The notes under the pieces were generated by a model. It did not search any database, was not told the origin of the DNA, and was given only the letters and a program-made list of their open reading frames with translations. 35,699 nt of DNA from Pseudomonadota bacterium (GTDB taxonomy: Bacteria; Bdellovibrionota_C; UBA2361; OMIW01), in assembly GCA_900299205.1 (NCBI GenBank), contig OMIW01000154.1, forward strand, positions 1 to 35,699, in the 5' to 3' direction. The position numbers and the translations under genes are program-made. Below are positions 1 through 35,699 of this stretch, in pieces (the first letter of the stretch is position 1; the number at the start of each line of letters is the position of its first letter).

Positions 1-20
1 CCCCCCGACTTACCTGTTTG

Positions 21-761
21 ATGCGACGAGGCAGAGCGACCGTGTGCGCTCTTTTTCTGGCCAGCTTCGTTGCTACTTTGCCAACTCTCCCCGCAGCCGA
101 CGCAGCCCCGACCCCAAACGGTGCCACCCCATCTCCTATCGCCTCTCGCTTCGCCTGCTCTGGCATCCCCACCGCAGGCGACACCAATCTCCTTGATCGC
201 ATCCAGACATCTTACGCCAAAGTGACCACCCTACACGCCTCGTTCGGGCAGGTAGCGTATCTCTCCGCGCTCGATGTGCAAGAGGTCAGCACCGGGCGGG
301 TGTGGTATCAGAAGCCGGGCAAGATGCGCTGGCGGTACGAATCGCCCGAGGTGCAGGAATTCGGGATCGCCGGCTCCGAGGTTGTTCTCTATCAGGAGGC
401 AGACCATCAGGTAATCGTTGATGCCGCTTCGAGCGTGCTCCTCTCCGATCTGCCGGTTTCGTTCCTCCTCGGGCTGGGGAATCTCAAGCGAGACTTCACC
501 CTCCTTGAATCGTGTGCGGGAGAAGGAGGGACGATGATTACTGTCATCCCCCGAGATGCCAAGTCGCAGGAGGGGGTGCGTTTGCTGAAATTGGCGATAG
601 CAACAGACACGCTCCGCCCTCTGGGTGCGGAGGTCACCGACGAGGCGGGCAACGTCACCACCATCCGGCTCGTCGCACCGACCTGGAACGCCTCCGTAAC
701 CGAAAAAGACCTCACCGTCGTTTATCCAAAGGGGATAGATGTCGTCGACCGCCGCAAGTAA
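21..761 (+). CDS. lolA: LolA-like outer-membrane lipoprotein carrier protein
   Basis: LolA proteins are periplasmic chaperones that take lipoproteins from the LolCDE complex to the outer membrane. The N-terminus has a basic start and a hydrophobic stretch (about residues 8-20) ending near an ADA site, typical of a Sec signal peptide. The mature part has the family pattern: an early segment LLDRIQTSYAKVTTLHASFGQ, then GRVWYQKPGKMRWRYESPE (about residues 93-111), followed by beta-rich sequence. The length of about 246 residues is slightly above the usual 200-220 because of a Pro/Thr/Ala-rich linker after the signal. A TTG directly precedes the ATG at 21; ATG was chosen. Nothing upstream is visible, so operon membership is unknown. 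A DUF/LolA-like paralogue that is not the true LolA cannot be excluded, since LolB and LolCDE are not in view. Confidence 0.85.
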   Translation: MRRGRATVCALFLASFVATLPTLPAADAAPTPNGATPSPIASRFACSGIPTAGDTNLLDRIQTSYAKVTTLHASFGQVAYLSALDVQEVSTGRVWYQKPGKMRWRYESPEVQEFGIAGSEVVLYQEADHQVIVDAASSVLLSDLPVSFLLGLGNLKRDFTLLESCAGEGGTMITVIPRDAKSQEGVRLLKLAIATDTLRPLGAEVTDEAGNVTTIRLVAPTWNASVTEKDLTVVYPKGIDVVDRRK

Positions 762-1006
762 GGGCAGTTTTTTAGAGCGGTTCATCTGCCCAGAATTTGG
801 CTCATTGCGGCGCCTTCCGTTTTCCCCTTTGTTGATTGATCCCGGGCGGTAAGGTACACTTAGGAATTGCGTTTTGCGGGTCGATAGCTTGGCGGTGGTG
901 GTAAGCGCCCGCGCCAGCTGCTTCTTTCACGCACATCTCTCCCTGTACCTCCGTGTTGGCTCGTCCCCTTTGTTGTATTCTTTTGGCTGTTCCTGTTGGC
1001 TGTACT

Positions 1007-1753
1007 ATGACCCCCCCCACTTATCGTCCGAACCGTATTAGCTCCTCCGAGGGACGGGGCTCGTCGCGCACTGGTAGCTCAACCCGCTCGAGGGGAGGGG
1101 TTGGAGCGGGGCGTTCTCGAAAGGGAGGGGAAGCTCCTGTCGTTCGTCGCTCAGTCCGTCGGGTTGTTGGTTTGTTTGTCGATGGACCATCCCTGGATCG
1201 CGCCGCTCGGCGATTACTCCGACGAGTGGACTTTGCTGCGTTGATTCGGGGAGTATGCCCGGGAGCAGCACCGGTTGTCGCTCGGTACTACACCGTGATT
1301 CCGTACGAGGATGATTCCCGGCATCGTTCGTTCCTTGATGCGGTTCGAGGGGCAGGCTTTGATGTAATCGTCAAGCGGCTTCCGCCGAAGGGGATAAATC
1401 GACAGGTGTCGGTGGATCCTGATATTGCGGCCGATATGATGGCCTTCGCGTTTGGTCACACCGATTTTGCTCAGTCACCTGAGTTGCACGATCTCTCGCT
1501 GCGTTCGACCGCCGGTGCTCATGGGGAACAGCCTGATTCCGCAGAGGCGGAGGATGCCCGTGAGGTTCGACGGTGTGTCACCGTCGTTTGTCCAAGTCGT
1601 GAGGTCGCATATCCCCTGTGGCTCGCGAAGCAGGTGGGTGTTGATACGACGACCGCCGATTTCAGTAAATTTGCCTCGGGTGACTTCATGCGCACCGCGA
1701 CAAAATGGATGGATCTCTCTGACTCTGAGACGATATGGGTTCCACGCGATTAG
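1007..1753 (+). CDS. Divergent NYN (PIN-like) domain protein
   Basis: NYN domains are PIN-like ribonuclease folds, cytoplasmic, often acting in RNA turnover. Seen here: GLFVDGPSLDRAARRL (Asp at about residue 59), then an ARYYTVIPYEDD strand, a GFDVIVKRLPPKG segment and SVDPDIAADMMAFAF, which together match LabA/DUF88-type NYN proteins. The third acidic motif of the family, usually S-G-D-x-D-F, aligns with VVCPSREVAYPLWL and has no acidic pair; about 35 extra residues precede it. The protein may therefore be catalytically weak or dead. The first 50 residues are Ser/Arg/Gly-rich and probably disordered. The start is uncertain: ATG 1007 lies directly before a run of eight C, has no clear Shine-Dalgarno, and an in-frame TTG lies at 953. 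It sits alone between lolA and dnaB. Confidence 0.75.
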   Translation: MTPPTYRPNRISSSEGRGSSRTGSSTRSRGGVGAGRSRKGGEAPVVRRSVRRVVGLFVDGPSLDRAARRLLRRVDFAALIRGVCPGAAPVVARYYTVIPYEDDSRHRSFLDAVRGAGFDVIVKRLPPKGINRQVSVDPDIAADMMAFAFGHTDFAQSPELHDLSLRSTAGAHGEQPDSAEAEDAREVRRCVTVVCPSREVAYPLWLAKQVGVDTTTADFSKFASGDFMRTATKWMDLSDSETIWVPRD

Positions 1754-1787
1754 CTCAGAGGTAGTCGGGGCGGAAAGAGGATTTGGC

Positions 1788-1808
1788 GACAAAAATTAAT
1801 ATTTTGTC
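1788..1808 (+). other. AT-rich hairpin after the NYN gene
   Basis: A perfect 7-bp stem (GACAAAA / TTTTGTC) with a 7-nt AT loop lies 35 nt after the NYN stop. The right arm is U-rich but no further U-run follows, so it would be a weak terminator at best. Confidence 0.3.
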
Positions 1809-1997
1809 CGACAGTGAGAGGAGCGTTTTGGGGGACTTCGGTCGTCCTTTTTTCGCAAGCGACTCTTTTCGACTCCTCTTAAAAAGATTCGCAAGGTGCT
1901 GTCATGGAGCTCATATTCACTTGATGCTCCCAAGGTCGACCCGTATAGTCTCTCCGGGAATCGAAGCACGGTATGTGGGCGGACTTTTGGGGGGCGC

Positions 1998-3593
1998 ATG
2001 GATAGTTCTCATTATCGGTCGGGAGACCGGGCGGCTGGTCAAGGAGGAAATAATGATCGGACGCAGTCGCCGTATCGCTCGTCCTCTCCACGAGCCGATG
2101 GGTTAAAAGGTGATGGAAGCACTCCTTTCGCGCGGGTTCTTCCCCATTCGCGGGAGGCGGAAGAGGCGCTTCTGGGGGGTATTATCATCGACAATGAAGC
2201 GATGAATGCAGCCTCGGAGCGGCTCAAGCATGATGATTTTTATGACTCCCGATACCAGCAGGTCTTTCGGGCAATGTCCGAGCTCTCTGACCGACGCGAG
2301 CCGATCGATTTTGTCACTCTGCAACAGAAACTCCGCTCGATGGGGGTTTTTGAGTCGATAGGAGGCCTTCCTGAACTCTCTCGGCTCGCCGAGTCCACCC
2401 CCACCTCAGCGAACGTTGCATATTACGCGCGACTTGTGAAAGATGCCTCGACCCGCAGAACCCTAATCAGGGAGGCGAGCGATATCATCAATGAGGCGTT
2501 CAATGATGAGCTCTCCCTCGAGAATTTTCTCGATGTGGCAGAACAGCGCATTTTGGGGGTGAGTAACGCGCGCACCGGCAAGGGATTTATCAAAATTGGT
2601 GAGATCGTTCAGGACTCGATCTCCGTGGTCGAAAAGTTGTACGAGCGGAAGCAGCCGATTACGGGTGTTGGTACGGGTCTTACCGAACTTGATCTGCTCA
2701 CCGCCGGATTTCAACCGTCCGATCTCATCATTATCGCTGCCCGTCCTTCGATGGGTAAGACGGCGCTCGCGCTCTCGATTGCGGGTCAGGTGGCCGTCCA
2801 TCAGAAGAGACCAGTGGGCGTTTTTTCGCTCGAAATGTCTAAGGAACAGCTGGTGCTTCGGCTTCTCTGTGCGGAGGCGGCGGTCGATAACTCTCGCGCC
2901 CGTAACGGGCGGTTGCAGGAGAACGATTTCCCGCAGCTTGTTCAGGCGGCCGGTATTCTGAGCGAGGCCCCCCTCTTCATTGATGACACCCCAGCAGTCA
3001 CGGTAACCGAGCTTCGTGCAAAGTGCCGCCGTCTTCATCGAGAGCACCCGTTGTCGCTCATTGTCGTCGACTATTTGCAGCTGATGCGGAGTCCCGCATA
3101 CATAAAATCGCGGGAGCAGGAAATCGCCGATATATCCCGTTCGCTTAAGGCGCTCGCGAAGGAGCTCAACGTGCCGGTGGTCGCGCTGTCACAGCTGAAT
3201 CGCTCAGTTGAATCGAGGACCGATCGACGGCCCGGAATGGCTGATCTTCGCGAATCGGGAGCAATAGAGCAGGATGCAGACCTTATCATGTTCATCTACC
3301 GAGATGAGGTCTACAACAAGGAGACGACGACTCAGCGAGGTATCGCGGAGCTTATTATCGCGAAGCAGCGAAATGGGCCGATTGGAACGGTGAAGGTGCA
3401 ATTCAAGCCGGAATTCACCCAGTTTGTTGATTTGCCTGGCGATGAGATGTTCAATCTGGATGAACTGTTTTTGGAGCCATCCCCGTCTTCTATGCCCTCG
3501 TCGGGTGGGCTGCCTGCCGGTGGCAACCAGCCCACCGATAACTCCCTGCACGACCCGTTCGGTGAGGTGCTTGGGGATTTTGAGTTTGAGTAA
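1998..3593 (+). CDS. dnaB: Replicative DNA helicase DnaB
   Basis: DnaB is the hexameric 5'-3' helicase that unwinds the replication fork and recruits primase. The N-terminal domain begins at PHSREAEEALLGGIIIDNEA (about residue 48). The RecA-like domain has Walker A ARPSMGKTA (about residues 247-255), Walker B LIVVDYLQL (about 354-362) and the DnaB-specific LSQLNRSVESR and MADLRESGAIEQDAD motifs. The chosen ATG at 1998 follows a G-rich stretch and gives 531 residues; an upstream TTG-type extension to 1896 is possible but its sequence looks non-coding. Compared with the usual 450-470 residues, there is a polar Ser/Arg-rich N-terminal tail of about 45 and a Pro/Ser/Gly-rich C-terminal tail of about 50. 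No intein is present. There is no rplI upstream, unlike many bacteria. Confidence 0.97.
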   Translation: MDSSHYRSGDRAAGQGGNNDRTQSPYRSSSPRADGLKGDGSTPFARVLPHSREAEEALLGGIIIDNEAMNAASERLKHDDFYDSRYQQVFRAMSELSDRREPIDFVTLQQKLRSMGVFESIGGLPELSRLAESTPTSANVAYYARLVKDASTRRTLIREASDIINEAFNDELSLENFLDVAEQRILGVSNARTGKGFIKIGEIVQDSISVVEKLYERKQPITGVGTGLTELDLLTAGFQPSDLIIIAARPSMGKTALALSIAGQVAVHQKRPVGVFSLEMSKEQLVLRLLCAEAAVDNSRARNGRLQENDFPQLVQAAGILSEAPLFIDDTPAVTVTELRAKCRRLHREHPLSLIVVDYLQLMRSPAYIKSREQEIADISRSLKALAKELNVPVVALSQLNRSVESRTDRRPGMADLRESGAIEQDADLIMFIYRDEVYNKETTTQRGIAELIIAKQRNGPIGTVKVQFKPEFTQFVDLPGDEMFNLDELFLEPSPSSMPSSGGLPAGGNQPTDNSLHDPFGEVLGDFEFE

Positions 3594-3814
3594 TGGGGGC
3601 GAGAATCCGAAAAGCTTATCAAATCTGTGCAATCTCGTCTCACAGAAGATGTTTGCACTTATTTCAGGGCTAGGGTACCGTCCACATGACGGACCAGAAG
3701 GGTCGTTACTCGGTGGTCGTTATCTCCGTTCCAGTATGCGAGCCCGTCTGACTTTCCGTTGTTCGATGTAGTCGCGCTTATCTTTTCTGTATCCTTCCCG
3801 CATGTGGTGGTGAC

Positions 3815-5437
3815 ATGACAACAAGTACACAACAACTTCCCCGCGTTGCCTATTTCTGTATGGAATTTGGGCTCGATAATTCGTTTGCCTCGTACTCGGG
3901 AGGGCTAGGAATCTTGGCCGGTGATCACCTGAAGGCTGCGCACGACGCGAAGGTGCCGCTGGTTGGTATTGGTATCCGATGGAAGCAGGGTTACCACGAT
4001 CAGGCACTGGATGAAGAGGGACGACCGTATGACTGTTACCGCGCTCGCACATACCCCTTCTTGATTGACACCGGTATCACTGTCACCGTTCCTATTCGCA
4101 AGGCTTCGGTGGTGTGTAAGGTTTGGAAGGTCGACTGCTTTGGTAATGTGCCCTTGTATCTCTTAGATACCGATGTCCCCGAGAACGGTAATCGGTGGAT
4201 TACCGGGCAGCTCTACGGATGGTTCGGGGAAGAGCGGGTCGCGCAAGAGTTGGTGCTGGGAGTTGGGGGCATCAAGCTGCTAAAAGCGCTTGGATTCGAG
4301 CCCGACGTGTATCACTTCAACGAAGGACACGCGGCTCTGGCGGGACTTGAGCTCATTCGTCAGGAGATGGAGAAGGGGCGTTCGTTCCACGATGCGTGGC
4401 GCGCAACCCGCGAGAAGATTGTATTCACCACCCATACTCCGGTCCCGGCGGGGAATGAAACCCATCCGCATGAATTGCTCGCCTACATGGGTGGGCAGCT
4501 GGGTCTTTCGGTCGAACAGATGCACGAAATCGGTGGCACGCCCTTTAATATGACGATAGCGGGGCTGCGGCTATGCCGAGGAGCGAACGCAGTGGCGCAG
4601 CTCCACGGAGAGACTGCTCGTGAGATGTGGGCGGGGGTCGATAACCGACCCGAAATAGTCGCGATTACCAATGGTGTTCATAATCCAACGTGGCAAGCTC
4701 CCGAGATTGTCGAGGCGCTTCCCCGACCGGAGCGGGTTTGGGACGCACATCAGGCGCTGAAAAGAAGAACGATCGATCTCATCGCTGAACGCTCGGGCGT
4801 GCGATTTGATACGGATACTCTTCTCATAGGCTTTTCGCGCCGGGCGGCAACCTATAAGCGGAGCGATCTTATCTTTGCAGATGAGTCGGTCATTGGCCCT
4901 CTGCTCCGAGATCGCAAAGTTCAGATAGTATTTTCGGGTAAGGCCCATCCTCTCGACGAAGGGGGTAAGGCAATCATCCACTCGCTTACCAAGATGATGA
5001 AGCGGTATCCAGAGAGTGTGGTGTTTCTGGTCAACTACGATATGGAAATTGGAGCGAACCTCACGCGTGGCTGTGACATTTGGCTCAATAATCCGCGGCG
5101 TCCGATGGAAGCGTGTGGCACCTCCGGGATGAAGGCGGCGATGAATGGGGTGCTGAACCTCAGCATCCTCGATGGATGGTGGCCCGAGGCGTGCAAGCAC
5201 GGGGTCAACGGGTGGCAGATCAGCGATGAATCCGTGCTCGCCTCGACCGAGGAACAGGATAAGCGGGATGCCGCCTCGCTCTACAAGATACTTGTCGAAA
5301 GCGTGATCCCTACATACTACGGCGACAAAGCAGCGTGGCAGAGGATGATGGTGAACAGCATCGAGAGCACTCAAGAGCTCTTCTCAGCGGATAGGATGAT
5401 CCGAGAGTACTACGAGCGGCTGTATACACGGGGGTAG
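3815..5437 (+). CDS. glgP: Alpha-glucan phosphorylase (glycogen/maltodextrin phosphorylase family)
   Basis: This enzyme phosphorolyses alpha-1,4-glucans to glucose-1-phosphate using pyridoxal phosphate. The N-terminus AYFCMEFGLDNSFASYSGGLGILAGDHLKAA is the glucan-family phosphorylase signature. HFNEGHAAL, FTTHTPVPAGNETH, AITNGVHNPTWQ and FSRRAATYKRSDL follow in the expected order. The PLP-binding lysine is in EACGTSGMKAAMNG (about Lys440). At 540 residues it matches the short alpha-glucan phosphorylase branch lacking the extra N-terminal domain of some homologues, and it is well below the 800-residue GlgP/MalP type. It stands alone with 220 bp in front and no glgA, glgB or glgC adjacent, so its link to glycogen turnover is inferred from the family only. 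Confidence 0.93.
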   Translation: MTTSTQQLPRVAYFCMEFGLDNSFASYSGGLGILAGDHLKAAHDAKVPLVGIGIRWKQGYHDQALDEEGRPYDCYRARTYPFLIDTGITVTVPIRKASVVCKVWKVDCFGNVPLYLLDTDVPENGNRWITGQLYGWFGEERVAQELVLGVGGIKLLKALGFEPDVYHFNEGHAALAGLELIRQEMEKGRSFHDAWRATREKIVFTTHTPVPAGNETHPHELLAYMGGQLGLSVEQMHEIGGTPFNMTIAGLRLCRGANAVAQLHGETAREMWAGVDNRPEIVAITNGVHNPTWQAPEIVEALPRPERVWDAHQALKRRTIDLIAERSGVRFDTDTLLIGFSRRAATYKRSDLIFADESVIGPLLRDRKVQIVFSGKAHPLDEGGKAIIHSLTKMMKRYPESVVFLVNYDMEIGANLTRGCDIWLNNPRRPMEACGTSGMKAAMNGVLNLSILDGWWPEACKHGVNGWQISDESVLASTEEQDKRDAASLYKILVESVIPTYYGDKAAWQRMMVNSIESTQELFSADRMIREYYERLYTRG

Positions 5438-5456
5438 ATGAGTTGGAGCGGTGGTG

Positions 5457-5483
5457 CAGAGGGGGCGTTACACGTTCCCTCTG
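5457..5483 (+). other. Hairpin downstream of glgP
   Basis: Perfect 7-bp stem CAGAGGG / CCCTCTG with a 13-nt loop, 20 nt after the glgP stop. No U-run follows, so terminator function is only a possibility. Confidence 0.3.
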
Positions 5484-5651
5484 ACAATACCGTGAGAGCC
5501 AAAGCCCAAGAGAGTGCCTGATGGTCAGGTATCGTATGATGGAGCGCACCCTCGCTGATTCGAGCGCAAAGCCATCGTGCCTCTCAGGGGCAAAAGAAAA
5601 TTCCTCGATTCAGTGTAGCCGTGAATCAGGGATGCTAGGCGAGCCATCAAC

Positions 5652-5670
5652 GCCGTGATACCCTCACGGC
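5652..5670 (+). promoter_or_regulatory. Hairpin directly abutting the ABC transporter start codon
   Basis: GCCGTGA / TCACGGC form a perfect 7-bp stem with a 5-nt loop, and the right arm ends one base before the ATG at 5671. No Shine-Dalgarno sequence is seen in the 20 nt before the ATG. The hairpin could mask the start region and so control translation, but this is inference. Confidence 0.35.
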
Positions 5671-8600
5671 ATGCCTCGCCTCGTCCCTCACGTTCATCCC
5701 TCCCGCGATCATCCTGTCCCCTCGGCAACCTCCCGCCCGTCGCTCATCTCCCGGCTCCTCTTCCTCTGGGTCTCCCCCTTTATTAACCGGAATTTCTCCC
5801 GCCCGCTTGAAGTTGATACCCTGCTGGAGATTCCGGATGAGTTCACGGCGACTGAACAGATCGCCCGATTAAAAGAAGGTATGGCCCGATATCGAGGGCA
5901 GCGGATGATGCTGCTACGAGGGCTCTTCTGGAGTATTCGGGCGGAATGTTTTAAGGTTTTCCTGATCTCAATCGTCCTCCTTGCTGCAGGACTAACAAGT
6001 CCGTTGATCGTTCGGCAGCTTCTTCGGTGTCTGGAGGGGACGGCGTCATCGCTTCCACCCGGAGCCGCTTACCTCGTCGCTTTTTTCGGAATTACCGCCA
6101 GAAGTGGATCAGCCATAGCGTTCTCGTTCGTTCTTTTCGGGATCGCAATTATTTCGATGATATCGGTCCACCACCTTTTTTTTCATCAAAAGGGCGCGGC
6201 GACCAAGGCGCATACATCGCTCCGCGGAGTTTTATTCGAAAAAGCGATGAGGCTCGCCCGCTCTGAGCGAGGTGAGGTGAGTAATGGTCAGATCATGAGT
6301 CTGATGGCGAACGATACAGGAAAGGTGATGACATGGCTCACCTTCCTTCATTCGCTTTGGTATCACCCGATGCAGATCGCGCTCGCGTTGGTGCTTCTTT
6401 CTCAGATCCTTGGATGTGCGGTTTTGGGGGGAGTCGCCGTTATCGGAGTTTCGGTTGCAGTCGTCGCGTATCTCGTCCGGGTACAAAATCGTATTCGTAA
6501 GGACGTCCTCCGGGTCGTAGACAGACGGGTTGGTGTTACTGCGGAGGTGATAAGCGCGATAAAAACGGTGAAGTTTCAGGGGTGGGAGGCACCGATGCAG
6601 GAGCGGATTTCCACGCTTCGTGACGAAGAGGTGCAAGGGCTCCGTCGCATAGCATGGTTTGGAAGTCTCGCTGGGTTCATTGGTAATAGCACTCCACCCC
6701 TCGCCCTGGCAGTGACATTTAGCATCGTTGCGATCCGAGAGGGGCATCTTCAAGCTTCGACGGTATTTCCAGCGATGGCGTTGATCCTGCTGTTGCGATT
6801 CGCGTTCAATCACCTTCCTGATAGCTTCAATATATTTGAGGCTGTGCTTTCGCTGAGTCGAATAGAGCGGTTTCTTGCCCGTGCTGATCATCAACCCGTG
6901 GTCCCGGAATCGACAATGGGCCCCGCTGTTGTGCTCACTGATGTCCAGTTTGCTTGGGATTCGGGGGGAGCTGCCCTCACTGTTCCTGATCTGACTATCG
7001 AGCGGGGTGAGCTCGTCGCCGTCGTTGGAGGGGTGGGAGGTGGCAAGACGGCCCTGCTCCTCGGTCTTTTAAACGAAATACCGACGTTACGGGGTTTAGT
7101 GCGAATGTGTGCACTGCCTGCATTGGTAGCGCAGCATCCGTGGGTGGTGAGCGACACGATACGAGCCAATATCATTGCGGGCCGCCCGTACGATGAAGAG
7201 CGATATCAACGGGCGATAACCGCAAGTGCTCTTGTGGCTGATCTGGGGTCGTTTGTCGCGGGTGATGCGACGATTATCGGGGAGCGGGGGGTAAATCTTT
7301 CCGGAGGGCAACGACAGCGGGTCGCGCTCGCTCGGGCCGTTTATGCGCGGGAAGAGATATATCTCCTCGATGACCCGCTGAGTGCGCTCGATCCAGCCGT
7401 CGCGAATGTGGTGTTTGATCATCTGATTGAACGAGAGCTTGCTGATACCACGCGACTAATGGTGACTCATCGTCTCGAGTATGCGCTTCGAGCTGACCGG
7501 GTCATCGTCATCGAAGGGGGCCAGATAATCGAGGTGGGAGCTCCCCGGGAACTTATTGCTCGAGGAGGGCGGTTCGGGGAATTAATCGATCTGCACGCGG
7601 AGGCGACTGTCTCCTCGGAGCAGCCTCTTCAGAAGGGAGCATTTACTCCACTCTCAGCAGATCAGGGGATTTTTTCAGAGGGTGAAGAACCTACTCCATC
7701 AAACGGGGATGAGCTGAGAGGTGAGGGGGCGCTGGCCGAATCGCGCGAAGTGCACTCGATTATAGAGTCTGAGGAGCGAGAGGTTGGCGCTGTCGGATGG
7801 GGTGTCGTCCGACAATTTTTGCGGTGGTACGTGCCTGGTGGTGCTGCGGTACTTCTCGCCGTGGTAGTTGTTGGGCGACACCTGGCAACGGTAAGTGTCG
7901 ATCTCTGGCTCGCATCGTTCGCAAAGGGGCCGCTGACGTCGGTAGCACCCTTCATTATTGGGTATGTTGTCCTTGTTTCGCTCCTGGGTATGTTCCACCT
8001 CTCCCGGTGGTATCTCTTTCTCTCCTCGGGACTTCGCGCGGGAATCACCGCGCACACCCTGCTCCTGCGCTCCGTTCTCCAAGCTCCGATTCGATTCTTT
8101 GAAGCAAATCCCGTTGGCCGGATTGTGAATCGATTCAGCCGAGATCTCGACATGATAGAGAGCACCCTGCCCAGGATGTTACTTGATCTTACTTCAAGTG
8201 CACTCGAGGTAGTTGGCGTGACTGTGATGCTGATCTACGTAGAACCCCGGGCAATTTTTTTCCTCGTACCGATATTCATCGGTTACTATCGAATTCAGCA
8301 AAAGATGCGGCCAACGGGGCGAGAGGCACAGCGGCTTGAATCATTAGCGAGCTCCCCCATATTCGCCCATTTCGCCGAATCTCTCAGCGGAGTCGACACC
8401 GTCCGATCGAGCGGGCTGGTATCAGCCTTCGAGCAGCGGCTCGGGGTGATGATGAATAATCATTCTCGGGCGTCGTATTCGCTTGGCGCATCGGCTCGAT
8501 GGGTAGGGCTTCGGCTCGAACTGCTTGCGGCTTTAATAATCTTGGGAAGTGGGATCTCTGTTGCACTCATCCCATCGGCCGAACTTAGCCCTGCGCTCGC

Positions 8601-9501
8601 AGGGCTATTGCTGACATACACCATCACTGTAAGTGGTGCGATGAACTGGTTTGTTCGAGCCCTCATTCTTTCAGAGAGCTACCTGACTTCGTGTGAGCGG
8701 ATTGGAGTGTACGCGGCGATTCCACCCGAATCTGAGACGTGCATCCGGCCTCCCAGTGGATGGCCGAACCGAGGAAAAATCGCGTTTTCCTCACTTACGG
8801 TTCGGTATCGTCCCGAACTCGAACCAGCCCTCAACGATATTTCCCTCACGATTCCAGCTGGAGCCAGAGTCGGCATAATCGGCCGTACGGGCTCGGGTAA
8901 GAGCACGATGATAGCGACACTGGCTCGATTTCTGCCATTTGGTAGTGGAGGCATAGTGATCGATGGAGTCGATATCAGCAGCCTTGACCTCGCCGCACTG
9001 CGGGGAGCGCTTTGTGTTGTTCCGCAAGAGCCCGTTCTCTTCTCAGGCGATCTTCGTGACACCCTTGACCCGTTCGGTCGAGCGACCGATACCGATATAA
9101 TGACAGTGCTCGAACGGGTAGAGCTCGGATCGTTCGTCCGTAGCTTGCCAGGACTTCTTCAGTATCAGATACATGAAGGGGGATTGAATCTCAGCGCCGG
9201 ACAGAGACAGCTCCTCTGCCTCGCCCGAGCTCTTCTCCGTGGCAACAAGATAATTATCCTCGATGAAGCAACCGCCGCGATCGATGTGGAGACAGATAGC
9301 TGTATTCAAAGAACGATTCGCCGAGAATTCATCGGCTGCACCGTGCTCGTTATTGCACACCGACTCGGGACGGTGATTGATTCAGATTTGATTCTCGCAT
9401 TGGAGCGAGGACGAGTCGTCGAATACGGCAGTCCAGTTGAGTTGTTACAGAGGGACGGTTCGTACGTCGCGGGATTGGTGCGGGAAATGCAACGGGCGTG
9501 A
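5671..9501 (+). CDS. ABCC (MRP/CFTR)-type full-length ABC transporter
   Basis: A single chain of 1276 residues laid out TMD1 (about 90-400), NBD1 (about 415-640), charged linker (about 640-705), TMD2 (about 720-1020), NBD2 (about 1045-1276). The N-terminus SLISRLLFLWVSPFINR plus RPLEVDTLLEIPDE matches the lasso-like start of eukaryotic ABCC proteins lacking TMD0. NBD1: Walker A GGVGGGKTA (about 454), signature LSGGQRQRVALARA, Walker B YLLDDPLSALD with Asp where the catalytic Glu would be. NBD2: Walker A GRTGSGKST (about 1071), signature LSAGQRQLLCLARAL, Walker B IILDEATAAID with Glu, H-loop IAHRL. This degenerate-NBD1/canonical-NBD2 asymmetry is an ABCC hallmark. Family members export organic anions and conjugates from the cytosol; the substrate here is unknown. 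Most bacterial exporters are half-size homodimers or heterodimers, so the fused form is unusual. Confidence 0.93.
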   Translation: MPRLVPHVHPSRDHPVPSATSRPSLISRLLFLWVSPFINRNFSRPLEVDTLLEIPDEFTATEQIARLKEGMARYRGQRMMLLRGLFWSIRAECFKVFLISIVLLAAGLTSPLIVRQLLRCLEGTASSLPPGAAYLVAFFGITARSGSAIAFSFVLFGIAIISMISVHHLFFHQKGAATKAHTSLRGVLFEKAMRLARSERGEVSNGQIMSLMANDTGKVMTWLTFLHSLWYHPMQIALALVLLSQILGCAVLGGVAVIGVSVAVVAYLVRVQNRIRKDVLRVVDRRVGVTAEVISAIKTVKFQGWEAPMQERISTLRDEEVQGLRRIAWFGSLAGFIGNSTPPLALAVTFSIVAIREGHLQASTVFPAMALILLLRFAFNHLPDSFNIFEAVLSLSRIERFLARADHQPVVPESTMGPAVVLTDVQFAWDSGGAALTVPDLTIERGELVAVVGGVGGGKTALLLGLLNEIPTLRGLVRMCALPALVAQHPWVVSDTIRANIIAGRPYDEERYQRAITASALVADLGSFVAGDATIIGERGVNLSGGQRQRVALARAVYAREEIYLLDDPLSALDPAVANVVFDHLIERELADTTRLMVTHRLEYALRADRVIVIEGGQIIEVGAPRELIARGGRFGELIDLHAEATVSSEQPLQKGAFTPLSADQGIFSEGEEPTPSNGDELRGEGALAESREVHSIIESEEREVGAVGWGVVRQFLRWYVPGGAAVLLAVVVVGRHLATVSVDLWLASFAKGPLTSVAPFIIGYVVLVSLLGMFHLSRWYLFLSSGLRAGITAHTLLLRSVLQAPIRFFEANPVGRIVNRFSRDLDMIESTLPRMLLDLTSSALEVVGVTVMLIYVEPRAIFFLVPIFIGYYRIQQKMRPTGREAQRLESLASSPIFAHFAESLSGVDTVRSSGLVSAFEQRLGVMMNNHSRASYSLGASARWVGLRLELLAALIILGSGISVALIPSAELSPALAGLLLTYTITVSGAMNWFVRALILSESYLTSCERIGVYAAIPPESETCIRPPSGWPNRGKIAFSSLTVRYRPELEPALNDISLTIPAGARVGIIGRTGSGKSTMIATLARFLPFGSGGIVIDGVDISSLDLAALRGALCVVPQEPVLFSGDLRDTLDPFGRATDTDIMTVLERVELGSFVRSLPGLLQYQIHEGGLNLSAGQRQLLCLARALLRGNKIIILDEATAAIDVETDSCIQRTIRREFIGCTVLVIAHRLGTVIDSDLILALERGRVVEYGSPVELLQRDGSYVAGLVREMQRA

Positions 9502-9634
9502 GCGCAGCGTTTATCGTTATTGCGCGAGGTCCCCAACTTTGCCTGTCCGCACTCGTTTCCCAAGGAAATCTGGATGAGTAATCCTCTGGTAAACGAAGAG
9601 ATTTAGATTTTTGTGTAAAGAGGACGGACCTATC

Positions 9635-11299
9635 TTAGCGGGCCACGTCCTGCCAGACCTTCATGAGCTGCGCAATTTCAGGTATTGCTGAATTCTGGAA
9701 GCATTCCTTGTTGAGGGGGGAATTCTCATCGAGAGGTTGCGAAAGTTCGTTGAGTGAGACAGAGAAGAGGAGGTATTCCTTTGATTGAGGAGAAAGGTCC
9801 GACCGGATCAAGCCGGAGCGATGAGCGCAGTTGTATAAAGAACTGATTGAAAAATCTGTCAAACCGACAACCATAAACCAGATCTCCTGGGATGGATTCG
9901 CAACTTCGAGGCTTTCAATGACGGAGCGCAGGTCCCTCCAATCTTGATAGTCCCATCTGAAGTTTTCGCTCTGAAAGTACATGACATGGTTCCCGTATGT
10001 CCTCTTTACAAGGGATTGCGTTGAATACCGGGTTTCCTCCGGAAAAAATTGATGGTTAAGGTAAAGTCCCCCAACCTTGTTCGTTACGACAGGAGCCCCG
10101 GAGGGAATCTTCGTTTCGAGGCTCTTTAAAAGATCATTCCACGAAGTATGAGTAAGTGGCGTTTCATAGTTTCGATAAAAGTAGATATCACTTTTGGAGA
10201 GGTGTTGGGAAATAATAAGAGAAAGGACACAGATAGCACTGGAAACGGGAACGTGCCAACGCTGGTGGAGCCTTGAGGAGATTACATACGTAGAATTCAA
10301 TAGGCTCATTCCGATAGGAATGAAAATCCAGGTGTTATAGCGAGAGCCAGTGAGGGGGTACAGACCTAGGAAGTAGAGTAATAGCTGCGTAACAAATACA
10401 GTTAAGGGGAGGATACCCCAAATACCTTTTTCACGAATGGCGGTTATTAGTCCGAGGCCGGTGAAAAGAAATAAAATAGTCGCGAAACTCTCTGATACGC
10501 TGAAAAAATTGCGAAAAACCCCCAATAAAACCTGCCAAACAGACATAATATCAGGCACAACGCTAAAAGCGGGAGAGGAGGACCTATTGTATAAATAATC
10601 AATCCAGCCCCAAAACGAGTATTCGGACGAGATGAGGAAATGAGTTATGGCCAATGTTAACGGAACGAACCAAGCCAGCCACCATAGGTGCCTCTTTGGG
10701 TGTGAGTGGGGGTTTTCAACTTTGCCACGATACGAATGGATAAGGAGAGCAATGATGCAACACCCAACAAAGAGAAATCCGGAATAGTGAAGAGAGCAAC
10801 AGAGGATAGCCAGAACAGCAAATACCCCAACTCGTCTCGGCGAAGCACGATTAGCTAACATCAGGAGAGAGATAGCAAGAGCATAGAGACAGCTTTGAAA
10901 AATAGCGTAGTTCCTGATTGAAAATGAATATGTGACACAAAAAGGGGTTAGCAGCTGCAAGGCACCAAATGAGGCGGCGGTTATAAGATTACGTCCCATC
11001 AGTCCGAGGATGAAGGCAAGAACTACTGAGATTATGCCGGGGATGACGGAGAAAAGGCGTTGAGTCACCACATCAGTCCTACCGTTAGTAATGATGTGGC
11101 GCAGGATGTGACTACCAGGGGGATGGAGCTCTCGACCACTCCGATGAAGAACCTCGGAAAAACTCCCCGCATCTGCTATATCAAGGTGCATCAATTCGTC
11201 TGGGTGGAAGTAGTATGTGTCAAGAGGAGTGAGGAATATAAAAAGCGAGGCAGAGACGAGAATCGCTATTTGCAAGCCGAGGACGGGCAGTCTAGTCAC
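9635..11299 (-). CDS. GT-C fold membrane glycosyltransferase (GT39/ArnT-like)
   Basis: A polytopic membrane protein of 554 residues. A first TM segment (about residues 8-25) is followed at once by YFHPDELMHLDIA with the Asp34-Glu35 pair, the loop motif that binds the lipid-linked sugar donor in GT-C enzymes such as PMT and ArnT. About 10 more hydrophobic segments follow up to about residue 370, then a soluble C-terminal part of about 180 residues, probably periplasmic. Such enzymes transfer a sugar from a polyprenyl-phosphate donor to protein, lipid A or glycan; the acceptor here cannot be read. The start is GTG at 11299 with GAGAG about 6 nt upstream. The gene and its upstream flank are visibly AT-richer than neighbours and sit next to a palindromic element, suggesting acquisition. 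It converges on the ABC transporter gene. Confidence 0.7.
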   Translation of the reverse strand: MTRLPVLGLQIAILVSASLFIFLTPLDTYYFHPDELMHLDIADAGSFSEVLHRSGRELHPPGSHILRHIITNGRTDVVTQRLFSVIPGIISVVLAFILGLMGRNLITAASFGALQLLTPFCVTYSFSIRNYAIFQSCLYALAISLLMLANRASPRRVGVFAVLAILCCSLHYSGFLFVGCCIIALLIHSYRGKVENPHSHPKRHLWWLAWFVPLTLAITHFLISSEYSFWGWIDYLYNRSSSPAFSVVPDIMSVWQVLLGVFRNFFSVSESFATILFLFTGLGLITAIREKGIWGILPLTVFVTQLLLYFLGLYPLTGSRYNTWIFIPIGMSLLNSTYVISSRLHQRWHVPVSSAICVLSLIISQHLSKSDIYFYRNYETPLTHTSWNDLLKSLETKIPSGAPVVTNKVGGLYLNHQFFPEETRYSTQSLVKRTYGNHVMYFQSENFRWDYQDWRDLRSVIESLEVANPSQEIWFMVVGLTDFSISSLYNCAHRSGLIRSDLSPQSKEYLLFSVSLNELSQPLDENSPLNKECFQNSAIPEIAQLMKVWQDVAR

Positions 11300-11436
11300 T
11301 TTATACTCTCTTTTCGAGGTCTATTAATGGATCGAGACGGACCCCATTCTTCATTCAGGGATACCGGAATACTAGTCTATCCTTACCCTTGTTCTTTGGA
11401 CAGGTACTAGGGGGAGGAGTAAGGTGGCGTTCTAAG

Positions 11437-11619
11437 AGGCTGCGAAATAAGGGGTTTCGGACGATGGCACCGCTCATTCGGCCCATACATCAATTCGAAA
11501 GGACGAGAAAAAATCCTCAAAATATGCATGATATTCCTCCGGTTTTTTGTCGTCCTTTCGAATCGAGTCCATGCCAAAGCAGCGGCACCCTCGCCTCGAA
11601 CCCCCTTATTTCGCAGCCT
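11437..11619. mobile_element. MITE-like 183-bp palindromic element with CTAAG flanks
   Basis: The two ends are exact inverted repeats of 18 bp (AGGCTGCGAAATAAGGGG and its complement), and similarity continues almost the whole way to the centre. A second highly matching block is the 15-bp ATTCGAAAGGACGAC/G segment at 11493-11507 and its complement at 11549-11563. The arms are about 90 nt each with a tiny AT-rich centre around 11521-11535. Both ends are flanked by CTAAG (11432-11436 and 11620-11624), a candidate 5-bp target duplication; because the flank is partly palindromic, the exact duplication is uncertain. The terminal sequence resembles the GAGGCTGT... style ends of IS4/IS5-group elements. 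There is no transposase, so any movement would need one in trans. Confidence 0.7.
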
Positions 11620-11805
11620 CTAAGAATGGCCCCTCCCCCGGACTCAAAACAAAAAAAGCCCTACTCCAATCCGCCCCCCACGTCATACTAATTATCGTGT
11701 GTGAGGTATGATGTGAAAATGACGTGTTCTTCCGAGCAGAAGTATGATCGCAATTGCTCGCAACATGATCAACAGGGTGGTGACAAATCATCTCCTGCCG
11801 TGCTC

Positions 11806-11875
11806 TTTGAGGGTTTGACTGGAACTCATTCGGAGTAGACGAAAAAGTCCTTCTCGTTTCGTCAAAACTCTCAAA
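11806..11875. repeat. Imperfect inverted repeat with internal hairpins
   Basis: TTTGAGGGTTTGAC (11806-11819) pairs with GTCAAAACTCTCAAA (11861-11875) with one indel and one wobble or mismatch. The 41-nt interval contains two further hairpins, ACTC/GAGT (11825-11836) and GACGAAA/TTTCGTC (about 11838-11863). It lies downstream of the SPFH gene stop. It could be a structured RNA end, a terminator-like element or a decayed mobile-element relic. Confidence 0.45.
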
Positions 11876-11930
11876 ATGCTCGCCACAGAACTATTTTTTA
11901 CCACCCTATTCGAGGTGGCCCGATTCCTCA

Positions 11931-12971
11931 CTAAATTTCATCCAAAATCGCCTTGCGTTTTTCGGCGTATTCCTCAGCCGAGATTAACTCCATATTTCGC
12001 AGCTCCTTGAGCTTCATAAGTCGCTCGGCAGCCGATAGTTGAGAGGGTGCTGCTTGTTCGTGGGGAGTGGTGGAGACCGTTACGGGGGTATTAACGAGGA
12101 TACCGGCCATTTGTTGCCCCAGCGCAACACCAGCGCCGATCCCCATCCCTACTCCGGCACCGCCGCTTTCATTTTTTGCGGCATCACGCATCGCTTTAAC
12201 CTGCTGCATCTGAGCAAAGGAGAGGCCAGCCGCTTTAGCCGCACCGACCTCGGCGATCGTATCAGCGATGGTGCCTACGCGTGAGGTTGTCTCCTCATCA
12301 AAATCTGTTCCCTCAATTCGAAAATCAAGCAACTCGAATCCAAGCTCGGTAAAATCTGGCTTTGCCCTCTCGGTGCACTGAGCTGCGAGCTGCTCTCGGT
12401 GTTTGTCGATCTCAAGAAAAGCGTATCCAGCCTGTGCGAACGTGGCAGTGAGTGGTTGAATAAATCGCGGAACGAGAACCGCGCGAATATCCTGAACGGT
12501 TACTTGAGCCCGAGCCCCCAGTACCGAGGAGAAAAAGAAGTTCGGATCGGAAAATCGAAAGGAGAAATTGCCGTACGCTCGCAAGCCTACCGGGAATTGA
12601 TAGACAGGGTCTGCATATTTGACAGGGGTGCTCGTCCCCCACTTCTGATTGAGAAGCTGCGCGGTGCGGAAGAAATAAACCCCCACCTTGTGTTCACTCT
12701 CAAAGTTTTGCAAAACACTCTTGAGGGTAGTGATGAAGGGGATATTGTCCGTTTCAATCTGATAGAGACCCTCTTTGCTATGAACTGCCTGAATGGTTCC
12801 TCGATAGAGGAGGATAACTCCCTCACCCGGTTTTATAATGAGCTTGGAGGCATCCTTGATCTCGTCAAAGTTCTCCGACCAGCTTGCGATAACGAGGTCG
12901 TCCGATGGGTTCTCCCATTCGATGACAGAGCGAAGCTGCTTGCCGAGATTGAAGAGATCGCGTAATACCAT
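11931..12971 (-). CDS. SPFH-domain protein with C-terminal SHOCT (virion-core/YdjI-like)
   Basis: The N-terminal 230 residues fit the SPFH (band-7) family branch often labelled virion core protein or YdjI-like: IKPGEGVILLYRGTIQ, the FFRTAQLLNQKWGTSTPVKY strand set, the YGNFSFRFSDPNFFF block and ELGFELLDFRIEG. A helical segment (AKAAGLSFAQMQQVKAMRDAA) and a Gly-rich stretch GGAGVGMGIGAGVALG follow. The last 30 residues (LMKLKELRNMELISAEEYAEKRKAILDEI) are a SHOCT domain, a small oligomerisation module. No TM segment is evident, so membrane association would be peripheral. A GGAG lies about 9 nt before the ATG. It is divergent from speD across 237 bp and such proteins recur near DUF4178/DUF350/SpeD genes, so it probably belongs to that system. 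Confidence 0.85.
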   Translation of the reverse strand: MVLRDLFNLGKQLRSVIEWENPSDDLVIASWSENFDEIKDASKLIIKPGEGVILLYRGTIQAVHSKEGLYQIETDNIPFITTLKSVLQNFESEHKVGVYFFRTAQLLNQKWGTSTPVKYADPVYQFPVGLRAYGNFSFRFSDPNFFFSSVLGARAQVTVQDIRAVLVPRFIQPLTATFAQAGYAFLEIDKHREQLAAQCTERAKPDFTELGFELLDFRIEGTDFDEETTSRVGTIADTIAEVGAAKAAGLSFAQMQQVKAMRDAAKNESGGAGVGMGIGAGVALGQQMAGILVNTPVTVSTTPHEQAAPSQLSAAERLMKLKELRNMELISAEEYAEKRKAILDEI

Positions 12972-13208
12972 ACAGGAAGTCTCCGTTGATAAGGGGCATT
13001 TGCAAAAACCGATGCATCTTCTGCTTGGTGATAACGAGCGGAAGTCGAATGCACATTATATCGTACCTTTTGCTCACGTTGTAGTGGTCTTCGAATTTCG
13101 CTCAGCGGTTTGAAGCGTGCAATTCTATCAACGGCTATTCGGGCATTTCGTCTTGACGATATTCTTACCCGATTCAACTGCCGGATCCCCGAAAATATTG
13201 ATAGATAG

Positions 13209-13640
13209 ATGCCCTCTCTACCACCAGCTACCCATCTGTGTGCCACGCTTATCGGATGCCAACTGGGGCTCCTCTGCCCCGAGCCCGAGCGTCTTGCCCC
13301 GCTTGGGGGGGCAATATCGGCGCGAGCTAGGTCAGCGGGGTTTCATGTCGTCGGTGAGGCGTTTCACTTTTTCGGGCCTCACGCCATCACCGGTGCACTC
13401 CTTCTCGCTGAGTCCCACCTCTGCTTCCACACCTGGCCTGAGTTCGGGGTGGTGTATCTTGATCTCTTTACCTGTGCGCAATCAGAGACCGCTGTCCGTG
13501 CGATGGAGGAGCTTATTGGCCTTCTCGCGATTGAATTTTTTTGTGCGTCCGAGATGAAGGTCTCATTGCTTGACCGCAATCGGGGGGGGGTGCCGCAGCT
13601 CCTCCGAAATTCCGTCCCTCCTATCGAAGGAGTTCTATGA
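13209..13640 (+). CDS. speD: S-adenosylmethionine decarboxylase proenzyme (SpeD)
   Basis: SpeD self-cleaves at a serine to make a pyruvoyl cofactor and decarboxylates AdoMet to the aminopropyl donor for polyamine synthesis. The processing motif LLLAESHLCFHTWPE contains Ser69 (cleavage site), His74 and, downstream in LDLFTC, Cys89; these match the Ser, His and Cys that are essential in the short bacterial/archaeal SpeD class. The 143-residue length fits that class. The last codons overlap the next gene by ATGA, which indicates translational coupling. A run of eight G (13582-13589) lies near the 3' end. Pairing with the spermidine-synthase-like gene at 16.4 kb suggests a dedicated pathway instead of housekeeping spermidine supply. 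Confidence 0.93.
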   Translation: MPSLPPATHLCATLIGCQLGLLCPEPERLAPLGGAISARARSAGFHVVGEAFHFFGPHAITGALLLAESHLCFHTWPEFGVVYLDLFTCAQSETAVRAMEELIGLLAIEFFCASEMKVSLLDRNRGGVPQLLRNSVPPIEGVL

Positions 13641-14245
13641 CCCAACAGATCCGATGTAGTAGCTGTGGAGGTGCTCATGCCGTTGAGGAGGCGTTCGCGC
13701 GGATCTTTGCTTGTTGCTACTGTGGCCTTGTTTCACGGATTGATGGGGGTTCGCTGACTGTTGTTGGTCGTTCAACACAAATAGCGGTAAACCAAGGGCT
13801 CTTCTCGATCGGGATGCGGGGAACATATCGAGATGAATCCTTCACGGTAGTGGGACGGATTCGATACCACCATGAAGCTGGAGTATGGGATGAGTGGCAG
13901 CTCATCTGTGGTGGACGCCCGATGTGGGTGCAACAAGACGAAGGTCGGTTGACCGTATTCCACCGAGAAGAGGTCATTACTGATGCGCCTCCGTTTTATT
14001 CGTTGGAGGCCGGAAAAAATGTCTCACTCGGAGGTAGCTCTTTTTTCGTCTCTGAGATTGGGGAGGGAGTTATTGCAGCGCTGAGTGGGCAGATTCCGCG
14101 TGATGTCGCCGTTGGACAAGGTTTTTTCTTTGTTGAGGGAATTGGTGCAAAGATCAGCATCAGCGTTGAGTATTACTTCACGGAAGTAGTTCTTTATGAG
14201 GGAATAAAAGCCCTTCCGGAACAATTCAAAAGCGAACCGATATGA
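13637..14245 (+). CDS. Zinc-ribbon DUF4178 protein (short paralogue)
   Basis: The N-terminus carries a CxxC...CCxC zinc ribbon (Cys7, Cys10, Cys26/27, Cys29). A single DUF4178 domain follows, recognisable from GLFSIGMRGTYRDESFTVVG, RIRYHHEAGVWDEWQLI and PMWVQQDEGRLTVFH. There is no signal peptide or TM segment, so it is probably cytoplasmic, possibly membrane-associated through partners. DUF4178 has no established biochemical role; it recurs with DUF350, SpeD and spermidine-synthase-like proteins. The gene overlaps both speD and the next gene by 4 bp (ATGA). Confidence 0.85.
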   Translation: MTQQIRCSSCGGAHAVEEAFARIFACCYCGLVSRIDGGSLTVVGRSTQIAVNQGLFSIGMRGTYRDESFTVVGRIRYHHEAGVWDEWQLICGGRPMWVQQDEGRLTVFHREEVITDAPPFYSLEAGKNVSLGGSSFFVSEIGEGVIAALSGQIPRDVAVGQGFFFVEGIGAKISISVEYYFTEVVLYEGIKALPEQFKSEPI

Positions 14246-15729
14246 TTGACGATCGGTGGGAAGATCAACTCAAAGAGTTGCTTGACGATGGTGCGCTTGA
14301 TCGGGTGCTTGCTGTGCGGGATGCGCTCGGTAGCCGTGCAAAAAGAACCGACCTCGCTCCTTTGATCGAAACAGCGGAGCGTCGGAAGCGCCTTCTTGCG
14401 TTGTTCAGCGTTGAGTCCCCGAGAGCACGAGGTGTGTCATGCCCGAGCTGTGATCTTAAACTCCGGGTGGTTTCGGAGAGCTCCCGAAGTGTCGGTTGTT
14501 ATGGATGTGGTGCAATCATTGAGATTGGCTCGCTCCAAATCGTGGGGGAGCGGTCCGATAGGCTCAATCAATCCGCGCTTACTCTGGGTCACCGTGGTAC
14601 TATCGATGGAACCTCGGTAGAGGTTATCGGTCGTGTTGGGTATCATGCAGAAACGAGGGAGTACGATGCTGAGGATAATACCTATGAATCTGGAACCTGG
14701 TACTGGGAGGAGTGGAGTCTCCTTACTTCGTCAGGCGTGACCTGGTTCCTCTCGGTTGACTCAGAGGGGTATGCGTTAGCTCGGCCCTTTACACCGGCGA
14801 CTCCCGCGGTGCCATTCGATTATACTGATGAGATGGATCTCGCCGAGCTATCCAATGGTGGGGGTATGTTCGGCGGGCTTATACCGCAGTCGATGCGTCG
14901 GACAACCCGGATCGATGAATGGGGAAAGGCGAGGATCGTCGCGACCGAAGGTGAGCTGTCATGGGTACCAAATCCTGAAGAGGAGATACTATATGCAGAG
15001 CAACGTGATGGGTCACGCGGGGCGCGAGGGGTTGAGTGGAGACGTGATTCGGCCTCAAAAGAGACGATAGAGGCGGAGTTTTATCGCTCCGAGTCGGTGT
15101 CCTATGCTGAACTTCTCGAGATATTTCCGGTCCCGGAACTTATCGAGTCCCATGAATATGAGACTTCGATTCGACGAGAACGATTAGGGTGGGCCACCTC
15201 TTTTATGCTCGTAGGGGTGTTACTTCTCATACGCGGGGCAGTATGGTCTAAGGCCGGTAGCACGATATTCAGTAAATCGGTCGACCTGTCGTTAACAGCA
15301 AGTGACTCCGGCTATCTCATGGGTCCGGTTGGCCTCCTTCAATCAGGACTTATCTATGAAGTGTCTTTCGGCGCGTCGATACCCGATAACTCTGATGTGT
15401 GGCTTGGAGTTGAGATACTTGATCGCGATAAAAGCGCTATTAACGCTCCTCAAGCTGATTTTTGGCGGGAATCTGGGTATGAGGATGGTGAACATTATAG
15501 TGAATCGAATCTCTCCGCGAAGAAACGATTTCAACTTCAAGAACCGGGATATTACTTCCTTCGCTTATTTTCAGAGACCGAGCCCGGGCAGCGAGTGTCG
15601 GGAACAGCCCATGTCGCGGTGAATGAGGGGGTCCAAACTCCCGTGTTGTATGTGCTCTGCGGTATTGTGTCATTAGTGATTGGATTCGTTCTCAGGATGT
15701 TAGCCCCTCAGCCGCGAAATCTCATATGA
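14242..15729 (+). CDS. Zinc-ribbon DUF4178 membrane protein (long paralogue)
   Basis: A larger relative of the preceding gene. A helical, charged N-terminus (about residues 1-60) is followed by a zinc ribbon (Cys67, Cys70, Cys86, Cys89) and a DUF4178 domain (about 105-305) with LTLGHRGTIDGTSVEVIGRVGYH and WEEWSLLTSSGVTWFLS. One TM helix (about 316-335), a beta-rich segment of about 130 residues and a second TM helix (about 468-487) close the protein. The beta-rich segment would lie outside the membrane and looks like a small sandwich or jelly-roll; this is inference. Starts and ends with ATGA overlaps. A tandem paralogue pair of different topology suggests a cytosolic and a membrane-tethered subunit of one complex. 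Confidence 0.85.
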   Translation: MIDDRWEDQLKELLDDGALDRVLAVRDALGSRAKRTDLAPLIETAERRKRLLALFSVESPRARGVSCPSCDLKLRVVSESSRSVGCYGCGAIIEIGSLQIVGERSDRLNQSALTLGHRGTIDGTSVEVIGRVGYHAETREYDAEDNTYESGTWYWEEWSLLTSSGVTWFLSVDSEGYALARPFTPATPAVPFDYTDEMDLAELSNGGGMFGGLIPQSMRRTTRIDEWGKARIVATEGELSWVPNPEEEILYAEQRDGSRGARGVEWRRDSASKETIEAEFYRSESVSYAELLEIFPVPELIESHEYETSIRRERLGWATSFMLVGVLLLIRGAVWSKAGSTIFSKSVDLSLTASDSGYLMGPVGLLQSGLIYEVSFGASIPDNSDVWLGVEILDRDKSAINAPQADFWRESGYEDGEHYSESNLSAKKRFQLQEPGYYFLRLFSETEPGQRVSGTAHVAVNEGVQTPVLYVLCGIVSLVIGFVLRMLAPQPRNLI

Positions 15730-15971
15730 AACCATTTAGCTCATTCACCAAAACGGTTCTGGGTTCGACCCTGCTTCTCCTCGTCGGGACACCATGGATC
15801 GGTTCGAAGAGGCCTTTTTGGTTGGGAACCGAGCGAGATTCTCGGGTCGTAGCGGCACTCGATCGCTGTGCACCCGAGTTTCGTAATGCTCAGGGCCGTT
15901 GTATTCAAACAAGCCGTTCTGCCCTAAGGCATCGCTCAATTTTTGGTGGCAGCTATGGGTCAGGTAAATGA
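15726..15971 (+). CDS. Small single-TM protein of unknown function
   Basis: 81 residues: a short N-terminus, one hydrophobic helix (about residues 9-24) that is either a signal anchor or signal peptide, then a polar segment with two cysteines (in DRCAPEF and QGRCIQTSR) and an unusual glycine-rich end FGGSYGSGK. The ATG overlaps the stop of the DUF4178 gene (ATGA), which is the strongest evidence that it is real. Not recognised as a named family. Small secreted proteins at this position are seen in related DUF4178/DUF350 clusters, as I recall, but that is not verified here. Confidence 0.6.
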   Translation: MKPFSSFTKTVLGSTLLLLVGTPWIGSKRPFWLGTERDSRVVAALDRCAPEFRNAQGRCIQTSRSALRHRSIFGGSYGSGK

Positions 15972-16018
15972 GTTAAATTTTATCTCAGAGTAGTCTGTTG
16001 GCATTTTGTGGGAGATCT

Positions 16019-16315
16019 ATGAAATCAGTGAATTACCTTTTATTTCTGATAGTCGCGGTTATTATCCCAGCGGTAGCTCACGCGAGCGTCCCGATGATAT
16101 CAGGAAATAACGTCATCGACGGTATTTTGTCGACGCTCATCTATGGAGTGATAGGGCTTCTCTTCGGAGCAATCTCATTCCGTATCATCGACGCGCGGTT
16201 CCCTGGGGACCTTAAACATCAAATTACGCAGGAAAAAAATCTCGCACTAGCGGTTCTGGTGGGTGCCCAATCTCTCGGAGTTGCGCTCATCATCGCTGCG
16301 GCGATTGCAGGGTAG
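16019..16315 (+). CDS. DUF350 membrane protein
   Basis: 98 residues with a cleavable-looking N-terminus (LFLIVAVIIPAVAHA) and then two strongly hydrophobic helices around GILSTLIYGVIGLLFGAISFRIIDAR and LALAVLVGAQSLGVALIIAAAIAG, with the conserved IDAR...PGDL...QEKNLALAV pattern of DUF350 (E. coli YjfL-like). The ATG at 16019 was chosen because GGGAGA lies 5 nt upstream; a longer in-frame start at 15998 lacks this. The function of the family is not known. It sits between the DUF4178 pair and the aminopropyltransferase in the same operon. Confidence 0.88.
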   Translation: MKSVNYLLFLIVAVIIPAVAHASVPMISGNNVIDGILSTLIYGVIGLLFGAISFRIIDARFPGDLKHQITQEKNLALAVLVGAQSLGVALIIAAAIAG

Positions 16316-16375
16316 CTCTCAAACAAGCGCAAACATCTGCCCCGATCCGGGCCGACTCAGATGGAGAGTGCGATG

Positions 16376-17905
16376 ATGGGAAAGGGTGCCGAATCTACAA
16401 GGAGTGATGTGGCGATCCTTTTGGTTTCGCTCGGCATGGTTGCTGCGTGTGCCATCACATACGAGTTACTCATCGGGACCGTATCCTCTTACTATCTCGG
16501 GAGCAGCGTCCTCCATTTTTCTCTCACGATTGGGCTATTTCTTTTTTTTCTTGGCATCGGGGCGTTCCTTTCAAAATTCGTCTCTCGAGATGAGCTAGAA
16601 GTTTTCGTCTGGACGGAGTTGCTACTGGGGTTCGTAGGAATTGGTTCGGTCCTCGTCCTACAGGCCAGTTTCTCACTCACTGATCATTACTATCTGGTCG
16701 CTCTGATACTTCTTGCGACCATAGCAACGCTCTGTGGCCTTGAGGTTCCTCTTCTAACGAGGCTGATTTATCGACACCAAGGGTTATCAGCCACCCTCGC
16801 GCACGCTCTTTCGATTGATTATGTGGGAGGACTTGTCGGATCAGTGCTCTTTCCGATAGTCCTTCTCCCGACATTCGGCACTCTCAAGACCGGTTGCTTA
16901 GTGGGTCTGCTGAATGTCGGAGTGGCATCTCTCGTGGTGTATCACTTTCGGGCTGTGCTTCGCCATCGTGGGATACTGACGATCCTCTGTGCCGGGGGGA
17001 TCATCCTCGGGGTTTCTCAATTTGCGGTCGCCGAGAGACTGGTTTCCCTCCTTGAGCAATCGGTATACGACGACGAGATTGTGTATGCCGATCAGTCCCC
17101 GTACCAGCGAATTATTCTCACCCAGCACAAGAATGACCTTCGTCTTTACCTCAATGGAGACCTTCAGTTTAGCTCAGTGGATGAACATAGGTACCATGAG
17201 CCGCTCGTTCATATTCCGATGCAACTCGCAAGAAAGAGAGGAGCGGTCCTCCTTCTGGGTGGTGGCGATGGCCTCGCCGCTCGTGAGATTCTCTCGTATC
17301 CGGAGGTTTCATCGCTCACCATCGTAGATCTTGATTGGAAGGTGACAGCTCTTGCCACCACTCACGCCCTGATGCGTTCCATTAACAAGAAATCGCTCTC
17401 TGACCCGCGAGTAACCCTTATTCATGACGATGCCTGGCGGTTCGTTCATAATACCTCTGCGCTTTTTGATGTCATCATTGCAGATCTACCGGATGCGAAC
17501 GACTACGGACTTGGAAAGCTCTACTCGCGCGAGTTTTATCGACGTGCCTCTCGGATTCTTTCGTCAGGCGGGGTTTTTATCACTCAGGCGGCATCCCCTT
17601 TTTTCACCCGTAATGCCTTCTGGTGTATCGCCCACACCGTTGCTGCCGCGTTTCCCGTGACCACTCCGCTTCACAACACTATTCCCTCATTTGGCTCGTG
17701 GGGTTACGTTCTGGCATCTCATGCCGTACCCCTTACGCTCGAATCGCTGCCACTCCCGACCACTCTTCGGTATCTCACCAAGGAACTTCTTCCTACCCTT
17801 GCGATCTTTGATGGGGATACGAGTGAAGTTCCGACAGAGATACAGCGGCTTGATAGTCAGGTGTTGGTCCGATTGTACGCTGATGGGTGGGAGCGATTTG
17901 ATTGA
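16376..17905 (+). CDS. Membrane-anchored spermidine-synthase-like aminopropyltransferase
   Basis: About 510 residues. The first 215 form six or seven TM helices; the rest is a Rossmann aminopropyltransferase domain. Seen: SPYQRIILTQHKNDLRLYLNG (substrate-loop N-domain), VLLLGGGDGLAAREIL with GGGDG at about 295-299, TIVDLD, and IIADLPDANDYGLGKLYS (Asp370, Asp373), where soluble enzymes have their catalytic Asp. SpeE enzymes transfer an aminopropyl group from decarboxylated AdoMet to an amine; the fused membrane domain suggests a membrane-proximal acceptor, unknown here. Three ATGs (16361, 16373, 16376) are possible; GGAGAG at 16363-16368 favours 16373 or 16376. With SpeD in the same operon the donor is made locally. 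Confidence 0.88.
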   Translation: MGKGAESTRSDVAILLVSLGMVAACAITYELLIGTVSSYYLGSSVLHFSLTIGLFLFFLGIGAFLSKFVSRDELEVFVWTELLLGFVGIGSVLVLQASFSLTDHYYLVALILLATIATLCGLEVPLLTRLIYRHQGLSATLAHALSIDYVGGLVGSVLFPIVLLPTFGTLKTGCLVGLLNVGVASLVVYHFRAVLRHRGILTILCAGGIILGVSQFAVAERLVSLLEQSVYDDEIVYADQSPYQRIILTQHKNDLRLYLNGDLQFSSVDEHRYHEPLVHIPMQLARKRGAVLLLGGGDGLAAREILSYPEVSSLTIVDLDWKVTALATTHALMRSINKKSLSDPRVTLIHDDAWRFVHNTSALFDVIIADLPDANDYGLGKLYSREFYRRASRILSSGGVFITQAASPFFTRNAFWCIAHTVAAAFPVTTPLHNTIPSFGSWGYVLASHAVPLTLESLPLPTTLRYLTKELLPTLAIFDGDTSEVPTEIQRLDSQVLVRLYADGWERFD

Positions 17906-17937
17906 TAGCGATACCTCCTTTTTTAGGGAGCAGATCT

Positions 17938-18873
17938 ATGGATTGTGATCGATGGAACAAAATCATTAAATTTCGAGTCGGCTCGGTCGATGATTCTTTC
18001 GACTTTATCTCCCGACTTGCCCGCGATAATCGGTGGACCGTCGATTACGCAAAACGGGTGTACCGAGAATATCTTCACTTTATGTATCTGACGCTTCGTG
18101 CCGGTCATCCTCTTACCCCCTCTGATGAGGTCGATCAGGCGTGGCATCTTCATCTCACGTATAGTAGGTCTTATTGGGAGGATTTCTGCGGCGCAACCCT
18201 TGGAGAGCTCGTTCACCACGATCCAACTCGGGGAGGAACAGATGAACGAAGAAAGTTTCGGTCCTGGTATGCTGATACGCTTAAATCCTATGAATTGATT
18301 TTTGGCTATCCACCGCCGTACGACATTTGGCCACGATTAGTAACCCGATTCGAGAGAGCCCCCGATTTCGTGAGGGTCAATAAGCAAGATTTCGTTCTTG
18401 TTCCGCGCTCGATAGCGTTGGGAGGGGGATTCATCAGCATCGCCGCAGGAGCAGTGGGATGTGGGGTGAATCCGTTTGATTTTGAAGCTAAGACATTTAT
18501 CGTCTGGTATCTAGTGGCGTATTGTTTATCCATCTTGATGATGGTGATGAGCGCTCGTATTGGAGGGTCGGGAGCACGAAGGCTATCGTGGGTTCCGCTG
18601 GGATTTGTAATCATCATAGGGCTAATTCGAATTTTGTTTGGACTGATGATCGGGAAGCCGGTCGAGTATCTTGCTTTCATCGAACTTTGCGGAGTTTTGT
18701 TCCTATTTTCTCTGTTTGAAAAAAAGTATACCGGCAGAGGTGGAGATTCGGGATGTGGAGGGACCTTCGGTGACGGAGGTCCCTCCCCGCACGGTGGTTC
18801 AGATTCAGATGGGGGTGACGGTGGCGACTCGGGCTGCGGAGGATGTGGAGGATGTGGTGGTGGCGGTGATTGA
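17938..18873 (+). CDS. Membrane protein with GRDP-like N-domain and Gly/Cys-rich tail (TIGR04222-like)
   Basis: 311 residues. The N-terminal soluble domain contains VDQAWHLHLTYSRSYWEDFC (from about residue 65), the pattern of glycine-rich-domain-containing proteins in which an invariant W-H-x-H follows an acidic VD. Three or four TM helices follow (about 158-262). The last 48 residues are almost only Gly, Ser, Asp and Cys, ending SGCGGCGGCGGGGD with five cysteines; similar tails mark TIGR04222-type membrane proteins. The start ATG 17938 has AGGGAG 7 nt upstream, better than in-frame ATG 17902, which overlaps the previous gene. Function unknown; the tail may bind metal or be exposed outside the membrane. 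It closes the operon. Confidence 0.8.
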   Translation: MDCDRWNKIIKFRVGSVDDSFDFISRLARDNRWTVDYAKRVYREYLHFMYLTLRAGHPLTPSDEVDQAWHLHLTYSRSYWEDFCGATLGELVHHDPTRGGTDERRKFRSWYADTLKSYELIFGYPPPYDIWPRLVTRFERAPDFVRVNKQDFVLVPRSIALGGGFISIAAGAVGCGVNPFDFEAKTFIVWYLVAYCLSILMMVMSARIGGSGARRLSWVPLGFVIIIGLIRILFGLMIGKPVEYLAFIELCGVLFLFSLFEKKYTGRGGDSGCGGTFGDGGPSPHGGSDSDGGDGGDSGCGGCGGCGGGGD

Positions 18874-19014
18874 AATCCGCATACCGTACTTACTTTCGAT
18901 TGCAAAGGGAGCGGGAGGACGGACAAGATAAAGCCCGTATGGCTGTTTAGGATTGTTCCTTTTTTGATCGCTGCGATGGTCGTAGCAGAGAAAACGGGAC
19001 AACGTTATGTCGAA

Positions 19015-19788
19015 TCAAAAAAGGTTTAGCTGAATAGGCCCCGTCCAACGCTGAAGTTGTTTCACTCGTTTGCCTAGGGTATCCCGGACCGTCCAGCGCA
19101 GAAACGGAGCGAATGGTTCGTCGCAAGTTTCTTGAAACAGCTCATCAAGTTGTTTCTTCATGTCGTTCAGGGAGCCCTCTTTGAAAAGCGACGCGGTGTA
19201 AATCACCTCCAGCCTCTCTGAGACTTGTGATGGGAATGAACTCCATTTCGGTTCAGCAGAGGGGATGTTATTGATGATTATTTCGAGCGATGAAGCTGCG
19301 CCAGCTACAGTCTCCTGCAAGTGTTTGAGGAGGTCAGGATCGCCAATTCGGGAAGCGATCTTCCAGGCCGAATTCCACGCGTCTGCAAATATATAATGCT
19401 CTGATGCCCTGTCATCGTCGATGAAGACGCCGCTAAGAATTGACTCGATATCTTGACGGTCGGATGAAAATTCTCCTAAAAGGTGAATCCCTGCATAATC
19501 ATCAATGCTACCGATATTCCGAGAAAAATCCAAAATGTGGGGGGTGTCGCTGGAGTGATTCTCAAGGTGATTCGCGAGTAGTTTCTTCACCAAAAAGATA
19601 TCCCCCATCTGCAGAAGGTCCCTACATCGTTCCAACCCATTTTGAAGAGCATCAGGTTGATTAGATTCAAATAGTTTTGATATTTCACGGGCTATGGCTA
19701 GCCGTGAATCCCGATGGCCGTACGCGATATTCCTCATAGCCTCAGCGATATCAGAACTTGATTTATGTCGGTCCACGTTGTCTCTCAC
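19015..19788 (-). CDS. Hypothetical helical protein
   Basis: 257 residues, no signal peptide or TM segment. The sequence is mostly charged and helix-rich (for example SRLAIAREISKLFES and LNDMKKQLDELFQETCDEPFAPFLRW), like repeat or scaffold proteins, but no motif allows a family call. It is encoded on the flagellar strand 220 bp beyond fliR and ends convergently with the polyamine-like operon. It is slightly more AT-rich than the flagellar genes. Its length, lack of a better frame on the opposite strand and codon use support a real gene. A link to the flagellum is not shown. Confidence 0.65.
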   Translation of the reverse strand: MRDNVDRHKSSSDIAEAMRNIAYGHRDSRLAIAREISKLFESNQPDALQNGLERCRDLLQMGDIFLVKKLLANHLENHSSDTPHILDFSRNIGSIDDYAGIHLLGEFSSDRQDIESILSGVFIDDDRASEHYIFADAWNSAWKIASRIGDPDLLKHLQETVAGAASSLEIIINNIPSAEPKWSSFPSQVSERLEVIYTASLFKEGSLNDMKKQLDELFQETCDEPFAPFLRWTVRDTLGKRVKQLQRWTGPIQLNLF

Positions 19789-20011
19789 TTGGTAAGGTCG
19801 TGATAGGTTCTCATGCGGATGAAATAAGAGATGTCTGAGTTTAACGATGAAAAGGTTGTCAGTTCACCAGATTCGAGCGTCTCTGAAACGCTCATCGAAT
19901 GTCGCAGATGCTTGGGTGCTTTGCAATATTAAGGATATGGCTTCCACTCAATATCCCTATGAAATGAAAAACCAATTCCTCTCTTCCAACGTCAGCCGCA
20001 CGTTCAAGACC

Positions 20012-20803
20012 TTACCCTACAACTGCGCGGATCAAAAGATGGGTGATATCAACAATTCCGCGCTCGGCTACTACGACAAAAGAGGGCAGGGACGCTGCGG
20101 CGAGGGATAATCCTATCGCGACGGTTATTGGAAAACTGATGAAGAAGACGTTCACACTTGGGACCGTTTTCGAGAGGATGCCGAGGACGAACTGCGTGAT
20201 GAGAAGGGTAGCGATTATTGGGCTTGCGATAAGAATGCCGAGCTTAAAAATAATGCCGGTAGCGGCGGCAATCTGGAGAATGAGGTTTGGCGAGGGCGCA
20301 AAAACTCCGGGAGGAAGGGTACCTGCGAGTCCGGATGCTGCAAGTATCACCGTGTGATGTCCATTAATCAGGAGGAAAATGATGATGGCGAGGTCGCCGT
20401 AAAGTTTGCCGAGGCTTGACGATTGGTCGCCGAGGCTAGGGTCAAAGAGTTGGGCTGCCCCGAGACCCATTGCGGTGCTGGCGAGTGAGCCAGCAAGGTG
20501 AGTCGCGGCAACGATGAGTTGAGGCAGGAGCCCGAGGAGAAGTCCGAGCGCGACCTCGGAGGCGACCATGATAACGACGTCGCCCCAACCGGGAGGGACA
20601 GAGGGGACGATGGCGCTGGACAGGGATGCGGCAGCCAATACAAGAATGGCACTCGCGCGGACCGCAAGCCCCGATGCGCCCTGCCCGAGCCCCGGAATGA
20701 GTGAAAAACAGATGGTAAACCTGACCAGATAAAGAATGAACGAAAATCCGATGTCAATTCGGTTGGCGAGAGCGAGGATGGTTGCATCGAGAGCAGGATT
20801 CAT
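20012..20803 (-). CDS. fliR: Flagellar biosynthesis protein FliR
   Basis: FliR is a core subunit of the FliPQR export gate of the flagellar type III secretion system. 263 residues with the expected N-terminal RFTICFSLIPGLGQGAS, ASEVALGLLLGLLPQLIVAATHLAGSLAST and FDPSLGDQSSSLGKLYGDLAIIIFLLINGHH, followed by two more hydrophobic helices. It is the last flagellar gene here; flhB, which commonly follows or fuses with fliR, is absent. The start lies 27 nt after the fliQ stop. Confidence 0.96.
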   Translation of the reverse strand: MNPALDATILALANRIDIGFSFILYLVRFTICFSLIPGLGQGASGLAVRASAILVLAAASLSSAIVPSVPPGWGDVVIMVASEVALGLLLGLLPQLIVAATHLAGSLASTAMGLGAAQLFDPSLGDQSSSLGKLYGDLAIIIFLLINGHHTVILAASGLAGTLPPGVFAPSPNLILQIAAATGIIFKLGILIASPIIATLLITQFVLGILSKTVPSVNVFFISFPITVAIGLSLAAASLPSFVVVAERGIVDITHLLIRAVVG

Positions 20804-20830
20804 GCGACTGACGCTCGAATACGAATAAAA

Positions 20831-21100
20831 TCATCGAATTAACTGGGGAATTTGTGCGTATATGGTCTGGGTGAATAAGACAAGCCTGCTCACCATAAAA
20901 TTTCCGAAGATCATAAGAGCTATCACGAGTGAGGCGATCTTTGGAATAAATGCGAGCGACGCATCGTTGATCTGGGTTGCTGCCTGAAAAATGCTGATGC
21001 TCAATCCTGCCACGAGTCCGAGCCCGAGGATTGGCGATGCGATAAAGACCGAGGTCTCAATCGCGTTCTGGGTGAGCTTGAGATACAGATCAGCGCTCAT
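20831..21100 (-). CDS. fliQ: Flagellar biosynthesis protein FliQ
   Basis: 89 residues forming two TM helices, the normal FliQ size. The GLVAGLSISIFQAATQINDASLAFIPKI block is diagnostic of FliQ/SctS export-gate subunits, four copies of which wrap the FliP5FliR1 core. ATGA overlap with fliP indicates translational coupling. Confidence 0.96.
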   Translation of the reverse strand: MSADLYLKLTQNAIETSVFIASPILGLGLVAGLSISIFQAATQINDASLAFIPKIASLVIALMIFGNFMVSRLVLFTQTIYAQIPQLIR

Positions 21101-21900
21101 ATTCCTCCCGTATTATAGGTTCGCACGAGCGAGGTAATGATAAGATGCCATCCATCGACAAGGACAAAGAGCATCAATTTTAGGGGCAACGAGATGATAA
21201 CGGGGGGGAGTGTTATCATGCTCATGGCTGTCAGGACAGATGAGACAACCATGTCGAGAACAAGAAACGGGAGAGCTATCATGAAACCGATCTGAAAAGC
21301 GGTGTTAAGCTCGCTTATAACAAATGCAGGAATAGCTGCGTGTAGAGGGACATCGTCTGCGGTTTTTGGTCGCTCACTACGGGTCACCTCGAGGAAGAGA
21401 GCAATATCTTTTTCACGGGTATTTTGTACAAGGAATTTTTTCAGCGGTGCGCCTGCTTTTGTAAATGCCTCCTCCTGTGACATCGTGCCATCAAGAAACG
21501 GGCGAATCCCATCACCGTACATCTTCATAAAAACGGGTTGCATAATCCCGATAGTAAGGAAGAGGGCAAGTCCTGTGATCACGGTATTGGGGGGTGCTGA
21601 CTGGGTACCGATGGTGGTTCGGGTCATCCCAAGCACAACCGCTATCCTCGTAAATGAGGTGGTGGTGAGCATGATCGCGGGGGCGAAGGTGAGGAGAGTG
21701 AGCAGGAGGGTTATCTTGATGGTTGACGAAACGCTCCCATCAGATGCGAGTTCCGATCCACCGACGGAAAGTGAAAGCGCGGGGGCCTGAGCAATCGCGA
21801 TATGGGTGAAGAGATCGGAAGCAAGCAGGATAGCACTGAAGATGCCTATTGTTCCCGTTATAATAGCCCGTCTTTTAGCGGTTTGGTTCGGGCTTTTCAT
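21097..21900 (-). CDS. fliP: Flagellar biosynthesis protein FliP
   Basis: 267 residues with an N-terminal signal-like helix (about 12-35), then a periplasmic linker and the conserved export-gate sequence: TSFTRIAVVLGMTRTTIGTQSAPPNTVITGLALFLT, MSQEEAFTKAGAPLKKFL, IPAFVISELNTAFQIGFMIALPFLVLDMVVSS and MITLPPVIISLPLKLMLFVLVDGW. The usual RNALGTQ motif appears as RTTIGTQ. FliP forms the pentameric pore of the gate. Overlaps both fliO and fliQ by 4 bp. Confidence 0.97.
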   Translation of the reverse strand: MKSPNQTAKRRAIITGTIGIFSAILLASDLFTHIAIAQAPALSLSVGGSELASDGSVSSTIKITLLLTLLTFAPAIMLTTTSFTRIAVVLGMTRTTIGTQSAPPNTVITGLALFLTIGIMQPVFMKMYGDGIRPFLDGTMSQEEAFTKAGAPLKKFLVQNTREKDIALFLEVTRSERPKTADDVPLHAAIPAFVISELNTAFQIGFMIALPFLVLDMVVSSVLTAMSMITLPPVIISLPLKLMLFVLVDGWHLIITSLVRTYNTGGI

Positions 21901-22418
21901 AGGCTTGCTTCTCCCGGATGCGGTGCCTCGTCGGTATTCGATTCAATCTCATTGGCTCTGAGGATTTCATGAAACGGAACGGTGGGGCGGGGATCCGTGG
22001 GGACGATACTGACCTGCTCGGGCCCCACCGCGCAGAGGACGGTTTGGTCTCGAACCTTTACGAGACAGAGACTCGTTCGTGGAGTCAGCATGATTCTATT
22101 GGTAACCTGTAGTTCCGAGGGGGATTGCCCCGGAGAAGAGCGACCCCGCTTGCGGATCCACATTCCGTACCCACCAAGGAGCACAATGAGAAATCCGGCG
22201 ACTTTTGCCTGAGATGAGAGGGGAATTGCTGAATCGAATGGCCCCCTCGAGCTAGGAATGCCGATGCCGAGCGGAGCTATATTACTCGGGGTTGTCGAAG
22301 GGTTTGTGTCGAGCGACGCTTCACCTTGGGCATGTGGGGTAAGAAGAATTGATGTGGCGAGCGCAATCATTTGGATTGATATGCGACGTCGGCGAGCTAA
22401 TAAAAATGATCTTTTCAT
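21897..22418 (-). CDS. fliO: FliO-like flagellar assembly protein
   Basis: 173 residues: a signal-like N-terminus ending near HAQGEA, a low-complexity Ser/Pro/Thr region, one TM helix (about 70-86, VAGFLIVLLGGYGMWIRKR) and a small cytoplasmic domain LMLTPRTSLCLVKVRDQTVLCAV-like, typical of FliO, which helps FliP ring assembly. The sequence is poorly conserved in general, so position between fliN and fliP carries much of the weight. Confidence 0.85.
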   Translation of the reverse strand: MKRSFLLARRRRISIQMIALATSILLTPHAQGEASLDTNPSTTPSNIAPLGIGIPSSRGPFDSAIPLSSQAKVAGFLIVLLGGYGMWIRKRGRSSPGQSPSELQVTNRIMLTPRTSLCLVKVRDQTVLCAVGPEQVSIVPTDPRPTVPFHEILRANEIESNTDEAPHPGEASL

Positions 22419-22787
22419 TTAACGAACTCCCCCCATCCTATCCTCAGGAGAGAGTATGTCGGTAATACGAACACCGAATTTTTCATTTACGATTACCGCC
22501 TCGCCCCGTGCAACCTGTTTCCCATTGATGAAGATATCGAGGGGTTCTCCCGCCATCTTTTCGAGTTCTAAAACCGAACCTTGGCTGAGTTGCAGAAGAT
22601 CCTGAATTGTCATCCGGACTCGTCCGACCTCAACCGTCACGAGAAGTGCAACATCCATCAAGAAATCGATAGTCTGACTTGATCGCTCGGTCATACCCGG
22701 CTCATTCCAGATATCGGATGAGAGGTTGGAGATATCGTCAGCCGCGTCCGCTATATTTCCTAATTCTTGCTCGAGGTCATCCGCCAT
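22419..22787 (-). CDS. fliN: Flagellar motor switch protein FliN
   Basis: 122 residues: an acidic N-terminus followed by the SpoA domain LMDVALLVTVEVGRVRMTIQDLLQLSQGSVLELEKMAGEPLDIFINGKQVARGEAVIVNEKFGVRITDI, near-canonical for FliN. FliN forms the lower C-ring and binds CheY and export components. The start lies inside the end of fliM (11-bp overlap); the stop directly abuts the fliO start (TAAATG). Confidence 0.96.
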   Translation of the reverse strand: MADDLEQELGNIADAADDISNLSSDIWNEPGMTERSSQTIDFLMDVALLVTVEVGRVRMTIQDLLQLSQGSVLELEKMAGEPLDIFINGKQVARGEAVIVNEKFGVRITDILSPEDRMGGVR

Positions 22788-23805
22788 GAGAGAACGCTCC
22801 TATACGATTTCGGTAATTGATTAGGTCTCTTTTGGGTATGGGTCGAGATACCCGTAACGCGCGGTTTCCCTGGAAACTGCCGACGTGTCCGTAAAACTTT
22901 GGCTCCCCTTCAATGAGCACCATCGACTCGTCAGCGGGGCTGGTGGTGAGAGGAAGTATGTCTCCCTTTTCGAGTTTGAGAAATTCGCGGGGGGTGGTAG
23001 ATCCCATAGCGAGCTGAACACTCACCTGGGCAGTGGTCTGTCTGACGTTGTGCTCCATTCGTCGGATAAGTCCCGAATCAACCTCGAGACGAGATACCTG
23101 AAAGTTTGTCGATAATTTTGCCCGAATCGGCTCAAGCATCGAATATGGAGTGCACAACGTGAGGGTCGCACTTTCGCTTTCAAGCTCAATCTCGATCGTT
23201 ACGATAATCACCACATCGGTCGGGGGCACGATAGCAACAGCGAGCGGGTTGTACTCTGAGCGAACGAATTGGAAATCGACTGGGTGTATAGGCGCCCACG
23301 CCTCTTTAAGTACCTCGAGGGATTGCATGACAACGCGCCCGATGAGACGAGTCTCGATCGGAGTATATTCACGACCCTCGATTTTGACCTTTCCGGTACC
23401 AACTCCCCCAAACAAGCTATCAATGATCGCAAAGACGAGGGGGGCAGAGACAACCATCAGCGCATTACCGGTGAGGGGTGGCATTCTGATGATGTGGAGT
23501 GAGGAGGGCAGGGGGAGCTTCTTCATGAAAGCCCCAAATTTAACCATCTCGACGGAGCCCACGTTGGCGAAGCATTGGCGACCGAGAAACTTGGCGAGGT
23601 GCACCCGAAACTGACGGGCAAAACGATCATGGATGAGCTCCATGGTCGGCATCCGTCCGCGGACGATCCGCTCCTGATTGGCAAGATCAAACCTTTGTGC
23701 GCCACTAGGATCCTCTGGAGCTATCTCACCGAGGTCAGCGGAATCGCCATCGGAGAGTCCTCGGAGGAGGGAATTGATTTCGTCCTGAGATAGTATCTGG
23801 TTCAT
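22777..23805 (-). CDS. fliM: Flagellar motor switch protein FliM
   Basis: 342 residues. The N-terminal peptide LSQDEINSLLRG is the CheY-P-binding motif. The middle domain RMPTMELIHDRFARQFRVHLAKFLGR and FAIIDSLFGGVGTGK, and the C-terminal SpoA-like domain ending in KFYGHVGSFQGNRALRVSRPI, are all present. The intact CheY-binding peptide implies chemotactic control of rotation although no che genes are in view. The ATG directly follows the stop of the upstream MotB-like gene (TAAATG). Confidence 0.96.
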   Translation of the reverse strand: MNQILSQDEINSLLRGLSDGDSADLGEIAPEDPSGAQRFDLANQERIVRGRMPTMELIHDRFARQFRVHLAKFLGRQCFANVGSVEMVKFGAFMKKLPLPSSLHIIRMPPLTGNALMVVSAPLVFAIIDSLFGGVGTGKVKIEGREYTPIETRLIGRVVMQSLEVLKEAWAPIHPVDFQFVRSEYNPLAVAIVPPTDVVIIVTIEIELESESATLTLCTPYSMLEPIRAKLSTNFQVSRLEVDSGLIRRMEHNVRQTTAQVSVQLAMGSTTPREFLKLEKGDILPLTTSPADESMVLIEGEPKFYGHVGSFQGNRALRVSRPIPKRDLINYRNRIGAFSHGG

Positions 23806-24408
23806 TTATTGAGAACCTCGCTGATTAGAATGCGCCGTCCGGTCAGATGCAATTTCGGTGAGCTGGATAATCGCTATTGGGTGGCTGCCTTCAAACGGGG
23901 CGCAGGGAGTCTCGGATGAGGTGAATATCCGTGAATAAGGAGAGGGAGTGGTGGCCAGCGCAATTTGCTGAAGGTAGGAGATCCTCTCCGAAGATATTCC
24001 TCCGGGACAAGATCGAATCGATATGCTCACTGTGTCAGAGTTTGGGGGTATCATCGCATTCACTCGTTCCCTCAGACGGTGGGGGTTCGTGAGATCTTTT
24101 TCAGTGAGGTACAGCTCGGGACCGTCGTGTCGGTTTATTGACGGGGTAGACATTCTTGGAGAAGAGTGAGCAAGAACAGGGCCATTGCTGTGATAATTGG
24201 CCGAGGCTCCCCCTAGGTCGAAACTCCCGGTAGAGATGAGAGCAAGGAAGAAACAGAAGAGCAGGGTCATCAGGTCACCGAAGGTAACCATCCACGACAC
24301 TCCAAGAGGATTGGTGAGAGGTGAAGCTGGCTTGCGCCGAGTCCGAGAGGTTGAGGGTCGGGAGGGATCGTCGAAATGGATTTCCATAGAGGCTATCTCA
24401 CGGCACAC
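23806..24408 (-). CDS. Truncated MotB-like stator protein (plug/TM only, no OmpA domain)
   Basis: 200 residues. The segment WMVTFGDLMTLLFCFFLALIS (about residues 39-59) is the single TM helix of MotB with the essential proton-binding Asp in FGDLMTLL, preceded by a basic, Ser/Pro-rich cytoplasmic tail as usual. The 140 residues after it show none of the OmpA-like peptidoglycan-binding motifs found in MotB of 250-300 residues. Start uncertain: GTG at 24408 overlaps the previous gene; ATG at 24387 is an alternative that lies 11 nt after that stop. It would pair with MotA to form the ion channel, but anchoring to the cell wall must come from elsewhere. Confidence 0.7.
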   Translation of the reverse strand: MCREIASMEIHFDDPSRPSTSRTRRKPASPLTNPLGVSWMVTFGDLMTLLFCFFLALISTGSFDLGGASANYHSNGPVLAHSSPRMSTPSINRHDGPELYLTEKDLTNPHRLRERVNAMIPPNSDTVSISIRSCPGGISSERISYLQQIALATTPSPYSRIFTSSETPCAPFEGSHPIAIIQLTEIASDRTAHSNQRGSQ

Positions 24409-24973
24409 GAGTTTTTTCTATGATTGCGTGAGCGGGCTCTGTCATCCCCTCCACTAGTTCAATAGAGAAAAATGTATCGGGAACGCTGGCATTCGCCGCA
24501 TTGGCAATAATCGCGGAATACCGGCGGAATCCTAGGTCAAGTTTGTGAGGATCAAGAGGTATGACGATGCGAGCGTAAACATCGTGGTGTAATATGAATT
24601 GCCAGAGGGGTATGAGCAGATCTTTCGATGGTTCTGTGCCATTGAGTTTGAAAAGATCGGGGAGGGAAAGCGCGGTGAGAGGTTGCGGTTTCACCGGCAA
24701 AGTTTGGGGTAACTGGGGAGGGGGGTGGGTAGAAAAAAAGCCCACCGTAAAGGTTAATAGAATAAGAATGAGCGAAGTGTACTGCATTGTAAATCGCTCG
24801 TCGAAGGTTGCTTGTAGCGGCGAATAGGTCCTTCGCCTCCGGGGGAAAATACGCAAAGGAGAGGGCAGGGGATAGTTCTGATTTTCCGGGATGGCACCGT
24901 CTGTCTCATCAGTATGAGCCAATATGCTCTCTCCCTCTAAGAGGGTCTCTGAAGTGGCCAATCCCTTATCCAT
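24398..24973 (-). CDS. Second MotB-like membrane protein
   Basis: 191 residues: a polar 60-residue cytoplasmic segment rich in Arg, then FTMQYTSLILILLTFTVGFFS (about residues 61-81) resembling the MotB TM helix but without the Asp, then a Pro-rich stretch and a beta-rich domain of about 90 residues ending AIIEKTRVP. No OmpA motif. The call rests on the TM pattern and on location directly between motA and the Asp-bearing MotB-like gene; a different membrane partner of the stator is possible. Begins 4 nt after the motA stop. Confidence 0.5.
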   Translation of the reverse strand: MDKGLATSETLLEGESILAHTDETDGAIPENQNYPLPSPLRIFPRRRRTYSPLQATFDERFTMQYTSLILILLTFTVGFFSTHPPPQLPQTLPVKPQPLTALSLPDLFKLNGTEPSKDLLIPLWQFILHHDVYARIVIPLDPHKLDLGFRRYSAIIANAANASVPDTFFSIELVEGMTEPAHAIIEKTRVP

Positions 24974-24977
24974 CTCC

Positions 24978-25784
24978 TTACCCTTCGATCGAGGTGCCGA
25001 CGAGATAAGTTCTCAATCTTTGGGTCAAAAGTATCGGCGATTCGAGAGAGGAGAGTCCGCAAACTCCTTCGATCGTAACCCGCCGAAGCAGTGTCTCTTG
25101 TTGATTCCGAGCTCGAAGCTTTCCGGCCAGGGGGAGGAAACAAATATTGGCCGCGAGAGCTCCGTATAGGGTGGAGACGAGCGCGAGTGACATGGACGGT
25201 CCAACGAGCGAGGGATCTTTGAGCGATGAAAGCATCTGTATAAGCCCAATCAGAGTACCGATCAGGCCCATCGCTGGAGCATAGCCACCCATTGCGGTGA
25301 GAACCCCCGCCGCATGCTCGAGCCGATCCTCAGCGCGGTACATCTCGTTCTCAAGAAGGGGGCGAAGATCGTTCATTCTGTCCCCATCCGCTGCGATTCG
25401 AAGCCCCGACCGAAGAAAGTGATCCTCAGATCGAAGGGCTGCGTGTTCGAGGGTAAGCAGTCCATGCTCACGGACGCTGTGAGCAAGTTCAACGATGAGT
25501 TGTGCTCTCTCGAAGGGCGAGGGGATAGGCTGCTGAAACGAGGCGATCAAAGATCGAACGCAGTGATGAATATCCGCAACTGAATATTGGAGAAGAGTTG
25601 CCCCGATCGTCCCGCCAAGGACAAGCGCCACGCTGGGGATGTCAAGGTATTGGCGTGCGGTCCCTGTCGCGAGAGCGATCCCGAAAACGAGCGCAATGAG
25701 GCCCGTCGCTGTGACGAGTAAGCCGAGAGGGGTTCCCGAGATACGTGGCTCGAGGTCATCGTGGTGCGAGAGGGGAGCTGTCAT
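24978..25784 (-). CDS. motA: Flagellar motor stator protein MotA
   Basis: 268 residues with four TM helices: two near the N-terminus (GLLVTATGLIALVFGIALATG and PSVALVLGGTIGATLL) and two after the cytoplasmic domain (YAPAMGLIGTLIGLIQMLSSL and MSLALVSTLYGALAANICFLPLAGKL). The conserved GxxxPxxGLxGTxxGL pattern and the LVTTLYG-like helix 4 are diagnostic. The overall form is closer to PomA/short MotA than to E. coli MotA. It heads the stator genes in the operon. Confidence 0.95.
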   Translation of the reverse strand: MTAPLSHHDDLEPRISGTPLGLLVTATGLIALVFGIALATGTARQYLDIPSVALVLGGTIGATLLQYSVADIHHCVRSLIASFQQPIPSPFERAQLIVELAHSVREHGLLTLEHAALRSEDHFLRSGLRIAADGDRMNDLRPLLENEMYRAEDRLEHAAGVLTAMGGYAPAMGLIGTLIGLIQMLSSLKDPSLVGPSMSLALVSTLYGALAANICFLPLAGKLRARNQQETLLRRVTIEGVCGLSSLESPILLTQRLRTYLVGTSIEG

Positions 25785-25871
25785 AAAAATGACTCTTTCA
25801 GAGGTTGACGAGAACGATTCAGCAAAAGATGTGCCTAAGGGGGTGATGCTCGGTCTACGGGACGTACTCGG

Positions 25872-26246
25872 TTAGTCTCGGCTGCAAATGAGGGGGAGGA
25901 GGAGTGCCGACCGTTTAGGGCCTATCCCGGGAACGGCCTCGAGAATGCTTCTGAGCTCATCTCTGGTGCGTAGCTCAAAGGGGGTGCCAGAGGCCTCTTT
26001 TGAGAGCATTTCCGCGAGAGCGCGAGAGGCGACGGGCAGGAGGAATGTAGTCCGAGGGTCGCGAAGGAGGCGAGAAGGGATGCACTCTCCTCGAGCGAGA
26101 AGGTCCTCGGCATTTGCGGTTTCAACCGCAGGAATGGCAGAAGGAGGGGTTGGTCTCAGGAGTAACGGGAGCTCCCGCAGCGCAAGCCCGAGGGAGGTCG
26201 TGAGCCCAATGATGGCGAGAGGCGGAACGGGACGCCGTGAAGTCAT
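25872..26246 (-). CDS. Small helix-hairpin-helix (ComEA-like) protein
   Basis: 124 residues. The C-terminal part LRSILEAVPGIGPKRSALLLPLI is a helix-hairpin-helix motif (GIGPKRA-type), and the segment before it resembles ComEA-type HhH repeats. The N-terminus is moderately hydrophobic (PLAIIGLTTSLGLALRE) and may anchor it. HhH motifs bind the DNA backbone without sequence specificity. It is the first gene on the flagellar strand, 87 bp before motA; whether it belongs to that operon is unclear. CGGAG precedes the ATG by about 10 nt. Role unknown; DNA uptake or binding is only a family-level guess. Confidence 0.6.
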   Translation of the reverse strand: MTSRRPVPPLAIIGLTTSLGLALRELPLLLRPTPPSAIPAVETANAEDLLARGECIPSRLLRDPRTTFLLPVASRALAEMLSKEASGTPFELRTRDELRSILEAVPGIGPKRSALLLPLICSRD

Positions 26247-26430
26247 GATGATTGGCTCCGAGGCCGTCTGAAAATATGAGAAATCGGACTAATTATTGGA
26301 CTGGGTCGATTTTTGGCATCTTGACGAGTGAAGTTCTATCATGAAGCTGGTACACTAACGACTCTTGTGTTCGTTAAGCCTAACCGTCCCACCGGTTATC
26401 GACTCCATGTTGTTTTTTGTTATCTGAGTG

Positions 26431-27642
26431 ATGCCGAGCGAGAGGAACCCAACCTCACCTATCAACTGCGACGCAAATGGCACCTTTGGCCTGGTCCCCG
26501 GCGTGTGTGCGGCCGTCGCTGAGGAATCAGCGAGCTGGGGCAATCCAAGCTCGGTTCATCAGGCGGGCCAGCGGGCTCGGGCGGTCATTGAAGAGGCGCG
26601 CGATGCAGTGCGGGAAATCGTCGGAGCTGGTCCCCGTGATGCGGTAGTTTGGACGAGCGGCGCGACGGAGGCGAATAATCTCGCACTGCGGGGATTTGCG
26701 CAGGGAGCCTTACGAAAAGTCATCGTTTCGAGCCCTTTCGAACACCCCTCAGTACTGGAAACGGTGCGTCACCTCGGCGATCACGATGGGTGGTCGATCC
26801 GGCTGCTCCCTGTTTTGGGGCATGAGCTATCTCTCGAAAAACTCGCCGAGATAATCGACGGTGCTGGCATAATATCGGTAATGCTCGCCAATAACGAAAC
26901 AGGGGTCATTTATCCTATCCGATCAATCGTTCGGGAGATTCGCAAAATAAACCCGAGTGCGATGATTCATGTTGATGCCGTCCAGGGGGTTAGTAGGATT
27001 CCAATCGCGATGGCGGAGTGGGGGGTCGATGCAATCACCCTTTCGGGGCATAAAATCGGAGGCCTTCAGGGGGGCGGGGCGCTCGTATTGAGAAGCGGGG
27101 TGCTTGTCGAACCAGAGATGACAGGAGGGGCTCAGGAGGAGGGAATGCGAGCGGGCACTCAACCGGTAGCAGCGATATATTCAATCCATTACGCCCTTCG
27201 GTGGATAGCGCAGCACGGCGGTGTGGCGGGACGGGCCGCTCGGATGGTGGCGAACAGGAAGGCGTTCCTTGAAGGGGTCGGGAAGGCGGGGCGTGTTGAG
27301 CCGACGGTGGCTCCGATGATTCCGACGGTACCCAATACGGTGAGCCTGAGGGTTCCAGGGGTAGCAGCGGATTTTCTTGTTGTCGCGGCAGACCTTCACG
27401 GCGTGCTTCTCTCGAGTGGGTCGGCATGCAGCTCCGGAACACAGAGGCCGTCGCCGGTGCTCCTCTCGGCAGGGCTCTCGCAGGAGGTTGCCCGCGAAAC
27501 GGTTCGGGTTTCGGTCACTGACGACCCCGATACCGAGCGGTTTTATCAGGCGGGCGCGATAGTCGCTGAGTGTATTGAAAGATTGAAGGGACGAGCGTCA
27601 TGTTCACATGGCAAGGAAGGTAGTGTCGGGAGTATGTCGTAA
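26431..27642 (+). CDS. Cysteine desulfurase (NifS/IscS family)
   Basis: PLP enzyme that moves sulfur from cysteine to its own active-site Cys as a persulfide. Seen: NPSSVHQAGQRARAVIEEAR, TSGATEANNLALRG, NNETGVIYPI, HVDAVQGVSRIPI, the PLP-binding lysine in LSGHKIGGLQGGG (Lys208) and the active-site SSGSACSSGTQRPSPVL (Cys333). The N-terminal D-x-N-A-T-T motif is changed to CDANGTF. ATG 26431 was chosen over the overlapping GTG at 26428. The stop overlaps the mnmA start as TAATG, so this enzyme is likely the dedicated sulfur donor for tRNA thiolation rather than the general IscS of Fe-S assembly. No iscU or regulator is adjacent. Confidence 0.92.
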   Translation: MPSERNPTSPINCDANGTFGLVPGVCAAVAEESASWGNPSSVHQAGQRARAVIEEARDAVREIVGAGPRDAVVWTSGATEANNLALRGFAQGALRKVIVSSPFEHPSVLETVRHLGDHDGWSIRLLPVLGHELSLEKLAEIIDGAGIISVMLANNETGVIYPIRSIVREIRKINPSAMIHVDAVQGVSRIPIAMAEWGVDAITLSGHKIGGLQGGGALVLRSGVLVEPEMTGGAQEEGMRAGTQPVAAIYSIHYALRWIAQHGGVAGRAARMVANRKAFLEGVGKAGRVEPTVAPMIPTVPNTVSLRVPGVAADFLVVAADLHGVLLSSGSACSSGTQRPSPVLLSAGLSQEVARETVRVSVTDDPDTERFYQAGAIVAECIERLKGRASCSHGKEGSVGSMS

Positions 27643-28793
27643 TGAGTGGTCGTGATCAGACTTCCGAGAGCGCAGGATCGCTTGTACACGCTCGGGATGG
27701 GATGATAGCAGTTGCGATGTCCGGTGGGGTTGATTCCTCCGTGGCAGCCCTGCTCCTTCGGGAAGAGGGATATCATCCGGTTGGGATATCGATGCAGGTG
27801 TGGGATTATCGCAATCACGGGGGTTCAAGCTCCCGAGCCACTTGTTGTGCCCCGAATGATTTCATGGATGCCCGGCGAGTAGCCGCAAAGATAGGAGTTC
27901 CCTACTACGTCTTCAACTTTGAGGAAGTTTTTCGGAACGAGGTGATCGATCGCTTCGTCGAAACGTACGAACGGGGTGAAACTCCAAATCCGTGTATCGA
28001 TTGTAATCAGCGGGTAAAGTTTCGAGCTCTGAGGGAGAGGGCGGGGGCAGTTGGCGCGAGAGCGGTTGCAACGGGACACTATGCACAGGTCCAAAGGTCT
28101 CCGGAAGGATGGCATCTGTTACGGGGCGCGGATCCGGAAAAGGATCAGAGTTATTTCCTCTATAATTTGACCCAGTCCGATCTCGCTGAAACGATCTTCC
28201 CGGTTGGGGCGATGTCCAAGGCTGAGGTCCGCGAGATTGCCCGCCAACACGGGCTGGTGACTGCCGAAAAGCCCGACAGTCAGGATATCTGCTTTGTCTC
28301 AGGGTCCGTTTCGGCTTTTGTCGATAGGATCGGGCGAGCCCGTCCGCAGCCGGGAGCGATCCGCTCGGTGACGGGGGAGGTTCTGGGGCGACACGAAGGG
28401 GTGCATCACTTCACGGTGGGCCAGCGGCGGGGGCTTCAGATAGGTGGTGAAGCCGAGCCACTCTACGTCGTCACCATCGAGCCAGATACCCGAACCGTTA
28501 TCGTCGGCCCCCGCCATGCCCTGGAAAATCGGAGTTTCGAGGTGGGCTTGGCGACCTGGAGCACCCCGAATCCACCGGCCGTTGGGGAGACGATTCCAGC
28601 GCTTGTGCAGGTTCGCCATCGCCATCGGGGGGAAAAATCTCGGGTAACGAGGGTGAGTAACGATTCATTTCAGGTAGAATTTGAGGAAAGCTGGGTCGCG
28701 GTGTCGCCCGGACAGGCAGCGGTAGTGTATAGTACCGATAACCGTGAGGTGCTCGGAGGGGGCAGGATCGTTCGGCAGAAATGCGCGGCGTGA
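27642..28793 (+). CDS. mnmA: tRNA-specific 2-thiouridylase MnmA
   Basis: MnmA adds sulfur to U34 of Lys, Glu and Gln tRNAs. The PP-loop AMSGGVDSSVAALLL, the metal/tRNA motif GETPNPCIDCNQRVKF with the first catalytic Cys, GHYAQ, DQSYFLYNL and the second catalytic Cys in SQDICFV are all intact. A beta-barrel C-terminal domain with FTVGQRRGLQIG and HRGEKSRVTRV follows. 383 residues, normal for the family. The first 20 residues are a poorly conserved tail. Translationally coupled to the cysteine desulfurase. Confidence 0.97.
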   Translation: MSGRDQTSESAGSLVHARDGMIAVAMSGGVDSSVAALLLREEGYHPVGISMQVWDYRNHGGSSSRATCCAPNDFMDARRVAAKIGVPYYVFNFEEVFRNEVIDRFVETYERGETPNPCIDCNQRVKFRALRERAGAVGARAVATGHYAQVQRSPEGWHLLRGADPEKDQSYFLYNLTQSDLAETIFPVGAMSKAEVREIARQHGLVTAEKPDSQDICFVSGSVSAFVDRIGRARPQPGAIRSVTGEVLGRHEGVHHFTVGQRRGLQIGGEAEPLYVVTIEPDTRTVIVGPRHALENRSFEVGLATWSTPNPPAVGETIPALVQVRHRHRGEKSRVTRVSNDSFQVEFEESWVAVSPGQAAVVYSTDNREVLGGGRIVRQKCAA

Positions 28794-28848
28794 GCGGGTG
28801 GTAGATAATCCGCCTGAGAAGATGTGGTCTGGGGAGAGGGGGGTAGCG

Positions 28849-30024
28849 ATGGCGGGAGACGACGATTCAGAAACCCCATCAGGGCCGTACGATAAGTCGG
28901 TCGTCCGGACCGGTAAAGTGGCTCGACGGGAGCTTTTCGTCGTTACCGTGAAGAAGAAAAGCCGTACTCGGGTGATTGCGACCAGCCAAGGGGTTGAAGC
29001 CGATAACTATGTTCTTCGCGACGGTCCTGGTGAGACGAGCAGAGTGACGAGAGATTCGACTACAAACTCAGCAAGCTCTGTCAACAGGGAAGCTAGTGAT
29101 AAGGGTGTAGCGGGAGAAGCCGGTACTGGAGTGGCGGGAGACGGAGGATCCGGAGCGCGGGTAGTTGTTCCGCTCGGGTATCACCAGCGGCCGACCCTTC
29201 GGTTAAAAGGGGAGCCATTCCTTAAGCCGGAAGATGGTGCGGCGGGAAAGAGGGGGCGGATCGTTCCCCGCCGACGCAGCGGTCTTATTCAAGAACCGGG
29301 AAACCTTCCTCCAATCGAGCCGATAGCCCCGTTGGTACCGGGGGAGGAGCCAAAGGAGTTTTTCGAGCGAGCCTTCCGTCATCGGTTCTACGATATGGAG
29401 ATGCTCGAAAGGGCACTCACCCACCGTTCGATGCACGTCTCGGCGAGGGACTCAGGTGACTATGAACGGCTCGAATTTCTGGGTGATGCTGTTCTCGACC
29501 TCGCGATGGCGCACCTGCTGCTTGAAGCTCACCCCGGAGCGACCGAAGGCGAGCTCTCAAAGCTGCGAGCTGCTCTGGTGAACACGACCACACTCGCCGA
29601 CATTGCGCGAGAGTTGAACATCGGCCCGATGATAAAGCTCTCCCATGGTGAACTTGCATCGGGCGGGGCAGACCGGTCCTCGATCCTTGCAGATGTGATG
29701 GAGGCGGTGCTCGGAGCGGTATATCGAGAGGCGGGATTCGAAACAGCGCTTCACAGTATTCGCAATCTATTCGGGTTCCGTATCGTCGAAGTTTCGCCGA
29801 GCGACCCAAAGACCGAATTACAAGAGTTGATGCACGCGCTTGGGCGAGAGACGCCTAAGTACATCCTCGAGCTCATGGAGGGGCCAGAGCACAGCCCACA
29901 GTTCGTCTCCGCTGTTGAAGTGGGTGGCGAGGTGCTGGGGAGAGGACGGGGTAGTACCAAGAAGCTCTCTCAGCAGCAGGCTGCCGCTGAGGCCCTCTTG
30001 AAGGTACATCCAAAAGGAAAATGA
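28849..30024 (+). CDS. rnc: Ribonuclease III with long N-terminal extension
   Basis: RNase III cleaves double-stranded RNA in rRNA and mRNA processing. The catalytic domain (about residues 167-310) has ALTHRSMH, the signature ERLEFLGDAVLDLAMAHLL (from about 206) and ILADVMEAVLGAVYREAGF with the second acidic pair. A dsRNA-binding domain follows (about 325-390) with PQFVSAVEVGGEVLGRGRGSTKKLSQQQAAAEALL. About 165 residues before the catalytic domain are charged, Gly/Ser-rich and probably disordered, making 391 residues against the usual 220-240. ATG 28849 is preferred because of the GGAGAGGGGGG run just upstream; in-frame starts at 28822 and 28744 would overlap mnmA or lengthen the tail. Confidence 0.95.
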   Translation: MAGDDDSETPSGPYDKSVVRTGKVARRELFVVTVKKKSRTRVIATSQGVEADNYVLRDGPGETSRVTRDSTTNSASSVNREASDKGVAGEAGTGVAGDGGSGARVVVPLGYHQRPTLRLKGEPFLKPEDGAAGKRGRIVPRRRSGLIQEPGNLPPIEPIAPLVPGEEPKEFFERAFRHRFYDMEMLERALTHRSMHVSARDSGDYERLEFLGDAVLDLAMAHLLLEAHPGATEGELSKLRAALVNTTTLADIARELNIGPMIKLSHGELASGGADRSSILADVMEAVLGAVYREAGFETALHSIRNLFGFRIVEVSPSDPKTELQELMHALGRETPKYILELMEGPEHSPQFVSAVEVGGEVLGRGRGSTKKLSQQQAAAEALLKVHPKGK

Positions 30025-30165
30025 TCTCGGGGGATCAACGGAAAGGAAAAAAATGAGCAAATGAGAAAACTCATGGGGTGAATCCAAGGCGATTGATCGA
30101 TTCGTACAGAATGAGCACCAATTATTGATATTTTAGTAGCTGAACAAAAGAAAAAGAGCAGTTTT

Positions 30166-31542
30166 ATGGCCCGCAGAATTCCCCTTGTCGCGATCGTTGG
30201 TCGAACCAACGTCGGTAAATCAACCCTTTTTAATGCCATTGCAGGTCGGCGTCTCGCTATCGTTGAAGACACTCCCGGCGTGACCCGCGATAGATCATAT
30301 TCGCTCGTTAAACGACACGGTTTCCTCTTCAATCTCGTCGATACGGGAGGGGTTGTCGGTGACGAAGATGCGACGCTTCAGGCGTTAGTGCGGGAGCAGG
30401 CAGAGGTCGCGGTGGGTGAAGCGGACTTGGTCATCGCGCTTTTTGATGGAGTTGAGGGGGTTCATCCTCTTGACTGGGAGGTTGCCGACCTCGTCCGTCG
30501 TTCGGGTAAGCCGATCCTCTGGGTGGTCAATAAGTGTGAAAAAGGGGAGCACCAGATCGCCGCCTCGGAGTTTCACTCGCTTGGAGCGGATGAACTGCAC
30601 ATCTTGAGCGCTGCCCATTACCAGGGCCTCCGTGAATTAATTGAAAAGATCGAGGCACATCTTCAGCAGACGGCGGGGAAGCTCTCGACCGAGGCTCCCG
30701 AGGAGGAGTTGCCAGTACGGGTTGCGATAATTGGAAAGCCAAACGTTGGTAAATCAACCCTGATAAATCGTATTCTCGGAGAGCCACGCCTAGTCACCTC
30801 AGATGTCGCGGGCACGACTCGCGATAGTATTGATGTCAAAGTACGGCGTGAGGGGCGCGACTTTGTTTTCGTTGACACGGCGGGATTGCGTAAACGGGCG
30901 AAGGTCGAGGACGGCAGCGTCGAGCGCTACAGTACCTTGCGAACGCTCCGTGCGGTGGCAGGGTGTGATGTCGGTGTTCTTGTTATCGATGCGACTCACG
31001 GCATTCCAACCGAGCAGGACGCTAAAATTGGTGGCATCATCCATGAGCGGGGCAAAGGTTTTGTCATCGTGGTTAATAAATGGGATCTCATCGAGAAGGA
31101 CCACACGAGTGTGCATGCATTTACGACCGCAATCCGTGAGGTGTTTAAGTTCGCAAAGTATTGTCCTATCATCTTCGTATCCGCGCTGACGGGTCGGCGA
31201 TGTCCGTCGGTTCTTGAAACAGTCGCTGAGGTATATGATGCGAGAAAATTGCGAATTAAAACCTCAGATCTCAATCGCGTTCTCAGGGCAGCGTTCGATC
31301 GACGTCCACCGCCGGTATATCGGGGACAACCGATAAAGCTTCAATTCGCTGTTCAGGCTGGAATCGAGCCACCGACCTTCGTTCTGTTCCTTAACCATCC
31401 CTCGCGGCTCGGGTTCGGCTACGAGAGATATATCAAGAATGCTCTCCGTGATGAGTATCCATTTCCTGGGGTTGATATCAAGATTAATTTCCGCAAGAAG
31501 AGTGCGCGTGAAGAGGCTGACGAAGCAGCAGCACGAGGGTGA
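30166..31542 (+). CDS. der: Ribosome biogenesis GTPase Der (EngA)
   Basis: Der has two consecutive GTPase domains and a KH-like C-terminal domain, and acts in 50S assembly. G-domain 1: GRTNVGKST (from residue 12), DTPGVTRDR, VDTGG, NKCEK. G-domain 2: GKPNVGKST (from about 190), DVAGTTRDSIDV, DTAGLRKRAKVEDG, NKWDL. The C-terminus holds KLQFAVQAGIEPPTFVLFLNHP and RYIKNALRDEYPFPGVDIKINFRKK. 458 residues, normal length. 140 bp lie between rnc and der with no hairpin of note. Confidence 0.98.
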   Translation: MARRIPLVAIVGRTNVGKSTLFNAIAGRRLAIVEDTPGVTRDRSYSLVKRHGFLFNLVDTGGVVGDEDATLQALVREQAEVAVGEADLVIALFDGVEGVHPLDWEVADLVRRSGKPILWVVNKCEKGEHQIAASEFHSLGADELHILSAAHYQGLRELIEKIEAHLQQTAGKLSTEAPEEELPVRVAIIGKPNVGKSTLINRILGEPRLVTSDVAGTTRDSIDVKVRREGRDFVFVDTAGLRKRAKVEDGSVERYSTLRTLRAVAGCDVGVLVIDATHGIPTEQDAKIGGIIHERGKGFVIVVNKWDLIEKDHTSVHAFTTAIREVFKFAKYCPIIFVSALTGRRCPSVLETVAEVYDARKLRIKTSDLNRVLRAAFDRRPPPVYRGQPIKLQFAVQAGIEPPTFVLFLNHPSRLGFGYERYIKNALRDEYPFPGVDIKINFRKKSAREEADEAAARG

Positions 31543-31615
31543 ATAAAGAAGACTCTCGGCGTTACCCCCGAAAAAAATCAGAGAAATAAAAAACACAAAT
31601 AAGGGAGAGCGGTGC

Positions 31616-33154
31616 ATGGAAGCAAAGGTGCTGGTCCTCGATTTTGGCTCACAATATACCCAGCTTATCGCGCGACGGGTTCGAGAATTGGGTGTTTACA
31701 GTGAGGTGCGCCCCTGTTCGGCACCGGTCCAGTTTGATGGTGTTAGTGCCGTCATCCTTTCGGGGGGGCCCGCAAGCGTTACTGATGAGGATGCCCCCCG
31801 TTTTGACGCGAGATGGCTGGGAGGGGACGTTCCGGTGCTCGGTATCTGTTACGGTATGCAACTGATGGCCCATTTCGGGGGCGGGTTGCTCGGACGGGGA
31901 GAATCGCGTGAGTATGGGCATGCAGACCTTACCGTTGAGCGTTCAAGCGAGATATTCGAGGGGTTCGAACCTGACTCTCGTACCCCGATGTGGATGAGTC
32001 ACGGCGATCACGTCGAAGCACTCCCGACCGGATTTGAGCGATACGCGACGAGTATCGGAGCGCCGATAGCAGCGATGGGAAATGTCACGACCCGACAGTT
32101 TGGGATCCAGTTTCATCCCGAGGTCGTTCATTCGCCCCGTGGACGTGATGTGCTCGCCAATTTTCTCTTTAGAATTGCGCGGTGTGAAAAGAATTGGAAT
32201 CCAGAAGATTTCGTAGAGGCGGCCGTTGCGACGATTCGCGAGCAGGTGCCCCCGGGGGCTCAGGTCGTCTGTGGTCTCAGCGGCGGGGTTGATTCAACCG
32301 TGGCAGCGGTCCTTGTTCATCGAGCGATTGGAGAGCGGCTCCACTGTGTGTTCGTTGACAATGGTCTTCTCAGGAAGGGAGAGGCTGAAGAGGTCGTGCG
32401 CAATCTCGGTCCTAACGGCCTTGGGCTTCATGTGATAGCGGTCGATGCCTCAGAGCGATTTCTTACTGCGCTCGCAGGGATTACCGATCCTGAACAAAAG
32501 CGAAAAATCATCGGCAAAACATTTATCGATGTTTTCGACGAGGAGGCCCATCGAATCTCCAACGTTACTCACCTAGTTCAGGGAACCCTCTATCCCGATG
32601 TGATCGAGAGTGTGTCGGTGAGGGGGCCATCGGCCACGATAAAGACGCACCATAACGTCGGGGGTCTGCCGGAGCGGATGAAACTCCTTCTGATTGAACC
32701 GCTGAGGGAGCTCTTCAAGGATGAGGTTCGTGCGGTGGGAGCGTCGTTACAGATTGCGAGTAAGCTGCTTAAGCGACAACCGTTTCCAGGACCAGGATTG
32801 GCGGTGCGAATTCTCGGTGAGATCAATGAGAGGCAGATCCGGCTCGTGAGGGAAGCCGACGCGATTATCCGACACGAGATGGAGTCAGCGGAACTGCTTG
32901 ATACCGTTTGGCAAAGCTTCGCAGTGCTATTACCGGTGAATTCAGTGGGGGTGATGGGGGATAATCGCACCTACGAGCAGGCGATAGCTATTCGGGTAGT
33001 AAGCTCGGATGATGGAATGACCGCTGATTGGGTACATCTGCCCGAAGGGCTCCTTCGGCGCATGAGTAGCCGCATTTGCAACGAGATTCCCGGTATCAAT
33101 CGCGTAGTCCTCGATATCTCGAGTAAGCCCCCAGCAACGATTGAGTGGGAGTAG
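31616..33154 (+). CDS. guaA: GMP synthetase (glutamine-hydrolysing)
   Basis: GuaA converts XMP to GMP. The class I amidotransferase domain has the nucleophile Cys78 in GICYGMQL and FGIQFHPEV for the His/Glu of the triad. The ATP-pyrophosphatase domain has VVCGLSGGVDSTVAAVLV (PP-loop) and GTLYPDVIES. The C-terminal dimer domain ends ISSKPPATIEWE, the invariant GuaA terminus. 512 residues, typical. No guaB adjacent; 73 bp separate it from der, a possible shared transcript. Confidence 0.98.
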   Translation: MEAKVLVLDFGSQYTQLIARRVRELGVYSEVRPCSAPVQFDGVSAVILSGGPASVTDEDAPRFDARWLGGDVPVLGICYGMQLMAHFGGGLLGRGESREYGHADLTVERSSEIFEGFEPDSRTPMWMSHGDHVEALPTGFERYATSIGAPIAAMGNVTTRQFGIQFHPEVVHSPRGRDVLANFLFRIARCEKNWNPEDFVEAAVATIREQVPPGAQVVCGLSGGVDSTVAAVLVHRAIGERLHCVFVDNGLLRKGEAEEVVRNLGPNGLGLHVIAVDASERFLTALAGITDPEQKRKIIGKTFIDVFDEEAHRISNVTHLVQGTLYPDVIESVSVRGPSATIKTHHNVGGLPERMKLLLIEPLRELFKDEVRAVGASLQIASKLLKRQPFPGPGLAVRILGEINERQIRLVREADAIIRHEMESAELLDTVWQSFAVLLPVNSVGVMGDNRTYEQAIAIRVVSSDDGMTADWVHLPEGLLRRMSSRICNEIPGINRVVLDISSKPPATIEWE

Positions 33155-33840
33155 GGTAAAAGGGCGGTTTTTGCGGTGGTCCCCCATTTGAGTAGCTGGC
33201 CTAAGCACCGCCAGAGCACCCTTCCTCGGCTATTTAAATGAAGAGTTGAAATAAGAAAATCATCCACACCATCACTCAGGATGGCGCGGATGATGAAACA
33301 AAGAGGTGGCTAACCTCAAACCTCATAAAGGAAAATAGAAAGGAACGCTATTTCGGTCAGCCAAAAGGCCTTGGAGGAGCCTATTGATCGACCTTCGCTC
33401 GGGTTGTGTGGTGTGAAAGTGCACCTCTACACCCGGAGCAATCAAAATGTGGACTGGTACCACCCTGTTGTTCCTATTCATACTATTTGAACCGGATGGG
33501 ATCAGGGTATCACAAAAAAGAGGGAAAAGATTCATATTCGACCAAATCCCCGAAGAAATCGTTAAGGGTCAGTTGCGGAAGGTCGCTTATTAGTCGGAAA
33601 GTTTGGGAATATCCTCCAGATAGGTACCAAGGAGCGGTCTATCCTCTGTCGAATGGCACCTCAAGTTCCGAGAGAGAACCCCTCAAAGAGTATGCCTTTC
33701 ATTTAGCTGAGCGACGAGAGCTACCACGAGAGCTGATTGTCGGTCGCATGTCAGGTAACAGTGAAGAGCCGAGGAGTCTCAGAGGAAGGAGGACGGGCGA
33801 ACAAATTGAGGGGCGGACAAAAGGAGTAACGTGAGTCTCC
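33155..33840. other. Gene-poor stretch after guaA
   Basis: About 690 bp without a convincing gene. A 142-residue open frame (33406-33834, +) has biased composition and no recognisable motif, and was not called. The stretch carries the minus-strand hairpin at 33250-33293 with a U-rich tail. Confidence 0.6.
33250..33293 (-). terminator. Minus-strand intrinsic terminator without an assigned gene
   Basis: Read on the minus strand, TCATCCGCGCCATC (33293-33280) pairs with GATGGTGTGGATGA (33273-33260) as a 14-bp stem using two G-U pairs, with a 6-nt loop, followed by TTTTCTTATT. On the plus strand the same stem has two A-C mismatches and no U tail, so the minus reading is better. No minus-strand protein gene was found directly upstream (33295-33840). 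Confidence 0.5.
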
Positions 33841-33841
33841 T

Positions 33842-33887
33842 AGAAAAAGAGAGACCCCCTCGAAACAAAAGTTTGCGAGGGGGCTCT
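33842..33887 (-). terminator. Intrinsic terminator of the small minus-strand gene
   Basis: On the minus strand CCCCCTCG (33883-33876) pairs with CGAGGGGG (33862-33855); the stem extends inwards by AAAC/GTTT around a UUUU loop and outwards by GAG/CTC with a single bulge. TCTCTCTTTTTCT follows. It lies 13 nt beyond the stop of the gene at 33900-34193. Confidence 0.85.
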
Positions 33888-33899
33888 GGACGCTAACCC

Positions 33900-34193
33900 C
33901 TACTTAAAAAAGGACACGCCAATCCCATTTTCTTCGAGAAGTGTAGCGAGTCCCTTCGGCCCACCCGTTCTGTATGCTTCGATGAACTGATCTTCGTCAG
34001 CACTATCGACGGTGTGAACTTGAAATATCGTGTACGGACCGAGCTCAAAATATTTCAACTTGCAAGGGTTTGGAAGGTGTCTTCCCGCATAAAAACCATA
34101 AGTATTATCTCTAACCGGACTCACAAGGAACGGAATGGTCTGATCTCCCGAGGTCACCAGATAAATCCTCAAGGCTTCGTTCATCGTCGTCAA
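33900..34193 (-). CDS. Small hypothetical protein
   Basis: 97 residues, soluble, no signal peptide or TM segment. Features such as IPFLVSPVRDNTYGFYAGRHLPNP and a Gly-rich C-terminus (RTGGPKGLATLLEENGIGVSFFK) do not point to a family I recognise. A strong terminator directly downstream supports a real transcription unit. It lies in an accessory-looking region next to a DUF262 gene. Confidence 0.6.
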   Translation of the reverse strand: MTTMNEALRIYLVTSGDQTIPFLVSPVRDNTYGFYAGRHLPNPCKLKYFELGPYTIFQVHTVDSADEDQFIEAYRTGGPKGLATLLEENGIGVSFFK

Positions 34194-34873
34194 CCTAGTT
34201 CGATCAGAGGCTACCAGATAAGCCCGAAAGTCGCAACGAATATCGCAGTTACTTCGTTCTTGTGGCAGATAGTATACTAGGTCAATTATATGAAATATAT
34301 CGACATTGTTATCGATCGGTGGTCGAAGATCGGGGGTAAGCGCAGAACCTTCAAAGTGCCGTAAGCATCAAAACCGATTTGAGTAAACATCCCATTCCCC
34401 GAGCCCGAAATATCTGATGAATAAATCACCAAGGAAGTTCGACTTGCGTATTTTTCTCTTAAGCTCGATGATCGCAGCTGCGATACATCTGCTTTTTGGA
34501 GTGAAGATCTTCCGTCGTTGTTTTTCGAAGGATGTTTCTGTCGGAGAGAAATCCGACAGCGGAGGCTTGCAATCCCTCTCACGAAGATGTTCGAGGAGTA
34601 GGCCGAAGCTATTCATCATTTACTCAGCATGGAGAGGTTACGAAGGGGAGGCTCATCGAGCTTAACATTGCCGTCTGCGATATAGTCGTGCTCGGACCGA
34701 TTATCTTGAAAGCCTTAGTCGGGAATAAAGAGCACACTGGATCAGATGCTCGCGAGTGGAGTTCCTGGCATTTCGAATCTGGTGAGATATCGGCGACCTA
34801 GTGGTTACATCCTTGATTTTGTAGAACCGAACCTCCTGTGATAGGGGACAGGAATATTCTTAGATGCAAAGGT
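34194..34873. other. Gene-poor stretch upstream of the DUF262 gene
   Basis: About 680 bp. Overlapping short frames on both strands (for example 34417-34665 +, 34532-34801 +, 34368-34619 -) compete and none has a clear ribosome site or motif. Two of the plus-strand frames could be pieces of one broken gene. A 24-codon frame at 34290-34364 (+) resembles the tail of a DNA methylase. Confidence 0.5.
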
Positions 34874-35699
34874 ATGGCAACGTCAAAGTATGACATCTCG
34901 ATTGGCGACCTCGTGAGGGAGATACAGGCCGGTAAGCTCAGACTGCCAGAGATGCAACGCAGGTACGTTTGGCGAGCTCCTCGGGTTCGTGATCTTCTTG
35001 ATTCGTTGTATCGCGGGTATCCCAGCGGTTCAATCCTGATATGGGAAACAGACTCGCCACAGCCAAGTAGAGCTCTCGACGTCGGCCAGGTGCAGTCTTC
35101 ATTCGGCGGACATAAGTTGCTCCTCGATGGGCAACAGCGGCTTACCTCATTGTCGGCTATATTAAGAGGCGAGCAGGTCGTCGTTCGAGGTCGCAAAAGA
35201 CCGATTGATATTCTGTTTAATCTCGAACACCCTGACAATATTTTAGAGTTCACCGAGGTTGAGGAGGACCAGGATGACGAGGAGATTGACGAGGTAGATG
35301 ACCAGCAGTCGTCAATAGCGGAGCGCATTCGGAACCGAACATTCGTTGTAGCAAACCGATCCCTCGCACAGCTTCCGAATTGGGTCTCTGTTTCCGAGAT
35401 ATTCGCCTCTTCTGGTGACTCGCAGATTTTGCGTAGGGCGGGGGTGAGCTCATTCGATGACCCGCGAGCGTTTAGGTATGTTGATCGTATTCAGCGGCTA
35501 CGGGCGATTCAGAATTATATGTATTCGGTAAATCTTCTTTCGAAAGATATTCGCTATGAAGAGGTGGCAGAAATATTCGTACGGGTGAATTCGCTCGGCG
35601 TTAAGCTGAGAGGTTCAGACTTAGCACTGGCACAAATTACGGCGCGGTGGCCCAACTCGCTTGAGCTCTTTGAGCGATTTCAAATCGAGTGTGAGGAGA
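34874..35699 (+). CDS. DUF262 (GmrSD-type) protein, partial at window end
   Basis: The frame is open to the window edge, so at least 275 residues. The N-terminus has SIGDLVREIQAGKLRLPEMQRRYVWRAPRVRDLLDSLYRGYPSGSILIWE, and HKLLLDGQQRLTSL follows with the D-G-Q-Q-R motif (from about residue 85); both are defining for DUF262, a ParB-like nuclease fold found in GmrSD type IV restriction and related phage-defence proteins. Later RVNSLGVKLRGSDLALAQI also fits the family. The ATG at 34874 has a weak, close AAAGG. Whether a C-terminal DUF1524 HNH domain follows lies outside the window. Context suggests a defence or accessory locus. Confidence 0.9.
   Translation, partial: MATSKYDISIGDLVREIQAGKLRLPEMQRRYVWRAPRVRDLLDSLYRGYPSGSILIWETDSPQPSRALDVGQVQSSFGGHKLLLDGQQRLTSLSAILRGEQVVVRGRKRPIDILFNLEHPDNILEFTEVEEDQDDEEIDEVDDQQSSIAERIRNRTFVVANRSLAQLPNWVSVSEIFASSGDSQILRRAGVSSFDDPRAFRYVDRIQRLRAIQNYMYSVNLLSKDIRYEEVAEIFVRVNSLGVKLRGSDLALAQITARWPNSLELFERFQIECEE

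Follow-up and report, generated by a model that had tools for sequence, protein, structure and literature searches.

A lysine-ended exported tail encoded beside membrane-fused aminopropyltransferases as a proposed aminopropyl acceptor

Genes of the cluster and the membrane-fused enzyme

The window, i.e. the whole stretch of DNA that was analysed, comprises 35,699 nt of contig OMIW01000154.1 (GCA_900299205.1, Pseudomonadota bacterium), and the cluster described here spans positions 11931-18873. The cluster is genuine and conserved, and it is of a kind known before (Li 2019; Ravi 2024), in which SpeD and a membrane-fused aminopropyltransferase (APT) occur together with DUF350 and DUF4178. All eight genes lie where a previous sequence-only reading had placed them. 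That reading also described ATGA overlaps, which are found at 13637, 14242 and 15726, and a divergent gap of 237 bp to the SPFH/SHOCT gene, which is present as well. The features are as follows:

11931-12971, minus strand: divergent SPFH (Band_7_1) protein with a C-terminal SHOCT motif (Pfam Band_7_1 2.4e-35, SHOCT 7.4e-5)
13209-13640, plus strand: SpeD, predicted class 1b AdoMet decarboxylase, maker of the aminopropyl donor (AdoMet_dc 2.9e-19; Ser69, His74, Cys89)
13637-14245, plus strand: DUF4178 protein with a zinc ribbon at the N-terminus (DUF4178 1.7e-9; CxxC at 7 and 26)
14242-15729, plus strand: longer, second zinc-ribbon DUF4178-like protein with TM segments (CxxC at 67 and 86; similar in sequence to the DUF4178 proteins that related loci encode)
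15726-15971, plus strand: small exported/TM-anchored tail protein with the end GGSYGSGK-COOH, the proposed acceptor (homologous to the small proteins of L085, L086 and L088; Lys-ended tail rule)
15960-15968, plus strand: codons of its last three residues, Ser-Gly-Lys, the C-terminal Lys being the proposed modified residue (from the sequence)
16019-16315 (start 15998 or 16019), plus strand: DUF350 membrane protein (DUF350 4.6e-10)
16361-17905, plus strand: membrane-fused APT (Spermine_synth 3e-35; NF002956 polyamine aminopropyltransferase 548 bits, cut-off 472)
17902-18873, plus strand: accessory membrane protein with a Gly/Cys-rich tail and Asp at the end (weak TIGR04222 match, 0.0072)

A pair of DUF4178 zinc-ribbon proteins had been claimed; this stands for the first, but the second has no Pfam DUF4178 match of its own and is tied to the family by its zinc ribbon and its related-loci matches. 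The DUF4178 fold was dropped as a clue, the best solved-structure match of the model (pLDDT 80) being no better than E 0.12. The Gly/Cys-tailed protein was likewise set aside as a general component, with a single relative among the related loci (L007) and no match to solved structures.

The APT protein has 514 aa, and its NF002956 match spans residues 12-512. TM helices occupy about residues 10-222, and the APT domain begins at about 239 (model pLDDT 93, with matches to the APT fold). The motifs GGGDG (300-304) and DLPD (375-378) are intact, as the sequence-only reading had it, and invariant or nearly so among 55 homologues. With a score of 131 against the TIGR00417 speE cut-off of 249.55, and with its length and TM domain, the protein appears to fall outside the canonical spermidine synthases, which are soluble and have about 280-310 aa. 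A larger TM-APT variant in the phylum of the window was considered as a further member, but it lacks a Lys tail and is therefore treated apart.

Since a multi-TM domain lies N-terminal to the APT, and DUF350 and DUF4178 are encoded in the same operon, the window operon belongs to the module. Joint conservation of the genes was found in the neighbourhood comparison: DUF350 is encoded nearby on the same strand in 80 of 102 APT-fusion loci, and DUF4178 in 75 of 102. Neither PspA nor CesT is encoded among the cluster neighbours in the window, where the SPFH-SHOCT protein is found instead; as the PspA/CesT dyad is absent in many other members too, it marks a subtype and not membership. A Novosphingobium cluster (L148) also has an SPFH gene, whose product matches the window SPFH protein at 1.2e-67. 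The role in membrane stress that had been considered for the cluster is suggested by association, through SPFH here and PspA/CesT at related loci.

Lys-ended tails beside the aminopropyltransferase

A Gly-rich, Lys-ended tail is encoded near the APT in 86 of the 102 APT-fusion loci (81 by rule and 5 accepted by eye), a count that overstates independence, as the loci share kinship. The tail is carried by an exported small protein, a lipoprotein or a DUF4247 protein, or it is fused to DUF4178, and where both DUF350 and DUF4178 occur at the locus, it is found in 61/62 cases. The background of the rule is 4/9,656 far ORFs, and one of those four is a real carrier. In an independent second set, the strict rule, which had been fixed on the first set, recovered tails at 21/45 loci, as compared to 0/2,769 far ORFs and 0/7 canonical-speE loci; a relaxed rule was chosen after the second set had been seen.

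With their tails removed, the carriers split into 23 BLAST groups (mini-TM proteins, lipoproteins, DUF4247 proteins and DUF4178 fusions). Nevertheless, the last position is Lys in 82/82 carriers and the position before it is Gly in 81/82, and across dissimilar carriers no residue but the last is constant. When ORFs were matched without using the tail, 81/81 had a Lys end, in comparison to 8.7% of genes. Plasmid records agree with this: one of Novosphingobium has the gene order of the window except that SpeD comes last, and its PGAP-annotated 48-aa protein ends GPSHK, while the corresponding ends in Ensifer, Tritonibacter and Gemmatirosa are PESGK, NRVK and RHGK, respectively. At the 16/102 loci that miss the tail, DUF4178 is mostly absent as well, or the contig ends or a frameshift is likely; the tail-less loci without such an account are two relatives (L109, L110) and the four of one family (L097, L098, L103, L104).

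The sequence-only reading listed the tail protein of the window as a “small TM protein” and passed over its C-terminus, which is the most telling feature of the locus.

Donor supply and side of the membrane

The window SpeD is predicted to be a class 1b AdoMet decarboxylase, based on its AdoMet_dc domain and on the pyruvoyl Ser, the His and the Cys, with a score (66.3) under the TIGR03330 cut-off of 75.65. The three residues named in the sequence-only reading, Ser69, His74 and Cys89, are indeed kept, as they align with those of the solved AdoMetDCs 1tlu and 2iii. Neofunctionalised SpeDs are on record (PMC10407285). To call the cluster “self-contained” was too strong in general, because SpeD lies within 6.5 kb of the APT fusion in only 19/102 loci. 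A class-1 AdoMetDC was moreover undetected in 15 of 56 genomes or records carrying the fusion, and SpeD was thus rejected as a universal partner. The SpeD-less genomes gave no match in a search for class-2 AdoMetDCs that gave no control match either, and no change was found in the donor-site residues of their APTs. Corynebacterium glutamicum gave matches for DUF4178 and Spermine_synth and none for AdoMet_dc.

Lys and Arg are distributed very unevenly over alternating loops of the TM domain (11.8 vs 1.3), and the positive-inside pattern holds in 55/55 homologues. Together with seven TM helices, this bias places the APT domain probably beyond the cytoplasmic membrane. The helix count rests on hydropathy and charge, because residues 142-195 form one unbroken helix in the structure model. 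The amine oxidases that are clustered with some of these systems carry twin-Arg (Tat) and lipobox signals in 16/16 cases, and this, along with the positive-inside topology, suggests that the product is located outside the cytoplasm. An extracytoplasmic APT would need export of its donor, for which we know of no precedent.

Proposed acceptor, alternatives and known systems

As a Lys-ended exported tail occurs almost everywhere the module occurs, the target of the enzyme may be the tail and not a free polyamine. We propose, with moderate confidence in the scheme as a whole, that the product of the module is a protein tail capped with a polyamine, the APT modifying the C-terminal Lys of the clustered exported protein. 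SpeD would convert AdoMet to decarboxylated AdoMet, and from this donor the membrane-fused APT would pass an aminopropyl group on to the terminal Lys of the tail protein (15726-15971), at its side-chain amine. The Lys side chain, a butylamine at the tip of a flexible, Gly-rich tail, could mimic putrescine. The modified chain would terminate in Gly-Lys(N-epsilon-aminopropyl)-COOH and be chemically similar to the Gly-spermidine tail that is expected from the action of YjfC/YgiC on the -GG end of YjfM/YgiB. If the APT is outside, admission or export of the cationic donor would fall to the TM part, in which four intramembrane acids are conserved, and in a subset of phyla the Tat-exported, lipid-anchored amine oxidase may oxidise the new amine. 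A physiological role in the envelope or in stress is what we infer from the partners. Membrane-linked aminopropylation, as suggested in the sequence-only reading, therefore fits, and among the three targets named there (membrane lipid, peptide or protein), the comparison across loci favours a protein tail.

What alternatives exist for a modified tail? The enzyme could act on another envelope amine, such as a lipid headgroup or the cell wall, or on a small molecule, and the Lys-tail protein would then dock, activate or sense the enzyme, e.g. as a pseudo-substrate with its Lys in the acceptor pocket. The embedding of the enzyme in the membrane, its membrane-linked partners (SPFH, PspA, DUF350) and the loci without a tail gene would agree with this, but a pseudo-substrate need not be invariant at the exact last residue of dissimilar carriers, and the parallel -GG tail of the peptide-spermidine ligase clusters is accounted for more readily when each of the two tails serves as a substrate, so that we consider this possibility unlikely. 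Canonical polyamine synthesis, demoted here from cluster function to a rival, is quite improbable. An ordinary membrane-anchored synthase with putrescine or agmatine as acceptor, in a cluster that regulates polyamines at the membrane, would be in line with the NCBIfam name, the SpeE-type fold and catalytic residues, and the window genome, which lacks canonical SpeE and encodes an arginine decarboxylase able in principle to supply the enzyme; however, it leaves the Lys-ended tails without account, and according to published work cited in PMC12803844, bacterial fusions of this kind were “experimentally shown to be uninvolved” in spermidine/spermine synthesis. That the tail is simply a structural cationic anchor for membrane, SPFH or PspA binding, unrelated to the transferase, would suit its additional richness in Arg, Tyr, His and Gly, but is very improbable given the strict terminal position, the constancy of only the last residue among dissimilar carriers, and the finding that such tails are almost missing from the rest of these loci and from canonical speE loci.

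Transfer to the C-terminal Lys, the reading we prefer, bears on an enzyme family that is spread over many bacterial phyla and carries a polyamine-synthesis annotation, though reported not to make polyamines, and whose acceptor has been sought since at least 2019. The Lys-ended tail encoded beside the enzyme makes the acceptor question directly testable, and it suggests a purpose that the DUF4247, DUF4178 and DUF350 proteins may serve. A literature search of limited coverage found no reports of aminopropyl-lysine.

Canonical SpeE shares the APT fold and the catalytic motifs, but it is devoid of a TM domain, none of its seven control loci has a Lys-tail gene, and its acceptor loop differs from that of the fusion APT. 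Deoxyhypusine synthase transfers an aminobutyl group from spermidine to an internal Lys of the cytosolic protein eIF5A; it shares with our proposal the aminoalkyl transfer onto a protein Lys side chain, and the enzyme is unrelated. As for the fusion clusters themselves, Li and colleagues reportedly left the acceptor open, whereas we propose a specific one, from the Lys-ended tail. Their clusters of AdoMetDC, an MFS-spermidine-synthase fusion and DUF350 (Li, Kurihara, Kim, Liang & Michael 2019, Biochem J 476:2579, as cited in passages of PMC12803844 and PMC11237479) resemble the window in SpeD, membrane-fused APT and DUF350, are reported (PMC12803844) not to produce spermidine, and had already led to the proposal of membrane-linked aminopropylation with an unnamed target. 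The PSP-linked spermine-synthase operon of Ravi 2024 shares the 7TM-APT fusion, DUF350, DUF4178, the lipoprotein and DUF4247 variants, but has the PspA/CesT dyad where the window has the SPFH-SHOCT protein; the consulted passages of that paper (PMC11237479) name the lipoprotein and DUF4247 partners, and a C-terminal Lys rule was not seen in them. The gene set was known before; the new observation is the linkage of the Lys-ended tail to APT fusions, and its function as acceptor is what we propose.

The YjfC/YgiC peptide-spermidine ligases with YjfM/YgiB (DUF1190) and YjfL (DUF350) (Pederick 2023, Biochemistry 62:899, as cited in passages of PMC12568646) are comparable to the window system in logic only. 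DUF350, PspA, an exported partner with a Gly-rich tail and polyamine chemistry recur there, but the enzyme is an ATP-grasp amide ligase and the partner ends in -GG, whereas the module has an APT and a partner ending in -K; an ATP-grasp GspS-like ligase and a DUF1190 partner are absent from the window cluster. In clusters of such ligases, in which DUF350 is also present, the partner ends in -GG in 9/11 cases (E. coli YgiB and YjfM, Vibrio, Rhizobium, Sulfitobacter, Methylobacterium, Arthrobacter and two Acinetobacter). The chances are about evenly balanced that the widespread membrane-fused “spermidine synthases” carry out an unrecognised, possibly extracytoplasmic modification, the side-chain aminopropylation of C-terminal Lys on exported or lipid-anchored proteins, which would be equivalent to the C-terminal glycyl-spermidine of YjfC/YgiC-type ligases. 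If so, the polyamine-capped tail would have evolved by two chemical routes, and two seemingly separate polyamine-linked envelope systems would be unified.

A known gene module and its predicted membrane side

The gene set of the window cluster is not new: according to Ravi 2024 (PMC11237479), operons are known that combine a spermidine-synthase-like domain with an N-terminal 7TM region, DUF350, DUF4178, and lipoprotein or DUF4247 partners. The same paper credits Li 2019 with aminopropylation of other substrates, and according to PMC12803844 experiments have shown that the bacterial homologues of these fusions play no part in spermidine/spermine synthesis. The sequence-only reading had made its case depend on conserved gene linkage. 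This linkage holds in view of 102 loci encoding the fusion of TM and aminopropyltransferase (APT) domains (set 1: 57 loci from named genomes, window counted; set 2: 45 loci from the window's phylum, two other phylum-level draws and one lone genome), as DUF350 occurs on the same strand within ~6.5 kb of the fusion in 80 and DUF4178 in 75; SpeD (19) and a flavin amine oxidase (16) are found less often. The window cluster is an SPFH-type member of the known module.

All operon components of that reading are present, namely SpeD, DUF4178, a second zinc-ribbon/DUF4178-like protein and DUF350, together with:
15726-15971 (+), small TM protein ending GGSYGSGK-COOH
16361-17905 (+), membrane-fused APT
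17902-18873, Gly/Cys-tailed membrane protein

Its further features are confirmed: genes overlap by ATGA at each of the first three junctions, the SPFH-SHOCT gene diverges across a 237 bp gap, Ser69/His74/Cys89 of SpeD align with the corresponding positions in solved AdoMetDC enzymes, and no APT motif is disrupted. The APT domain (model pLDDT 93) has matches among solved aminopropyltransferases, with every catalytic residue retained and a conserved, family-specific acceptor loop (QATSPxFAPxAFWCI; PSFGxWG). The window genome, 89.75% complete, encodes one SpeD, one arginine decarboxylase and one further MFS-SpdSyn-type protein, and a search of it returned no canonical SpeE. An MFS/spermidine-synthase-like fusion (NF037959) at G000:C108:14296-14721 in this genome lacks the DxxD catalytic motif. 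The Gly/Cys-tailed protein carries a WHxH motif that recalls GRDP/DUF1399 proteins, and a tail-less relative lies in a Rickettsiales cluster (L007 6289-6888). At window 5671-9501, a full-length ABC transporter of 1276 aa looks, by eye, like eukaryotic ABCC/MRP proteins.

Hydropathy and charge point to seven TM helices in the fusion. Lys and Arg are concentrated at the N-terminus and in loops 2, 4 and 6 (mean 11.8 vs 1.3 in loops 1, 3 and 5; 55/55 homologues), and together with seven helices this suggests an extracytoplasmic APT domain. Two caveats apply: the structure model draws residues 142-195 as a single helix, and such a location requires export of the donor. Four intramembrane acids (E35, E86, E128, D153; 84-100% conserved) would fit cation handling, as might be expected. 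In all 16 clustered amine oxidases, and likewise in that of Novosphingobium, a lipobox comes after a twin-arginine motif. Tat-signal, lipobox FAD amine oxidases lie beside or near the APT at L008, L012, L023, L024, L028, L030, L032, L037-L039, L041-L043, L045, L053, L056 and L148, in many cases followed by a multi-TM protein with no assigned family (cluster c5).

Lys-ended tails next to the fusion gene

The small genes of set 1 at the position of the small TM protein are apparently unrelated save for their last residues (...GGGYRGGK, ...GGGPGSGK, ...GGSWGGGK). Under a strict rule (GxGK-type ending and at least 3 Gly among the last 12 residues), APT-near ORFs matched in 39/57 loci of set 1, and the five further matches among ~7,290 ORFs were all longer cluster members. 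The unchanged rule matched 21/45 loci and 0/2,769 distant ORFs in set 2, and nothing near the gene at 7 canonical speE loci. On inspection, the misses had like tails with slightly altered endings, e.g. 11 lipoproteins with ...RSRGFSFGK or similar; a relaxed rule, defined only after this inspection, matched 81/102 loci vs 4/9,656 distant ORFs, and five loci accepted by eye (L036, L089, L105, L116, L117) bring the total to 86/102. Where DUF350 and DUF4178 are both present, 61/62 loci have the tail, and the sole exception, L031, is probably a frameshift.

With tails removed, the carriers fall into 23 BLAST groups, some of which may be distantly related to one another. They include:
mini TM proteins, 49-102 aa
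lipoproteins, ~230-250 aa
DUF4247 proteins (Pfam-confirmed)
DUF4178 proteins with a fused tail (L022, L026)

Most tail proteins have N-terminal hydrophobic or lipobox signals. Position -2 is Gly in 81/82 carriers, and position -1 is Lys in 82/82, this Lys being part of the selection, which is why tail-less sequences were used for a back-search. Lys ends 81/81 of the matched ORFs vs 8.7% of genes in these loci; since most matches are the carriers themselves, this mainly shows that the set yielded no homologue lacking the Lys.

Among plasmid records, Novosphingobium ES2-1 (PGAP) has the order SPFH, DUF4178, DUF4178, a 48-aa protein ending GPSHK, DUF350, APT, FAD oxidoreductase, SpeD. Tails are also seen in Ensifer (...PESGK), Tritonibacter (...NRVK) and Gemmatirosa (...RHGK), and none in the Burkholderia record. 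A second variant in the window's phylum (L130-L137; G034, G003, G019, G004, G012, G021, G041) combines SpeD, a stand-alone TM-domain paralogue (~235 aa) and a larger TM-APT fusion (~610-670 aa), and adjoins pseudopilin/type II secretion-like genes in several genomes (L132, L134, L136); none of the variant's loci yielded a Lys-ended tail. The fusion genes at L097, L098, L103 and L104 have no Lys tail and no DUF350 or DUF4178 match. At L104, and similarly L097, the overlapping upstream gene encodes a PMT-like mannosyltransferase, so that the enzyme stands in another setting here.

Proposed acceptor, donor and the ligase system

We infer that the aminopropyl group is transferred onto the tail Lys. 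A C-terminal Lys on a flexible Gly tail would offer a putrescine-like butylamine, and transfer would yield a Lys with -NH-(CH2)3-NH2, much like a spermidine moiety. To our knowledge, and within the literature searched, the proposal of a Lys-ended tail as acceptor has no precedent, and it can be tested directly. As for the donor, class-1 AdoMetDC was not detected in 15/56 genomes or records checked, and a class-2 search, run without a positive control, gave no match. Modules without detectable SpeD occur in the G050-phylum genomes, G092, G253 and the genomes of L049, L057 and L058. The donor-site residues of the APT are the same there as elsewhere; these genomes either use another decarboxylase or AdoMet itself as donor, which would add +101 rather than +57 Da.

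In a sister system, DUF350 adjoins YjfC/YgiC-type ligases, which others have shown to join peptides to spermidine, according to RefSeq annotation and a title cited in PMC12568646. At these loci the partner protein ends in -GG (E. coli YgiB and YjfM, Vibrio, Rhizobium, Sulfitobacter, Methylobacterium, Arthrobacter, two Acinetobacter), with two near-misses (Nonomuraea -GGS, Asticcacaulis -CCG); at four of the loci sampled (L155, L156, L161, L162) no partner candidate passed the filter. The terminal residue therefore varies with the enzyme: the amide ligase has a carboxyl-terminal Gly, whereas the APT module has an amine side chain at the tail end. As the ligases need ATP, they presumably act in the cytosol, and modification of the tail before export is thus also possible. 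In both systems, the common product would be a polyamine-capped tail of an exported protein.
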